Part shown: positions 1-64,000 of the stretch, piece by piece | Layout: every line of letters starts with the position of its first letter | Numbering within the stretch: the first letter of the stretch is position 1 | From: Acidiferrobacterales bacterium | GTDB taxonomy: Bacteria > Pseudomonadota > Gammaproteobacteria > Arenicellales > JAJDZL01 | Assembly: GCA_028820695.1 (NCBI GenBank) | Contig: JAPPIB010000045.1 | Coordinates: forward strand, 1 to 64,000 | DNA: 64,000 bases | Direction: 5' to 3' | The notes under the pieces: generated by a model | The model's database searches: none | What the model was told of the DNA's origin: nothing | What the model saw: only the letters and a program-made list of their open reading frames with translations | Position numbers and translations under genes: made by a program

Positions 1-56
1 AAATACTGGCCGGATTATACGATAAACAATATGGGCAATCAAGTATATAATCCCCT

Positions 57-76
57 AAATGTTGATATCAACATTT
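57..76. promoter_or_regulatory. 20-bp perfect palindrome, possible operator
   Basis: The sequence AAATGTTGATATCAACATTT is a perfect 20-bp palindrome. It lies 150 bp beyond the 3' end of the SDR gene, so it more probably controls a gene to the left of the window than the SDR operon. A second inverted repeat follows (GGCGGG, loop, CCCGCC, near 94-112) that could form a hairpin but lacks a T-run. Positions 1-226 show no gene I can support. Confidence 0.4.
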
Positions 77-226
77 GAACGACAGTTGTCGGGCGGGATT
101 GGCACCCGCCAGATTAAGGTACCTTTGCCTAGGCTTTTAGTGACTTGCAATCAAGAATATGTGAAACACGGCTTGATTTCTTTGTCTGCATTTCAGCCCG
201 AAAAACCCGCTGCAACCTGTGTCACA

Positions 227-1012
227 TCAGTCGATCAACGAAAGCGATTCGGTATTTCCATCGACTGACAACGCCTGTCCGCTGATCTTCGCACCTCGCT
301 TCGAACAGATGAAAAGGGCCATCTGTGCAATGTCCTCGGCCTCTACAAAACTCTTCAACGAAATCTGACTGACAAACTGTTCGCGGACTTTGCTCTGATC
401 GACTCCTCTGGTTTTGGCCTCATCGTCAATCACACGATCCATTCTCGCACCTGACACGGGGCCCGGACAGATGGCGTTGACCCGAATTCCATATCCGCCG
501 ACTTCCATTGCCAGAGATTTGGTCAATCCAATGATGCCCCACTTTGCAGATGCATAAGGTGTCCGTAAAGGATACCCGTGGGTGCCGGCGGTCGAGGACA
601 AATTGACAATCGAACCGCTGCGTCGTTCCTTCATTGCCGGCAAAGCCTGACGACAGCACAGGAATGTGCTGATCAGATTGACTCGCAAAGTGTCCAGCCA
701 CGACTGCAATGGCAAAGTTTCCAGAGGCCCGTTCGGACCGGATATCCCGGCATTGTTGATGAGAATATCCAGCTTGCCGTCAGTTTCGTTCCGGAGCGCA
801 ACGAAGAGGTCATCAACTTCCTGTTCAGAACCTGCATCGGCGACTTGGCCGCGAATTTTGCGACCACTTGCATTCAATTCGTCAATTCGGTCCCTGTCAA
901 TGTCGCACACCCATACCATCGCGCCTGCAGCTTCGAATGCATGTGCAATCGTATAGCCGATACCTGAGCCACCCCCGGTAACCAATACGTTTTTCCCTTC
1001 CAGGCTGTTCAT
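227..1012 (-). CDS. SDR-family NAD(P)-dependent oxidoreductase
   Basis: A 261-residue classical short-chain dehydrogenase, the usual length. The cofactor loop TGGGSGIG is at residues 12-19, an acidic residue (Asp37) after the second strand favours NAD over NADP, NNAG is at 86-89, and the catalytic Ser140, Tyr153 and Lys157 are all present. It should oxidise or reduce an alcohol/carbonyl pair; the substrate cannot be read from sequence. The ATG has a purine-rich ribosome site (AGGAGATAGGGG) just upstream. It is the last gene of a three-gene operon, 16 bp after the ferredoxin reductase, which suggests it acts on the same compound as the OYE and reductase. Confidence 0.93.
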   Translation of the reverse strand: MNSLEGKNVLVTGGGSGIGYTIAHAFEAAGAMVWVCDIDRDRIDELNASGRKIRGQVADAGSEQEVDDLFVALRNETDGKLDILINNAGISGPNGPLETLPLQSWLDTLRVNLISTFLCCRQALPAMKERRSGSIVNLSSTAGTHGYPLRTPYASAKWGIIGLTKSLAMEVGGYGIRVNAICPGPVSGARMDRVIDDEAKTRGVDQSKVREQFVSQISLKSFVEAEDIAQMALFICSKRGAKISGQALSVDGNTESLSLID

Positions 1013-1028
1013 CGGTTTCCCCTATCTC

Positions 1029-2321
1029 CTAGATGTCGAGTATCAGTCGATCCTCTCCCGCCGCAGCGCGGGATATACATACCATCATCAGACTGTCATG
1101 AGATTTTTCAGTTTCTGTCAGTACTGAATCACGATGCTCCACATTTCCAAACAAGACCTTGGTGCGGCAAGTTCCGCACAGTCCTTCGGTACAGGAAAAA
1201 TCGGTTGTAATATCCTGCGCCCGCAGTGCGTCAAGTATGCTTTGGTCCTGCATTACCCTGATTGTTGTCTGCCGCCTGGCCAACACCACCTCAAACTCAC
1301 TGTTCACCCAGTCGTCTGACGGTGCCTGTCGAAACTTCTCAGTATGGACGGAATCATCAGGCCAGGTCTTTGCCGCTGATCTCGCATCCGCCATCAATTG
1401 ACTCGGTCCGCAGATGTATAAGTGCGCTCCCTCGGGTCGTTTTGACAGAACATCTTCCAATGGAATGCCCTGCTGTGGATCGCCGTCGTCGTAGTGAACT
1501 GTCAGACAGTCTCTGGCAACGTTCTGAATCTCATCGATGAATGCAGCCTCGAGCCGATTGCGCTCACAATAATGAACCTCATACGCGGCCCCGATTGAAT
1601 TGAGTCGATGACACATGCTCAGGATCGGTGCGACACCAATCCCACCTGCAATCAACAGATGATACGGTGCGGATTCATTCAGGCTGAAGTTGTTCTTCGG
1701 ATAGCCGGACTCGATGCTGGCACCAGGGCGAACAGTTTCATGAATCCACTCGGAGCCGCCGCGGCTGTTGCTGTCCCTCAGCACTCCAATCACATACCGA
1801 TGTCGTTCAGAAGGATCATTGATCATCGAATAGGATCGCCGCTCGTCTCCTGCACCGACTATCAGGTCGATATGCGAACCTGCGATAAACTCCGGAAGTT
1901 CCCTTCCCTGCTCACCTTGCAGTTCAATTCTCAATGTGTCTTCGGTAGTTGGCTCGATACTCGACACTTTCAGTTTCAACCGTTGAAAACCAACCGAGTC
2001 CGGGAACTTCTGCCCATCTCTCAACATCAATCGGCTGACCGGCTGACCATGAACGATGTGACTGTCAAGTATCTCATCAATATCCGACTCACTTTCGTAG
2101 TGGTACCAAACGCCGTCAGGATAGATCACCATCGTGGGACCGAGTTCACAACGCTCGAGACAGCCGGAATTGTTGACACGGACATCATCAATACCGAGTT
2201 GCTTTGCGCGTCGTTTCATATATTCGCGCAACTCGACCGAGCCTCGTGCTTTGCAACAACTCCTCGGATGATCCGCTACGCGCTCGTTAACGCAGCAAAA
2301 AATGTGTTTTCTGTAGTGCAA
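1029..2321 (-). CDS. Fusion reductase: Trx-like [2Fe-2S] ferredoxin, FNR/PDR core, plant-type [2Fe-2S] ferredoxin
   Basis: This 430-residue protein has three parts. Residues 1-90 form a thioredoxin-like ferredoxin, with cysteines at 9/10 and 22/23 and the signature GCLERCELGP at 53-62. Residues 110-325 are a phthalate-dioxygenase-reductase type flavin/NAD module (RSYSM near 162; GGIGVAPILS near 226; CGP near 304). Residues 345-430 are a plant-type ferredoxin with Cys377, Cys382, Cys385 and Cys415. Such proteins pass electrons from NAD(P)H to a partner enzyme. The start is TTG with AGAGG six bases upstream, inside the end of the OYE gene, so the two are translationally linked. No oxygenase is encoded beside it, which is unusual for this reductase type; the electron acceptor is therefore unknown. 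Confidence 0.9.
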   Translation of the reverse strand: MHYRKHIFCCVNERVADHPRSCCKARGSVELREYMKRRAKQLGIDDVRVNNSGCLERCELGPTMVIYPDGVWYHYESESDIDEILDSHIVHGQPVSRLMLRDGQKFPDSVGFQRLKLKVSSIEPTTEDTLRIELQGEQGRELPEFIAGSHIDLIVGAGDERRSYSMINDPSERHRYVIGVLRDSNSRGGSEWIHETVRPGASIESGYPKNNFSLNESAPYHLLIAGGIGVAPILSMCHRLNSIGAAYEVHYCERNRLEAAFIDEIQNVARDCLTVHYDDGDPQQGIPLEDVLSKRPEGAHLYICGPSQLMADARSAAKTWPDDSVHTEKFRQAPSDDWVNSEFEVVLARRQTTIRVMQDQSILDALRAQDITTDFSCTEGLCGTCRTKVLFGNVEHRDSVLTETEKSHDSLMMVCISRAAAGEDRLILDI

Positions 2322-2330
2322 TCTGACCTC

Positions 2331-3422
2331 TTACTGATATGAAATGGGTTTGCATCTGAGATATTGGCTTGGATATCCAATATCTACGCCCAACCGGTCC
2401 GCCGCATGCCAGGGCCAACGTGGATTGTAGAGCATGCCTCTTGCCAGCGCGACGATATCCGCATCGCCATTCGCAATGATTGAGTTGGCGTGTTCGGCTT
2501 CCGTGATCAAGCCCACAGCAATCGTGGCAATTCCCGCACGTTGTCGAACCGCACGCGACAGATGCACCTGATAACCGGGCCCGGATGTAATGTCTTGATG
2601 CAACGATATGCCACCACTTGAAACATCGATCCAGTCGCAGCCGAGATCTTTCAGTTTCCTTGCAAATTCTACCGTATCGTCTAAACTCCAGCCGCCTTCA
2701 ATCCAATCGGTAGCGGATACTCTTACACCGATAGGCTTGTCATTCGGCCACACATGCCGCACCGATTCGAACACACTCAGTGGAAATCGCATACGGTTTT
2801 GAACAGAACCACCATAACGATCCTTTCGCAAATTTGACACAGGCGACAGAAACTGGTGAAGAAGGTACCCGTGTGCGGCGTGCAACTCGATCGCATCAAA
2901 TCCAATTCGCTGGGCGCGCTCGGCCGAACTGGCAAAGGCCTCAATCAAAACCGTCACTTCTGCTTGGGAGAGCGCCTCGGGCTGATGTGCGGTCTCATCG
3001 GCCGCAATTGCTGACGGGCCTACCGGTTGCCAACCGCCCTGCTCGGGAGGTACGTAGTGCCGGCCCTCCCAAGGAGGCCCGGTCGAAGCCTTTCTACCCG
3101 CATGGGCAAGTTGTACACCGATGGGAACATCGCCGTAGTTTGTGCAGAAATCCACCACTTTGCGCAACGCCTTCTCATTGTCATCACTGTAAAGGCCCAC
3201 ACAGTGGGGGCTGATTCTGCCACGCGCCTCGACGTTTGTCATTTCAGTAAACATAAGGCCGGCACCACTGATGGAAAACTGTCCCAAGTGCATCATATGC
3301 CAGTCTGATACGCAACCATCAACGGACGAATATTGACACATGGGCGAAACCATGATGCGGTTGCCCAGTTCGAGCTGACGAAAGGAGATGGGGGAAAACA
3401 GCGCGGGTAAAGACTTGCTCAA
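2331..3422 (-). CDS. Old-yellow-enzyme NADH:flavin oxidoreductase (YqjM type)
   Basis: A 363-residue FMN TIM-barrel ene-reductase. Features of the YqjM subgroup are visible: PMCQYS with Cys29 and Tyr31 near the N-terminus, and the substrate-binding histidines in HAAH at 181-184 followed by GYLLHQFLSP. The family reduces activated C=C bonds or, in relatives, demethylates or oxidises amines. The start is TTG with AAGGA upstream. It is the first gene of the minus-strand operon, 9 bp before the ferredoxin reductase, and is divergent from the inositol-monophosphatase-family gene across a 119-bp gap that must carry both promoters. Its substrate is unknown. Confidence 0.93.
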   Translation of the reverse strand: MSKSLPALFSPISFRQLELGNRIMVSPMCQYSSVDGCVSDWHMMHLGQFSISGAGLMFTEMTNVEARGRISPHCVGLYSDDNEKALRKVVDFCTNYGDVPIGVQLAHAGRKASTGPPWEGRHYVPPEQGGWQPVGPSAIAADETAHQPEALSQAEVTVLIEAFASSAERAQRIGFDAIELHAAHGYLLHQFLSPVSNLRKDRYGGSVQNRMRFPLSVFESVRHVWPNDKPIGVRVSATDWIEGGWSLDDTVEFARKLKDLGCDWIDVSSGGISLHQDITSGPGYQVHLSRAVRQRAGIATIAVGLITEAEHANSIIANGDADIVALARGMLYNPRWPWHAADRLGVDIGYPSQYLRCKPISYQ

Positions 3423-3541
3423 CGGAACATCCTTGATATTTTCGTTGCTGATTCAGCGTACAATGCGCGGTCTGATTCCTGTATACGAACACGGATAATC
3501 AATACGGATTATATTTGTATTGGATTGTCTCAGGCTTGCCC

Positions 3542-4351
3542 ATGAACGACACTGCCGCCCCAGACCACGCCCAATTGGCCGAGATGATTGATTTTGCGCA
3601 GTCTCTTGCAGATGGGGCTCGGGCTATAGCGTTGCGCTACCATCGGAAGGAACCGAAAAACTGGGTGAAATCCGATCATACCGACGTCACCGAAGTTGAT
3701 TTGAGCATCGAAGAATTTATCCGGGAGAAGATCACTGCCGCCTATCCGAGTCATGGAATTTACGCAGAGGAACTCGGCGATTCTGATTACTCATTTTTCA
3801 AGTGGTGCATTGACCCGATCGACGGAACTGAACCTTTCATCTTCGGGCTTCCCACTTTTGGCGTGCTGATTGCCCTCACCTGTGATCTCATTCCGATTCT
3901 GGGCATCATCGAATCACCCGCAATGCAACAACGGTGGGTCGGAGCGGCAGGCTTTGGAACGACATTTCAGGGCGAGCCATGCAATACCAACGCAGAAGGC
4001 GTGCTAGCGCAAGCAGCCGTATTTTCAACATCGATTGACATGTTTACCGAAAGTGAGCGCGAAGTGTTCAATCGGGTTACTGCGAATGCGCGAAAGAGAC
4101 GATTTGGTGCAGACTGTTATGCATATGGATTGCTTGCTTCCGGTCACATTGATGTCGTAATGGAATCCGATATGAAACCCTACGACATGATGGCTCTGGT
4201 TCCTGTCGTAACCGGCGCCGGCGGTGTGGTAACGGATTGGGACGGTCATCCAATCAACATCAAGTCGGGCAGCAGGATTCTGGCATCATCCAATGAAAGG
4301 ATTCACGAACAATGTCTTGAACTCATCAGGGCAAGCGCAAATTCGTCGTGA
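3542..4351 (+). CDS. Inositol monophosphatase family phosphatase
   Basis: A 269-residue Mg-dependent phosphatase of the IMPase/HisN/CysQ superfamily. Metal-site motif 1 (EELGD) and motif 2 (CIDPIDGTEPF) are clear. The C-terminal aspartate motif is altered but recognisable (GAGGVVTDWDG, with KPYDMMALVPV before it). The layout is closest to the histidinol-phosphatase-like branch, but I cannot separate that from inositol-1-phosphatase by eye. I chose the internal ATG at 3542 (MNDTAA) over an upstream ATG at 3515 because the extra nine residues are not family-like. It stands alone on the plus strand and converges on the EamA transporter gene. Confidence 0.88.
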   Translation: MNDTAAPDHAQLAEMIDFAQSLADGARAIALRYHRKEPKNWVKSDHTDVTEVDLSIEEFIREKITAAYPSHGIYAEELGDSDYSFFKWCIDPIDGTEPFIFGLPTFGVLIALTCDLIPILGIIESPAMQQRWVGAAGFGTTFQGEPCNTNAEGVLAQAAVFSTSIDMFTESEREVFNRVTANARKRRFGADCYAYGLLASGHIDVVMESDMKPYDMMALVPVVTGAGGVVTDWDGHPINIKSGSRILASSNERIHEQCLELIRASANSS

Positions 4352-4401
4352 CTCGAGATATCAGCAATTCGGAAAACCGACAAAACAAGCCCGAATGAGT
4401 C

Positions 4402-5358
4402 TCATACCTTAAACGCCATCTGTCGGCGAATTCGTTCCCGCCATGCAGTCAGGACGCCAGCAGTCGCGATCAGAGTCATCCCGATGACACCATTGGTTGT
4501 GGGCAATGTATCAAATAGAGCCTTACCCCAGAATGCGGCAAACAGAAGGTAACTGAAATCCAGTGGGACGAGCCAGCTGCTTTCAGCCGTCTGGTACGCC
4601 CTGCTCAGACATATGTTGCCGATCAGATTGAGTACCGACGTGACGACTGCCAATCCTAACACGACCATTGCCAGTGTCGGCCATCCGGTAAATACGAAAG
4701 GTGCACGTTGCTGCAATGTCACAGGCAGGGGGAATATTGAAAGCAGCACACTGCCGAGTATTCCGGAGACCAGAAAGGCAACTGCAACGGCGAAAACCAT
4801 CGCCAACGTGTTTTCCCACCTGCAGGCGCGACGTATGGTGAGAATGTTCAAGGCGTAGAAAAAACCCGCAAGGACTGGAAGGCATTGCACGAGTGTGAAT
4901 CCCTCTTCCCAGGGAGAGAGCGCAAGAGCCGTGCCACCAAATCCGAGAACGACGGCACCGAATCGCCAGCGTCCTACCTGCTCGCCCAGCACTGGTCCCG
5001 CCAAGATGGATACAAACAGAGGATAGGTATACAAGCCAGCTGCCATCTGGGTCAGGGTCAGATAAGGCGCGCCGCCAAAGAAACAGAACATGCAAAAGGT
5101 CATCAATAAGGCACGAAAGTAGACTGCGCCTGCTCTTCGAGGAATCAGCAGGTACAATCCACCACCTCCCAATGCCAATAGGACGGCGAAGGTGAAATTG
5201 CCGGCGGCTCTCAGCGCTTGGAACTGCCAGTATGATGTCTGAGATGAGATGTCCTTGAACAACGCATCTTGCAAGGCAAGAACAAAAACACCAATGAGCA
5301 GCAGCGAAAGTGCTGTGATTGGACGGTCACGCGTTGGATGGCCAAAAAGTGAACGCAT
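4402..5358 (-). CDS. EamA/DMT-superfamily transporter
   Basis: A 318-residue, strongly hydrophobic protein with about ten predicted membrane spans in two EamA repeats, the architecture of drug/metabolite exporters. It opens with LSLLLIGVFVLALQDALFK, and the first repeat contains the usual helix pair with a charged loop (LGEQVGRWRFGAVVLGF). It lies 62 bp downstream of the DmdA-like gene on the same strand and may be the last gene of that catabolic operon, exporting or importing its substrate or a by-product; that role is inference. It converges on the phosphatase gene with only about 50 bp between them. Confidence 0.9.
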   Translation of the reverse strand: MRSLFGHPTRDRPITALSLLLIGVFVLALQDALFKDISSQTSYWQFQALRAAGNFTFAVLLALGGGGLYLLIPRRAGAVYFRALLMTFCMFCFFGGAPYLTLTQMAAGLYTYPLFVSILAGPVLGEQVGRWRFGAVVLGFGGTALALSPWEEGFTLVQCLPVLAGFFYALNILTIRRACRWENTLAMVFAVAVAFLVSGILGSVLLSIFPLPVTLQQRAPFVFTGWPTLAMVVLGLAVVTSVLNLIGNICLSRAYQTAESSWLVPLDFSYLLFAAFWGKALFDTLPTTNGVIGMTLIATAGVLTAWRERIRRQMAFKV

Positions 5359-5420
5359 AAGGCTTGGATTGATCCATGCGGAATTATGCGAGACTTGCTT
5401 CCGGTCTGGGAGGCAGTTCT

Positions 5421-6533
5421 TCAGGCGAAGGGTAGAGCCGAAACCTCGCCCTTACGAGCGACGCCATCTGTGCTGTGCACGATCACCTTCTGTCCTGTAC
5501 TCCAGAATTCCCTTTCAATCAGCGACAGGCCGACATTTCTTTCAAGACGCGGAGACCACACAGCACTTGTGATCTGGCCGATCTGACGAGTGCCTGCATG
5601 AACCGGCCACGGCTCGGTACAGGTGGGACAGGGACCACCATCAAAAAGGATGCCGCGGATCTGACGCTCTATGTCATGCTCGCAGAGCATTTGCAAGGCA
5701 TCGCGACTGAGACAATCCACAGTGCCGTTCAGATTGCAAAGCCTGCCCATTCCGAATTCAAAAGGATTGTGTTCACGAGTCATCTCATTTCCATATGACA
5801 GAAATCCGCCCTCAATGCGATCGATCAGGTTGGGGTAACCCGGTGCGATCGCATAGGGCTGCCCCGCCTGCCAGACGGCGTCCCAAAGGGCGGAGCCCAA
5901 ACGACTGTCATTCAGGAATATCTCGAAGCCGCCCTGCCTGGAATATCCGGTGCGAGCGATCAATTGCTGTGTACCGCTGAAGTCGACCCACCCGAATCTG
6001 AAAAACCCGATGTCGCGGATGTGGTCCCCGAACAGGTCGCAGACCAAAGACTCGGCCTTGGGTCCCTGCACCGCCAAAGGTGACACATCCGGCTCGCTGA
6101 CTGTCACGTCAAACTTCCGTCCCAGCGCAAGCCCTTTTGCGAAAAGCAGCAGGTCGGAGTCCGCAACCGATAGCCAGAACCGGTCATCTGAAAGTTTCAG
6201 CAAAATCGGATCATTGATCATACCGCCCGTCTCATCGGTTATTGGAAGATAGAGACAATCGCCGGTCTTTGCGTGTGAGATGTCACGCGGAGTCATCCAC
6301 TGAACAAGTTTCTCGGCATCGCGTCCTGTGATCTGCACCTGACGCTGGCAGGCGACGTCCCAGATTTGCACGTGCTCGCGCAGGTGCCAGTAGTCCTCTT
6401 CGATCGTACGGCCATATGAAGTGGGCAAAAGCATGTGGTTGACGACGGAAAAGGCAGTGACGCCAGCAGCCTCGACCGAAGCTGTATATGGCGTGCGGCG
6501 CAATCGGCGGGAAAACCTAAGCCCCTCAGCCAT
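5421..6533 (-). CDS. DmdA-like aminomethyltransferase-family demethylase
   Basis: A 370-residue member of the GcvT/dimethylglycine-dehydrogenase C-terminal superfamily, which moves a one-carbon unit to tetrahydrofolate. The sequence follows the DMSP demethylase DmdA closely from memory: RTPYTASVEAAGV at the start, LLPTSYGRTIEEDYWHLREH, SRQGGFEIF in the middle, and NLIDRIEGGFLSYG. Length also fits DmdA (about 369). No gcvH or gcvP is nearby, so ordinary glycine-cleavage T protein is unlikely. DmdA paralogues of unproven activity are known, so I leave the symbol off. It overlaps the upstream transthyretin-like gene by 8 bp, which ties it to an FMN dehydrogenase and a ThDP enzyme rather than to DmdBCD. 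Its methyl donor might therefore be an S-, O- or N-methylated hydroxy acid. Confidence 0.8.
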   Translation of the reverse strand: MAEGLRFSRRLRRTPYTASVEAAGVTAFSVVNHMLLPTSYGRTIEEDYWHLREHVQIWDVACQRQVQITGRDAEKLVQWMTPRDISHAKTGDCLYLPITDETGGMINDPILLKLSDDRFWLSVADSDLLLFAKGLALGRKFDVTVSEPDVSPLAVQGPKAESLVCDLFGDHIRDIGFFRFGWVDFSGTQQLIARTGYSRQGGFEIFLNDSRLGSALWDAVWQAGQPYAIAPGYPNLIDRIEGGFLSYGNEMTREHNPFEFGMGRLCNLNGTVDCLSRDALQMLCEHDIERQIRGILFDGGPCPTCTEPWPVHAGTRQIGQITSAVWSPRLERNVGLSLIEREFWSTGQKVIVHSTDGVARKGEVSALPFA

Positions 6534-6876
6534 GCTCGGTGGAACTCCACAGGGAATAACCGTGCGGCGACAGGATCAGCGGAATGTGATAGTACCCATC
6601 AGGATCGGGCATGGTGAAACGGACGACAATCTCGTCCACGATACGCGCACCGCAGGTGCCTGCACTGCGACCCTCCCAATAGACTCCGGTCAAAAAAACC
6701 AGTTCGTAGCGAGCTTTCGGATCAGGCACTCCAATCTTCTGCTTCAGACGTCCGCTGTCGTCCATCCTGGTGTCAAATATGATCTGCCCCGAATCAAGAT
6801 TGACCAGCCGTATCGGGATTCCGCCCGCGTGACTGCCGTCGACACCATTGAGTGTATGGGAGGAGACAACCGCCAT
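6526..6876 (-). CDS. Transthyretin-like protein (HIU-hydrolase fold, divergent C-terminus)
   Basis: A 116-residue transthyretin-like protein. The family N-terminal strand with its histidine (SSHTLNGVDG) and the C-terminal signature YHIPLILSPHGYS are both present. In 5-hydroxyisourate hydrolase the chain ends in the catalytic YRGS motif; here it ends WSSTEHG, so hydroxyisourate is probably not the substrate. No other purine-catabolic gene is nearby. I start at the ATG that overlaps the stop of the ThDP gene (TGATG); a GTG one codon earlier is the alternative. The gene is sandwiched by overlaps between the ThDP enzyme and the DmdA-like gene, so it is expected to hydrolyse or carry an intermediate of that pathway. 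Confidence 0.8.
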   Translation of the reverse strand: MAVVSSHTLNGVDGSHAGGIPIRLVNLDSGQIIFDTRMDDSGRLKQKIGVPDPKARYELVFLTGVYWEGRSAGTCGARIVDEIVVRFTMPDPDGYYHIPLILSPHGYSLWSSTEHG

Positions 6877-8606
6877 CACTCAATCGATGCCTTGTCGCGT
6901 TTGTCCGATGTTGCCGCTACAATGGGAGAAATCACCCCGCGGCACTTGACGTTCACACAAGCCGTCTTGCCTGATGCCATTGCTCGCCGCAATGCAGGAC
7001 CAAGTTCCGCACGGCTGTTTACCAATTCGCCATGTCCACCGAGCCCCTCGAACATGGAGTGAAAGGGAATATCACGGAAATCGGTGGCAAAGTGACTGCC
7101 ATTGTCAAAGAGGCGTTCCTGTTGCTGACTGATGCAGTCGAGCCCGCCGTTGTTGTCGATGACAACAGTGATCGGCAGCCCTTCCTGAAATGCAGTCTCG
7201 ATTGACAGTCCCCCAGACAGGTATGCGCCATCGCCGGAGATCACCACAACATTGCTGTCTGGGTGTGTGATCTTGGCTGTAATGCCGAAACTGACTCCGA
7301 CACCCAGTAGCGAATAGTTGCCCGGGTGCATTATTCCGCCAAGTTTCTTCCCGCGCCAGCCGGCCATGTTCACGGCAATTTCGCTCCAGAAGTGCGTATT
7401 GCCACCGTCGAAAATCAACCAATCGTCTGCGGACAGTTCTGACTGCACATCGAGGGCGAGCTGCAGCGGATGCATCTTTCCGCCCGCAGTTTCATCATTG
7501 GCACTTTCTTCAGCGATATGCGTCTCCCAATCGGCAACCCACGAGGAGCGGCGCTCGGTCTGAAGGTCGAACCAGGGTTTGAAGGTTCGACCAATGCCGG
7601 AGAGGGCATCCAAAAACGTACCGGGGTCCGACAGCAGTACCTCATCCGCAGCATAGTTGTTATCGAGTTCTTCTGACGAGCCGTTCACGCAGATCAGCCT
7701 GGTTTCCTTGCGAAAAAAAGGCGGATTGCCAAAGTTCATCTGGTTGTCGAGCCGTCCACCGACCATCACTACAACATCCGCTTCGTGGATTGCGGGCTTC
7801 GATGGGTGGTACTGATGAAAGTCAGCAAGTCCCATGTAGGGTATGCTGCCCTCGTCGAGAAGCTTGGTGTGGTAGGGTACGTTGAATATCGGCATCTGCA
7901 AAACTTGCCCCATGAAGTCAAGTTTGTCCTCTGCGCCAGACCACCAGACTCCATGACCGCCGATCACAATCGGCCGTTCAGCGTTGCGGATGATGCCTAA
8001 GAGGCGATCGAGTTCGGTCGGATTGGGCCAAGCGCGCGGAGTTGGGCGCACACCGCGAATCCACGGCCGGTCGTCACAGCCCGCGTTCTCATCAAACGAC
8101 GAGAACATGATGTCGACCGGCAAGCTGACGTGTACCGGCCCTGGATACCCGGTCGTCGCAGCCTGCCATGCACGATCGACAAATTCCCTGATGCGTTCGC
8201 CGTCAGTAATCTGAACGGAATACTTCACCAGCGGTGCGGCAATTGCAACATCGTCAATTTCCTTGAAACCACCCGCACCCTGCCGCTTGAGTGTTGACGA
8301 TCCGGTGACAAATATCACTGGCGAACGTTCGCCGCCCGCCTCCAGCATAGCGGGTACGGCATTTGCAAATCCCTCGGGTCCAACCAGGCACACTGACGGC
8401 TTTCGGGTAATGCGTGTGTATCCGTCAGCCAGATGCCCCGCAACCTGTTCGTGGGGACAGTTGATCACCGGGATTCGGCATTCCATGAATCCCTCAAGGG
8501 CCGGATTGCAAAAGCCGCCTGCGAGAGTAAATACCTGATCCACCCCCTTGTCAGTCAGCGCACGGGCTAGCAACGCGCCGCCGCGAATCTGCCTGTCCTG
8601 TCTCAT
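6876..8606 (-). CDS. Thiamine-diphosphate-dependent 2-oxoacid enzyme (acetolactate synthase/decarboxylase superfamily)
   Basis: A 576-residue protein with the three-domain layout of pyruvate-oxidase-type ThDP enzymes: a PYR domain with the activating glutamate at PHEQ (His52, Glu53), a central domain near 195-340, and a PP domain with the ThDP/Mg motif starting GDG (458-460) and ending NN (485-486). Relatives include acetolactate synthase, benzoylformate decarboxylase, oxalyl-CoA decarboxylase and sulfoacetaldehyde acetyltransferase; I cannot place it in one of these. It follows an FMN 2-hydroxyacid dehydrogenase by 18 bp, a pairing that recalls mandelate degradation (hydroxyacid to oxoacid to aldehyde plus CO2), so a decarboxylase or lyase acting on the dehydrogenase product is the simplest reading. 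Confidence 0.88.
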   Translation of the reverse strand: MRQDRQIRGGALLARALTDKGVDQVFTLAGGFCNPALEGFMECRIPVINCPHEQVAGHLADGYTRITRKPSVCLVGPEGFANAVPAMLEAGGERSPVIFVTGSSTLKRQGAGGFKEIDDVAIAAPLVKYSVQITDGERIREFVDRAWQAATTGYPGPVHVSLPVDIMFSSFDENAGCDDRPWIRGVRPTPRAWPNPTELDRLLGIIRNAERPIVIGGHGVWWSGAEDKLDFMGQVLQMPIFNVPYHTKLLDEGSIPYMGLADFHQYHPSKPAIHEADVVVMVGGRLDNQMNFGNPPFFRKETRLICVNGSSEELDNNYAADEVLLSDPGTFLDALSGIGRTFKPWFDLQTERRSSWVADWETHIAEESANDETAGGKMHPLQLALDVQSELSADDWLIFDGGNTHFWSEIAVNMAGWRGKKLGGIMHPGNYSLLGVGVSFGITAKITHPDSNVVVISGDGAYLSGGLSIETAFQEGLPITVVIDNNGGLDCISQQQERLFDNGSHFATDFRDIPFHSMFEGLGGHGELVNSRAELGPALRRAMASGKTACVNVKCRGVISPIVAATSDKRDKASIE

Positions 8607-8624
8607 GCCGAGGCTAATCTATCT

Positions 8625-9809
8625 TCAATTTCTGATCGCCACTGCGAGCGGGCGCGACTGATCTGGTTTCCCATCACTCGTGTCGCGGTCAGGTTCAAAT
8701 ACGACGCCTGACCATAGTTCACCCGTCGAGCTAACCCCAAGCTGAGCGATTGCGGAGTCCAGGTCCTTGGTAAAACAATCGAAGAGCGACGAAAGACCGT
8801 TTGCGCCAGCGGCTCCCAAGGCGAACAGAATCGGGCGTCCGAGCATGACAAAATCCGCACCGAGTGCAAGAGCCTTGACCACGTCCTCACCGTTGCGGAC
8901 ACCGCTGTCAAAAAGCAGCGGTATATCGGTGCCAAGGGCATCACGAACTCTTGGAAGAAGATCGATTGACGCCGGCACACTATCCAATTGCCGGCCCCCA
9001 TGATTTGAAACATACACGGCATCGACACCCCCGTCCCGGGCGCGAATCGCATCCCACGGACCGGTAATCCCCTTGACGATGAGGTGTCCCTTCCATTTTC
9101 TTCGCAACTTGGCGAGGAATTCCCAATCTGCTCCTGCCCGGCTGGCATCGCGAACAAAACTGTCGCCTGGGCCGATGTTTTTCGGAGAGGGGATGCCCGC
9201 TACGAGGGTAGACAGAGTCCAGCGCGGGTGTGACGCAAAATCAAGGAAGGATGTCACGGTCAGATGAAAGGGTACATTGAATCCATTTCGCTGATCGCGA
9301 ACTCGTCGCGATACCTGCGGAACATCGACAGTCACCACCAAGGTATCGTAACCGGCACTGGCAGCACGATCCACTGCAGCCAGCGTTGACTCCTCGGATT
9401 GTCCGAAGTACAGTTGAAACCAAGCGCAGGACCCGGCCCACTCGCGCATCTCTTCGAGTGTACTTGACGCAGCGGAAGACACGCATACCGGCATGGAAAT
9501 ACGTGAGGCCGTCTCGGCGAGAATTCGATCTGCACCCGGACAGACCAGATTGCACATTCCCATCGGTGCGATTCCGAACGGAACGCCGAACTTCTGTCCC
9601 AGGAACTGTGTCACCAGACTGCGGGAAGCGACATTCTCCATGACACGCGGCTGCAGGCAGATATCGTCAAACCGCGCCTCATTTCGTTGCATTCCAACCT
9701 CTCTGCCTGCGGCGCCATCGATAAAATCGAACACCAGACGCGGCAATCTTTGTTTCGCCATTCGGCGCGCATCTTCGGTTGAATACAATCTGGTTCGAGT
9801 CGTCGACAT
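8625..9809 (-). CDS. FMN-dependent alpha-hydroxy acid dehydrogenase/oxidase
   Basis: A 394-residue TIM-barrel flavoprotein of the glycolate oxidase, L-lactate dehydrogenase (LldD) and mandelate dehydrogenase family. The FMN-binding Lys is at about 246 (LIVKGI), the catalytic-base His270 sits in SNHGGRQLD, and phosphate-binding DSGVRNGEDVVKALALGA lies at 301-318 with GRP at 324-326. It should oxidise an L-2-hydroxy acid to the 2-oxo acid, passing electrons to the quinone pool or to oxygen. It is the first gene of the minus-strand catabolic operon. The ATG is unambiguous. The substrate is not lactate by context, because the next gene is a ThDP enzyme and a demethylase is downstream. Confidence 0.92.
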   Translation of the reverse strand: MSTTRTRLYSTEDARRMAKQRLPRLVFDFIDGAAGREVGMQRNEARFDDICLQPRVMENVASRSLVTQFLGQKFGVPFGIAPMGMCNLVCPGADRILAETASRISMPVCVSSAASSTLEEMREWAGSCAWFQLYFGQSEESTLAAVDRAASAGYDTLVVTVDVPQVSRRVRDQRNGFNVPFHLTVTSFLDFASHPRWTLSTLVAGIPSPKNIGPGDSFVRDASRAGADWEFLAKLRRKWKGHLIVKGITGPWDAIRARDGGVDAVYVSNHGGRQLDSVPASIDLLPRVRDALGTDIPLLFDSGVRNGEDVVKALALGADFVMLGRPILFALGAAGANGLSSLFDCFTKDLDSAIAQLGVSSTGELWSGVVFEPDRDTSDGKPDQSRPLAVAIRN

Positions 9810-9989
9810 AGGACGGTGAGTTTCGCAGGACTTACAGGTGTGGCGAATCAGACAGTTGTGACAATCGCAATATCAGGAATCAGGCTTGTTGAAAGGTAAA
9901 AAGTTTACAAATGTGTCTGATACAGATGGATTGCATGGGTGTTCGGATCGCGCTGAGCAGCGCTCATCCGGTGGAAAATTCGAACCCAT

Positions 9990-10532
9990 TCACTGCGGAT
10001 GTATTCCACAGCCGAAAATATACCCGTCATGCAGGACTGCCCAAGTCGATTTCGCTACGATTTCACCGGATGCTGGATCTATAGCCTGGTAGTCTGCCCA
10101 GGCACCGCCAGGATTGGCGGCATCAATAAGAACCTGGCCGACGTTTACTCCGGCCGGGTCAATGATCTCACGGATATCCAAACCGACAAATGACGGCGCT
10201 AGCGCATGGGCGACCATTTTGCCATCGGCGGCATCCATAACAAATATGAATAGATCCCAGTATCTGTAATCCGGTGCCGGCTCCTGATTAAACCGCTCAA
10301 ATGCCGCGGCTGCACCCTTTAGGTCGTAAAGAACAATGGCTTGCGCAACCATAACCTTAGCTTGCGCCCGTGTACCTCGTTCTTTACCAGTCTCGGCAGC
10401 TGACGCTGGCGACGCTAACAGTAAAATGCACGCGATAAAGGCAACATAAGCCGCAGCCGCACGTCCCTTGTTGAGAATTTCTCTGCGCTTTGAACTGCTT
10501 TCGTTGTTAAATGGTATTGAATGACCTGTCAC
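9990..10532 (-). CDS. Exported single Cache-domain protein
   Basis: A 180-residue protein with an N-terminal basic stretch, a hydrophobic helix near 27-41 (AYVAFIACILLLASPASA) and a likely signal-peptidase site after ASA. The rest resembles a small periplasmic Cache domain: a YDLKGAAAAFERFN helix, YWDLFIFVMDAADGKMVAHA, and a C-terminal YQAIDPASGEIVAKSTWA strand pair ending in a cysteine-containing tail. Free Cache proteins bind small ligands and usually serve a sensor or transporter, but no kinase or chemoreceptor is adjacent. The start is GTG with a strong GAGGGGGAG site. It lies 180 bp upstream of the hydroxyacid dehydrogenase gene on the same strand. Confidence 0.75.
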   Translation of the reverse strand: MTGHSIPFNNESSSKRREILNKGRAAAAYVAFIACILLLASPASAAETGKERGTRAQAKVMVAQAIVLYDLKGAAAAFERFNQEPAPDYRYWDLFIFVMDAADGKMVAHALAPSFVGLDIREIIDPAGVNVGQVLIDAANPGGAWADYQAIDPASGEIVAKSTWAVLHDGYIFGCGIHPQ

Positions 10533-10752
10533 GTTGTTCTCCCCCTCTTCGGTCGTTGAATGTCTTTAATTTCAGCAACTGAACACCAAATAAATTATAC
10601 AGTTCCTGAGAATGCTCATATAAAGCAATCCGTAATTCGGGATGCTTATGCACGATTGTTGTGGGAGTTGCAGATACCGGAATTGATATCGACAGGTGGT
10701 TTAATTGACGTAGAACATGCGTTTATTTCAGACAGGGATATGCAACCAGCGT

Positions 10753-10857
10753 TATACCGTCGCTCAAAGCCCAATCGATACGATCACCCTGCTCGAAAAA
10801 AAATCGTCTGAAACGGATGCGGACGATGGTTCGACTTCGTTACGCTGGCAGGTTTGA
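10753..10857 (+). pseudogene. Remnant of large serine recombinase C-terminus (copy A)
   Basis: A 34-codon open stretch reads VAQSPIDTITLLEKKS then DADDGSTSLRW. It aligns with copy B (VARSSINTIAHLQ... DADEGSTTLRWW) and copy C (VAKTSINTIALLD... DADKGWTTLRWW) further right. At the DNA level GATGCGGACGA continues through GTTACG in A and B with few changes. From memory this is the distal C-terminal part of large serine recombinases. It is cut short by TGA and has no upstream or downstream continuation. The rest of 10533-11112 holds no gene I can support. Confidence 0.55.
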
Positions 10858-11112
10858 ACGGTAAGAATTCGAGATCATGACGGATTAACGATTGTCAGTT
10901 TCTCAATGATTTGACCATTTGCAAGTCGTCGCTAAACAGGGTTCTACATTCAGCTAAAAGTGCAACAGCCGATTTTTACGAAAGGCGAGCCCTCCAACCG
11001 AAATTCATCCCATTTCCCACGTGCGGCCTCAAATTACGGTGATTGTGCAATGAGGCAGATAATTTTTCCCAATTGCAACCTTCGGTCGCTTCAATTTTCT
11101 AACGTGCTCATT

Positions 11113-12261
11113 TCAGAGGTCTTCCAGAATTCTGCATGCCGAAACAGCCCGAATTTGCTCACTCAGCGGGAATGACTTCTCCCCCGGATAGATCACATCA
11201 ATTTGACTTAATTGAAGATCGTTGAGAGCGGAGCGCATGGACGGAGTAATCGCAGGTGCAGAAGTGCGTTTTACATCAAATCCTCGGAGTCTGCCCCCCT
11301 GCTCTACCAATAGATCAATTTCAGCGCCTCTATTCGTTGCCCAGAAATAACTCTCGCAGTCTCCAACCTGCAATATCTGTATTATGCTGTCAATGATGAA
11401 ACCTTCCCAGGAAGCACCGATTTTCGGGTGATTTTTCAATTCTTCCATGCTTTTTAAATTCAATAACGTGTGCAGTAAACCTGGATCACGAAAATAAACC
11501 TTTGGAGATTTTACTTGCCGTTTAGCGATATTGGCAGTCCACGGCTTAAGGCAGCGTAACATAAATGTTGATTCCATCACATCGAGATATCGACGAACAG
11601 AAGTGTGTGACACGCCGAATGCCCGTGACAGCTCGGCACCATTCCAAATCTGTGCGTGATAGTGTGCCACCATCGTCCAGAACCGCCTCAGCGTTGAACT
11701 TGCAATTCCGATTCCAAGTTGAGGAATATCGCGTTCTAGAAAGTTTCGAATAAACTGGATTCTCCAACGAAAACTCTCTTCATCAGTGGCCGCCGTCAGT
11801 GAAAGCGGAAATCCACCGCGAGACCACAGCATATCGAACTGTCTGCGGTTTACTTCAGACATGGAAATCCCGGGCAGTTCATAGTATGCCAGTCGTCCGG
11901 CCAGCGATTCACTGCCTTGTTTCAACAAAGATGGTGCAGCACTTCCCAGAATAAGAAAGCTCGCTGGACGGTCTTTGCGATCAGCTAAGACTCTAAGAAT
12001 CGGAAATACTTCGGGTAACCTTTGAATCTCGTCAAGGACAACTAGCCCTCGCAGTGGTGACAGAGTGAGCATCGGATCGGAAACTTGCGCCACATCCAAG
12101 GGCGATTCGAGGTCAAAAAAATGACTCTGTTCGTGCCATTGCCGCATCAGCATCTGAGCAAGTGTAGTCTTGCCAACCTGACGAGCCCCAATCAGTGCGA
12201 CAACGGGAAATTGTCTGATCAGGCTTTTTATGTTTGCCAAGTGATTTTCGCGTTCAATCAC
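11113..12261 (-). CDS. AAA ATPase with DUF4143 (archaeal-type ATPase fold)
   Basis: A 382-residue protein with an AAA_14-type ATPase domain: Walker A GARQVGKTT at 25-33, Walker B LVVLDEIQRLPEVFP, and sensor-like SFLILGSAAPSLL. The C-terminal half is DUF4143, which carries a PD-(D/E)XK-like core (SYFWATNRGAEIDLLVEQGG ... GFDVKRT). These proteins are widespread in accessory regions and their cellular role is not established. The start is GTG. It is the leftmost complete gene of the AT-rich island. The usual length is 370-420, so it looks intact. Confidence 0.9.
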   Translation of the reverse strand: MIERENHLANIKSLIRQFPVVALIGARQVGKTTLAQMLMRQWHEQSHFFDLESPLDVAQVSDPMLTLSPLRGLVVLDEIQRLPEVFPILRVLADRKDRPASFLILGSAAPSLLKQGSESLAGRLAYYELPGISMSEVNRRQFDMLWSRGGFPLSLTAATDEESFRWRIQFIRNFLERDIPQLGIGIASSTLRRFWTMVAHYHAQIWNGAELSRAFGVSHTSVRRYLDVMESTFMLRCLKPWTANIAKRQVKSPKVYFRDPGLLHTLLNLKSMEELKNHPKIGASWEGFIIDSIIQILQVGDCESYFWATNRGAEIDLLVEQGGRLRGFDVKRTSAPAITPSMRSALNDLQLSQIDVIYPGEKSFPLSEQIRAVSACRILEDL

Positions 12262-12292
12262 CTGTTTTTTCCATATAGCTGCAATTCAAAGC

Positions 12293-12327
12293 GAATCGAG
12301 TCGGAGAACAGCTTCCGACTTTGATTC
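12293..12327. repeat. Stem-loop upstream of the DUF4143 ATPase gene
   Basis: AGTCGGA (12299-12305) pairs exactly with TCCGACT (12314-12320), and outside it GAATC (12293-12297) pairs with GATTC (12323-12327). It sits about 30 bp upstream of the GTG start, in the leader or promoter of the ATPase gene. There is no T-run on either side, so a regulatory site or a leader hairpin is more likely than a terminator. I see nothing else recognisable in 12328-12611. Confidence 0.35.
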
Positions 12328-12611
12328 TCCACTCTACCCACCCCCATCCGCGATGGTGCTGTACATTCATCAATACAGTCAAAAGCGAACAATTCAAATG
12401 TAGTAATATGTACATATAATGTTCATATTACAACGTACGAAAGAAAGATCTGTGTTGATTATTTACGCATTTTTATGCTTTTAAAGCATGTTTCCAGATC
12501 GAATATCAGACTTTGTAAATTGATTGTTCTGCATCGGTAGAATCGCATTTACCGCGGAAAAAACCGAGCAAGCGCATAGTGAACTGAAATCTGAACTGAG
12601 TATTCGCATGA

Positions 12612-12830
12612 TCAGTGAGGAAATTCAACCGGTATCGACAACCAAAACGTTCCTTCAACTTTGTCTTCAAATTCAAGTGAGCAATCGCATGATACTTGGA
12701 CATCGATTCGATTCAAAATTGTTTGGTCACCGCCCCAGCAGATGACGACTGTACCGGTCAGTTCGTTGTAAGCAAAATCACATTCAAATTTCCTGTGAAT
12801 ATACTCATTGCAGATTGCTGGTGTTTCAGG
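12612..12830 (-). other. Protein-like open frame without a standard start, downstream of the BrnT/XRE pair
   Basis: Seventy-two sense codons run from just inside the end of the antitoxin gene to a TGA at 12612. They read, for example, KFECDFAYNELTGTVVICWG and end TFWLSIPVEFPH. No ATG, GTG or TTG is near its beginning; the first possible TTG would leave only about 30 residues. It could be the distal part of a decayed third gene, or chance. I do not recognise a family. Confidence 0.25.
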
Positions 12831-13161
12831 TCAGCACACGAAGTGCTGTTTCCGGTGCTTTGTCGAGTATTCGTAACAAGGCGCGAGCGGCACCTGCCGG
12901 ATAGCGCTTGCCCTGTTCCCAATTGCGGATTGTTTCCGGAGACACGTCGATACGCCGTGCCATTTCTATCTGACTGAGGCCCATCCGTCGTCGGATGCGG
13001 CGCGTATAACGCGCCATGTTCTGCAAATCCTCAATCTCATCTTCCTGTTCCTGCAATGTGATTTGCGCTTCCGTGGTCGCGTCTACCATCGCAAAGTCAA
13101 TTTGTCCTTTGGGAATTGTCGAAGGATCGCCTGGATCAATCTTGATACGTATTGTGCTCAT
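12826..13161 (-). CDS. XRE-family antitoxin paired with BrnT-type toxin
   Basis: A 111-residue DNA-binding protein. Residues 1-55 are an acidic, strand- and coil-forming toxin-contacting region; residues 57-105 form a helix-turn-helix (RRRMGLSQIEMARRIDVSPE then TIRNWEQGKRYP). I start at the ATG at 13161 because it has an excellent AAGGAGG site eight or nine bases upstream; an in-frame upstream ATG would lie inside the toxin gene. It overlaps the toxin gene by 26 bp. BrnT normally pairs with the ribbon-helix-helix antitoxin BrnA, so an XRE partner is a variant arrangement. It probably binds the palindrome in the promoter at 13427-13443. Confidence 0.85.
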   Translation of the reverse strand: MSTIRIKIDPGDPSTIPKGQIDFAMVDATTEAQITLQEQEDEIEDLQNMARYTRRIRRRMGLSQIEMARRIDVSPETIRNWEQGKRYPAGAARALLRILDKAPETALRVLT

Positions 13162-13417
13162 AGCATATAACCTCCTTTCGACTGGCCTTACGGGCCGAGA
13201 TGATGCGAATAACTGGTCCGCGCACCGTGTAAACGACAACATAGGTCTGTTCGTCAATCATGTCGAGCAACCGGTAGCGACTTTCACCATAATCACGCCG
13301 CTCATCTTGAACAACAACTCGATGAGGATCGAAGAAAGCGCGTACAGCATAGGCGAAGCCGAAGCCGCGACGCTCGACACAGATATTGCTTTTTGTACCG
13401 TCCCATTCAAACTCCAT
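13136..13417 (-). CDS. brnT: BrnT-family ribonuclease toxin
   Basis: A 93-residue protein of the BrnT (DUF497) family, a RelE-fold ribonuclease toxin. The typical beginning MEFEWDGTKSN, the central VVVQDERRDYGESRYRLLDM and the active-site strand VVYTVRGPVIRIISARKASR match the family from start to end. The start at 13417 is set by the family N-terminus; no Shine-Dalgarno precedes it. The mapped -10 box ends only seven bases upstream, which predicts a leaderless message. The antitoxin gene follows with a 26-bp overlap. An in-frame frame extends upstream but that part is not BrnT-like. Confidence 0.88.
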   Translation of the reverse strand: MEFEWDGTKSNICVERRGFGFAYAVRAFFDPHRVVVQDERRDYGESRYRLLDMIDEQTYVVVYTVRGPVIRIISARKASRKEVICYEHNTYQD

Positions 13418-13423
13418 TCTTAA

Positions 13424-13452
13424 AGCATAGGCCAATGGCCTATACTTGTCAA
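13424..13452 (-). promoter_or_regulatory. brnT promoter with palindromic operator in the spacer
   Basis: On the minus strand a consensus -35 TTGACA (13452-13447) is followed by a 17-bp spacer and a -10 TATGCT (13429-13424). The perfect inverted repeat ATAGGCCAATGGCCTAT (13427-13443) fills the spacer and runs into the -10. That is the classic geometry for autorepression by the antitoxin. The ATG of brnT begins seven bases beyond the -10, at the expected transcription start. Confidence 0.75.
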
Positions 13453-13586
13453 ATTGTGATTTCCGGATTGATGTGAGCTTGAATGAACTCGATTGGCCAC
13501 CGGCAGGATTCCTCAGCGCAGCCAGATTGCCCGGCCTAGTTAATGCCAGAGGGTACGCGGTGAGGCCATGAATTTGCTGATCACAA

Positions 13587-14214
13587 GACCAGCAAGGAGC
13601 TGAACTGGTCCGTGAAGACCGGTGCCTAGCGAACTTTATTGAATTCATTGCCGATGGTGCAAAAGCAATGCTGTGAGTAAAGCGTTGGAAGATACAGAAA
13701 AACGAGTCAACGCACTCCAAGTGGGATTGGAGGGTTTACGAAACGCCAGAAATAGACTCTTTGAAACCCCACCAAGGGAATGAATTGAGGCGAAATTCGA
13801 GAATGTAAAAAGTCTGTAAAAAAGGCAATTCTTCTCAAGCAGGTGAAGCACTGAGAGAGTTCTTGGGGCCGGCCAACCCTTGAAGCAATATATCCAGATA
13901 TTGGCAAACCATACTTTGTTGCCAGGAGTTCAATCAATACAATCGCCCATCTCCAAAAAGCGTCGCATGGAAGAGATGCGGACGAAGGTTCGACTACGTT
14001 ACGTTGGTGGACCTGGACGGTAAGAATCCGTACCATTATCGCAATTCCTATCCAATGTGCAGTCATTGGTACCAGACAAGCTCCGATTTACCAACATATT
14101 GCCAAGAAAGCTCTCCATCTTAAAGAACTCGGATTGAGTAACAGCAAAATTGCCAAACACCTTAATGTCAATGACAAAATCATTGCCAAAGCATTGAATT
14201 GCATCAACGAATGA
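13587..14214 (+). pseudogene. Decayed large serine recombinase C-terminus (copy B, most complete)
   Basis: Reading across frames gives a long recombinase-like tail: NFIEFIADGAKAML, then KALEDTEKRVNALQVGLEGL, NRLFETPPRE-IEAKF, EALREFLGPANP, PTLEAIYPDIGKPYFVARSS, DADEGSTTLRWW, and a final helix-turn-helix (LKELGLSNSKIAKHLNVNDK) ending in TGA at 14212-14214. It is broken by a TGA and frameshift at 13674-13676, a TGA at 13781-13783 exactly where family members have the Trp of PPREW, and further frame changes before 13880. No catalytic resolvase domain is left. The assignment to serine recombinases is from remembered family tails; the gene is certainly not functional. Confidence 0.6.
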
Positions 14215-14258
14215 GCCAAGTCAAAAAATTCATCGGCGATATCTTAAGCGGATACATT

Positions 14259-14513
14259 TCACGCTGCATTTTTGCGCGCAATAGCCAAATCGTAATTTGC
14301 CTGCCGTCGCATCCAAAATTCCGCGTTACTCCAGCCGATTCGTTCCAACGCCAAAGCCAAATTGGCCGTAATGGGCTGACGACCGGACAATACACGGTAC
14401 AAAGTAGTTCTTGATATCCTTAGCTTGCGCGCCGTGTCCGTTACTGTCATTTCAGAATCACTTATACAATCGCGCAATGTTCCTCCGGGATGAGTTGGAT
14501 AGTACGCACTCAT
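14259..14513 (-). CDS. higA: HigA-family antitoxin (XRE)
   Basis: An 84-residue HigA antitoxin: the typical opening MSAYYPTHPGGTLRDCI, then a helix-turn-helix (MTVTDTARKLRISRTTLYRV followed by LSGRQPIT) and the family C-terminal WSNAEFWMRRQANYDLAIA. I chose the ATG at 14513; an ATG 21 bases earlier would place the strong AAGGGGG ribosome site inside the gene. It neutralises the HigB toxin encoded 24 bp upstream and with it should repress the shared promoter. Confidence 0.92.
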   Translation of the reverse strand: MSAYYPTHPGGTLRDCISDSEMTVTDTARKLRISRTTLYRVLSGRQPITANLALALERIGWSNAEFWMRRQANYDLAIARKNAA

Positions 14514-14537
14514 AATTTCTTCGTCCCCCTTCAAATA

Positions 14538-14810
14538 CTAGTGATAGTCAATTAGGTCCACATCTACAGCCTCTTCATCTTCAAATCGAAAAATCAACCG
14601 CCAGTTTCCAGATACTCGAATGCTCCAGTACCCCGTAAGAGTTCCTTTCAGAGGATGTAGTTGGTATCCGGGAAGATTAAGATCGCGCGGATTATTTGCC
14701 GTAGCCAAATCATCAAGTCGACGGGATAAACGATTAATCAAGATAACCGATATACCTCTATGATCCCCTGTCAAGTAAAACCGTCGCAGTTCTTTGTTCT
14801 TTATTCTCAC
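14538..14810 (-). CDS. higB: HigB-family mRNA interferase toxin
   Basis: A 90-residue RelE-superfamily toxin that cleaves mRNA on the ribosome. Family marks are LRRFYLTGDHRGI, DLNLPGYQLHPLKG, and the active-site strand WSIRVSGNWRLIFRF, ending DVDLIDYH. The start is GTG at 14810; the best purine stretch (AGAGG) touches it, so the exact start is less certain than the gene. It precedes higA, the typical toxin-first order of this family. Confidence 0.93.
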   Translation of the reverse strand: MRIKNKELRRFYLTGDHRGISVILINRLSRRLDDLATANNPRDLNLPGYQLHPLKGTLTGYWSIRVSGNWRLIFRFEDEEAVDVDLIDYH

Positions 14811-14820
14811 CTCTATAGTT

Positions 14821-14845
14821 GTATCACATTATGATACATATGTAT
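14821..14845. promoter_or_regulatory. Likely HigA operator / higBA promoter
   Basis: Two inverted repeats overlap just upstream of higB: GTATCA-CATTA-TGATAC (14821-14837) and the perfect palindrome ATACATATGTAT (14834-14845). On the minus strand, TTGTAA upstream and TATCAT inside the repeats give a weak -35/-10 with an 18-bp spacer. This is the position where HigA is expected to autorepress. Confidence 0.55.
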
Positions 14846-14940
14846 ACATACGATTTACAATTATGGTTAAACTGATAATAAAGTGATAAATCCGATTGTC
14901 GGTCAACAACTGGGAATTGAGATTAAGTAAATGTTCTGAA

Positions 14941-15221
14941 GCAAACGAAGAGTTAAGAAACCCGTAGGCTCAGTTATTCTGAAGGCAGTTTATTCAGATT
15001 TTGGTAAACTTTATTTCGTTGCCAAAACCTCAATCAATACAATCGCACTTCTCGACAACACACCCTCTGGAAAAGATGCGGACAAAGGTTGGACTACATT
15101 GCGTTGGTGGAGGTGGTCGCAATGTATTCGAACCCTGTCTGTACTAAATTTTGAGTTCACTCTATTAGATACGGTAACCCAACCTCTCTACCAAGAAATT
15201 TCGGCTAAAGCAATCCATTAA
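14941..15221 (+). pseudogene. Remnant of large serine recombinase C-terminus (copy C)
   Basis: The frame reads VILKAVYSDFGKLYFVAKTS, then INTIALLD, DADKGWTTLRWWRW and PLYQEISAKAIH, ending at TAA 15219-15221. It lines up with copy B over about 70 residues, including the conserved GK-YFVA, INTIA, DAD-G and TLRWW motifs. Past the stop, traces of the helix-turn-helix may continue in shifted frames. No resolvase domain precedes it. It lies behind higBA, just as copy B lies behind the BrnT pair. Confidence 0.55.
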
Positions 15222-15450
15222 AACTTCGGTTTTGTAAAGCAAATCGTTAACAGTTGCTATTCATCATCTGATTCAGTCGAATCTTGCAAATTCACGAGTT
15301 TTTGGAATAATTCAGCTGACTCACGCTGCTTTGTCAATCGGATTGAGCTGGCTGGGTGAATATTCAGTTTGACTGTTCAGCATTGCTACCGCAACACACA
15401 GCAACCGGTCAGCAACGCCACGTAAAGCGCGCATGGCGCTACATACAGCA

Positions 15451-15506
15451 GATTATCTCATTCATCGCAACAAAGGATTCGGAATCAGTCGAATTTGCTG
15501 ATGATT
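15451..15506 (-). repeat. Diverged short repeat, copy 1
   Basis: This 56-bp stretch matches 16735-16790; in the first 40 bases about 34 are identical. On the minus strand both copies read a similar peptide (NSTDSESFVAMNEII here, NKSTDSAFFAAMGEII there), so they look like two worn copies of the 3' part of one small gene. In this copy the frame runs from a TAG near 15560 with no start codon I can support. Nothing else recognisable is present in 15222-15949. Confidence 0.45.
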
Positions 15507-15949
15507 TGAGTACCGTAGCCAGCCGATACGACAAAATTTCGGTGTTTAGTGCCGTGTCCTAAACGGTCACGATCGGTCTCAATCACCCCCCTTACAATGA
15601 AAACTGTTTTCAAGGTAAAAATTATTGAATAGTTATGTGTAGCAAGAGCACTTCGAACCCCTACCACGTTATCGGTTATCTCCTAAACAGATTTAACCCA
15701 CACCAGCGGTCTGTAGGATCCACGCACATCGTCGTGCCGGTTGTTCGTAGAAGTATTTCGGCATCTGTTTGCGTTCAATGCCTGCAGGTAACTGTTTTTT
15801 CGATAAATTATCCCCTTTTACCTTTCCTTAGCAACTCTACGAGTAGTTTTCCGGTGAACTTGTAAGGTAATCGAATTCTTGACCATGCGATTATCACCAA
15901 AGTTTCAATCGATTAGATGCTTCGAAAATGTCCCATTACTTTCAGGAAG

Positions 15950-16558
15950 TCAGTTTTGGAATTGAGCACAAAGGTATTCTAGTGTTTCGAATTTCGTATT
16001 TTTAAGGTGTGGTTCCAGCATCTCCACCTTGATTTCACGAATTCGGACACCCGAGGTACGGAGGCTCTTTACCGCTTTGAGTATGTCCGGCAAGCAACTA
16101 CGAACTAACTGTTCTGCGTTCGCATAGGCCGGAGAGAGTTCGTTGTTTTTGGCGATAAACTTTCGAATATGTTCGTCATGGTAGCATGGCTCATTCTGAA
16201 ACCATGTCGCCAGGCCCTCCTCAAGAACATTGACTGTGCCAAACTTTCCGGGGTCCAAAAGATGGACACATTCGTGTGCGATTTGCCAAGGTCCCAAATC
16301 CTTGCGGCAATTTTCCCATGAATTTTTTGATATACAGATGTCTATCCGGCAATCACCATTCAAATGGAAACATTCTGGAAAGAATGTGTACGGACCATCG
16401 ACCGCGTAACAAATGGAATTAAATTTGAACCTTTGGTCACGCGGCCCGAAGATCAAATCGAGAGTTTCAGAATACTTTGTCACGTACGTTTCTAGGTCTT
16501 TGATGTACCAGCATCGTTTATCAATAGATGTATTCGTGGGATTAGTTTCTTCCTTCAT
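15950..16558 (-). CDS. Orphan HExxH zincin-like protein
   Basis: A 202-residue soluble protein that I cannot place in a named family. It carries a zinc-peptidase signature: HECVH at 95-99 (AHECVHLLDP) and, 14-15 residues on, EEGLATWF, where the glutamate could be the third ligand as in gluzincins. The first 90 residues are mixed alpha/beta and cysteine-containing; the last 70 look helical. There is no signal peptide or membrane span, so it would act in the cytoplasm. It lies among toxin-antitoxin genes in the AT-rich island. An ImmA/IrrE-like regulatory protease is one alternative, but no repressor gene is adjacent. Confidence 0.7.
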   Translation of the reverse strand: MKEETNPTNTSIDKRCWYIKDLETYVTKYSETLDLIFGPRDQRFKFNSICYAVDGPYTFFPECFHLNGDCRIDICISKNSWENCRKDLGPWQIAHECVHLLDPGKFGTVNVLEEGLATWFQNEPCYHDEHIRKFIAKNNELSPAYANAEQLVRSCLPDILKAVKSLRTSGVRIREIKVEMLEPHLKNTKFETLEYLCAQFQN

Positions 16559-16716
16559 TTTTAGATTACCGATGAAAAGCCCAATACCCTAATACTTAAA
16601 ATACCAAATTTTGATGAGAAATGGAAAAATCAAACTACTAACATTCCATTTAATTGATGCACAGTTACTGACAGCTAAATTGTAGAGTTTCCGAAGCCTT
16701 TTCGTTGGAGCGTTTT

Positions 16717-16854
16717 CTAACGCTCCGCACGGAAGATTATCTCACCCATCGCAGCAAAGAATGCGGAATCAGTGGATTTGTTGGCGATTCGGGCTTGTCC
16801 ACGCAACGCCTCAAGCAAAGTCTCAGAGTTAGATTGATGAGATTTCTGCTTCAT
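16717..16854 (-). CDS. Possible 45-residue protein containing repeat copy 2
   Basis: A short frame from ATG (16854) to TAG encodes 45 residues ending NKSTDSAFFAAMGEIIFRAE plus R. The C-terminal half matches the peptide encoded by repeat copy 1 at 15451-15506; the matching DNA here is 16735-16790. The ribosome site is weak. Conservation at peptide level between two diverged copies argues that the frame was once coding. It lies 92 bp downstream of the Panacea partner gene on the same strand. The function is unknown. Outside this frame 16559-16946 shows no gene. Confidence 0.3.
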   Translation of the reverse strand: MKQKSHQSNSETLLEALRGQARIANKSTDSAFFAAMGEIIFRAER

Positions 16855-16946
16855 TTCGGTTCTTTTGGATGTTCAGTAAGTGCTTGAGAGTTAATAGACA
16901 TGAAAGTGATGCAATTTTTTTATCAATTAATCGAATTTTATTTCCA

Positions 16947-17387
16947 TTATTTGGTCACTGGACAAACTTCATGATTAGGATCCCACCACAGTACTTTCAT
17001 AACTCCTTTCGATTGTTGCTGTTGAATGCACCAAACCCTCTCTTTCCCACTCAACCTAAACGACATTAATTGGTCTATATCATCTAATTCTATTTCTTGA
17101 AGCCGGTTCCTAGCGGGCTTTACTAATTTTCCGACGAGAATCGGGTGACTTCCGCTACTGATGATTTCATTCCAGTTTTTCTTCTCAAACTCTTGGAGTT
17201 TTTCGATGACTTGTTTATGCTTAACAGGATCTTCCAAATTCACCCAAGCCCAATTTCCGCCGCGGTCACAATTACTAAATTTCCAAGAAATTGAGAAGTG
17301 AGGAGCATCTGCGTGCCGAGCTCTTGGTTTTTTTTGAGGGTTAGGCAGCTCGTTGATTCTCGGCTTTTTCCTCCTACTCTTTGCCAT
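16947..17387 (-). CDS. Candidate toxin partner of the Panacea antitoxin
   Basis: A 146-residue basic-then-mixed protein of unknown family. The first 30 residues are rich in Lys, Arg and Pro; the body contains FSISWKFSNCDRGGNWAWVN and ends with VWCIQQQQSKGVMKVLWWDP then NHEVCPV. The terminal strands recall the RelE/HigB fold, where a basic strand is followed by a W-x-D-P-x-H type end, but I could not confirm catalytic residues. It starts 8 bp after the Panacea gene stop with a good AGGAA site, the antitoxin-first order common in Panacea pairs. A toxin role is inferred from that arrangement only. Confidence 0.6.
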   Translation of the reverse strand: MAKSRRKKPRINELPNPQKKPRARHADAPHFSISWKFSNCDRGGNWAWVNLEDPVKHKQVIEKLQEFEKKNWNEIISSGSHPILVGKLVKPARNRLQEIELDDIDQLMSFRLSGKERVWCIQQQQSKGVMKVLWWDPNHEVCPVTK

Positions 17388-17395
17388 AAAGATTC

Positions 17396-17833
17396 CTATA
17401 GACTTGAATAGTATTCAGCCATTGCAGCCTCTGAAATAATTGCCTGACCACGTTCACCGTCAGTAAGACCTGCTTTATATCGAGCTTCTTTCCAGGGTGT
17501 CTCCATATGGCTTAAGTCACTTAACCATTGGGAAGATTGCTCTCCATAAAACTCAAGAACTGCGTCAACGGTCTCTCGCTGCGTATCGTCAAGCAAATTT
17601 GAATCACCTTCTGGAATCTCAGTCACTATAAATTGCCCACGTAGTTTTTTATAGAGACTACGAACTACCGGGCCATTTGCCCAAGCTTCAATTCGATCTT
17701 GAAAGAGCGGTTTGTCATCCCAAACAAGGGACCATGCTTGTGAGTAATAGATGAGCTTTTGAAGCTTCATTGCAGGCATATCTCCCTGCTTCTGCAGGAC
17801 ATAAGCTGCAACATCAATTGCACTTACGCACAT
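17396..17833 (-). CDS. Panacea-domain (SocA/GepA-like, DUF4065) antitoxin
   Basis: A 145-residue protein with the Panacea domain throughout: MKLQKLIYYSQAWSLVWDDK, PLFQDRIEAWANGPVVRSLY, and a C-terminal helical part ending AIISEAAMAEYYSSL. Panacea proteins neutralise many unrelated toxins encoded next to them, or act as adaptors as SocA does. The ATG has a strong AGGAGG site. It is the first gene downstream of the tmRNA 3' end and is followed after 8 bp by the candidate toxin. Confidence 0.88.
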   Translation of the reverse strand: MCVSAIDVAAYVLQKQGDMPAMKLQKLIYYSQAWSLVWDDKPLFQDRIEAWANGPVVRSLYKKLRGQFIVTEIPEGDSNLLDDTQRETVDAVLEFYGEQSSQWLSDLSHMETPWKEARYKAGLTDGERGQAIISEAAMAEYYSSL

Positions 17834-17906
17834 AGACCGTCTCCTCCTTGTTTACACCTTGTGGGCTAGTTCCCGACTTTCCTAGAATTGGCAACCTGCG
17901 TCAGTC

Positions 17907-17922
17907 AACACTTTTACGTGTT
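17907..17922. promoter_or_regulatory. Inverted repeat at the Panacea promoter
   Basis: AACAC-TTTTAC-GTGTT is a short inverted repeat. On the minus strand its last bases run into TTGACT, a plausible -35 for the Panacea operon, so it may be an operator. It could instead be a weak ssrA terminator, but no T-run follows. Confidence 0.35.
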
Positions 17923-17942
17923 TTACTTTCGATTCAGATAGT

Positions 17943-18305
17943 TGGTGGAGGTGGCGGGGATCGAACCCGCGTCCGTGAGCCCTCTACTCGCTGGCGACTA
18001 CATGCTTAGTCTATCCCTGATTCAACCACATCCAGTCAGGACAGACAATACGGAATGCGGTGGTTTCGTCTGCCGAAGCAGCAACTTCATATGCAAGTAT
18101 ACGAAACACTCCCTGCACACTAGTCCGAAATTATTGACCCTGATTCACACCTTTCAGACGAAGTGATCACAGGGCTCAGCGGTCAAGCCGCTAAGGCGTA
18201 GTTGTCGTCGTTGGCAACTAATTTTTTGCAGACGGTTTTACGAGGTACCTGCACCTCGACATGCTCCAACGGCTTTGCAACCCGCGTCGAAACCGAGTCA
18301 CCCCC
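17943..18305 (-). ncRNA. ssrA: tmRNA (ssrA)
   Basis: Transfer-messenger RNA for ribosome rescue, 363 nt including CCA. The 5' end GGGGGTG pairs with CACCTCC before ACCA at the 3' end (one G-U), the T-arm GGGTTCGATCCCC is intact, and the 5' part has the usual GACTCGGTTTCGACGCGGGT. The resume codon GCC opens the tag frame at 18183-18215 (GCC to TGA), encoding ANDDNYALAA, one residue different from the Escherichia coli tag. Its partner smpB lies upstream on the same strand. The 3' end is a common integration site, and an accessory island follows it. Confidence 0.97.
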
Positions 18306-18322
18306 AATAGTAGCTACGTCCT

Positions 18323-18352
18323 ACTATATAAGCCCTACGACCGGTTTTGCAA
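18323..18352 (-). promoter_or_regulatory. Probable ssrA promoter
   Basis: On the minus strand TTGCAA (18352-18347) and TATATA or TATAGT (18330-18323) are separated by 16 or 18 bp. Transcription would start about ten bases before the mature tmRNA 5' end, consistent with a short leader removed by RNase P. Confidence 0.55.
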
Positions 18353-18426
18353 CTTCAGTTGACACAAAATGACAATAAATCGATAAATACTGCAATTTGG
18401 TTGCATTTTTGCGATATTTCAGGTCG

Positions 18427-18906
18427 TCAACCAAGATTTGACGACTCGCGGGCTTGCTCCCGTTCAATGTCCCGCGCCTTGATCGAAGCCCGCTTGTCAT
18501 ATTGTTTTTTTCCCCTGGCAAGCGCAAATGCCAGCTTGACTTTGCCATTGCTCCAATAAAGCTGGGTCGGAATCAACGTGTACCCCTTGCGCTCTACCGC
18601 GCCTATCAGTCGATTGATCTCCAACCGATGGAGCAATAGTTTGCGATTTCGCGTCGGATTGACCGCTACATGCGTGGAGGTGGTCTTACCGGGCGAAACA
18701 TGCGCTCCGACCAGAAAAAGCTCACCTCCTTTCGCTGTGATATGACTTTCTTTCAGATTTGCCCGATTCTCTCTCATGCTTTTGACTTCCCAGCCATCGA
18801 GCACAATCCCTGCTTCGTATCGATCCTCCAGGTTATATTCATAGGAAGCCTTCCTGTTGGTCGCAATGACGTTAGCGGACTCCTTGGATTTTTTCTTACG
18901 GGCCAT
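18427..18906 (-). CDS. smpB: SsrA-binding protein SmpB
   Basis: A 159-residue tmRNA partner that delivers it to stalled ribosomes. The family core is complete: ATNRKASYEYNLEDRYEAGI, LDGWEVKSMRENRANLKESH, and the basic C-terminal tail (GKKQYDKRASIKARDIERE) that enters the mRNA channel. It lies 14 bp downstream of the homocysteine methyltransferase gene and about 120 bp upstream of ssrA on the same strand. Confidence 0.98.
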   Translation of the reverse strand: MARKKKSKESANVIATNRKASYEYNLEDRYEAGIVLDGWEVKSMRENRANLKESHITAKGGELFLVGAHVSPGKTTSTHVAVNPTRNRKLLLHRLEINRLIGAVERKGYTLIPTQLYWSNGKVKLAFALARGKKQYDKRASIKARDIEREQARESSNLG

Positions 18907-18920
18907 ATCTGATTTCTACG

Positions 18921-19925
18921 TCAGGAACGTCTTCTTGACCTGCGTCTCCGACTCGATTTTTTTTCAGCAGTATCGAACACCTCCCCCAGGTGTTCTGTCA
19001 CATCAGTAATTGTCGGACGAACACCAGGTCGATATCCATCGATAACCTCGCGCATACGCCTGACGTGCTCGACACGTGTTCCACAACAACCCCCGACAAT
19101 GCTGGCTCCAGCATCGCAGGCAATTCTCACATAATCAGACATCTGCTCCGGCGTCGCTGTATATCGGATTTTTGCACCCTCCCATACAGGAACACCGCAA
19201 TTTGCCTTGGCAACATAAGCAAATCTTCCAGGCAGGGCTTCGACCATTTCCATGGCGGCAACAACCGTCTGGGCAGGCCCTATCCCACAATTCGACCCTA
19301 CAGCAAACGGTCGGCGAAACTCAAGCTGCGCGCACACTTCGGCGAATCGAGCCGGTGTTACTCCCATCATTGTGCGCCCGTTGGTGTCAAAACTGCCCGT
19401 ACAGGCGTACGGCAGGTTCGTACGGCACGCACCTTGTGCTGCTGCTTGCAACTCCTCCTCCGAAGAAAGAGTCTCAATCCATAAAATATCACAACCTGCC
19501 CTCTCGAGGGCCAGTGCCTGGTCGGTGAAAGCATTTACCGCTTCCTCTATACCAAGTGACCCCACCGGTTCAATCAGTTCACCCAGAGGCCCCATTGAAC
19601 CTGCAACGAACACATTGCGTTCCGCCTTGCTGGCGGCCCGTCTCGCGATTTCTACCGCTTTTTCGTTCAGTTCGGAAACCCGGAACTCACTGGCGTGAAG
19701 TTTCAGACGCATCGCATTCGCCCCGAAGGTATTGGTCAGAACGACATCCGACCCCGCCTCAACAAACCCGAAGTTCAGTTCAAATATCCGTTCCGGATAT
19801 TCGTCATTCCATAATTCTGGTGCGTCTCCCGATACCAGTCCCATATCAAAGAGATTGGTGCCCGTGGCACCATCCATCAGGAGAGGTCGCTCGCTTAAAG
19901 CTTTTTCAAATAAACTGTCGCTCAT
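18921..19925 (-). CDS. Homocysteine S-methyltransferase (BHMT/MmuM family)
   Basis: A zinc methyltransferase that transfers a methyl group from betaine, S-methylmethionine or a similar donor to homocysteine. It shows LLMDGATGT near the start, the first zinc cysteine in VGSNCGIGP and the pair in GGCCGT near the end. The donor cannot be told from sequence. I use the ATG at 19925 because it places the first motif at the usual distance; ATGs at 19943 and 19967 are possible. A short Arg-rich tail (SSRRRRSRRRS) is unusual. A methyl-donor-dependent enzyme fits a genome that also has a DmdA-like demethylase and MetY. Confidence 0.88.
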   Translation of the reverse strand: MSDSLFEKALSERPLLMDGATGTNLFDMGLVSGDAPELWNDEYPERIFELNFGFVEAGSDVVLTNTFGANAMRLKLHASEFRVSELNEKAVEIARRAASKAERNVFVAGSMGPLGELIEPVGSLGIEEAVNAFTDQALALERAGCDILWIETLSSEEELQAAAQGACRTNLPYACTGSFDTNGRTMMGVTPARFAEVCAQLEFRRPFAVGSNCGIGPAQTVVAAMEMVEALPGRFAYVAKANCGVPVWEGAKIRYTATPEQMSDYVRIACDAGASIVGGCCGTRVEHVRRMREVIDGYRPGVRPTITDVTEHLGEVFDTAEKKSSRRRRSRRRS

Positions 19926-20374
19926 ACTCACTTTCGCAGTCATCCCCGCAGCATCGCATACGGACATCAGGTCTCGGGGTAATCAGTTTTCGAAATTGGG
20001 TGATAAATAACGTGGAATATAATCCAACCTTGCTGGTACATAATAATGTCGAATCGGCATGTCGCAATAACTTTTCGCATTCTGCCGCCAAGGCCTGTCA
20101 TATGGTTATGGTTATCCTGAACTGCAGGGAACGGATCACAGATACCAAGCACATACCGGATGATCGCTTGATGACCCTCAGGGCTGCGGCAGGACCGAAT
20201 TGTGTCGATATTTCAACATTTTCATCTTGATGGCGATTTACGCGGAGCATGAAGTGAGAGAGAAATGCGCCGCGCAATCTCTGCGCTGCCGAATGCGGAA
20301 CAGGGCAGGACAAGGGGAGTTTCCCGATCAGGGAAATATTTGTACGCTTGCCAGGTTACAACGATAGATATTCC
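19926..20374. other. Intergenic region, no supported gene
   Basis: This divergent gap between the methyltransferase and the thioredoxin-like gene must hold both promoters. Open frames are present on both strands but none has family resemblance, a ribosome site or an internal start I would trust. No RNA gene or repeat is apparent. Confidence 0.5.
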
Positions 20375-20800
20375 ATGACGACCACAATTTACAAATTTGG
20401 GGGAGCGGTCGTCTTCATCTTGACGCTTGCCTGCTCGTCGTTTGTTCCTGCATTTTCTGCCGATTCAGAAAGTAGACTGGTGATGTTTGATGATGAGTAT
20501 TGCAGTTGGTGCAGGCAGTGGGACGAAGAAATCGGAGTGATCTATCGCTTCACACCAGAACACTGCCAGGCGCCACTGAAGAAGATTGAGTTGGGTGAAA
20601 CCCTCCCCGATTCAATTGCACTTAGGGAGCCCGTCACCTACACACCGACGTTCGTGTTGGTTGTTCAAGGAAAGGAGGTTGACCGCATAGTTGGCTATCC
20701 GGGTGAGGATTTTTTCTGGTCGATGTTGGACGACATGATCAGTAACGGCATTCCAGAAAATATTCGAGAGGAGTTGGCCGTCAGATGCGAAAATGGTTAA
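20375..20800 (+). CDS. Exported thioredoxin-fold protein with CSWC motif (SoxS-like)
   Basis: A 141-residue protein with an N-terminal signal sequence (hydrophobic GGAVVFILTLACSSFVPAFS) and a small thioredoxin-like domain. The redox motif is CSWC (DDEYCSWCRQWDEEIG), followed by a cis-proline strand (TYTPTFVLVV) and the GYPGEDFFWSMLDDM ending typical of SoxS/SoxW-like periplasmic thioredoxins. It probably reduces or reactivates an exported partner, unknown here; no sox genes are in the window. I chose the ATG at 20375 rather than the one at 20348 because the signal peptide then has a normal length. ratA follows after 41 bp. Confidence 0.8.
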   Translation: MTTTIYKFGGAVVFILTLACSSFVPAFSADSESRLVMFDDEYCSWCRQWDEEIGVIYRFTPEHCQAPLKKIELGETLPDSIALREPVTYTPTFVLVVQGKEVDRIVGYPGEDFFWSMLDDMISNGIPENIREELAVRCENG

Positions 20801-20841
20801 AGCCGCTCGCTGATCACAACACTATACACAACCGGGACTGT

Positions 20842-21294
20842 ATGCCTAATGTTCAAAAATCGATGATTACAGGTTACACACGTGAGCAGATGTATTCACT
20901 CGTAACCGATGTCAGATCATACCCGCAATTTATCAAATCGTGTACCGCCAGCCGCGTCAATCAGATCCATGAGGATGGATATACAGCCACACTGGAATTC
21001 TCATACTCCGGAATAAAGAAAAGATTTGCCACCCGAAACACGGTCGTTCCGCACTCGGAAATTTCAATGTCTTTGGTTTCCGGACCATTCAGGGAATTGT
21101 ATGGCTGCTGGAAATTCACCGATCTTGGAGAAAACGCATGTAAGGTGGAATTTGAAATCACATACGATTTTGAGTCTTCCATGGTGGAAAAACTCAGCGC
21201 ACCCTTGATGAAACATATCTCTGAGACTATGGTCCGCTCGTTTCATGAAGAAGCAAAACGAAAATACGGCGAACAAGCGGCAAATCAGAATTGA
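20842..21294 (+). CDS. ratA: RatA/Coq10-family START-domain protein
   Basis: A 150-residue polyketide-cyclase-like START protein of the RatA/YfjG family, related to the ubiquinone-binding Coq10 and reported in E. coli to hinder 70S ribosome association. The family opening is clear (MPNVQKSMITGYTREQMYSL, then VTDVRSYPQF), as is the C-terminal helix ending SETMVRSFHEEAKRKYG. The start at 20842 matches family length; an earlier ATG at 20785 would overlap the preceding gene. rnfH overlaps its 3' end by 50 bp, the conserved pairing. Confidence 0.93.
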   Translation: MPNVQKSMITGYTREQMYSLVTDVRSYPQFIKSCTASRVNQIHEDGYTATLEFSYSGIKKRFATRNTVVPHSEISMSLVSGPFRELYGCWKFTDLGENACKVEFEITYDFESSMVEKLSAPLMKHISETMVRSFHEEAKRKYGEQAANQN

Positions 21295-21571
21295 AGTGGC
21301 ATTCGCAACTGCGACGCGTCAGGAAGTTGTCTTGCTGGATGTGAATGAGAGAACAACCGTCCGACAGGCAGTCAATCTCTCTGGGGTGGCGAAGTTGTTT
21401 CCTGATTACGATTTTTCAAGTTCGACACTCGGAGTGTTCGGCAAGACAGTTCCCGATGACCATATTCCCAGCGAACATGATCGGGTGGAGATATACCGAC
21501 CCTTGCGTCAGTCTCCAACCGACGCGCGTCGCCAAAGAGTCAAGTCCGCACAAAAGCGAAACAGTCGATAG
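21245..21571 (+). CDS. rnfH: RnfH family protein (RatB, UPF0125)
   Basis: A 108-residue ubiquitin-like beta-grasp protein. Family marks are IRIEVAFATATRQEVVLLDV, VFGKTVPDDHIP and HDRVEIYRPL. It is conserved beside ratA in Gammaproteobacteria; its role is unclear, and in a few organisms it sits with the Rnf complex, which is absent here. The first 14 residues are a lysine- and asparagine-rich lead whose codons overlap ratA, so the true start could lie a few codons later. It ends six bases from the convergent acyl-CoA synthetase gene. Confidence 0.93.
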   Translation: MKKQNENTANKRQIRIEVAFATATRQEVVLLDVNERTTVRQAVNLSGVAKLFPDYDFSSSTLGVFGKTVPDDHIPSEHDRVEIYRPLRQSPTDARRQRVKSAQKRNSR

Positions 21572-21577
21572 CCCCAG

Positions 21578-23221
21578 CTATGAATCGCTGCGGCTCTCCC
21601 TCGCACGCAGTTCGTTCCGCTTGACCTTGCCTGTCGTCGTAAGCGGAAGATCGTCAATGTACTCGATGATTCTAGGATACTCATAGGCAGCCAGCTGCCT
21701 GCGCACCGAGCTGCGGATATTCTCGGTCAATTCCCCCGAAGCCTGTTCACCCGGCTTGAGGACCACAAATGCCTTGACGATTTCCCCGCGCATCTCGTCC
21801 GGCACCCCGATCACCGCAACTTGTGCGATCGCAGGATGCTTGAGCAGGCAATCCTCAATCTCACCGGGACCAATCCGATATCCCGCACTTGAGATTACAT
21901 CGTCCTTCCGACCGACAAACCAGATATATCCATTTTCGTCCTTGTAGCCGGTATCGCCTGTCACCCACCATTTGCCGACATATTTTTCCTGCGTAGCAGC
22001 CTCATTTTTCCAGTAACCGGAAACCATCACAGGATCATCCCGGTCGGCAGCCAATTCACCGATCGCGCCGACCTCGACTGCATTGCCCTCCTCATCAATG
22101 GGCTCAACTGTATGACCGGGATAACTCTTTCCGATAGAACCGGGGCACACAGGCATGATCGCAGAGCAGTTTCCACAGATGTAGTTGAACTCAGTCTGTG
22201 CCCACATTTCGTTGATATTGACACCAAATGCCTCTTGTCCCCAATGGTAGAGTTCCGACCCCAACGACTCGCCAGCCGACATGATTGATCGCATGTCGAT
22301 GTCATAACCCTCTCGGATACCAGGTACCTGTCGCAACATTTTCAGGGCCGTCGGAGGAATGAATGCATTTCGAACCCGATATTTCTCCAGCAAGTGACAG
22401 ATTTTTTCCGGATCAAACTTCCCCCCATCATACCCTAGGACGGGAACTGCGTAATACAGCGACGGAATCAACGCATCCAGCAGGCCGCCTGTCCAAGCCC
22501 AGTCTGCCGGAGTCCAGAAAAGGTCATGCTCCTGCGGGAAAAAGTTGTGAGACATCTCAAAGCCGGGAAGATTGCCGATCAGACATCGGTGAGGTGCCAG
22601 CGCACCTTTCGGAGGTCCTGTAGTGCCCGACGTATAGACCAGATAAGCTGGATCTTCAGACTTTGTATTGACCATCTCAAACTCATCGCTTGCCTTGTCC
22701 AACGCCGACCAGAAACCATTGTCGGCGTCGCAGTCAATGATGGTTTCCAACCCGGGCAACTGATCACGCATCGATTCGAGAAGTTCAAGATGCTCGGTGT
22801 CTGTGATGACAACCTTCGTTCCACTGTTGTTCAATCGGTAACCCACCGCCTCCGGCCCGAATAGAACCGACAGCGGCAGTGCAATTGCACCGAGTTTATA
22901 GATACCCATATGCGAAATCACAGTCTCCGACCTCTGGGGGAGAATGATTCCCACCCGATCGCCCTTTTCGACACCATGACCGCGCAACACATTGGCCAGA
23001 CAATTGGACAGGCGCTTGAGCTGCCTAAAGGAATATTGCCTCTCGCTGCCGTCCTTGTTCTCACAGTAAATGGCGATTCTGTCCCCGTCGGCCTGCGCGT
23101 GACGATCGCATGCCACATAGGCAATATTGAAAAACTCAGGGACATTCCACGCAAAGCGCTCTCGAATGGCATCCCAGTCGCCCCATTCAGGACGAATCAG
23201 TCTCAAATGATCAGTCTTCAT
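21578..23221 (-). CDS. AMP-forming acyl-CoA synthetase (acetate/medium-chain type)
   Basis: A 547-residue adenylate-forming ligase: nucleotide loop YTSGTTGPPKG from residue 196, adenine motif NEMWAQTEFN, hinge DRDDPVMVSG ... WWVTGDTGYKDENGYIWFVG, and the catalytic lysine in TTTGKVKRNELR near the C-terminus. It converts a short or medium carboxylate, ATP and CoA to the acyl-CoA. Length and the WTPADWAWTGGLLD segment place it near the ACSM/acetyl-CoA synthetase branch. It starts at the base after the stop of the alcohol dehydrogenase gene, so the two are co-translated and may serve one pathway. Confidence 0.92.
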   Translation of the reverse strand: MKTDHLRLIRPEWGDWDAIRERFAWNVPEFFNIAYVACDRHAQADGDRIAIYCENKDGSERQYSFRQLKRLSNCLANVLRGHGVEKGDRVGIILPQRSETVISHMGIYKLGAIALPLSVLFGPEAVGYRLNNSGTKVVITDTEHLELLESMRDQLPGLETIIDCDADNGFWSALDKASDEFEMVNTKSEDPAYLVYTSGTTGPPKGALAPHRCLIGNLPGFEMSHNFFPQEHDLFWTPADWAWTGGLLDALIPSLYYAVPVLGYDGGKFDPEKICHLLEKYRVRNAFIPPTALKMLRQVPGIREGYDIDMRSIMSAGESLGSELYHWGQEAFGVNINEMWAQTEFNYICGNCSAIMPVCPGSIGKSYPGHTVEPIDEEGNAVEVGAIGELAADRDDPVMVSGYWKNEAATQEKYVGKWWVTGDTGYKDENGYIWFVGRKDDVISSAGYRIGPGEIEDCLLKHPAIAQVAVIGVPDEMRGEIVKAFVVLKPGEQASGELTENIRSSVRRQLAAYEYPRIIEYIDDLPLTTTGKVKRNELRARESRSDS

Positions 23222-24529
23222 CTACCAATACCGAATTGCGTCACGATACATCTGTCGCAAGTTTTCGTGTGTGACCTCGCAAGGTGCGTTTCCGAGCAGG
23301 CGCTGTTGCATAAACGCACCATCCGCCAGATTGCCGATGTCGGAACTATCATAGCCGACTTGAGAAATGCCATTCGGCATGCCGGTCACTCTCATCATAT
23401 TCTCCAAGTGCGCTGACAGCGCTTCGCCGGCCTCGGCAGGACCTGCATCGCCGATATCCGCTCCCATTAACCCACCTGCTTCCAGATGCCGTTCATGATT
23501 TGCAGGCCCCGTGAACCGAAAAGCCGCAGGCGCGTTGACAATCACAGAAATTCCGTGAGGAACCAAAGGATGTCCAGCCGGATAGCCATCCGGACAGTAG
23601 TCCCTGACCAGTCCGGCAACAGAATAGGACATCCCGTGAGGAATGTGAACACCGCTGTTACCGAATGCGATCCCCGCCAAGGTCGCCGCCAGCATCATAC
23701 CGTGTCGCGCCTCGTCATCCCGCTCGTCGCTGACTGCACGAACCAGGTACTCACCCGTAAGGCGAATTGCCTCCCGGCATCCCATATCACTATACGGATT
23801 GGAGCCCTGACTCAAAGGACGGATACCAGCTTCGGAACGGGGACGTTGCGTATACGGCATCGCCGTATAAGACTCGAGGGCATGACATAACACGTCGAAT
23901 CCGCTTGCCGCAACCACAGTGGCCGGCAATGACGCAGTGACCCGAGGATCAATGACGGCTCTCGCCGGTTTGAGTCGGGCAGAAGCGATTCCGGTTTTCA
24001 CCTGCCTTGAAAGAAGATCGAAAACTGCAATTCCAGTGCATTCGCTGCCTGTTCCGGATGTTGTCGGACAGGCGATATGAGGTTTCAATTCACCGGGAAT
24101 CGGGATTCCCTCCCCCACAGGTGCATTGACATAGTCCAGAAATTCTGCCGGATGGGTACTGTACAGATTGGCCGCTTTACAGGTATCGATAACCGAACCT
24201 CCGCCAATTGACACAAACCCATCAAACGGTCCCTCCTCTGTCGCAAACCGCGCCGCGGCGAGAAACGACTGGTCCGTCGGCTCGATACTGACCTCATCGT
24301 AAATCTCGAAGTCAAGTCGGGCCGCTTGCAATAACCGTATTGCGTCTTGAACCGGTTCCAGATTCCTGACAATCGAATCCGTAAACAATGCGACTCGCGA
24401 CAGGCCAAGAAATCCGACTTCGAATGGGAGTTCCTCCAGTGCACCAGGTCCGTACTTGATCGGGTTGAAATCCACCGTAAAGATGGATTCGTTTCCCTCA
24501 GATAACAGATAGTGATGGCAGCATCCCAT
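23222..24529 (-). CDS. Iron-containing alcohol dehydrogenase, hydroxyacid-oxoacid transhydrogenase type
   Basis: A 435-residue group III alcohol dehydrogenase of the HOT (ADHFE1) branch. It begins with the characteristic CCHHY followed by [19 protein letters not shown], then [25 protein letters not shown], and metal ligands in [12 protein letters not shown] and [17 protein letters not shown] enzymes swap hydride between 4-hydroxybutyrate and 2-oxoglutarate without free NAD. It is adjacent to an acyl-CoA synthetase (next gene) and follows MetY by 42 bp. An ordinary NAD-linked alcohol dehydrogenase is the alternative. Confidence 0.9.
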
Positions 24530-24571
24530 TTCGTCTGGCCTGACTTCGTTATTGAAGTATGTCGAAAACGG

Positions 24572-25867
24572 CTATTTCTGTGACACAGCCAAGGCCTGAT
24601 CCAAGTCCCAGAGAATATCGTCAATCGTTTCAAGTCCGACCGAGATCCGGATCATGTTCGGTTGCACGCCAGCGGCAATCTGCGCTTCCTCGTCCAACTG
24701 CCGGTGCGTCGTCGAAGCCGGATGCACGACTAATGTCTTGGCATCCCCCAAATTGGCAAGATGACTCAGGAACTGGACAGACTCAACGAACTTGACACAG
24801 GCCTCGTTCCCACCCCTGATCCCAAAACTCAGGATTCCGCTAGCACCCTTGGGCAGGTACTTCTTGGCCAACGCGTAATACCGACTGGACTCAAGACCCG
24901 GGTAATTCACCCATTCAACACTCTTGTGATCCTCAAGAAATCTGGCAACTGCCATGGCATTGCTGCAGTGGCGGTCCATTCGCACAGGCAGGGTCTCTAT
25001 GCCCTGCAAAAACAAAAACGAGTTGAACGGACTGAGTGTCGGACCGAAAGTACGCAGAATCTCACAGCGAGCCTTCATCGTGTATCCAAAATCACCGAAC
25101 GTCTCATAAAAACGAATCCCGTGATACCCTTCGGAAGGCTCCATCATCGCAGGAAACTTTCCGTTGTCCCAGGGAAACTTGCCGGACTCGACCAGAACGC
25201 CCCCGATCGATGTTCCGTGACCACATATGAACTTGGTTGCCGAATGTACTGTAATGTCCGCGCCGTGTTCAAATGGCCGGCAAAGATAAGGCGTGGCAAA
25301 CGTATTGTCAACGACAAAGGGAATGCCGTTGGCTTTGGCGATTTCAGAAACCGCCACAAAGTCCACTACGTTATTGGCTGGATTGCCGATGGACTCGGCG
25401 TAGAGGCATTTGGTCTGCGGCGTAATCGCCTTCTGGAAATTGTCCGGGTCATCCGCATCGACAAACTGGGTCTTGATGCCAAGTTTGCGAAAATTGAACG
25501 CGAACTGTGTGTGAGTTCCACCATAAAGCGTGTTGGAGGAGACAATCTCGTCGCCAGCCTCCAGGATTGTCAACAGCGCAACCATCTGCGCCGCCATGCC
25601 GGACGATACCGCCACGGCAGCACGACCGTTTTCCAATGCCGCCATGCGTTGTTCGAATACGGCATTAGTAGGGTTCATCAGCCGCGAATAGATGTTTCCG
25701 AATGTCTGTAAATTGAAAAGACTGGCAGCGTGGTCCGCTGAATCGAAGACATAGGCTGCCGTCTGATAGATCGGTGCAGCCCGCGATCCGGTGACCGGAT
25801 CAGGCAGCTGACCGGCATGCAGACACAGGGTCTCGAAACCATATTCCCGATCTTGCTTGATGTTCAC
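24572..25867 (-). CDS. metY: O-acetylhomoserine sulfhydrylase (MetY)
   Basis: A 431-residue PLP enzyme of the Cys/Met metabolism family that makes homocysteine from O-acetylhomoserine and sulfide, and can use methanethiol. It opens FETLCLHAGQLPDP, has PIYQTAAYVF, the PLP lysine in VHSATKFICGHGT, and ends with the family's EETI-like ISVGLETIDDILWDLDQAL. Length fits MetY (about 430), longer than MetB or MetZ. The start is GTG immediately after the TAA of the CoA-binding gene. Confidence 0.94.
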   Translation of the reverse strand: MNIKQDREYGFETLCLHAGQLPDPVTGSRAAPIYQTAAYVFDSADHAASLFNLQTFGNIYSRLMNPTNAVFEQRMAALENGRAAVAVSSGMAAQMVALLTILEAGDEIVSSNTLYGGTHTQFAFNFRKLGIKTQFVDADDPDNFQKAITPQTKCLYAESIGNPANNVVDFVAVSEIAKANGIPFVVDNTFATPYLCRPFEHGADITVHSATKFICGHGTSIGGVLVESGKFPWDNGKFPAMMEPSEGYHGIRFYETFGDFGYTMKARCEILRTFGPTLSPFNSFLFLQGIETLPVRMDRHCSNAMAVARFLEDHKSVEWVNYPGLESSRYYALAKKYLPKGASGILSFGIRGGNEACVKFVESVQFLSHLANLGDAKTLVVHPASTTHRQLDEEAQIAAGVQPNMIRISVGLETIDDILWDLDQALAVSQK

Positions 25868-26341
25868 TTACACAATCCAGCGCGGGCGTTCCGATGAGAT
25901 GACTTTTGTATCCACACCGATGAAATTCAAACCGCCAAACAGTCGTGCATGCTCAATCTTGATGCAACGATTGGCCACCACGTCCATCCCCGCCTCTATC
26001 GCCACTTTGACAGCCTCCTCATTATAGATACCCAGTTGCATCCACAGCACACTGGCATTCAATGCGACTGCAGAATGTGCGAACGGCAATACCGCATCGG
26101 AACGTTGAAACACATCCACTACATCGATTGACTCCGGAATATCCTCGAGTGAGGCATAGCATTTCTCACCGAGAATCTCATCGTAGTTGGGATTGACCGG
26201 AATGATGCGATAACCGTACTCCTGCATATACTTTGCGGCGAAGAAGCTCGGTCGATACCAGTTGGCCGACAGCCCGACGACCGCGATTGTCTGGTTCTGA
26301 CTGAGAATTCTTCTCAGTGACTGAATGTCGTCACACAGCAT
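25868..26341 (-). CDS. CoA-binding domain protein (YccU family)
   Basis: A 157-residue Rossmann-fold CoA-binding protein. It shows QTIAVVGLSANWYRPSFFAA near the N-terminus, GYRIIPVNPNYDEILGEKCY, VVDVFQRSDAVLPFAHSAV, LWMQLGIYNEEA and the final cysteine motif VVANRCIKIEH. The function is unknown in this family. It is directly followed by metY without a gap, an association seen in other bacteria, so a link to sulfur or homocysteine metabolism is possible. Confidence 0.9.
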   Translation of the reverse strand: MLCDDIQSLRRILSQNQTIAVVGLSANWYRPSFFAAKYMQEYGYRIIPVNPNYDEILGEKCYASLEDIPESIDVVDVFQRSDAVLPFAHSAVALNASVLWMQLGIYNEEAVKVAIEAGMDVVANRCIKIEHARLFGGLNFIGVDTKVISSERPRWIV

Positions 26342-26372
26342 GACTGATTGATCTCATTTCGTAACACTTCGC

Positions 26373-26933
26373 TCAGCTGACAGCTCCCAGCAGAAAAAAT
26401 TCTCCACTGCTCCACACGCCGAATTCCCGATTGCCGCCAAACTGACGCTCCTCACCAAGCTCAACAAGCTGGTAGTACACATTCCTCGCAATCAATCCCC
26501 GCAAGCCATCGCGAACCTCGATATACGGTGAGGGCTCTCCGTCATTCGCCACCTCCACCCAAATCGGATGGTCATGATCAGCAAGCACGACATCGTCGTT
26601 CTTGGTCCTGAAATACAACACCTGCTCCTTGCCCGAACCTTTCTCCTCGACCTGCACAATCACGAATGGAGCATCTTCCACATTGATACGAAGTTTCTCA
26701 ACAGGCGTGACCAGGTAATGCTCTCCGTCTGCATCCTTTCGCAACACGGTTGAAAAAAGATTCACCAGCCGCTTTCTTCCGATGGGGGAACCCATGTAAA
26801 ACCATGTTCCATCCCGGGCAATCCGAATGTCAATATCACCACACAGCTCCGGATTCCATTTGTGTACAGGTGGCAGGTTCCTGTCGGAAATCTGGGCAAC
26901 CAGACTCAAAGGATCAGAAGTTGAACTAGCCAT
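26373..26933 (-). CDS. DUF1285 domain protein
   Basis: A 186-residue soluble protein of the DUF1285 family. Family traits are PPVHKWNPELCGDIDIRIAR, WFYMGSPIGRKRLVNLFSTV, LRKDADGEHYLVTPVEKLRI and HPIWVEVAN, then EPSPYIEVRDGLRGLIARNV. No function is established; structures show a two-domain beta-rich fold. Its start overlaps the end of the thioesterase gene by 8 bp, which suggests co-expression with acyl-CoA genes. Confidence 0.9.
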   Translation of the reverse strand: MASSTSDPLSLVAQISDRNLPPVHKWNPELCGDIDIRIARDGTWFYMGSPIGRKRLVNLFSTVLRKDADGEHYLVTPVEKLRINVEDAPFVIVQVEEKGSGKEQVLYFRTKNDDVVLADHDHPIWVEVANDGEPSPYIEVRDGLRGLIARNVYYQLVELGEERQFGGNREFGVWSSGEFFLLGAVS

Positions 26934-27348
26934 CGGAAGTTCTCGCTACTGATCGCGGCCGCCCATTCTCGTCAATGGCGACAAACGTGAAAAGACCCTC
27001 GGTCACCTTCTCGTAGTCTTCGGATTTCCTTCGTCGTACCCAAGTCTCCACCATCACTGCAATAGACGTATTTCCAATTCTGACTGTCTCACAGTAACAC
27101 GAAACAACATCGCCGACGTAAACCGGAAGGTGGAAAGTCATTGCATCGACCGCAACGGTCGCGACACGTCCTCCCGCCACCTCGTACGCATGAATCCCCC
27201 CTGCAATATCCATCTGCGACATGATCCAGCCACCGAATATGTCGCCACTTGGATTGGCATTGGCGGGCATCGCCACCGTCCGGAGCGATGCGGGTTTTGA
27301 ATTGAGTGGTATCGCGTTCAATGATGCTGTCAGATTTGATCTCAACAA
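26926..27348 (-). CDS. Acyl-CoA thioesterase (YciA-type hotdog)
   Basis: About 140 residues forming a single hotdog domain that hydrolyses acyl-CoA. Typical motifs are LRTVAMPANANPSGDIFGGW, IMSQMDIAGGIHAYEVAGGR, VDAMTFHLPVYVGDVVSCYC and the final FTFVAIDENGRPR. No ATG lies at the expected place; I use the TTG at 27348, which gives the family N-terminal length, but a TTG at 27345 or ATGs at 27402/27399 overlapping the ligase gene are possible. It lies between the PaaK-like ligase and DUF1285, so it may release acids from CoA when intermediates accumulate. Confidence 0.85.
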   Translation of the reverse strand: MLRSNLTASLNAIPLNSKPASLRTVAMPANANPSGDIFGGWIMSQMDIAGGIHAYEVAGGRVATVAVDAMTFHLPVYVGDVVSCYCETVRIGNTSIAVMVETWVRRRKSEDYEKVTEGLFTFVAIDENGRPRSVARTSDG

Positions 27349-27361
27349 CCCCTTGATACCG

Positions 27362-28600
27362 TCAGTCGTAGGTACGCACGTCCTCGATGACGATGCCATC
27401 ATTGGCCAAAGCACCAAGCTCCTCAAGCACGACCTGTGCCCGAAGCTTGCAGACTTCCCGTGTACATGAGGCAATCTGATCGATCAGTCCGTCCGGCCTG
27501 TCGGCGACCTCGCAATGCAACACCATGCTATCCTGATGGTCCTTGCTTGACACAACCAGTCGAGCCTTGTCCACTTCGGAAATGCGACCGACAATCTGGG
27601 CGATCTGGGATGGATGTACAAACATACCCCGCACTTTCGTGGTCTGGTCGGCCCGTCCCATCCAGCCCTTGATACGGGCATTGGTTCTTCCGCAAGGGCT
27701 CTGTCCGGACATGATCGCCGACATATCACCGGTTGCGAACCGTACCAGCGGATAATCAGGATTGAGTACTGTGACAACCACCTCGCCGACTTCCCCTTCG
27801 GGCACGGGATCACCGGTACCAGGCCGAACAATCTCAACAATCGCGCCCTCATCCACGATCAACCCCTCCATTGCGTCAGACTCGTAGGCGATCAGGCCGA
27901 CATCTGCCGTCGCATAGGCCTGCTTTACCGCCACTCCGTAGCCGTCAAGTTCCGATCGAAGAGACGGCGGCAGCGCCTCACCGGAAACCAGTCCGATCTC
28001 TAACGACGATACATCCGCACCAGTAGATTCGGCTGCTTGGAGAATGATTTTCAGAAAAGACGGCGTGCCAGTATATCCTTGCGGCCTCAATCTCTCGATC
28101 GTCTGTACCTGCAATTCGGTCTGCCCCACGCCAGCAGGAAAGACCGCCCCGCCGAGTGTGCCGATTCCACTCTCAAGCATCGCTCCCGCAGGGGAGAAGT
28201 GATAGGAAAACGTATTGTGTACAAGCATTCCCTTCCGGAATCCGGCATTGAAAAGTGCCCGCGACATCCGCCACGGATCTTCACGGGTAGTCTGCGGTTC
28301 GAAAATCGGTCCGGGAGATGCAAATATCCTGACCAACGTACTCGGATCGAAAGCCGCCATGCCGCCAAATGGCGGCGAACTTTTCTGCAATTCAGTCAGT
28401 TCCGACTTTCGGACAACATTCAGTTGTGCAAGTGCGGTGCGCGAATCAATTGAGTCAACGTCGACATCTTTCAGTTGCTGGCGCAGAAATGATGATCTTG
28501 CGGCCGCTTGTTCCAGGTGTTTTGGGAGCGCCGCGAAAAGTTCTCGATCGCGAACTTCAGGATTACGGGTTTCCAGGGAGTCGTAGAATTCGCAGACCAC
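27362..28600 (-). CDS. PaaK-like (phenylacetate-CoA ligase family) adenylate-forming protein
   Basis: A 412-residue protein with the PaaK fold order: an N-terminal helical lead, a central domain with GYTGTPSFLKIILQA and GLVSGEALPPSLRSELDGYG, then KQAYATADVGLIAYESDAM, the hinge aspartate in FATGDMSAI, and the C-terminal MGRADQTTKVRGMFVHPSQI. The usual Ser/Thr/Gly-rich ATP loop is replaced by FASPGPIFEP, a feature I recall from PaaK-like proteins encoded beside Liv-type importers. It may activate an aromatic or branched acid, but catalytic competence is not certain. It is located downstream of livF in the uptake cluster. Confidence 0.87.
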   Translation of the reverse strand: MVCEFYDSLETRNPEVRDRELFAALPKHLEQAAARSSFLRQQLKDVDVDSIDSRTALAQLNVVRKSELTELQKSSPPFGGMAAFDPSTLVRIFASPGPIFEPQTTREDPWRMSRALFNAGFRKGMLVHNTFSYHFSPAGAMLESGIGTLGGAVFPAGVGQTELQVQTIERLRPQGYTGTPSFLKIILQAAESTGADVSSLEIGLVSGEALPPSLRSELDGYGVAVKQAYATADVGLIAYESDAMEGLIVDEGAIVEIVRPGTGDPVPEGEVGEVVVTVLNPDYPLVRFATGDMSAIMSGQSPCGRTNARIKGWMGRADQTTKVRGMFVHPSQIAQIVGRISEVDKARLVVSSKDHQDSMVLHCEVADRPDGLIDQIASCTREVCKLRAQVVLEELGALANDGIVIEDVRTYD

Positions 28601-28695
28601 TGATTACTCCCCACAAATTAGATCGAACGCGGGTGTCCTTTGCACAACACTGATAGACATGGGCGGGGGCAGGACGACAAGATTGCAGGTCTGTC

Positions 28696-29532
28696 CTATG
28701 TCAGCCAGCGTTTGCGTCGTCGATAGTGCTTGACGTTGCGAAAACTTCTTCGGTTCTCGCCACTCACGCCGAGATAGAATTCCTTTACGTCTTCATTTCG
28801 CAACAACTCTGAAGCTTCCCCATCCATCACGACACGGCCATTTTCCAGAATGTATCCATATTGGGAGTAGCGAAGTGCCATGTTGGTGTTCTGCTCAGCC
28901 AGCAGAATCGTGACTTGCTCATTTTCGTTGAGCCGCTTGATGATCTCGAATATCTCTTCGACCAATGTAGGCGCCAGCCCCATTGACGGCTCATCAAGCA
29001 GAATAACCGATGGTTTCGCCATCAGTGCCCGTCCGACTGCGGTCATCTGCTGCTCTCCACCGGAGATATAACCGGCTACTCCGGTGCGTCTTTCTTTCAG
29101 TCTCGGAAAATAACTGTAGACCAATTCAAGATCCGCTTGAATAGCGCCGCGCCCATCGCGACGGGTGTAGGCGCCTGTCAGCAGATTCTCCTCAACTGTA
29201 AGATGTTCGAAACAATGTCGGCCTTCCATGACCTGGGTTACACCGCGCACAACCAGGTCTGAGGGTGTGAGTGCGTCGACGCGCTCACCGCGGTAAATGA
29301 TCGATCCCTTGGTGACTTCACCGCGCTCGGCCCGCAATAAATTCGATATGGCTTTGAGTGTGGTGGTCTTTCCGGCGCCATTGGCACCGAGAAGGGCAAT
29401 GATGCCCTTCTCGGGTACCTCAAGCGATACACCTTTCAGAACGAGAATAACCCGGTCGTAAATAACCTCAATGTTATTGACACTGATAATCGCCTCGCCA
29501 TTCACGGCCGGCGTCTGGGACATCTCGTTCAT
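28696..29532 (-). CDS. livF: Branched-chain-type ABC transporter ATPase LivF
   Basis: A 278-residue ABC ATPase. Walker A is LLGANGAGKTTT, the signature is YISGGEQQMTAVGRALM, and Walker B is PSVILLDEPSMGLAPTLVEE. The overall pattern (short, MEGRHCFEHLTVEENLLTGA) is that of LivF. With LivG it powers import through LivHM. A basic tail of about 20 residues (NRRSFRNVKHYRRRKRWLT) is longer than usual. Solute could be a branched or aromatic acid, by context. Confidence 0.93.
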   Translation of the reverse strand: MNEMSQTPAVNGEAIISVNNIEVIYDRVILVLKGVSLEVPEKGIIALLGANGAGKTTTLKAISNLLRAERGEVTKGSIIYRGERVDALTPSDLVVRGVTQVMEGRHCFEHLTVEENLLTGAYTRRDGRGAIQADLELVYSYFPRLKERRTGVAGYISGGEQQMTAVGRALMAKPSVILLDEPSMGLAPTLVEEIFEIIKRLNENEQVTILLAEQNTNMALRYSQYGYILENGRVVMDGEASELLRNEDVKEFYLGVSGENRRSFRNVKHYRRRKRWLT

Positions 29533-29563
29533 ATCAGGATCATATAGCGATCAAACGCGGGGA

Positions 29564-30910
29564 TTAACCGCAGTCCGAGCCCATGCTCATGCCGCTACGC
29601 GGCGTAATGCCTTTTTCCGTCGCATAAGCCATTGAGCTATCCATGATCATTGGGTCAACAAGGGACTTGTCGGTTGTGATCCAGTCTGTGACCTCAACCC
29701 AAGATGAGCCATCCCAGCGGCTGAACTTCACCGGACCGCCGCCTTCGTGGTCGGCGCATGTGATTGTCAACGGAGCCATCAGTCCATCTGCACCAAGTTC
29801 CTTGATACGTTCGGCGGAGATGTTGAGGTTCTCAAGTCCCCATCGCATCTCTTCACCTGACAAAACCTTGTTGCCGAACTTGCCCTGCGCGGTTCGAATC
29901 GCCTCTACAGTCACGATACCGGCCACCAGACCACGGTTGTAGTAGATGGTTCCGACGCGTTGCGGAGAGATATTTCCCTGCGCCGCACCATGAACAACAT
30001 CCAGAATGCCCTCGATCAGCGGAAAGTCCTTGCCAGAAGGATGGAACCCGGCCGCAACGTATCCGACCGCAGCATCGCCGGCGGGAATCACATCTTCTTC
30101 CGCTCCGCTCCACCAGACACCAACAATTCGATCAGCCGAGTATCCGACTCTTGCAGCTTCCTTCAGCGCGGTTGGGTTCATGACGCCCCAGCCTCTGAGA
30201 ATCACCCAGTCAGGCTTGTAGCGACGGGCAATGTCAAGCCATGCGGCTTTCTGATCAAGTCCCGGATGCGCCACCGGATAATGCTTCACCTCAAAACCGT
30301 ATTTTTCAGCCTGCACTTCCAGAATCGGCACGGTTTCCTTGCCGTAACTGCTCTCGTGGTGAAGATTAGCGATCTTCTTGCCCTTCAGGGCATCCATTCC
30401 GCCTTCCTGCATTCCGATGTACTTGATCTTTGCTGTGTTTTGGCTCCAGTAATTGGTAATCAGCGGGAACACCCACGGAAATACCTTGCCATTAGTTGCG
30501 TCTGTTCGACCATAACCCATTGAGATCAGTGGGATCTTGTCGGCAGTTGCCCGCTCAATCAGTCTATAGGTAATTCCGGTACTGAGTGGATGCACAACTG
30601 TCGCACCGTGCTCACCCTTGTTTTTCAGACGCTCGTAGCACTCAACGCCGCGATCGGAGTTGTATGCAGTCTCGCATTCTTCCCAGACCAGCTTGACGCC
30701 ATTGACTCCGCCGTCGGACAGATTCAAATAAGCCATATAGTCCTCGAATCCGCCGAAGAAGCCGGATCCGCCAGCAGCATAAGGGCCGGTCCGATAGACC
30801 AGTGCCGGAACAAACTGCTCCATGTCCTGGGCTTGTGAAACCGAGAACGGAAGCACAGCCACAATTGCGGCTACCCAAGACAGCACGATGGTTTTTAACT
30901 TTATTTTCAT
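29564..30910 (-). CDS. Branched-chain-type ABC transporter substrate-binding protein
   Basis: A 448-residue periplasmic binding protein of the LivK/Peripla_BP_6 type. It begins with a signal peptide (KIKLKTIVLSWVAAIVAVLP then FSVSQAQD) and has two-lobe features such as VYRTGPYAAGGSGFFGGFED, KLVWEECETAYNSDRGVECY and HHESSYGKETVPILE. I start at the ATG at 30910 because a GGGAGG ribosome site precedes it; an ATG 30 bases earlier would spoil the signal peptide. It is larger than amino-acid LivK (about 370), as in subgroups thought to bind aromatic or dicarboxylic acids. It follows livM. Confidence 0.9.
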   Translation of the reverse strand: MKIKLKTIVLSWVAAIVAVLPFSVSQAQDMEQFVPALVYRTGPYAAGGSGFFGGFEDYMAYLNLSDGGVNGVKLVWEECETAYNSDRGVECYERLKNKGEHGATVVHPLSTGITYRLIERATADKIPLISMGYGRTDATNGKVFPWVFPLITNYWSQNTAKIKYIGMQEGGMDALKGKKIANLHHESSYGKETVPILEVQAEKYGFEVKHYPVAHPGLDQKAAWLDIARRYKPDWVILRGWGVMNPTALKEAARVGYSADRIVGVWWSGAEEDVIPAGDAAVGYVAAGFHPSGKDFPLIEGILDVVHGAAQGNISPQRVGTIYYNRGLVAGIVTVEAIRTAQGKFGNKVLSGEEMRWGLENLNISAERIKELGADGLMAPLTITCADHEGGGPVKFSRWDGSSWVEVTDWITTDKSLVDPMIMDSSMAYATEKGITPRSGMSMGSDCG

Positions 30911-30922
30911 AATATTTACCTC

Positions 30923-30934
30923 CCACATATGTGG
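30923..30934. promoter_or_regulatory. Palindrome beside the binding-protein ribosome site
   Basis: CCACATATGTGG is a perfect 12-bp palindrome that partly overlaps the GGGAGG ribosome site of the binding-protein gene. A hairpin or bound repressor here could set the high or conditional expression of this component relative to the membrane subunits. The 113-bp gap to livM has no other clear signal. Confidence 0.3.
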
Positions 30935-31023
30935 AAACAATTGAGATTGAAAATAGATTTATATATTAGCATCCGGTTGTCCTGAATGTAATTCAAATTG
31001 AAAATTCATACATTGGACAGGGT

Positions 31024-32151
31024 TCAATAGGGAAACGGCCACTGGCGAAGTTTCTCCTTGACGATCTGCCACATCCGCGCGAACCCAAGCGGCTCAACAG
31101 CCAGGAAGAACACAATCGTGCCGCCATAGACAATCAGCTCCAGATTGGCCAGAGCTGCCCCGGACAGCGTCCCTTCGCCGAGATTGGATGCCACAATATT
31201 CAGAAACGGTGGCAACAGGACGATAAACGCGGCACCGAGAAACGAACCCATGATCGAACCCAGCCCGCCAATGATAATCATGAACAGAATTGTAAATGAA
31301 CGGATCAGGTCAAACGCTTCGGTGTCTGCATTGCCGACATACGTAAAGACATACAGGGCACCGGCAACACCACAGTAAAACGAACTGATCGCAAAAGCCA
31401 GGAGTTTTGTCCTCAATGGACGGATGCCGATGATCTCAGCAGCGATGTCGAAGTCGCGAATCGCCATCCACGCCCGGCCGGTCATGCCGCGAACCAGATT
31501 CTTGGCCAACAGCGCAAGTACAACAACCACAGCCAATGTCAGCACATATTTTGTCTCAGGCGTGGCGTTCGGCCCGGACACGACAACATCAATCGGCGCC
31601 AGGAATTCCAACGCCCTGCCCTCACTTGTCAGCGCACCGAAAAAAGTCTGGGTTGGCGCTGATGCAACACCTGCCGGGTCAAAATTGGTGAACCAGCCAA
31701 CATGGTCGAATATCCAAAGCAGAAAAAACTGTGAGGCCAGTGTCGCCACCGCCAGGTAAAATCCCTTGATCCGAAGCGACGGAATGCCAAACAGCACCCC
31801 AACCGCCGCCGCCATCATACCGGCCAGAATAAAATCAATGACAATTGGTATTTCAGGCAGTCGCAGGACAAGGTTGTAGCAGCCGAAAGCGCCAACCGCC
31901 ATGAAGCCACCGGTACCCAGCGATACCTGCCCGGCATAGCCAGTCAGAAGATTCAGGCCCAGTGCGGCGAGTCCAAACACCAAAAGTTGTGTCAATATCG
32001 GTCCCATCAGGTACTGACTTCCTGACAGCGGTGGCCAGATGAACGCAATGAGCAGTATGACCATGACACCAATTCGGTCATTGGTAATCGGAAATATTGC
32101 CTGGTCGGCAGGATAACTGGATTTGTACTGTCCGACTTCCCTATAAATCAT
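31024..32151 (-). CDS. livM: Branched-chain-type ABC transporter permease LivM
   Basis: A 375-residue inner-membrane permease with about ten hydrophobic segments. LivM marks are LNLLTGYAGQVSLGTGGFMA, GFYLAVATLASQFFLLWIFD, and the ATPase-coupling EAA-like loop RAWMAIRDFDIAAEIIGIRP, then GAFLGAAFIVLLPPFL-like sequence near the end. It follows livH by 18 bp and forms the pore with it. Confidence 0.94.
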   Translation of the reverse strand: MIYREVGQYKSSYPADQAIFPITNDRIGVMVILLIAFIWPPLSGSQYLMGPILTQLLVFGLAALGLNLLTGYAGQVSLGTGGFMAVGAFGCYNLVLRLPEIPIVIDFILAGMMAAAVGVLFGIPSLRIKGFYLAVATLASQFFLLWIFDHVGWFTNFDPAGVASAPTQTFFGALTSEGRALEFLAPIDVVVSGPNATPETKYVLTLAVVVVLALLAKNLVRGMTGRAWMAIRDFDIAAEIIGIRPLRTKLLAFAISSFYCGVAGALYVFTYVGNADTEAFDLIRSFTILFMIIIGGLGSIMGSFLGAAFIVLLPPFLNIVASNLGEGTLSGAALANLELIVYGGTIVFFLAVEPLGFARMWQIVKEKLRQWPFPY

Positions 32152-32169
32152 TTGTTGCGCCTCCGAATC

Positions 32170-33393
32170 CTAGACTCGTTCAATGATCTTTTCGCCGAAC
32201 AGTCCCTGCGGACGGAACATCAAAAATATCATGCCCAGCATGTAGGGAGTCCAGTTCTCCGTTCCTCCGCCAAAGTACGGAAGACCAACAAACACCTCAA
32301 ACAACTTTTCTGTAGCGCCGACTATCAATCCACCGACAATGGCACCGGGTATGGACGTGAATCCTCCGATGATAATGACTGGCAGAGCCTTGAATGCCAG
32401 CAGCGAAATGCTGAACTGCACACCGAGTTTCGACCCCCACATGAGTCCGGCGACCAGCGCTACGATGCCGGCCGCGGCCCAGACTACCGCCCAGATGTTT
32501 TTCAATGGGATCCCAACGCTTAAGGCTGCCTGATGATCATCTGCCACTGCGCGAAGAGCTCGGCCAACCCGCGTTTTCTGGAAAAATATCGCAAGTGCTG
32601 TGACTAGAATCGCTGCGATCAGTCCCGCATAAAGATCAAACTGGCTCAGGTAGACTCCACCCACATCGAACGGAATGTCCGGAATCCCGATGTCCAGTGC
32701 GTGAACATCCGCATCCCAGACTCCTTGCGCGACCCCTTCGATGACATAGTTCAAACCAATCGTGGCCATGAACAGTATGATCGGTTCCTGATTGACCATG
32801 GGGCGCAATACGATTCTTTCGATTGCCATCGCAAGACCGATCACCACAACCAACGTGACTGCAAATGCCCGATAGGTGACGGCACCATCGGTGATCAGTG
32901 CAACCACCGCCAGACCCAGCAGAACGCCGATTGCCCACTTGGGGGATTGAACTGCAGTGGTCAGCATCAGGAACAGGAGCATGGTGACGAATACCGCTCG
33001 CCACATGTTCTGCCCGCCATCTACGAACAATGCCAATACCAGCAGCAATACCGCCGCAACGAAAAGCGGAACCCGTTTCAGGTATTTGTCAGCAAACTGC
33101 TTGATGTTGCTATGCTCCTTCTGTTGCGCGGTGTACAGGAAGTACATGACTGCCGAGGCGCCTGCCAGGACGATCGCGAGCCAACCGGTCCACATCCAGA
33201 AGTCACCCGCAACCTCAGTCAGCAGAACAAAGGTCAATGCACCGAACAGTACCAGGGCGCCTTGGGCAAAATTGAATATCGATGATGCCTTGAAAATCAA
33301 GACAAGGCCGAGCGCGACCAGCGAATACATGATTCCGGAAAGCAGTCCGCCTACCAAAACTTCAACAAAAAATAAAAAATCAACTAATTCCAT
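32170..33393 (-). CDS. livH: Branched-chain-type ABC transporter permease LivH
   Basis: A 407-residue permease. LivH motifs are LLSGIMYSLVALGLVLIFKA and FNFAQGALVLFGAL near the N-terminus, and RAVADDHQAALSVGIPLKNI, ALPVIIIGGFTSIPGAIVGG near the C-terminus. It carries about 100 extra residues after the first domain (from YTAQQKEHSNIKQFADKYLK) that add several membrane spans compared with the roughly 300-residue amino-acid LivH. It starts 12 bp after livG. Confidence 0.93.
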   Translation of the reverse strand: MELVDFLFFVEVLVGGLLSGIMYSLVALGLVLIFKASSIFNFAQGALVLFGALTFVLLTEVAGDFWMWTGWLAIVLAGASAVMYFLYTAQQKEHSNIKQFADKYLKRVPLFVAAVLLLVLALFVDGGQNMWRAVFVTMLLFLMLTTAVQSPKWAIGVLLGLAVVALITDGAVTYRAFAVTLVVVIGLAMAIERIVLRPMVNQEPIILFMATIGLNYVIEGVAQGVWDADVHALDIGIPDIPFDVGGVYLSQFDLYAGLIAAILVTALAIFFQKTRVGRALRAVADDHQAALSVGIPLKNIWAVVWAAAGIVALVAGLMWGSKLGVQFSISLLAFKALPVIIIGGFTSIPGAIVGGLIVGATEKLFEVFVGLPYFGGGTENWTPYMLGMIFLMFRPQGLFGEKIIERV

Positions 33394-33405
33394 ACCGACT
33401 CACAC

Positions 33406-34242
33406 TCATTGTTCACCCAGATACGCGCGGATGACGTCCTTGTTGTTTCTGACCTCATCCGGTTCCCCATAGGCAATTCTCTCCCCATGATCAAGGACCA
33501 CTACGTGATCCGATATATCCATCACCACGCCCATATCGTGCTCGATCAGCACAACGGTGGTTCCAAACTCATCGTTCACATCCAGAACGAATCTCGCCAT
33601 GTCCTCTTTCTCCTCAAGATTCATTCCAGCCATCGGTTCATCCAGAAGAAGAATCTTGGGATCCATCGCCAGCGCACGTCCCAGTTCAACTCTTTTTTGC
33701 AATCCGTATGGCAACTTTCCGACCGGTGTCTTCCGGATGCTCTGAATCTCGAGAAAATCAATAATCCTTTCCACATATTCGCGCTGTTCGACTTCCTGAG
33801 CCACCGCCGGAAAGTACAACGCTTCCTTCAGAAAATTGCTCTTTACCTTGACGATTCTTCCGGTCATGATATTGTCGAGTGTGGACATGCCCTTGAACAG
33901 GGCGATATTCTGAAACGTTCTTGCGAAACCCATGCGGGCAACCTGTTCGGGACTTGCCTGTGTCCGATCATTGCCCTGATATGAAATCGTACCTGCGTTG
34001 GCCTTGTAAAACCCGCTGATTACGTTCAGCATCGAAGTCTTGCCAGCTCCATTCGGACCGATGATCGAGAATATCTCACTTTCGAATATGGAGAATGACA
34101 CATCCTGCAACGCCTTCACGCCGCCGAAACTGACAAAAATTCCGTCAACCTCAAGAATCAGCTTGGTAAATTCCCGGACTCGCTCGGTCTCGTAGGACTG
34201 GATGTCTGGGGTTGTCGCTGTATCCATAACTGAATCCGTCAA
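33406..34242 (-). CDS. livG: Branched-chain-type ABC transporter ATPase LivG
   Basis: A 278-residue ABC ATPase: Walker A IIGPNGAGKTSMLN, LivG-type loop GMSTLDNIMTGR, signature LPYGLQKRVELGRALAM and Walker B KILLLDEPMAGMNLEEKEDM, followed by the switch histidine in VLIEHDMGV. The start TTG overlaps the stop of the upstream ligase gene (TTGA); an ATG at 34227 is a fair alternative, as the first 30 residues are not conserved. It links the FadD-like ligase and the importer genes in one transcript. Confidence 0.93.
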   Translation of the reverse strand: MTDSVMDTATTPDIQSYETERVREFTKLILEVDGIFVSFGGVKALQDVSFSIFESEIFSIIGPNGAGKTSMLNVISGFYKANAGTISYQGNDRTQASPEQVARMGFARTFQNIALFKGMSTLDNIMTGRIVKVKSNFLKEALYFPAVAQEVEQREYVERIIDFLEIQSIRKTPVGKLPYGLQKRVELGRALAMDPKILLLDEPMAGMNLEEKEDMARFVLDVNDEFGTTVVLIEHDMGVVMDISDHVVVLDHGERIAYGEPDEVRNNKDVIRAYLGEQ

Positions 34243-36188
34243 CTTGCCATTTTCATGTGATCAAATGTGGTGACATCCTGGATCTCCAGGTCGGCGATCA
34301 TCGTGCCCTTGCGCCCATCCTCAAACATGACAACATTCTCGATGTGCCCGCGTTTCGAATCGGAATATAGCGCATCAATCAGGCTATCGAACCGTTCATT
34401 GATGATCCTGCGTCGAACCTTCCGTGTTCGGGTAAGTTCACCGTCATCCGCATCCAGTTCCTTGTGAAGGATCAGGAATCGTTTGATCTGTGATCCGGAA
34501 ATTTCCGAATCGGCGGAAAGATCCTGATTGGTCTTTTCGATGCATTTGCTGATCATCTCGTAGACCTGGGGATTGGCAGCAAGCTCCTGATAGCTCGCGT
34601 ATGAGACATTGTGTCGTTCGGCCCAATTGCCAACCGCCTCGAGATCAACATTGATAAACGCGCTGACATAATCCCTGCCATCCCCGAACGTCACGGCCTC
34701 GCGGATTTGCGGAAAAAACTTCAGTTTGTTCTCAAGAAATTTCGGTGCGAAAAGCGTGCCATCGTTCAACCGACCCACATCCTTGACACGGTCGATGATT
34801 TTCAGATGACCGTCATCGTCAAAATATCCGGCATCACCGGTAAACACCCAGCCATCACCGGTCCGGGCAGCGAGTGTGGCTTCCGGATTTTTGTAATAGC
34901 TCTTGAAGACGCCCGGACTTTTGTACAAAATTTCACCGGAGTCGGATATCCTCACCTCGACTCCCGGAAACGGCGGGCCGCAGGTGTCCGGCTTGACCTT
35001 GTCGTCAGTCTGAACAGTGATGTAAACCGAAGCTTCCGTCTGACCGTATAGCTGCTTGATATTGATGCCCAGGGAACGGAAAAATTCAAAAATCTCCGGT
35101 CCGATCGCCTCACCTGCGGTATAGGCCAGGCGCATGCGACTGAATCCCATCGTATTCTTGAGCGGTCCGTACACGATGACCTTGCCGATCAGGTAGAGCA
35201 ACCGATCAAATGGGTTGACGGAACGCTTCTCCAGAATATCGACGCCACAGCGTTTGGCTACGTTCATGAAGTAGTCAAACATCTTGCGCTTGATCCAGCT
35301 GGCGTCTTCCATTCGCACCAGCACGTTCGTCAGGATATTCTCAAAAATTCTCGGCGGACTGAAAAAGTATGTGGGACCGATTTCCTGCATGTCATGCAGG
35401 ACCGTCTCCCCGCTCTCAGGGCAGCTTACGCAAAACCCGGCCACATAGGACTGGGCATAGGAGAAAATATGATCTCCAACCCACGCCATCGGCAAATAGG
35501 CCAGACATTCTTCCTTTTCCGTCAGCGAGTCGAATTCAATCGAACTCATCACCGTAGAGAGAATATTGTGATAGGTCAGAATTACACCTTTGGGGAATCC
35601 GGTTGTTCCCGATGTGTAGAGAATCACAGAGATATCGGATTTCGAGCCTTTGGCAATCTCGCGGTCCAGAAAATCCGGATGTTCGGCGTCAAGCTTGATG
35701 CCGTTTTCAACCAGGGATTCGTAATCGTGCAGGTTCTTGGGTGTGTAGTGCGCCAGACCTCTTGGGTCATCATAGTAGATCTGTTCCAGCTTGGGACAAT
35801 TCGGAGCTAGCTCCAGAATCTTGTCAACCTGTTCCTGATCCTCGACCAACGCGAATCGAACGTCAGCGTGATTGATGACGTATTCCATCTCCTGGACGAC
35901 AGAGTCCTGATAGAGTGGTACCGGCACACCGCCTAGACACTGCGCAGCAGCCATGCCCCAATACAGGCGAGGCCGGTTGTCGCCGACGATTGCGAGTTTA
36001 TCACCGCGCCTGAATCCTGCTGCCGCCAGTCCACAGGCGAGCTTGCGAACCTCATCACATACCTGTACCCAACTCCAAGTCTGCCAGATTCCAAAATCCT
36101 TCTCGCGCATCGCTGGCCGGTCCGGCGACAGAATCTTGCGATTCATCAGCAATTTTGGAAACGTGTCTAATTTTGGGTCAACATTCAT
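34239..36188 (-). CDS. Long-chain-type acyl-CoA synthetase (FadD/FACL-like)
   Basis: A 649-residue adenylate-forming ligase. It shows ILYTSGTTGFPKGVILTYHN, AYLPMAWVGDHIFSYAQSYV, the second nucleotide motif YGQTEAS, the hinge GWVFTGDAGYFDDDGHLKII then DRVKDVGRLNDGT, and a C-terminal basic stretch LTRTRKVRRRIINERF. This long form resembles ligases encoded in front of Liv-type importers. I start at the ATG at 36188 rather than the ATG at 36254. It is the first gene of the uptake operon and should activate the imported acid. Confidence 0.9.
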   Translation of the reverse strand: MNVDPKLDTFPKLLMNRKILSPDRPAMREKDFGIWQTWSWVQVCDEVRKLACGLAAAGFRRGDKLAIVGDNRPRLYWGMAAAQCLGGVPVPLYQDSVVQEMEYVINHADVRFALVEDQEQVDKILELAPNCPKLEQIYYDDPRGLAHYTPKNLHDYESLVENGIKLDAEHPDFLDREIAKGSKSDISVILYTSGTTGFPKGVILTYHNILSTVMSSIEFDSLTEKEECLAYLPMAWVGDHIFSYAQSYVAGFCVSCPESGETVLHDMQEIGPTYFFSPPRIFENILTNVLVRMEDASWIKRKMFDYFMNVAKRCGVDILEKRSVNPFDRLLYLIGKVIVYGPLKNTMGFSRMRLAYTAGEAIGPEIFEFFRSLGINIKQLYGQTEASVYITVQTDDKVKPDTCGPPFPGVEVRISDSGEILYKSPGVFKSYYKNPEATLAARTGDGWVFTGDAGYFDDDGHLKIIDRVKDVGRLNDGTLFAPKFLENKLKFFPQIREAVTFGDGRDYVSAFINVDLEAVGNWAERHNVSYASYQELAANPQVYEMISKCIEKTNQDLSADSEISGSQIKRFLILHKELDADDGELTRTRKVRRRIINERFDSLIDALYSDSKRGHIENVVMFEDGRKGTMIADLEIQDVTTFDHMKMAS

Positions 36189-36418
36189 ACTTAACGTGTT
36201 TAATCGAACTGCTGCGTGGGATGGATTTGAACTGTAATTTTGTCCAACATTCAAAGCGAATAAATATACAGCAAAAAAATGCCACGTCTAAATTTTTGTG
36301 GATTCTATGACTGGACCACACGACAAGGCTTTGTTTTCAGGCCAGACTGACCGGCAAGATTGCCCGGATTCGCTGCTCCCAATTGCGCCCGACACGAGCC
36401 AGTGTGATCGACTCGTCA

Positions 36419-36844
36419 TCATGGTTCCAGTTGCTGTCTAATCCTGCTCGCAACCGCACCGATAGCATCCATGTCGCCCGCAACAAGTTCCCAGTTGATC
36501 TTCAGTTCATCGCCCATCGTCCGCGCAACGATGTGAACGTGATAATGCAGGACAGATTGCGCAGCACCCTTGCCGTTGGCCTGGGTAATGCTGATTCCAT
36601 CCGGATTCAAAACGGTCTTGACTGCCTGCGCGACCTTCCTGACCGCTGCCGCGACCAACCCGAGCTGTTCATCGGGCATGTCAAACAGATCACGCCAATG
36701 TCCCTTCGGGATGACAAGCACATGTCCGGTTGACACCGGGTTGATGTCCATGAAAGCCAGCACCTGCGCATTCTCGTATATCTTGATACTGGGTATCTGT
36801 CCAGCAACAATCCCGCAAAAAATGCAATTTGCGTCTTCGGGCAT
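36419..36844 (-). CDS. HIT-family nucleotide-binding protein
   Basis: A 141-residue histidine-triad protein. The zinc or N-terminal part is CIFCGIVAGQIPSIKIYENA, followed by LAFMDINPVSTGHVLVIPKG, and the catalytic triad is HYHVHIVART. It should hydrolyse nucleoside phosphoramidates or dinucleotides. It lies 38 bp downstream of queA on the same strand. The closest subgroup is the Hit/HinT-like family with a longer C-terminal helix. Confidence 0.93.
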   Translation of the reverse strand: MPEDANCIFCGIVAGQIPSIKIYENAQVLAFMDINPVSTGHVLVIPKGHWRDLFDMPDEQLGLVAAAVRKVAQAVKTVLNPDGISITQANGKGAAQSVLHYHVHIVARTMGDELKINWELVAGDMDAIGAVASRIRQQLEP

Positions 36845-36882
36845 ACCAGATTCCTCCTGATTCCAAACTTTGGTTGGCTGAT

Positions 36883-37923
36883 TTATGCCGGTTCGATGAA
36901 CATTGCGTCACCGTAGCTATAAAATCGAAAGTCATTGTCAATCGCATAACGATAGGCACTTCTCAGTCGCTCTGTGCCCCCGAATGCACAGACCAGCATC
37001 ATCAAGGTCGACCGGGGAAGGTGGAAATTGGTGATCAGGGCCTGTACAACCCGAAAATCGAATCCTGGCTTGATGAAAATGCTGGTCTCCCCCTCACGCG
37101 GGCGAATATCGGAGTCAATCGCTGCGGCGGTCTCCAAGACACGCATCGAAGTGGTTCCGACAGCGACAACGCGACCGCCTGCGTTGCGCGTCGTTCTGAT
37201 GGCTTCGCAGGTCGCGGCCGCAATCCGATAACGTTCACTGTGCAGTGTGTGTCTGTTCATGTCATCATCCCGAATCGGTGCGAAAGTTCCGCTACCGACA
37301 TGCAGAGTGACAAATGCAGTCTTGATTCCGACATGATGCAGCCGCTCAATGAGCGGTTGGTCGAAGTGCAATCCGGCAGTCGGTGCGGCCACCGAACCGG
37401 CATGCTTTGCATAGACCGTCTGATATCTTGAGGCATCGTCAAGTTCAGCCGGCCGTTGAATATATGGTGGCAATGGTACACTTCCACAGCTGTTGATGAC
37501 CTCTGCGACCTCAATCCCTTCGCGGACAGCAAGAACGAACAAGTCCCGAATCCGACCTCGGACAACAAACGCAAATCGATCGTCTACGATGATTGAAGTG
37601 CCAATCCTGCACGGACGTCGAGATCTCATTTGCGCCCAGACGCAGTGATCGTCAACGATTCTCTCGATCAGAATCTCGACTCGTCCGCCAGTGGTCTTGC
37701 GACCCTCAAGCCTCGCCGTAATGACCTTGCTGTCGTTACAGACAAGAAGATCTCCTGGTTGCAAGACCTTTTCCAGCTGGGAAAACGGGATTTCCCGCTG
37801 ACGGTCACTGACGACCAGCAATCGGCTTTCGCTGCGACTTGCTGCCGGATATTGGGCAATGCGATCAGCCGGCAGATCGAAGTCAAACTGGTTCGCACAC
37901 CCTGCCCCGTCAGACACTCCCAT
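36883..37923 (-). CDS. queA: tRNA preQ1(34) S-adenosylmethionine ribosyltransferase-isomerase QueA
   Basis: A 346-residue enzyme that adds the epoxycyclopentane ring precursor in queuosine synthesis, using the ribosyl part of SAM. Family motifs are FDFDLPADRIAQYPAASRSE, the central KHAGSVAAPTAGLHFD, VTLHVGSGTFAPI and, near the end, NFHLPRSTLMMLVCAFGG. I start at the ATG at 37923, four bases after the sulfurtransferase stop, since upstream residues are not QueA-like. tgt and yajC are not adjacent, unlike in E. coli. Confidence 0.96.
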   Translation of the reverse strand: MGVSDGAGCANQFDFDLPADRIAQYPAASRSESRLLVVSDRQREIPFSQLEKVLQPGDLLVCNDSKVITARLEGRKTTGGRVEILIERIVDDHCVWAQMRSRRPCRIGTSIIVDDRFAFVVRGRIRDLFVLAVREGIEVAEVINSCGSVPLPPYIQRPAELDDASRYQTVYAKHAGSVAAPTAGLHFDQPLIERLHHVGIKTAFVTLHVGSGTFAPIRDDDMNRHTLHSERYRIAAATCEAIRTTRNAGGRVVAVGTTSMRVLETAAAIDSDIRPREGETSIFIKPGFDFRVVQALITNFHLPRSTLMMLVCAFGGTERLRSAYRYAIDNDFRFYSYGDAMFIEPA

Positions 37924-37927
37924 CAGT

Positions 37928-38770
37928 TCATCCGCTTTGTATGGGACTGTCAGGATGCAGCGCCCACTCCGTCCATGAACCGTCGTAGAGTCGCAGATTC
38001 TGCTGCTGAAACTGAAAGATTGCCAGCAGGAGGATTGCGGCGGTAACCCCTGAACCACAGGTCGTTACGAGCGTTTGTTGCGGGCTGACCGAACGCGATA
38101 GCAGCAGGTCGGCGACTTCGTTGGCTGACTTCAGGTAGCCCTCTGAATCCATAACATCGCCATAGTACAGATTCATACTTCCCGGAATATGTCCGCCTCG
38201 AAGTCCGGGGCGCGGTTCCGGCTCGCTCCCACTGAAGCGCCCATGCGAACGCGCATCCAAAATAGCTGTGAATTCATCGTCCAGGCGGGCGGCCACTTCG
38301 TCTCTCAAAATCACGGATTCATTGGCTGGCAAGCCGACATAGGTGGCTCGGGCGATCTCAGTTGGCTGGTCGTCGGTCAGACCGCCTGCCCGCTTCCAGG
38401 CGTTGAGTCCGCCATTGAGCACTCGTACTTCGCGGTGCCCGAATGAATGAAACATCCACCATGCACGGGCGGAAGCCACAAACTTCGACCGATCGTATAC
38501 GATTACGCGGTCGGATTCGGAAATGCCGAGGTTTCCGACACGCTCGGAAAACGTCTTCAGTGACGGGAAAACATGCGGCAGATCGCTTCCAGGCTCCGCA
38601 ACCTCATCGATGTCAAAATAAACCGAGCCCGGAATGTGATCCTCCTGATAGGCCTCAAAGGCATTGCTCGGGACATTGGGAAGATACCAGGTGGCATCGA
38701 CAAATCGAACGTCTGGTTCGCCCGACATGGACAGTGCCTCATTCGCGCTGATTAAGGGATATTCAACCAT
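37928..38770 (-). CDS. sseA: 3-mercaptopyruvate sulfurtransferase-type rhodanese
   Basis: A 280-residue two-domain rhodanese. The active loop is CGSGVTA (Cys at about 238), which is the mercaptopyruvate sulfurtransferase form rather than the thiosulfate form. The N-terminal domain contains FVDATWYLPN and HIPGSVYFDID, and the linker AWWMFHSFGH. I chose the ATG at 38770 with GGAG upstream; a TTG five codons earlier is possible. It is directly followed by queA after four bases, so the pair is co-expressed. Confidence 0.93.
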   Translation of the reverse strand: MVEYPLISANEALSMSGEPDVRFVDATWYLPNVPSNAFEAYQEDHIPGSVYFDIDEVAEPGSDLPHVFPSLKTFSERVGNLGISESDRVIVYDRSKFVASARAWWMFHSFGHREVRVLNGGLNAWKRAGGLTDDQPTEIARATYVGLPANESVILRDEVAARLDDEFTAILDARSHGRFSGSEPEPRPGLRGGHIPGSMNLYYGDVMDSEGYLKSANEVADLLLSRSVSPQQTLVTTCGSGVTAAILLLAIFQFQQQNLRLYDGSWTEWALHPDSPIQSG

Positions 38771-38809
38771 TTTTTCACTCCACAAATTGGCTTGCGTTAC
38801 ATAAACTGA

Positions 38810-40168
38810 CTATTTTACTTGCCCAACACTGACTTCAATGCGGCGAAACCAAAGGCCCAGTGTCAATCCGCGAACGACCATGAACACCATCAGTGCGAGC
38901 CAAAGTCCGTGATTGTCGAATGCCCTGGTTGTAAAGTACGCCACCAGGAAAAATACCAGCATTGAAATGATCATGAAATTTCTCATTTCAACTGTTCTCG
39001 TCATTCCGATATAGACCCCGTCATAAAGGAATGGCCAGACGCAGAATATCGGCGCGATCACCAGCCAGAACAGGTATTTATCCGCCCCTTGACGGACCTC
39101 TTCAATTCCCGTGAGGAGCGCGATGATGAAATTTCCGCCGATCCAGTAGACCACACAGAAAAATACGGCAACCACCACCGACCAAATCAGCGCAACCGAC
39201 ACAGTATTACGCAATCTCACTCTGTCCTTTGCGCCATATGCGGCACCGGCGAGCGCTTCCGCAGCATGGGCGAAGCCGTCAAGACCAAACGCCAGAAAGT
39301 GCAGCAGATGAAGCAGAATTGCATTGGCGGCGAGGATGACATCGCCGCTGCTTGAGCTCTTCCACATAAAGTAGATCAGCACGACCTCCAGACAGAGCGT
39401 CCTGATCATGATGTTGACATTGACCTTTGTCAGCTCAATCAGCTTCTGCCGATCGAAAATGTGAAGTTCTCTGGGTATTGGAAGATTGACACCCAGAATA
39501 TTCGCGCATACTGCTAGACCGACAACCGCAGTCACAATCTCGCTGATCATGGTGGCGGCCGCCACACCGAGTACCGCCCAGCCGAATCCAAGCACGAAAA
39601 TCAGATCCAGCACGATATTCATGCCATTCAGAAGCAATTGCAGCAGCAAAGCGGTACGCATTCGCTGCAAACCGAACAGTACGCCTAAAACGACGAGATT
39701 GAACATCATGAAAATCACGCTCCAGATTCGGACTCCGTAATAATCCAATGCAAACATCTCAACCTCGGGTGAAGCATCGAAAAACCAAAACACAACGCTT
39801 CCAATCGGCACCTGAAACACGATCATCACCCCGCCGAGCACCGAGGCGATTGCAAGCCCGCGAAGAAATGTTGCTGTCACCTGCGCAAGATCACCGGCTC
39901 CCACACTCTGTGCAACAAATCCGGTCGTTCCCATGCGAAGGAAGCCAACCAGCCAGAACAGCGAACTGAAGACCAGTGCACCGAGTGCGACCGCACCGAT
40001 GTAGACCGGATCTGGCAGATGTCCGACCACCGCGGTGTCGACCGCACCTGCAAGCGGCAGACTCAGGTTGGCGATGATGACCGGCCAGGTCAGACTCAGG
40101 ACCCTTTTGTGCAAAGGTCCGAGTCTTCTCGCAAAAATGGAATCTGAATTTGTTTTCGATCCAATCAA
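38810..40168 (-). CDS. MATE-family efflux transporter (DinF-like)
   Basis: A 452-residue inner-membrane protein with about 12 hydrophobic spans in two MATE repeats. It opens LSLTWPVIIANLSLPLAGAV followed by DTAVVGHL and has FLRMGTTGFVAQSVGAGD in the first half and GLDGFAHAAEALAGAAYGAK in the second, which fits the DinF subgroup. It should export toxic organic cations by sodium or proton antiport. The start appears to be TTG at 40168 with no clear ribosome site. It ends 40 bp before the sulfurtransferase gene. Confidence 0.93.
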   Translation of the reverse strand: MIGSKTNSDSIFARRLGPLHKRVLSLTWPVIIANLSLPLAGAVDTAVVGHLPDPVYIGAVALGALVFSSLFWLVGFLRMGTTGFVAQSVGAGDLAQVTATFLRGLAIASVLGGVMIVFQVPIGSVVFWFFDASPEVEMFALDYYGVRIWSVIFMMFNLVVLGVLFGLQRMRTALLLQLLLNGMNIVLDLIFVLGFGWAVLGVAAATMISEIVTAVVGLAVCANILGVNLPIPRELHIFDRQKLIELTKVNVNIMIRTLCLEVVLIYFMWKSSSSGDVILAANAILLHLLHFLAFGLDGFAHAAEALAGAAYGAKDRVRLRNTVSVALIWSVVVAVFFCVVYWIGGNFIIALLTGIEEVRQGADKYLFWLVIAPIFCVWPFLYDGVYIGMTRTVEMRNFMIISMLVFFLVAYFTTRAFDNHGLWLALMVFMVVRGLTLGLWFRRIEVSVGQVK

Positions 40169-40258
40169 CTTTTCAGTTCACTGCGAAATTCCCGCGCTGT
40201 GTGCGACAACGGTCGAATTTCAGTTGTTGTAAAATAGCCGGTCTTGAATGATACATCC

Positions 40259-40346
40259 GCCGGGATGGCGAAATTTGGCAGACGCGCCGGACTCAAAATC
40301 CGGTGGTGGAAACACCGTGAGAGTTCGAGTCTCTCTCCCGGCACCA
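40259..40346 (+). tRNA. tRNA-Leu (anticodon CAA)
   Basis: Acceptor GCCGGGA pairs with TCCCGGC and CCA is encoded. The anticodon stem CCGGA/TCCGG encloses the loop CTCAAAA with anticodon CAA. A long variable arm (TGGTGGAAACACCG) identifies a leucine tRNA, and the T-arm GAGTTCGAGTCTC is intact. It reads UUG codons. Confidence 0.97.
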
Positions 40347-40540
40347 TTTGTTTTCTTTCATCTTGCAGCAACTCTCCATCGATTCCGTCCGCTCGTCGGA
40401 ACAGCACCGAGTCTCAGCAAACTTGCGCCCTCCAGAGCTCCGGTGACACCGACCCGGCACTCAGGCGCTTGCATCACCAGGATATTTTCCTCCGCACTGA
40501 GGATCAGCTTACAGGTCGATATGCTCAGCATTGATTTGCA

Positions 40541-40730
40541 CTATTTCCATACAGGATGACTTTTCCATTGTTCAGGCATTCCCATAGCAATGCGCCATCT
40601 GTCTTCATTCGCGATGGGTTCAAGTAACCTTCCAACTCTTTGTTTCCACTCGTTGCCTGCATTATCTACTGAAAGCAGATGTCGAAGAATCACGAATTCC
40701 GAGCGGGCATTGCCAGGCACGCCACAGTGC
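40541..40730 (-). pseudogene. C-terminal gene remnant beside tRNA-Leu
   Basis: A 62-codon open stretch on the minus strand reads NARSEFVILRHLLSVDNAGN, then EWKQRVGRLLEPIANEDRWR and ends MGMPEQWKSHPVWK before TAG. It looks like the end of a real protein; the closing G-x-P-x-x-W-x-x-x-P-x-W pattern reminds me of Abi-type proteins, with low certainty. A TAA at 40733-40735 and the lack of a start show it is truncated. The rest of 40347-41098 has no gene I can support. Confidence 0.35.
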
Positions 40731-41098
40731 AGTTATACGAATTACTCGACCATCCGCAGCTGAACCGGCGCAGCGGGCGCCTGTCGTTGGCGAAACGGTG
40801 CGTTAACTGGCTCGGCAGTGGATTCGCGGTTTGGCAACACGGTCATGCTGAGACTTTCAATTGAGTGCGGTATGACAGGCCTATTGCGCATGCAAAGCGG
40901 CAAGCTGAAGTCTCGGGCATTTTATTGTCAAATTTGTCCTGCCCGACAATGTAAAATTCAACTCTGACTCTCGAATTTGCAGTGCAAGAAACAACCATGC
41001 AGCGCTCTGACTGAACATCGCCTGATTTCACCCGTGCATGGCTGCAAATTGGACAATACGGTTCAGCCAAAAGGGTAATTTCTCATCGTACTATTCAT

Positions 41099-41686
41099 AT
41101 GAAGCTTCTATTTGATCTTTTCCCGCTAATCCTGTTCTTTGCGGCATACAAGTTCTACGACATCTATGTTGCAACGGGCGTGGCGATCGCTGCGGCGTTT
41201 GTCCAAGTGGTTGTATTCTGGCTGAAACACCGGCGCTTCGAAAAGATGCACGTCATAACATTGGCTGCACTTGCAGTCTTCGGCGGACTGACAATACTGC
41301 TGCGCGATCCTGTTTTCATCAAATGGAAAACAACAATCGTCTATTGGATCATGGGCTCAATCATCCTTTTTTCTCAGTTTGTTACGAAGCGCACTGTGAT
41401 AGAAGCGCTGATCGGCGATAAATTACAACTGCCAAGGAATGCAGTGCGCATGTTCAATTTGCACTGGGCGGTATTCGCGTATGCGGTGGGCGCGCTCAAC
41501 ATCTACGTCGCCTTCTATTACGGTCTGGATCTGGACGAAAGTCGCCGGGAAGAAATATGGGTGAATTTCAAGGTATTCGGCGTGCTTGTCCTCACGGTCG
41601 TGTTCATGGTGGTGGAAATTTTCCTGATGGCACGGATGGCCGCCAAAAACGATCAGGTTGTTTCGGCTTCCGAAACCGACCGATGA
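41099..41686 (+). CDS. yciB: Inner-membrane septation protein YciB
   Basis: A 195-residue protein with five or six hydrophobic spans. Family marks are LLFDLFPLILFFAAYKFYDI at the start, LLRDPVFIKWKTTIVYWIMG, and LPRNAVRMFNLHWAVFAYAV then GALNIYVA. YciB is linked to cell-envelope synthesis and septation in E. coli. It stands alone on the plus strand, convergent with acnA; the usual neighbour yciA is not here. Confidence 0.95.
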   Translation: MKLLFDLFPLILFFAAYKFYDIYVATGVAIAAAFVQVVVFWLKHRRFEKMHVITLAALAVFGGLTILLRDPVFIKWKTTIVYWIMGSIILFSQFVTKRTVIEALIGDKLQLPRNAVRMFNLHWAVFAYAVGALNIYVAFYYGLDLDESRREEIWVNFKVFGVLVLTVVFMVVEIFLMARMAAKNDQVVSASETDR

Positions 41687-41736
41687 TTCAGGTCCACACC
41701 TGACTCGCGCAGGTCGGAATCTCTGACTGGTGTCAG

Positions 41737-44427
41737 CTATACAACTTCCCTGACCTGCGGCCGATTGGTGAGCCGTTTCAGGACGTAGCGCAAAATGCCC
41801 TGACTTTGGTAGTATTCCCATTCCCGCGGGGTATCTATCCTCACGATCGCGCTGAACTTCTCGTGAGAACCATCAGCTCTGGTTGCGACGACCTCAATTT
41901 CCGTCACTCCTTTTTCGAGACCTTTGATGTGAAAAACTTCCTCACCGGTCAGGTTCAGTGCTTGTCTCGATTCGCCTTCACAGAACTGTAGCGGAAGAAT
42001 TCCCATACCTGCCAGATTGGAGCGGTGAATTCTCTCGTAGGTTTCCACTATCACTGCCTTGACACCGAGCAGCAGCGGACCCTTGGCGGCCCAATCCCTG
42101 GAGGAACCTGATCCATACTCCTTGCCGCCGATGATAATCAACGGTGTTCTTTGCTCGCGGTAGCGTACCGAAGCATCGTAGATGGTCATCGTCTCCCCGG
42201 ATGGCATGTGCCGTGTCCATCCGCCTTCTGTTCCCGGCGCCAGTTCATTTCTCAGACGAACGTTGGCGAAAGTTCCTCTCATCATGACTTCGTGATTGCC
42301 TCGCCGCGAACCGTAGGAATTGAAGTCGGACACAGGTACCCCGCTTTGGATCAGATACTGTCCTGCCGGACTCGCGGGCATGATTGCGCCTGCTGGAGAA
42401 ATGTGATCCGTCGTGACACTGTCGCCGAGCATCGCGAGCACACGCGCACCAAGAATATCGTCGATGCGCTCGCTCGCATTCGCAACGTTTCCGATGTAAG
42501 GGGCTTTACGGATATAGGTCGAGGAATCATCCCACTTATACTGACCGGATTGCACCACGGGAATCTCAGCCCATTTGTCGTCACCTCGGAAAACATTCGC
42601 GTATTTGGTTCGGAACAGCTGATTGTTCACAAAGCCATCGATCACTTCATTGATCTCGGAATTCGTCGGCCAAATGTCCTTCAGATAGACCTTGTTGCCG
42701 CCCGTACCGACACCAATTGAGTCGCTGCTCAAGTCGACGTTCATCGATCCAGCAAGCGCGTACGCGACCACCAGCGGCGGAGAAGCGAGAAAGTTCATTT
42801 TGACTGCCGCATGAACCCGTCCTTCAAAGTTCCGATTGCCCGACAGCACTGAACTGACGACGAGCTCGCCTTCCTTGATTCCCTTTGCTACACCTTCCGG
42901 CAGTGGACCGCTGTTCCCGATGCAGGTTGTACATCCGTATCCGACAATCGAGAACCCGAGTCTTTGCAGGGACTCCATCAAACCCGACTGTTCAAGATAT
43001 TCGCTCACAACCTGAGAACCGGGAGCGAGTGATGTCTTCACCCAGGGCTTCACAGACAACCCTGCATCAACTGCTTTTTTGGCCAACAGGCCTGCTGCAA
43101 CGACTACAGCCGGATTGGACGTGTTGGTGCAACTTGTGATTGCCGCGACCACAACGTCCCCATCGGACAGGGTCACCGACTGATCATCGATATCGACATC
43201 GATACTCTGCACACCGGATTGGCTGGAGCGAATGGCGCTGAGGCTCTTTTCGACTGTTTGTTTTGCGTCTCGCAGCAGTACCCGGTCCTGAGGTCGCTTC
43301 GGACCGGCAAGGCTGGGCTCCACTTCGGACAGGTCCAATTCAACCAGCTCGTTGTAGCGTGCCGGACCGGACTGCCCAGGCTCCTTGAACATTCCCTGAT
43401 GTCTGGCGTAGGCCTCCACCAGCGCAACCGCACTTTCGTTGCGACCTGTCAATCGCAGGTATTTGAGGGTATTCTCGTCGATTGGGAAAACACCACAGGT
43501 CGCACCATACTCTGGAGCCATATTGGATATGGTTGCCTGATCGGATACTGAAAGATGATCCAGTCCATCGCCAAAAAATTCTACGAACTTGCCAACTACT
43601 CCATGATTCCGCAGCAGTTCCACTACAGTCAGCACAAGGTCGGTGGCAGTCGCACCTTCCGGCAGGGAACCATGGAGCCGACAGCCGACAACCCGCGGCA
43701 ATAGCATGGCGATCGACTCGCCCAGCATGGCCGCCTCCGCTTCGATACCACCAACTCCCCAGCCCAGAACTCCGATTCCATTGATCATGGTGGTATGAGA
43801 ATCGGTTCCCACGACAGTATCAGGAAAGGCATACAGTTTGCTGTCAACCTGCTTTTCGCTGATGACTGTGGCCAAAAACTCAAGGTTCACCTGGTGAACA
43901 ATACCAGTCGAGGGAGGGACCACACTGAACTGGTTGAATGAATTCTGTCCCCACCTCAAAAAAGTGTACCGCTCCGCGTTTCTCTTGTACTCCAGCACCG
44001 CGTTGAGATCGATGGCATTATTGGTTCCAAAATGATCCACCATGACTGAATGGTCAATGACAAGATCTGTTCGCACGACTGGATTGACAGCTCTCGGGTC
44101 GTAACCCATCTCGGCCAGTGAATCTCTCATGGACGCCAAATCGACTATCGCTGGGACACCGGTGAAGTCCTGCATCAGTACACGTGCAGGGGAAAATCCG
44201 ATTTCAGTCTGTGGCGGATTGTTCTCATCCCAATTGGCGATCGAGAGAATCTGCTCCTGCGTGACGTCGGTTCCATTCTCGCATCGAAGAAGATTCTCGA
44301 GCAGAATCTTCAACGAGTAAGGAAGCGACATGACATCGTAGCTGTCGCTCAAGCGTTGGAGGGAGTGAATTTCGTAAGAACGGCGATTGACCTCCAGAGT
44401 CGTTCGCGTGTTGAAACTATTGGACAT
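41737..44427 (-). CDS. acnA: Aconitate hydratase AcnA
   Basis: An 896-residue [4Fe-4S] enzyme of the TCA cycle interconverting citrate and isocitrate, of the AcnA/IRP type. The cluster cysteines are in AAITSCTNTSNPAV and YGCTTCIGNSGPL, the N-terminal half has VVGTDSHTTMINGIGVLGWG, and the swivel domain has KEYGSGSSRDWAAKGPLLLG. Length matches the family (about 890). It is monocistronic, with a 533-bp upstream gap and a converging yciB. Confidence 0.97.
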   Translation of the reverse strand: MSNSFNTRTTLEVNRRSYEIHSLQRLSDSYDVMSLPYSLKILLENLLRCENGTDVTQEQILSIANWDENNPPQTEIGFSPARVLMQDFTGVPAIVDLASMRDSLAEMGYDPRAVNPVVRTDLVIDHSVMVDHFGTNNAIDLNAVLEYKRNAERYTFLRWGQNSFNQFSVVPPSTGIVHQVNLEFLATVISEKQVDSKLYAFPDTVVGTDSHTTMINGIGVLGWGVGGIEAEAAMLGESIAMLLPRVVGCRLHGSLPEGATATDLVLTVVELLRNHGVVGKFVEFFGDGLDHLSVSDQATISNMAPEYGATCGVFPIDENTLKYLRLTGRNESAVALVEAYARHQGMFKEPGQSGPARYNELVELDLSEVEPSLAGPKRPQDRVLLRDAKQTVEKSLSAIRSSQSGVQSIDVDIDDQSVTLSDGDVVVAAITSCTNTSNPAVVVAAGLLAKKAVDAGLSVKPWVKTSLAPGSQVVSEYLEQSGLMESLQRLGFSIVGYGCTTCIGNSGPLPEGVAKGIKEGELVVSSVLSGNRNFEGRVHAAVKMNFLASPPLVVAYALAGSMNVDLSSDSIGVGTGGNKVYLKDIWPTNSEINEVIDGFVNNQLFRTKYANVFRGDDKWAEIPVVQSGQYKWDDSSTYIRKAPYIGNVANASERIDDILGARVLAMLGDSVTTDHISPAGAIMPASPAGQYLIQSGVPVSDFNSYGSRRGNHEVMMRGTFANVRLRNELAPGTEGGWTRHMPSGETMTIYDASVRYREQRTPLIIIGGKEYGSGSSRDWAAKGPLLLGVKAVIVETYERIHRSNLAGMGILPLQFCEGESRQALNLTGEEVFHIKGLEKGVTEIEVVATRADGSHEKFSAIVRIDTPREWEYYQSQGILRYVLKRLTNRPQVREVV

Positions 44428-44628
44428 TAGACGTTGGATTCCTCTGGGTTTTGAAGCTTATGGCGCTGAAATTTCGTGCGCTGATTGAACGGCGAGTGTG
44501 TTTCAGATTAACGAACCCGCCCTGCATTCGAATGAGTTTCCAATTCAGGGGGCGGGAAGCGATGGATGGATTGTTCACAATCTTGGACCGAACTGTCCAA
44601 AATATGGTACTGGCAGGTTTGGCACTCA

Positions 44629-44660
44629 AGCCGTGTACAGGATATTCCTGAAACACGGCT
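44629..44660. repeat. Long stem-loop between acnA and ligA
   Basis: AGCCGTGT (44629-44636) pairs with ACACGGCT (44653-44660), and inside it CAGGA pairs with TCCTG around a three-base loop. It is too well paired to be chance and has no T-run. It lies in the 533-bp gap upstream of acnA. It may be the relic of an inserted element. Apart from this and the next entry, 44428-44960 holds nothing I can name. Confidence 0.4.
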
Positions 44661-44688
44661 GGGAAATGGTTGTCGGTCAGTTCTTCGG

Positions 44689-44946
44689 TCAACGCTGATC
44701 GAATTTGGTTGATGTTCGGACAAATTGGCAGTCAGTCAATCTCCCGGCAAGATATCGCCATCTCATCATCTGATGCGGACTCGATAATTGCGCCACAACC
44801 GCCATGTTTCTCATGGTTGAATTATAAGTGAATCCACTTCTGCATTCGGTACATTTCCACCTGCAGCGGCCGTTTTTTCGCGACTTTTTTTCTTGCGGGA
44901 TTCGATGGTTGCAATCTAAGTTATGGGGACATGAATTCCGCATCAC
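44689..44946 (-). pseudogene. Possible transposase N-terminal zinc-ribbon remnant
   Basis: An 85-codon frame begins NSCPHNLDCNHRIP and continues GRCRWKCTECRSGFTYNST. The pattern CP-x(n)-C, then G-R-x-R-W-K-C-x-x-C-R-x-x-F, is that of the zinc ribbon at the start of IS1- and IS1595-like transposases. No catalytic domain follows. It could be chance; there is no ribosome site. Confidence 0.25.
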
Positions 44947-44960
44947 AAGGACGGAGCGAG

Positions 44961-48723
<3,763 letters not shown>

Positions 48724-48724
<1 letters not shown>

Positions 48725-51700
48725 TACGCAACAAACTCCTGGGCTTCCTGCAGGTCTACGGAGAGAATTCTCGAAACATTGGGTTCAGGCATCGTCACAC
48801 CGATCAGTGAATCAACGGATTCCATGGTGATCTTGTTGTGCGTAATCAAAACCAGCTGGGTCGAATCCGCCAGGTCGCGCAGACTGTTGCACAGTCGATA
48901 AACGTTCTCGTCATCAAGCGGTGCATCGATCTCATCAAGCAGACAGACAGGAGAAGGATTGATCCTGAAAAAAGCCAGAATCATGGCGACCGCGGTCAAC
49001 GATTTCTCCCCTCCGGACAATGCCTGGATGTTATGGACACGCTTGCCTTTCGGACGCGCATAGACCCGCAGGCCGGCATTTTCCGGATATTCACCAATCA
49101 GTTCAAGGTGACCGCTGCCGCCTCCGAATAGCAGTGGCAGCAGTCGCTGGTATTCGGAATTCACGGAATTGAACATTTCGGTGAATTGCTGCCGCGACTC
49201 CTGATCGATTTTCTGGATTGTGTCGCGAAGTGTTTCCACCGCCCGACTCAGATCGTCGTGCTGGCTGTCCATGTAGTCCCTGCGTTGCTTTTCCTGCTCA
49301 TACTGTTCAACAGCAATCAGATTGACACCGCCAACACTCTCGATTCTCCGCAACAATCGTTCCAATTTGGCCTGATTCACCTCAGCGTCAAACTCATCGT
49401 CGAGTTGTTCCATTTCCAGCTCTGGTGTTGAATCGAGATCTATGACCTTCTGATTGATTTCTTCGACTTGTGCGGTCAACGCTGAACTGTTGACTTTCAC
49501 ATCCTGAATCCTGGTATTGACCTCTTCCACTGAGAGTTGATGCTTCAACCGCATCTCGTCCAGCTTTCGGTAGTTGGTTTCGGACTCCTGGGCATGATCG
49601 CGGGCTTCCGACAACTTTTCCTCACAAAGCCGACTTTCCACCAGATACTCATTCAGCCTGGCCTTGAGCGGGCCTACAGGATCATCACGATCCACAAGCC
49701 GTTTCTCAACTTCACGCTGCTCGGCTTCGATACTTCCCAAGCGTTGCTGATGGTCTGCAATGGATGCGCGGATCAGTTCGCGATCCGAATCAGATTTCTG
49801 GGCTTCAAGTTCAATGCGATGCTTGATGGCCATGGCTTCACTGACAGTATCCTGAAGCGTGTTCAACTCGAACTGCGTTTGCCTGAGCTGCTGCAGTTTA
49901 CCGGACTTTCGAAGCTCGATCTCGGAGCAAGCGGCGGATTCAATATCAGCCTGACGCTGCAGTTCCTGTTGCTCGGACTGCAACCGGGTCGCAGTCTGCC
50001 TTAACTGCTCTGTCTGCGATTCGAGCTGAACCCTTCTTTCCGAAGACCTGATCCGACTGGTCCGCAGTTCTCCCAGTTCATCACTGGCTGAGTTGAGCTG
50101 CGCATTGGTATCAGTCAATTTCTGGCGCAGCAGCGCAATGCCGGATTCTAACTTGGCAATCGCCGTTCTGTTGTGTTCAAGCTGCTGGCGTCTGGTCTGC
50201 TGGTGAAGTTCATCACGTCTGACTTGAGATTCATACTTGCGAATCAATCGACTTGTTTCCATCACGCCGGCGCGTGCTTCATCGCCGACCGCGGGCGAAT
50301 ACCAGTTTGATCCGATCAGTGCACCCTGGGGTGTTACGATGCATTCTGTCGGACTCAAATGCGATCGAATGGCCAGCGCGTGTTCCAGACTGTCAGCGGC
50401 GTAGACACCGCCAAGCATACTCTCGACCACCTGATCCTTGCTTTTGACATGTCGCACCAGCAAAGGCGCCGCTCCGTCTGGGTGCACCATGTCTTTTGCA
50501 GCTTCTACAAAATACAGTTTGGCGTTGACCGGACTGCCGCTTGAATCGCGTGCCACCTGTTCGGTGTCGGTCACGACAACCGCACCGATCCTGTCGCCCA
50601 TTACCCGGTCGAGCGCACGCTCCCAGCCCTCGGTCACCTCGATCTGCGATGACAGGGCAGGTGCCTGGTCAAAGCCATTGTCCGTCAACCATTTTTCGAT
50701 TGCCTTTGTCGACTGCGCCTCGTGCAGGCCGCGTTCCAATGTCTTCAGCCGGACTTGCGCTTCCTGAGAACTTTCGCGCAACGAGTCCAATTCATCAATG
50801 AGACGATCGTATTCGGCTCGCTTGTCAGTCAGGGCATTTTCCGATTCAATGACTTCCCGGTTCAGACTCTCACTTGTCTGCGCCAGACCCTCAACTCTTG
50901 ATTGCAGCGGTTCACTTGAATCTGTGTGGTCCTGTGAAGCCAGCCGATCCAACTCCTGCGCAAGAGATGTCTGCTGATTTTCCGCATCATTCATCCGACG
51001 TTGCACTTCGTCAACCGTCGCAAGAACGGACTCTCGGCGACGGATCCCATCAATCAGGTCCTGATCGATCTGCGCCGACTCGATTTGGGCCTGTTCGAAC
51101 CTCGATGACATCTCATCTGTCGCCTGCGATTTGGATTGCAGATCCGCTTCAGCCTCAAGCAGCAGCTTGTGCTGCCGGCCGGAACTCTCAGCGACGCTTC
51201 GTTCCCGTTGTTCGAATTCCTCGATGGAATTTCTGAGTTGCGCCGATTCGGACTTCAGTCTCGACAGGTTCGTTTGGTCACGCTCAAGCTCTTCGCCACT
51301 TTCCTTGATCTGACGATCAAGATTGGAAATTTCCGCATTGACACGATAGTGTTCCATCTGCAGGGCGTTGAGTTTGGCCTGCTGATGCAATTGTCCCTTT
51401 CTGGATTTTTCCTGATCCGCCTCCGCTGCCCGCACCTGAGCGAGCCTTTTGTTTCTTTCGACGTCGAGTTCAGAAATCACCGACTCGGCCTGTTCTATTT
51501 GCTGCCGCAGACCAGTCCATTCGAACGTCAGCAGGCTTGCGCGCAGCTGGGCGGCCTTTTCTTTCATTTTTGTATAGCGTCGCGCCTGATCTGCCTGATA
51601 CTTGAGCTTGCGCACGGTCGCTTCCACCTCGGCGCGCATGTCATCAAGCCTTTCCATATTTTCCTGTGTCCGATTGAGTTTCAATAAAGTTTCGTGACGC

Positions 51701-52227
51701 TTCTCCCGGAATCTTGACACGCCGGATGCCTCTTCAATGAAGGAACTGAGTTCCTCGGGCTTGCCTTCCACAATTCGGCTGATCATCCCCTGCTCAATGA
51801 TCGAATAGGACCGGGGACCGAAACCTGTTCCCAGAAACAGCTCCTTTACATCGCGCCTGCGGGTTCGGGTGTTGTTGATGAAATACTCAGAAATACCATC
51901 CCGTGTCACGGTCCGACGAACGGAGATTTCGGCATACTTGGCCCACTGTGCGGGACAACGGCTCATTGAGTTGTCGAACAGAAGTTCCACACTTGACCTG
52001 GCCGCGGGCTTACGCTGTTCCGAGCCATTGAAGATCACGTCATCCAGCGTCTCCCCACGCAGACTCTTTGCCGAGGATTCGCCGACAACCCAGCGCATCG
52101 CATCGATAATATTGGATTTCCCCGAGCCATTGGGCCCTACAATTCCAGCGATCTTTCTTGGCATGTGGAGGGTAACCGGATCAGCAAACGACTTGAATCC
52201 GGCAATCTTGATTTGCTTGAGTTGCAT
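48724..52227 (-). CDS. smc: Chromosome segregation protein SMC
   Basis: A 1167-residue SMC ATPase. Walker A is GPNGSGKSNIIDAMRWVVGE, and the head closes with the signature LSGGEKSLTAVAMILAFF and Walker B PVCLLDEIDAPLDDENV. Two coiled-coil arms flank a hinge near 510-650 (KAIEKWLTDNGFDQAPALSS ... GAALIGSNWYSP-like). It condenses and organises the chromosome with ScpAB. Length is normal. Gammaproteobacteria outside the MukBEF group have SMC beside zipA, as here. Confidence 0.97.
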
Positions 52228-52334
52228 AGGTCAGTTCCTACTTGCAGTCATTCATGCTCAGCGGCTTTATGGCCCGAAGATAACCAAAACTATTTACGGA
52301 TGATTGTGATTGGCGATGGCAGCGGGAAGACCGA

Positions 52335-52940
52335 TCACTCGTGTGGAACGGTCTGCATGAGTGAAGGTCGGGATGAAACCGACTCATGCCATTTCGTCAA
52401 TCCCGGCCGCCCTGCCCGCCAGTCATCCGCAGAAAATCGAAAATCCAGATACCCCAGCGCAACTCCGACTGTAATCTGCCCGATCGTAAAACCATCGGAC
52501 AGCTCATCCACTTTGCCTTCCAGCGTATCCAGCGAACGTTCGATGGCTTTGGCAAATCGATCAGCCACCGTCTGTGACTGCAGTTCCGGCGGTCTTCGCC
52601 CTTCCAGCAGACGTCCGATTGCCGCGTCCAGAATCCCATCGCCCAATGCCTGTTGCTGCAAGGCGTTCCAACGTGCCTCTCCGTCTTGTGGAAACAATCT
52701 CGGGGTTGAACACAGACTGTCTAGAAACTCACAGATGACCGGGGAGTCAAACAGTACTTTTCCGCTTTCGGTCGTGAGTGCGGGAACTTTGCCAAGAGGA
52801 TTCGTAATTGGTAAGTCGGTATCGGGTGCCCAAGGATTCGTCAACTGACGTTCGACTTGATGTTCGAGTCCGCATTCATGAATGGTTGCGGTGACTTTGC
52901 GGACGTATGGTGACGTTGTGGAATAGCGCAGTTTCAGCAT
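52335..52940 (-). CDS. Glutathione S-transferase family protein
   Basis: A 201-residue GST. The thioredoxin-like N-terminal domain begins KLRYSTTSPYVRKVTATIHE and contains the glutathione-contacting NPLGKVPALTTESGKVLFDS then PVICEFLD; the helical domain has RFAKAIERSLDTLEGKVDEL and ITVGVALGYLDFRFS. The Ser/Thr-Ser-Pro-Tyr site suggests a YibF-like cytosolic class. It is monocistronic and divergent from dksA. Substrate unknown. Confidence 0.92.
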   Translation of the reverse strand: MLKLRYSTTSPYVRKVTATIHECGLEHQVERQLTNPWAPDTDLPITNPLGKVPALTTESGKVLFDSPVICEFLDSLCSTPRLFPQDGEARWNALQQQALGDGILDAAIGRLLEGRRPPELQSQTVADRFAKAIERSLDTLEGKVDELSDGFTIGQITVGVALGYLDFRFSADDWRAGRPGLTKWHESVSSRPSLMQTVPHE

Positions 52941-53123
52941 ATAGAAATACTCACTTTTTGTAGAGAGAGGTTGGGCTGGGGTAATCGGCTGGCACCGATT
53001 TCCTTTGAAATTCTTTGGCCAATATGGTATATAAGCCGTTTTTCAAACTTGCTGTCCGAAATAAGGAATGGAAGCATTTTGGGTTCTTGAAATTTTACCA
53101 TAAATGTAGGAATAACTTCAAAC

Positions 53124-53546
53124 TTGGAAACTATCGCAAAATCACTGAATTTCGAGCCGTACCAGGCGAAAAGCAACGAAAAGTACATGAATGAGAAGCA
53201 GCGAAAGCACTTCTTGGAAATTCTTACGACCTGGAAGGAGGAGCTGTTGGGAGAATCGTCGCGAACCGTCGTCAACCTGCAGGACGAAACCATCAACCAT
53301 CCGGATCAGATTGATCGGGCGAGTCAGGAAACTGACATGTCAATTGAGCTGCGCAATCGGGATCGGGAACGGCGACTAATCCGTAAAATTGAAGAGTCTA
53401 TCGTCAGACTTGAGACCGGCGGATATGGATACTGCGAATCGTGTGGGATTGAAATCGGTCTCGGCAGGCTGGAAGCGCGGCCTACAGCAATTCTCTGCCT
53501 GGACTGCAAGGTGCTCGATGAGATTAAAGAGCGTCGACGGCACTGA
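53124..53546 (+). CDS. dksA: RNA polymerase-binding transcription factor DksA
   Basis: A 140-residue ppGpp cofactor of RNA polymerase. The coiled-coil tip region reads MNEKQRKHFLEILTTWKEEL then DRASQETDMSIELRNRDRER, and the zinc finger is CESCGIEIGLGRL with CLDC. The start is probably TTG at 53124, which gives the family length (E. coli 151) with AGGA about 13 bases upstream; an ATG 21 codons later would remove part of the N-terminal helix. It is divergent from the GST gene. Confidence 0.93.
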   Translation: METIAKSLNFEPYQAKSNEKYMNEKQRKHFLEILTTWKEELLGESSRTVVNLQDETINHPDQIDRASQETDMSIELRNRDRERRLIRKIEESIVRLETGGYGYCESCGIEIGLGRLEARPTAILCLDCKVLDEIKERRRH

Positions 53547-53712
53547 ATCACCAATTTCGAGATACATGATCAACTTGGAACTTCACGTCAGGCAGAGCGA
53601 TTGAATCTGCGCCGACCGAATCAGTTATGTCTGAAATTCGCCATAATACCCGGTGGGAAACTGATGCCCCTGTCGATCATGTGCCAACCACCTGAAATTC
53701 ACCGGATCAAAC

Positions 53713-55038
53713 ATGAAAGATTGTGACCTGATCGTCAGAGACGGATTGGTTGCCGCACACGACGGCACTATCGCCCAAGCTGACGTTGCATGCACGGATG
53801 GCCGTATCGTGTCCATTGCACCGTCTTTGAAACTCGCCTGCAACATCGAAATTTCCGCACAGGGACTGTTGGTCCTGCCAGGAGTGATAGACGCCCAGGT
53901 TCATTTCCGAGATCCGGGAAACACCCACAAGGAAGATCTGGCGAGCGGCTCGCGAGCGGCTGTCCGCGGCGGTGTTACCAGCTTTCTTGAGATGCCCAAT
54001 ACCAACCCGCCTACCATCAACCAGCAGGAACTGGACAAGAAATTAGCGAGAGCGGCTCAAGTTTGTGTCGCCAACTACGGTTTCTTCATCGGTGCCACAC
54101 CAGATAATCTCGACGATATCAATTCAGCGGGACCCGTATGCGGCATCAAGATATTCATGGGTTCGAGTACGGGTACACTCCTGGTACACGCCGAAAGTGA
54201 TTTGGAAAGAATTTTTGCCGGCGGCTCGCGTCTGATCGCGGTACATGCTGAGGATGAGGAACGACTGCGCAGCCGAATGCAGGCGTTTCTCGGTGACGGA
54301 ACACAGCCGATCGATGTCGCCGTTCACTCGCAGATTCGTGACGATGAGTCAGCACTGCTGGCAACCCGAAGAGCGGTAGAACTGTCCCGGAAGTTCAACC
54401 GGCGTCTGCATGTCCTGCACCTGACTTCGGCGGTCGAAGTTGACTATCTCAGAGACAACAAGACCGACTTGATCAGCGTCGAATGCACTCCAAACCACCT
54501 GTTTCTCACCGAAAACGATTACGCGCAGCTGGGCAGTTTCGCACAGATGAATCCTCCCCTGCGTACCATTCGTGATCAGCAGGCCTTGTGGGCGGGCCTG
54601 AAAGACGGCACAATCGACTTCATCGCAACCGATCACGCACCTCACACGAAAGACGAGAAAGCCAAAGCATACCCGGAAAGCCCCTCCGGCATGCCCGGAG
54701 TGGAAACATCTTTGCCACTGATACTGACTGCCTGGAAAGACGGTCACTGCACCTTGGAGCAGTTACTGAAATGGCTTTGCCGCGGACCTGCGGAAATTTA
54801 TGGAATGGTCGGCAAGGGACGACTCGAACCGGGATTTGATGCGGACTTGACCATCGTTGACATCGACCACTACAGAACCGTTCGTGACGATGATATGCTT
54901 ACCAAAGTCAGATGGAGCCCATTTCGGGGAAGAAAGCTCACGGGCTGGCCCTTGTGGACCATAGTTGGAGGAAAGATCGCTTACGCCGACAACACGATTC
55001 AGGAGGGCGTGAGAGGGTCACCGGTGCGATTCGGTTAA
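53713..55038 (+). CDS. pyrC: Dihydroorotase (class I, PyrC)
   Basis: A 441-residue amidohydrolase that closes the dihydroorotate ring in pyrimidine synthesis. Family motifs are VIDAQVHFRDPGNTHKEDLA, LEMPNTNPPT, KIFMGSSTGTLLV (carboxylated lysine), LHLTSAVEV, CTPNHLFLTE and IATDHAPHTKDEKAKAY. The first histidine of the usual H-x-H is Gln (QVH), a trait I recall for one bacterial subgroup of class I enzymes. Allantoinase is the alternative but no purine genes are near. A 12-residue-spaced ATG fits; it converges on dtd. Confidence 0.92.
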   Translation: MKDCDLIVRDGLVAAHDGTIAQADVACTDGRIVSIAPSLKLACNIEISAQGLLVLPGVIDAQVHFRDPGNTHKEDLASGSRAAVRGGVTSFLEMPNTNPPTINQQELDKKLARAAQVCVANYGFFIGATPDNLDDINSAGPVCGIKIFMGSSTGTLLVHAESDLERIFAGGSRLIAVHAEDEERLRSRMQAFLGDGTQPIDVAVHSQIRDDESALLATRRAVELSRKFNRRLHVLHLTSAVEVDYLRDNKTDLISVECTPNHLFLTENDYAQLGSFAQMNPPLRTIRDQQALWAGLKDGTIDFIATDHAPHTKDEKAKAYPESPSGMPGVETSLPLILTAWKDGHCTLEQLLKWLCRGPAEIYGMVGKGRLEPGFDADLTIVDIDHYRTVRDDDMLTKVRWSPFRGRKLTGWPLWTIVGGKIAYADNTIQEGVRGSPVRFG

Positions 55039-55069
55039 GGGCAGGTCCGATAATCGCCAACGATCGTCT

Positions 55070-55519
55070 CTAAGTCGGATCCCTTTGCAACGTTATTGTA
55101 AAAGGACCGTCATTGACCAGCGAAACTTTCATATCCATCCCGAATCTGCCTCTGGCAATCGGGATTTTCAGTAACTCGTCAAGTGTCCGGGCAAACTCAT
55201 CAAACAGATCACTCGCTCCTTGTGGTTCCATCGCCTGTGTAAAGTCCGGCCGGCGGCCGCGATCAGTCGATGCATAGAGCGTGAACTGGGGGACTGCCAG
55301 GACGGCGCCACCGGATTCAAGAACAGAATGCTGCAGACGCCGTTCGGCGTCCTCGAAGATTCTCAGATTGACAACCTTGTTTGCGAGTTCCCGAACAATG
55401 CCTGAATTGTCGTTATGGGTGAACCCGACAAACAGCAACAGTCCCCTGCCAATCTCCCCTGCCGTTTCACCGGATATAACTACGGAAGCGCCGAGTACCC
55501 GCTGTGCCAGCACCCTCAT
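55070..55519 (-). CDS. dtd: D-aminoacyl-tRNA deacylase
   Basis: A 149-residue proofreading enzyme that removes D-amino acids from tRNA. Family motifs are MRVLAQRVLGASVVISGETA, GLLLFVGFTHNDNS, the active-site VLAVPQFTLYASTDRGRRPD and the C-terminal RFGMDMKVSLVNDGPFTI. Both cross-subunit motifs (SQFTLY-like and GP-x-T) are intact. Single gene between pyrC, which converges, and pnp, which lies upstream on the same strand. Confidence 0.96.
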   Translation of the reverse strand: MRVLAQRVLGASVVISGETAGEIGRGLLLFVGFTHNDNSGIVRELANKVVNLRIFEDAERRLQHSVLESGGAVLAVPQFTLYASTDRGRRPDFTQAMEPQGASDLFDEFARTLDELLKIPIARGRFGMDMKVSLVNDGPFTITLQRDPT

Positions 55520-55546
55520 CAGACTGTCAAGGCGACCTTCAGTTGA

Positions 55547-57643
55547 TCAAGCTGCTTCCTCTATGGCTTTCATGCTCAGTCGGATTCGACCCTGCTTGTC
55601 GACTTCAAGCACCTTGACCTTGACTTCATCACCTTCTTTGAGGACGTCGGACACCTGATTGACTCTCCTTTGCGAAATCTGGGAGATATGAACCAGCCCG
55701 TCTCGGCCTGGAAGAATATTGACAAATGCACCGAAGTCCATCAACTTGACAACTGTTCCATCGTAGACCTTTCCAACCTCTACATCCGAGGTGATCAGCT
55801 TGATTCGCTCCATAGCCATTTCGCCCCCGGACTTGTCCACTGAGGCAATCATGACCACACCGTCATCAGAAACGTCGATGGTGGCGCCAGACTCCTCGGA
55901 AAGCGAGCGAATGGTCGCGCCTCCCTTGCCGATCACATCGCGAATCTTGCTGGTGCTGATTTTCATCGTGAGAATACGCGGCGCGAACTCGGACATTTCC
56001 TGACGCGCGGCCGGCAACGCCTTGTCCATCTCTGACAATACGTGCAACCTGGCATCTCTCGCCCGATCCAATGCCTCGCGCATGATTTCCTCATTGATGC
56101 CCTGAATCTTGATATCCATCTGCAATGCAGTGACACCGTCCTTGGTTCCTGCCACCTTGAAGTCCATATCGCCCAGATGATCCTCGTCGCCAAGTATGTC
56201 AGTGAGAATCTTGAAGTTCGATTCCCCCTTGATCAATCCCATCGCAACGCCGGACACTGGTGCGGAAATTTTCACTCCGGCATCCATCAGCGACAGACTT
56301 GTCCCACATACAGTGGCCATGGAACTGGATCCATTGGACTCGGTGATTTCCGAAACCACACGAATGACATAAGGGCAGTCGTCTCGTTCTGGAAGGACTG
56401 CAGCAATTGCCCTTTTCGCCAGTCGTCCGTGACCGATTTCGCGACGCTTCGGTGATCCGATTCTTCCGGTTTCACCGACACAGAATGGAGGGAAATTGTA
56501 ATGCAGCAGAAATGGGTCTCGATGCTCGCCTTCAAGAGCATCGATGATTTGGGCGTCCCGCTCTGTTCCCAGCGTCGTAATCACCAGCGCCTGGGTCTCG
56601 CCCCGGGTAAACACGGCAGAGCCGTGAGTCCGCGGAAATACCCGTGTCTGGATGTCAATCGGACGGACTGTGTTCAGATCGCGGCCGTCGATTCGGGGCT
56701 TGCCGTCCAGGATCCTGCCGCGGACAATTTCGGACTCGAGTCGATTGATCATGTCGCCGACGGCTGAAATCTGATCGTCCTCCAATTCGCTGTCTTGCGA
56801 GATCTGCTCGATGACGTCGGAACGAACATTCGAAATCATTTCCCGTCGCGTCTTCTTCACGTCGATGTCGTAGGCCTGCTCAAGCCGAGCCCGCGCACAT
56901 TGGTCAACCTGCTGTGCAAGCGCCTCGTCAGTTTGCGGCGGGTCCCAATCCCAAGCCGGTTTGCCAGCCCGCTCGGCCAGATCGTTGATCGCGTCGATCG
57001 CAGTCTGTATCTCTCGATGTCCGAACATCACCGCACCAAGCATCTGCTCTTCGGATAGAACGTTTGCCTCCGATTCCACCATCAATACCGCTTCGCTGGT
57101 ACCGGCGACGACCAGATCGAGTTTGGATTCGCTCTGCAGGATGTCATTGTGGGGGTTGAGGACATATTCACCATTAATGAATCCAACCCTGGTACCACCA
57201 AGCGTTCCGTTGAATGGCACACCTGAAATCTTGATTGCAGCCGAAGCTCCAAGCATGGCAATAATGTCCGGATCAATTTTCGGGTCAACTGACATGATTG
57301 TTGCGACAACCTGCACTTCGTTGCAAAATCCCTTGGGAAAGAGCGGTCGCAATGGCCGATCAATCAGTCGACAGGTCAATACCGCCTTTTCCGACGGTCG
57401 TCCCTCACGCTTAAAAAAGCCGCCAGGAATTCGTCCGGCGGCATAGGTTCTTTCTTCATATTCAACTGTCAGTGGCAGAAAATTGAATTTCTTAGGCTCG
57501 GTTTCCGCCACTATAGTGACCAATACCGAAGTATCGCCCATACTGGCAACAACCGCACCGGTTGCCTGTCTAGCTATTCGCCCTGTTTCCAGTCGTACAG
57601 TTTCGCTGCCGTACTGAAACGACACTTCCGCATAACCATTCAT
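55547..57643 (-). CDS. pnp: Polyribonucleotide nucleotidyltransferase
   Basis: A 698-residue 3'-5' phosphorolytic exoribonuclease. Two RNase PH domains ([20 protein letters not shown] in the first; [15 protein letters not shown] and [20 protein letters not shown] in the second) are followed by a KH domain ([20 protein letters not shown]) and an S1 domain ([20 protein letters not shown]). It is the last gene of the translation operon, 31 bp after rpsO, the conserved order. E. coli PNPase is 711 residues. Confidence 0.98.
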
Positions 57644-57674
57644 CTAGGTTGTTCTCCTCTTGTATTCCAGCCTG

Positions 57675-57944
57675 TTATTTCCTAATTCCCAATCGCGCAA
57701 TAAGTTCCCTGTATCGCTCCTGGTCTTTGGACTTGAGGTAATCCAGTAATTTACGCCTGCGATTCACCATCCGCAACAAGCCCTGCCGCGAGTGATGGTC
57801 ATGCTTGTGTTCCTTGAAATGATCAGTCAGCCCGCGTATTCTTTCAGTCAGCAAGGCGACCTGCACTTCCGGTGAACCCGTATCATTTTCGTTACGGCGA
57901 TAGTCGTCGACTATCTTCGTCTTTTCAGCTACCGATAAAGCCAT
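57675..57944 (-). CDS. rpsO: 30S ribosomal protein S15
   Basis: An 89-residue S15: [60 protein letters not shown] and the ending [13 protein letters not shown]. The ATG at 57944 has AGGAAA upstream; the longer frame starting at 57980 is not S15-like. S15 binds 16S rRNA early in assembly and in E. coli represses its own mRNA through a leader pseudoknot; about 100 bp of leader is available here. Confidence 0.98.
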
Positions 57945-58050
57945 TTTCCTATTCCAATCCAAAAAAGTATCCGCAAACACATCTCATTGCCTTGTTTGCG
58001 GACAAACCAAATATCACCGTGGTACAACGACGTGCCTATCATACAAGAGA

Positions 58051-58965
58051 TTAGGCATTCGTGTGGTGAAAAAGTCGTTTGGGTGCAACTCTTCCATCAC
58101 CCAAGGACGTACCAATCCCTAAAAAACCGACAGAATCCTCGTACAATCTCACCACTCCTTCGGGTGGGAGATTCCCCGCACGAACCGCCTGGCCACGGCA
58201 CAGGTAGTATGCTGCGTCAGAGGAAAGATCGACTTTAGGCAAATGTGTCAAAGTCTGGTCACACGGGATCAACAACTCACGCCGCTGTTCAACTGACTCG
58301 ATCTGCTCGATCTCGTCGCGGCTATAACTGTCATTGACATGCAGAATACCGACGCCAATCCGTCTCAACGACTCGACATGAGCCCCGCACCCTAGCCTCT
58401 CGCCGATCTGGTGTGCAAGAACCCGCACATAATACCCGCTTGAGCACGTCAGTTCAATTTCAATTTTCGAATCGTCGAGATTCAGCAACTTGATCCGGTA
58501 GACCCTCACGCGTCGGGTCTTGCGCTGGATTTCAATGCCTTGCCGAGCATACTTGTATAACGGCTCCCCATTTATCTTTACCGCTGAGTACATGGGTGGG
58601 AGCTGATCGTATTCTCCGACAAACTCGTCGAGTATCCTGAGGATTTTCTGTTTCGTCAGCATCACCGGACGACGTTCGATGACGTCACCCTCGCGATCCC
58701 CCGTTGTGGTGGATTCACCAAATTTCACTACAGTCCTATAGCATTTGTCGGCGTCCAGGAAAAACCCGGCTGCCTTGGTCGCCTCACCGATGCATATCGG
58801 CAAAAGACCTGTCGCAATCGGATCCAGATTTCCGGTATGTCCCGCCTTGCGGACATGCAACAGTGACTTCACCTCCTTCAACGCAGCGTTAGAGGAGATT
58901 GCGGAAGGCTTGTCGAAAAGGAGAATTCCTGAAACCGCAGCTGGTTCTTTATGTCGTACGTTCAT
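58051..58965 (-). CDS. truB: tRNA pseudouridine(55) synthase TruB
   Basis: A 304-residue pseudouridine synthase. It has GILLFDKPSAISSNAALKEV, the TruB KAGHTGNLDPIATGLLPICI with the catalytic aspartate, YQLP-like DQLPPMYSAVKINGEPLYKY, and ECSSGYYVR-like LTCSSGYYVRVLAHQIG. A short PUA-like C-terminal part follows. It overlaps rbfA by 4 bp (ATGA) and precedes rpsO by about 100 bp. Confidence 0.97.
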   Translation of the reverse strand: MNVRHKEPAAVSGILLFDKPSAISSNAALKEVKSLLHVRKAGHTGNLDPIATGLLPICIGEATKAAGFFLDADKCYRTVVKFGESTTTGDREGDVIERRPVMLTKQKILRILDEFVGEYDQLPPMYSAVKINGEPLYKYARQGIEIQRKTRRVRVYRIKLLNLDDSKIEIELTCSSGYYVRVLAHQIGERLGCGAHVESLRRIGVGILHVNDSYSRDEIEQIESVEQRRELLIPCDQTLTHLPKVDLSSDAAYYLCRGQAVRAGNLPPEGVVRLYEDSVGFLGIGTSLGDGRVAPKRLFHHTNA

Positions 58966-59327
58966 GATTCCGAGTTGGCGATATTGTCAATCAGGCCAAT
59001 CACATGTCTGCTCCTTTCCGGCACCTCATCTTTCAGAAACGAAACTGCGGGTGTGTACTTCATATCCAGATTCGCACTCAGCTGGTGGCGGATATACGAC
59101 TTTGCCCGATTGAGACTGTGGAGTGTCCTTTCCATATTGTCAGGCGCTTCACTGCTGGTGACATAGACTTTCGCGTGTTTCAGATCCCTTGACATGGAGA
59201 CTTCGGTAATCGTTATCTGTCCAATTCTGGGATCGGCGAGCCTGTTTTGCAAAATAGAACTCAATTCGCGATGCACTACAGAACCGACTTTCCTGCAGCG
59301 ACTGGTTCTTGTACCGTCGTCGAACAT
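58962..59327 (-). CDS. rbfA: 30S ribosome-binding factor RbfA
   Basis: A 121-residue 30S maturation factor with the KH-type fold. Marks are RCRKVGSVVHRELSSILQNR, ITITEVSMSRDLKHAKVYVT and IRHQLSANLDMKYTPAVSFL. It lies 27 bp downstream of infB and overlaps truB, the universal order of this operon. Confidence 0.96.
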   Translation of the reverse strand: MFDDGTRTSRCRKVGSVVHRELSSILQNRLADPRIGQITITEVSMSRDLKHAKVYVTSSEAPDNMERTLHSLNRAKSYIRHQLSANLDMKYTPAVSFLKDEVPERSRHVIGLIDNIANSES

Positions 59328-59354
59328 TCTAAAGCCTGAAACGACCAGACTCCG

Positions 59355-61811
59355 TCAGGAGTGACTGACCTCCTTGGACTGATAGATTTCCAACTGATCG
59401 TCGGTATGAATGTCATGATAGTTGCGGACCTGAATGCCGCATTCCATTCCTGCCTTCACTTCAGGCACATCGTTCTTGAACCTTCTCAAGGAATCGATCA
59501 CCCCATTGTGAATCATAATGTTGTTGCGCAATACACGTACCGGAAGGTGATTTCGGACGGTACCCTCGCTGACATAACAGCCTGCAATAGTCCCGACCTT
59601 TGGAAACTTGAACACTTCGCGCACCTCAACCTGCGCAATGATCTCCTCCACAGTCACCGGTTTCATGTTGCTTGCAATTAATTCCTTCATTGCGTCGATC
59701 GCATCGTAAATCACACCGCAGTAAATGACCTTGATGTTGTTGCTGTCAATCTCCTGCTTGGCGGTCGCTTCGGCTCGAACATTGAACGCGATAATTATCG
59801 CATCTGCCGGCGTGGCAAGATTGACATCGGATTTGCTGATACCGCCGACCATGCTATGGATTACTCTTATCTCAACTTCCTCGTTGGAGAGATTGGCGAT
59901 CGCTGTCGACAGGGCTTCTGCCGAACCGCGAACATCAGCCTTGATCACTATATTGAGGATTTTCGGGCTGTCCGAGTCACCGAAAGTGAGCTCAATCGGC
60001 CCGGGGCCGGGCTTGCTTGCACCGGCATTGCGATAATCGATCAGCTGCTGTGCGGTCTTATCATCCTGAACGCAAATGAAAGATTCGCCAACTGCAGGAA
60101 TTTCCTGAAATCCAATGATCTCAACCGGTGTCGATGGACCTGCCGACTTGACTTTCGTGCCGCGGTCGTTTCGAAGTGTTCGCACGCGCGCCTTCTGAAC
60201 GCCGGCGACCACATGATTTCCGATCATGAGATTGCCTTTCTGCACCAGCACCGTCACGACCGCCCCCAGACCCCGATCGACCCTGGCCTCGATAACGACT
60301 CCACTGGCTATGCCTTCGGTAGGAGCCGTAAGGTCCAGAACCTCGGACTGAAGCTCGACCATTTCAAGCAACTCATTGACGCCCGTACCTCTGAGCGCGG
60401 AGACCGGCGAATAAAGAACATCTCCGCCAAAGTCCTCCACGATGACATCATGTTCGGTAAGCTCCCGGAGCACCTTGTCGGGACTGGACTTATCCTTGTC
60501 AATCTTGTTGATGGCAACGATAACAGGCACATTCGCGCTGCGTGCGTGATTGATCGCTTCCACTGTCTGGGGTTTGACCCCGTCATCCGCAGCAACCACC
60601 AGAATCACGATATCTGTCGCCTTTGCTCCGCGAACCCTCATTTCCGAAAACGCTTCGTGTCCCGGGGTGTCGAAGAATGTGATGCTGCCTTTGGTCGTCT
60701 TGACCACATAGGCGCCGATGTGCTGTGTAATCCCACCTTTTTCGCCCTCAGCAACTTTGGTTGAGCGAATATGGTCCAGCAAGGTTGTCTTGCCATGGTC
60801 GACGTGTCCCATGACCGCAACGACTGGCGAACGCGGATGCATCTCACGGTCGTCGGCTTCAAGATTGATCAGGGTGGCCTCAAGGTCTTGCGAATCCGCC
60901 TCTGTCGGCCGGTGCCCCATTTCCTCAACCAGATAATTGGCTGTGTCCTTGTCTATGGTATCGTTGATTGTTACAATCTGACTGACTTCAAACAGTTTCT
61001 TGATCAGTTCGGGCGCCTTGACGGACATTGCTTTGGCCAACTCCGTAATCTTATTGGAATCAGAAACCGCCACTTCCACAACAATCGGGTCGACCGGCTG
61101 GGTAAACCTGTGTTTTTTCTGATGGTCGTCGCTGAGCGGTGCCTTACTGCGACGGACGCGATCCCGCGATGGCTTTTTCCGGCCTCTGGCGATGTGCAAC
61201 TGCTCACGTCGGGCGGTATCTTCCTTTGCGGCGGATTTTCGCTTTCCCTTGGCCTTCTTGGGTGTTTTCCTGCCACTGCCCGGCTCTTTCTTTTCAATTA
61301 TGGGCTGGGGCACTTCCACAGGTTGCTGCACGTCGGCTTGCGCGGCCTCTTCAGGGGCTTCATCTGTTTCAGGCTTCACCTGCTCGCCAGCTGTCGGTTC
61401 TGTGGCCTCATCGGGTGCTGCAACCGCTTCCTGATCCTCTGTCTGCGCTCCCTGCGGAGGTTGCTCCTCCGCTTCAGCCGTCGTTTCTTCTTCTTTCTCT
61501 TTGGGTGTATCTGGCACATCAACCAAAGGTGCTGGAATGCCCCTTGGCACGATCACAGATCCGTCGACCACCTCGATCTTGACTTCCCGTTTGGCGCCGG
61601 TCCGTCCCTGTGATTCGACTGACTGGCTCGGCTTTTTGGTCTTGATCTGCACGCGGCCCGTCTGCATCGACTTGACCAGCTTGATCTTCTGCATGGGCGT
61701 AATATTGCTGTCTCCGGTGATGCCTGCCACACCGGCCTCCTCAAACAGCATGATCAGCCGATCCTCGGAAATTTCGAATGATTCGGCGAGATTTTTAAGC
61801 GATTCCGTCAT
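59355..61811 (-). CDS. infB: Translation initiation factor IF-2
   Basis: An 818-residue GTPase that places initiator tRNA. The N-terminal 240 residues hold an IF2_N motif ([20 protein letters not shown]) and a low-complexity acidic Glu/Ala/Pro linker then a basic stretch. The G domain starts GHVDHGKTT at 335-343, with [11 protein letters not shown] and NKIDKDKS. C-terminal domains follow, including [20 protein letters not shown]. It is 9 bp after nusA. The 818 residues compare with 890 in E. coli. Confidence 0.98.
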
Positions 61812-61819
61812 GCAGCCTC

Positions 61820-63328
61820 TTACCCTTCTTCGTTCTCCAGTTCTTCAAGCATCGGCGCCCGTGCGCTCATAATCAGTTCACCGGCCAATTCAATGTCCAT
61901 ATTTGGAATGACGTCCAATAAATCGTATGTGGAGCAATCAGCCAATTCCTCGCGGCTCAGGATGTCGTTTGCCGCCAGCAAACCGGCCATGGCCTCGTCC
62001 ACGCCCTCGACCTCAAAAAGCGATGGCTCGGGTTTGTTGTGCTCTGCCTTGACCACACCGGCAATCTCGTCCTTGAGGATCGCGTCAGTGGCCCGGTTCT
62101 GGATCTCTGCGACAAGGCTTTCGTCAAACTGCTCGATGTCCGCCAGAACCTCGGCTTCTGCGTAGGCGATGTCCAGCATCGTGCGATACTCGTTCTGAAC
62201 CAGGACCATCGCCACGTCCTCATCAACGTCCAGTTGTTCCATCAGTTTCTCAATTTCCGCCCGATCTTCCTTGAAGCGTTTTTCCTGGGCTGCCTCGTAG
62301 TTCATGATGTTCAACGTCCAACCTGTCAGCTGGGAGGCCAGTCTCACGTTCTGTCCACTGCGTCCGATTGCCTGTGATAACTGTGATTCCGCAACAACAA
62401 CATCCATGCTGTGTGTCTGATTGTTAATGGCAATCGATTCGACCTCCGCCGGAGCCAGGGCATTGATCACAAACTGCGGTGCATTCGGGGACCATTGGAC
62501 AATATCCACACGCTCACCGGCGATTTCATTGGAAACGCTCTGTACCCGGGTACCGCGCACACCGACACAGGCACCGATCGGATCAATTTTCGAATCAGGA
62601 GAGAAAACGGCGATTTTCGCTCTTTCCCCTGGATCTCGGGCTGCGCTTTTGATTTCAACCAGACCTTCCCGTGTTTCCGGCACCTCGAGCTTGAACAGTT
62701 CAATCAACAGTTCAGGAGAGGTGCGATCAAGAATCAGCTGCGGGCCTCGGGAATCGCTGCGCACATCTTTCAAGATCCCTCTAATGCGGTCGCCCTTGCG
62801 CAGACCGTCTTTGGGTATGGAGCAACTCCTTGGCAGAAGCGCCTCGACACTGTCGACATCGACGACTGAGTCGAGACGTTCGGCGCGCCGTACCGAACCG
62901 AACAGCATTGTCCCAATAAGCGGCGTGTATTGTTCATAGATCTGGCGACGTTCCGCCTCACGGACTTTCTGCAAGATAACCTGGCGGGTCGTCTGAGCAG
63001 CGATGCGTCCTAACGCGCTTGAGGGGATCTGTTCCTCAATGAACTGCCCGGCTTCCGCGTCCGGTTGCGTCTGCTTGATCTTGGCCAGCAATATATGGCG
63101 ATCCTCACTGAAATTCTCGTCTTCCTCCTCCACGATCTCCCATCTGCGGAACGTATCGAAGCCGCCGGTTTCCCGATTGATCGATACTCTGGCATCAATA
63201 TCGAGAATATTCTGTCTTTTTGCAGCGGCCGCCAACGCGTCCTCGACCGCCTCGAAGATAACCTCGGTATCCAGATTCCGCTCGTCGGAAAGGGCTTGCA
63301 CAATAGTTGGTATGTTTGACTTATCCAT
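61820..63328 (-). CDS. nusA: Transcription termination/antitermination factor NusA
   Basis: A 502-residue RNA polymerase-binding factor. It has the N-terminal domain (ALSDERNLDTEVIFEAVEDA), an S1 domain (SVEALLPRSCSIPKDGLRKG), KH domains (GVRGTRVQSVSNEIAGERVD and AIGRSGQNVRLASQLTGW) and two C-terminal acidic AR repeats (LFEVEGVDEAMAGLLAANDI), as in gammaproteobacterial NusA. It follows rimP by 15 bp and precedes infB by 8 bp. It usually autoregulates this operon. Confidence 0.98.
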   Translation of the reverse strand: MDKSNIPTIVQALSDERNLDTEVIFEAVEDALAAAAKRQNILDIDARVSINRETGGFDTFRRWEIVEEEDENFSEDRHILLAKIKQTQPDAEAGQFIEEQIPSSALGRIAAQTTRQVILQKVREAERRQIYEQYTPLIGTMLFGSVRRAERLDSVVDVDSVEALLPRSCSIPKDGLRKGDRIRGILKDVRSDSRGPQLILDRTSPELLIELFKLEVPETREGLVEIKSAARDPGERAKIAVFSPDSKIDPIGACVGVRGTRVQSVSNEIAGERVDIVQWSPNAPQFVINALAPAEVESIAINNQTHSMDVVVAESQLSQAIGRSGQNVRLASQLTGWTLNIMNYEAAQEKRFKEDRAEIEKLMEQLDVDEDVAMVLVQNEYRTMLDIAYAEAEVLADIEQFDESLVAEIQNRATDAILKDEIAGVVKAEHNKPEPSLFEVEGVDEAMAGLLAANDILSREELADCSTYDLLDVIPNMDIELAGELIMSARAPMLEELENEEG

Positions 63329-63343
63329 TATTCATGCGCTCCT

Positions 63344-63820
63344 TCAAGCCAATCCTCCCATATCCGGTTTCAAACGGGCTCGACGAATGCCAGTGATATC
63401 AATGCTGTAATTATCACCATCCGCGAGCACCACAATGTCATTGTCCCTTACCTCAAGCAATTGTCCCAGAAAATTCTTTCTGCCTTTACACTGCACCCAG
63501 GTTGAAACATCGATCCACTGCCCGACCGCCTGGACGAAGTGTTCGCGCTTGGCCAGCGGCCGTTCAATTCCAGGCGATGAGACTTCCAGATTGTACGGAC
63601 CCGTGATTGGATCTTCCACATCGAGCAGCCTGCCCACCTGTCTGCTGACGAATGCGCAGTCATCTAAGTCCACGCCGCCGGGAGCATCGATATACAGGCG
63701 AAGTACTCGGGACCTCCCGCGACCGATCAATTCGATGTGCACCAGTTCATACCCATAGCCTTCCACGGCCTCGTCAAGCATGCCCTGCCAGTCGTGCTGT
63801 GTCTGTATCAGGTTCGACAA
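63344..63820 (-). CDS. rimP: Ribosome maturation factor RimP
   Basis: About 158 residues needed for 30S assembly. It begins LDEAVEGYGYELVHIELIGR and includes LRLYIDAPGGVDLDDCAFVS then SPGIERPLAKREHF, and the C-terminal barrel ending RARLKPDMGG. No ATG is at the family start; I use the TTG at 63820, which has GGGAG immediately upstream. A TTG at 63859 would begin inside the hairpin flank and add residues that are not RimP-like. Confidence 0.92.
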   Translation of the reverse strand: MSNLIQTQHDWQGMLDEAVEGYGYELVHIELIGRGRSRVLRLYIDAPGGVDLDDCAFVSRQVGRLLDVEDPITGPYNLEVSSPGIERPLAKREHFVQAVGQWIDVSTWVQCKGRKNFLGQLLEVRDNDIVVLADGDNYSIDITGIRRARLKPDMGGLA

Positions 63821-63855
63821 TTCTCCCAGAACTCCAGTTTTTTGGATCCGAACAA

Positions 63856-63885
63856 TCAAAAACCTCGCATTAGCGAGGTTTTCTT
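63856..63885 (-). terminator. Terminator-like hairpin upstream of rimP
   Basis: AACCTCGC (63861-63868) pairs with GCGAGGTT (63873-63880) around ATTA. On the minus strand the stem is followed by TTTTTGATTG, a factor-independent terminator shape; a shorter T-run also exists on the plus strand. It lies about 40 bases before the rimP start. It either ends the transcript of the gene beyond the window or acts as an attenuator in the rimP-nusA leader. Positions 63886-64000 show no gene. Confidence 0.65.
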
Positions 63886-64000
63886 GAGTCTATTCCTCCG
63901 TTTCAGTCAGTTTGGTTCAGAACAATCTCAACGTGTCACTGATCAATCAACACCAATCCACTGACTGAAAGCTTTCTTGGTGTGAAAGTATACCATAAGT

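Follow-up and report, generated by a model that had tools for sequence, protein, structure and literature searches.

The described systems closest to the locus analyzed here are DMSP demethylation, in which DmdA, DmdB, DmdC and DmdD act in series and are followed by MtoX; the mandelate pathway, represented by MdlB and MdlC; the enzymes 2-hydroxyacyl-CoA lyase (HACL) and oxalyl-CoA decarboxylase (OXC); and 5-hydroxyisourate hydrolase (HIUase/PucM). Genes with likeness to each of these stand together in one minus-strand operon of the window (the whole stretch of DNA that was analyzed, 64,000 nucleotides of contig JAPPIB010000045.1 from an Acidiferrobacterales bacterium). The operon is conserved, and undescribed, in marine bacteria of many lineages; as the original prediction had it, no described pathway combining the four families was found in the literature searched.

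Gene organization and conservation

The first gene of the operon (8625..9809, minus strand) encodes an FMN-dependent L-2-hydroxy-acid dehydrogenase of LldD/mandelate-dehydrogenase type. It is followed on the same strand by genes for a ThDP-dependent lyase/decarboxylase from a sharply bounded family with TPP_enzyme N, M and C domains (6876..8606), a transthyretin (TTR)/5-hydroxyisourate-hydrolase-like protein (6526..6876 from its ATG, with a GTG start possible at 6879; PF00576), and a DmdA-sister protein of GcvT fold that is presumably a tetrahydrofolate-dependent demethylase (5421..6533; GCV_T and GCV_T_C domains, PF01571/PF08669; NF009133). A gap of 18 bp separates the dehydrogenase and ThDP genes, the ThDP stop and TTR start overlap in TGATG, and the TTR and DmdA-like genes overlap by 8 bp; an EamA/DMT transporter gene (4402..5358, minus strand; PF00892, E=3.8e-9) lies 62 bp downstream of the DmdA-like gene. 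Open reading frames and family profiles confirm all of the gene families and spacings originally reported. The transporter gene has a homologue at none of the other loci when 116 ThDP loci are compared, and was for this reason ruled out as a member of the unit. At three loci (L139, L140 and L159) a different EamA gene is found upstream of the FMN dehydrogenase gene.

The search of other genomes that the original prediction called for shows the operon to be conserved: the four genes occur in the same order and on the same strand at 79 of the 116 ThDP loci, and at a further 15 only the FMN gene is absent. The arrangement ranges over Alpha- and Gammaproteobacteria, with ThDP identity down to ~63%; below about this value no ThDP relative passed E 1e-130 in wide class and phylum scans, and no better-characterized distant context was found. 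Pairwise identities of the four proteins correlate across 65 loci with r of 0.70-0.87, a level reached in 0 of 500 permutations. The gene arrangement is far beyond chance, and the four proteins are co-inherited.

Proposed route and neighboring genes

Judged from sequence and gene context, the operon could well serve to break down a 2-hydroxy acid with an onium-type methylation. Most likely this is a dimethylsulfonio compound, with 4-dimethylsulfonio-2-hydroxybutyrate (DMSHB) as leading candidate; this assignment is tentative. That the substrate is a sulfonium appears probable, and that it is DMSHB itself is rather doubtful. The original prediction had allowed the methyl group to be on S, O or N; its 2-hydroxy-acid logic is retained here, and phylogeny and neighboring genes narrow the position to sulfur as the most likely. 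DMSHB is a real metabolite; Zarconia navalis contains 111-335-fold more of it than of DMSP (PMC11306096). In the order of steps that we infer, the DmdA-sister enzyme would move one methyl to tetrahydrofolate, giving for example 4-methylthio-2-hydroxybutyrate; oxidation of the L-2-hydroxy acid by the FMN enzyme would yield a 2-oxo acid, which the ThDP enzyme would then cleave or decarboxylate; and the transthyretin-like protein would hydrolyze what the ThDP enzyme produces, or an adduct of that product. In some genomes an acyl-CoA dehydrogenase (ACAD), an enoyl-CoA hydratase (ECH), a thiolase and a methanethiol-oxidase-family protein might complete the breakdown of the carbon chain and of the methanethiol set free. 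Two features count against the DMSHB scheme: a hydrolase is not obviously needed at any step, and the ThDP enzyme is closer to lyases than it is to decarboxylases of 2-oxo acids.

Within the flanks examined, genes for SBP56 occur at 8 of the 116 loci, for ACAD at 12, for ECH at 10 and for BktB thiolase at 9. In bacteria SBP56 acts as a methanethiol oxidase (PMC5739008; PMC10936201); it is usually present in 1-2 copies per genome, and by a rough estimate, the loci being related, ~0.5-0.8 would be expected by chance where 8 are seen. The SBP56/ACAD/ECH module belongs to a minority of loci and is not near the operon of the window, whose genome carries its SBP56 gene on another contig. Full beta-oxidation genes (HADH and BktB) adjoin the operon at L079, where a longer acid would fit better than methylthiopropionate, a further point against the DMSHB scheme. 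Transporters vary among loci (TRAP, Dpp-ABC, TctABC) and a LysR regulator is nearby, which fits catabolism. Homarine and purine/methylxanthine routes were also considered and dropped, neither genes nor papers supporting them.

The alternative that survives best places the methyl on nitrogen, such that a betaine-type (quaternary ammonium) 2-hydroxy or 2-oxo acid would lose a methyl to the DmdA-sister enzyme before being oxidized and cleaved; we regard it as rather unlikely. MttB-type methyltransferase genes are present at 16 of the 116 loci, together with PepE, PanE and Dpp transporters, and MttB proteins of the same family remove methyl groups from quaternary amines, for example glycine betaine (PMC12478193). 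One locus (L161) has carnitine 3-dehydrogenase and BKACE genes alongside genes that were assigned by eye as FolD, Fhs and sarcosine-oxidase-like. These MttB and carnitine genes, and a homocysteine S-methyltransferase gene near the operon at L143, mean that quaternary amines fit too; the last of these had been considered as a sulfonium clue and was dropped because it occurs at that single locus. However, MttB is itself a demethylase, so that its presence says nothing about the substrate of the DmdA-like protein; the nearest characterized relatives of that protein are sulfonium demethylases, and the methanethiol-oxidase-family module lies near several loci.

The dehydrogenase, ThDP enzyme and transthyretin-like protein

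The FMN dehydrogenase matches PF01070 strongly (E=1.5e-117, 393 bits), and its best NCBIfam model, PRK11197 LldD, scores 256.9 bits, under the cut-off of 376; catalytic His270 and Arg273 are invariant in 83 relatives. In the ThDP protein Glu53, Lys115 (GGFKEID) and the GDG and DNN motifs are conserved in 116 relatives, and a C-terminal DKRDKASIE is nearly so. Its closest solved structures, by sequence and by fold, are HACL and OXC, then benzaldehyde lyase (BAL), and benzoylformate decarboxylase is absent from its best 60 sequence matches and its best 50 fold matches. The 2-hydroxy-acid/ThDP logic of the original prediction is supported; since the protein is nearer to HACL, OXC and BAL than to benzoylformate decarboxylase, decarboxylation is here a presumed activity. 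The TTR protein matches PF00576 (E=1.5e-15) and scores 59.4 bits with TIGR02962, under the cut-off of 87.45. The HIUase residues H8, R44 and H98 (numbering from the GTG) are conserved in ~96 relatives; the C-terminal YRGS is replaced by YSxWxS (YSLWSS in the window).

ThDP–TTR occurs without both the FMN and DmdA-like genes at 7 of the 116 loci and with the FMN gene only at 8. That TTR follows ThDP even when the other two genes are missing suggests that the TTR step belongs to the ThDP chemistry, and it lends weight to a second alternative, less probable than the first, in which ThDP–TTR is the true core, a HACL-like carboligase or 2-hydroxyacyl lyase making or splitting a C-C bond, with the FMN and DmdA-like enzymes only feeding it and with no mandelate-type decarboxylation. 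The structural matches to HACL, OXC and BAL favor such a core, as do GlcD genes in place of FMN near ThDP at L032 and L053, and SAR116 loci (L059, L061) at which ThDP–TTR adjoins genes for PhyH dioxygenases (Pfam) and formate-dehydrogenase-like proteins. The ThDP protein nevertheless misses the NCBIfam cut-offs for HACL (227.3 of 600 bits) and OXC (194.4 of 557 bits), and the FMN dehydrogenase gene stands beside the ThDP gene at 87 of the 116 loci, which predicts a free 2-oxo acid.

The DmdA-like protein

Databases label the DmdA-like gene of the operon, probably wrongly, as a DMSP demethylase. The protein scores 526.5 bits with the NCBI DmdA model NF009133 (cut-off 410), from which it takes its label, and it is 43% identical to P. 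ubique DmdA (3tfh), a closeness similar to that between canonical roseobacter DmdA and the P. ubique protein. Both facts would suit a usual DMSP demethylation locus whose neighbors are unrelated to it but inherited along with it; this reading is improbable in light of phylogeny, residues and context. The operon proteins are monophyletic (support 100/97), as is canonical DmdA (100/99), defined as the clade with dmdA-acuI or dmdA-CoA ligase context. The operon clade adjoins canonical DmdA and P. ubique DmdA, making a DMSP-demethylase-like ancestor likely; the P. ubique protein may be placed with canonical DmdA (p-AU 0.278) or with the operon clade (p-AU 0.359). The two kinds of protein occur together in at least 10 genomes, and where acuI or a CoA ligase gene adjoins dmdA in several canonical copies, the operon has its conserved FMN–ThDP–TTR genes.

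Position 32 is Val in 86/86 operon proteins vs Tyr in 12/12 sequences drawn from canonical DmdA, P. ubique and the third group, and position 250 is Glu in 86/86 vs the Asp common to those same groups; the corresponding residues of the window's protein are V31 and E250, both of which lie in low-confidence loops of an AlphaFold model. E63Q and K49W are nearly fixed in the operon clade. Folate-site Glu204 is kept, and Asn107 (GGMINDP) is present as in DmdA, where the genome's own GcvT has the catalytic Asp (GGILDDL). W197 (W171 in the alignment numbering of PMC7487153, by our mapping) was dropped as a marker of DMSP specificity, as canonical-context DmdA also has Tyr there. Because it forms its own clade, co-occurs with DmdA and carries the fixed substitutions Y32V and D250E, the protein is, on sequence grounds, a DmdA relative and not a canonical DMSP demethylase. 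The original prediction of a DmdA-related demethylase is supported by this phylogeny, in which the protein falls beside the proven DMSP demethylases and not within them, with neighbors that are conserved.

A biosynthetic role, in which the FMN, ThDP and TTR proteins would convert DMSHB to DMSP and the DmdA-like protein would serve another purpose, has in its favor that the DMSHB decarboxylase has not been identified in some DMSP/DMSHB producers (PMC11306096) and that a Labrenzia locus (L065) has two ThDP–TTR copies without the operon DmdA, but it is very improbable given the uptake transporters and LysR regulator at many loci, which suggest catabolism, and a demethylase in the same operon that would undo the product.

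Discussion

A second DmdA clade, probably separate in function, that passes the NCBI model means that model-based dmdA counts may include genes of another pathway. Carriers of the operon probably consume a methylated compound of sulfur (or nitrogen) that is not DMSP. The ThDP–TTR pair, in which a relative of hydroxyisourate hydrolase is coupled to a ThDP enzyme, looks to be new enzymology. Should DMSHB be the substrate, the operon would drain a sulfonium whose levels in some microbes exceed those of DMSP, and it would be an additional oceanic source of methanethiol. The broadest form of the sulfonium reading, possible but on the unlikely side, is a widespread and undescribed marine route for DMSHB or a similar sulfonium 2-hydroxy acid, in which a neofunctionalized paralogue of DmdA would demethylate the substrate, with an FMN dehydrogenase and a novel ThDP/TTR-like enzyme pair as its partners, and which would release methanethiol in parallel to DMSP demethylation.

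Comparison with known systems shows how each component is shared and how it departs. The DmdA-like protein has the GcvT fold, the Asn in place of the GcvT Asp, Glu204 and a score above the NF009133 cut-off in common with DmdA (P. ubique 3tfh; roseobacter dmdA-acuI), whereas it belongs to a sister clade with Y32V and D250E fixed, is encoded in another operon and coexists with true DmdA. As in DMSP demethylation there is a demethylase and, at some loci, an acyl-CoA dehydrogenase, an enoyl-CoA hydratase and an SBP56 protein; unlike that pathway, 2-hydroxy-acid oxidation and a ThDP step come first, a CoA-ligase-type gene is present at few loci, and the enoyl-CoA hydratase belongs to PRK08139. The mandelate pathway (MdlB and MdlC) likewise uses an FMN 2-hydroxy-acid dehydrogenase and then a ThDP enzyme, but in the operon the latter is nearer to HACL, OXC and BAL, and the set also includes a methyltransferase and a hydrolase. 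HACL and OXC, although closest in structure, are only ~26% identical to the ThDP protein, which misses their model cut-offs and has Lys115 vs Gln (FQE) in the closest HACL. Finally, the operon TTR keeps the catalytic His-Arg-His of HIUase/PucM, but it is without the YRGS tail, has no purine genes noticed beside it, and is tied instead to a ThDP enzyme.

Organization and conservation of the operon

Four minus-strand genes encode an FMN-dependent 2-hydroxy-acid dehydrogenase (FMN-dh; 8625–9809), a ThDP enzyme (6876–8606), a transthyretin-like protein (TTR; 6526–6876) and a DmdA-like demethylase (5421–6533), followed on the same strand by an EamA/DMT transporter gene (4402–5358); 18 bp separate FMN-dh from ThDP, ThDP and TTR overlap in a TGATG, TTR and the DmdA-like gene overlap by 8 bp, and 62 bp lie before the transporter gene. 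ORF coordinates, with all five families assigned by Pfam and NCBIfam, matched the original prediction in every gene position, family, gap and overlap. At 227–3422 the minus strand encodes an SDR, a reductase with a ferredoxin domain and a flavin oxidoreductase of the OYE family, set apart from the operon side by a plus-strand inositol-phosphatase-family gene; in three other loci (L139, L140, L159) an OYE, SDR and EamA trio adjoins the operon and differs from the window's set. A small minus-strand gene pair (12826–13720) has a BrnT/BrnA-type toxin-antitoxin look by eye only.

Scanning the ThDP protein against genome contigs yielded 527 relatives, 80 of whose loci were examined; a further 36 from whole genomes bring the set to 116 loci, a few of them truncated where their contig stops and a few being duplicates of a locus already in the set. 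The same four-family neighborhood recurs in full (FMN-dh, ThDP, TTR and DmdA-like on one strand, order kept) in 79 of the 116, as the original prediction had proposed to look for, the others being ThDP-TTR-DmdA (15), FMN-ThDP-TTR (8), ThDP-TTR only (7) and ThDP without partners (7), and the four proteins co-diverge (r 0.70–0.87). The operon is real and conserved and, as far as the literature searched goes, undescribed; the DMT gene, sought across the 116 loci, is not conserved.

The edge of the ThDP family is sharp: full-length matches go no lower than ~63–64% identity, and a search of 385 genomes from one class plus 398 from the phylum turned up no more distant relative at E 1e-130. The patchy presence of the operon ThDP in the window's own genus (2 of 6 genomes), together with relatives in Rhodobacteraceae, suggests horizontal spread of the family. 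One Rhodobacteraceae-like operon (L043) is on a contig titled Sulfurimonas, where mis-binning is probable.

The FMN-dh, ThDP and TTR proteins

The FMN-dh is of the LldD/mandelate-dehydrogenase type, with its catalytic His270 and Arg273 invariant. By sequence and fold, ThDP is nearest to 2-hydroxyacyl-CoA lyase (HACL)/oxalyl-CoA decarboxylase and benzaldehyde lyase, and it falls short of every curated cut-off for these enzymes; unlike the closest HACL, which has Gln at that site, all ThDP relatives (116/116) carry Lys115. TTR has in common with hydroxyisourate hydrolase (HIUase) the catalytic His-Arg-His residues, whereas the YRGS tail, a hallmark of HIUase, is absent. Since TTR stays next to ThDP even in loci without DmdA and FMN, the TTR step is most likely part of the ThDP chemistry.

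Neighboring genes and proposed route

Transporters vary between loci (TRAP, Dpp-type ABC, TctABC), and a LysR gene is nearby in 51 of 116. Two modules recur, one of SBP56, ferredoxin, CoA-binding protein, enoyl-CoA hydratase, acyl-CoA dehydrogenase and BktB thiolase, the other of MttB, PanE, FAH, Ldh2 and PepE. In L064 (13166–19284) and similar loci the MttB methyltransferase, PanE, FAH hydrolase, Ldh2, PepE peptidase and a Dpp transporter adjoin the operon. Bacterial SBP56 proteins include methanethiol oxidases (PMC5739008; PMC10936201); the SBP56 of L085 scores only 158 on the MtoX equivalog (cut-off 650). Among the loci without DmdA, some encode a dehydrogenase of the GlcD type where FMN-dh would stand (L032, which adds a TauD dioxygenase, and L053). 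A SAR116 variant without DmdA (L059, 8357–16991; L061, 1646–10279) comprises two PhyH dioxygenases, ThDP and TTR, with an NTF2-like protein and formate-dehydrogenase-like genes.

The neighbor modules and variants, taken with the DmdA ancestry of the demethylase, favor a sulfonium 2-hydroxy acid as the probable substrate; a quaternary amine would be the less probable alternative. The sulfonium 2-hydroxy acid would be demethylated first, the demethylated 2-hydroxy acid would then be oxidized, and cleavage by ThDP/TTR would come last. One candidate that fits structurally is 4-dimethylsulfonio-2-hydroxybutyrate, which some microbes accumulate (PMC11306096).

The demethylase compared with DmdA

At 526 bits the DmdA-like protein lies above the cut-off of the NCBI DmdA model (410), and is thus annotated as a DMSP demethylase; its identity to P. 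ubique DmdA is only 43%. Above-cut-off proteins in the 19 genomes searched form two classes, of ~580–700 and ~526–579 bits, which occur together in at least 10 of these genomes, and the former adjoins acuI or an acyl-CoA ligase wherever its flank is visible. Maximum-likelihood analysis recovered each class as monophyletic, the operon class with 34 sequences at a support of 100/97 and the canonical class with 12 at 100/99, so that the phylogenetic placement called for by the original prediction sets the protein in a clade of its own, apart from canonical DmdA; P. ubique DmdA may group with either class.

Two substitutions, Tyr32 to Val and Asp250 to Glu, are fixed in the operon class (86/86 each), and Glu63 to Gln and Lys49 to Trp are near-fixed. 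The Asn that replaces the catalytic Asp of GcvT is kept. The AlphaFold model best matches the P. ubique DmdA structure (3tfh, TM 0.92), with low-confidence stretches at residues 31–35 and 248–267. By the tests made, the operon demethylase is a sister of DmdA and not DmdA.

The window's own genome, a 2.77-Mb draft in which the window is contig 45, has 20 GCV_T domain matches, many in multi-domain proteins of ~800–1000 residues, and a second, sub-cut-off DmdA-related protein (357 bits; G000:C10:25431-26450, L147 ~8354–9763) adjoined, as read by eye, by putative leuC/leuD and a polyketide-synthase-like gene. The operon DmdA of L143 and, in L130 (1459–3937), a DmdA-like gene of a third group (377 bits) both precede genes for an OsmC-like protein and an enoyl-CoA hydratase.

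Canonical DmdA, whose dmdA-acuI arrangement in roseobacters was already known (PMC3338564), has acuI or an acyl-CoA ligase as its neighbor in the copies whose flank is visible, whereas the operon DmdA has FMN-ThDP-TTR instead.
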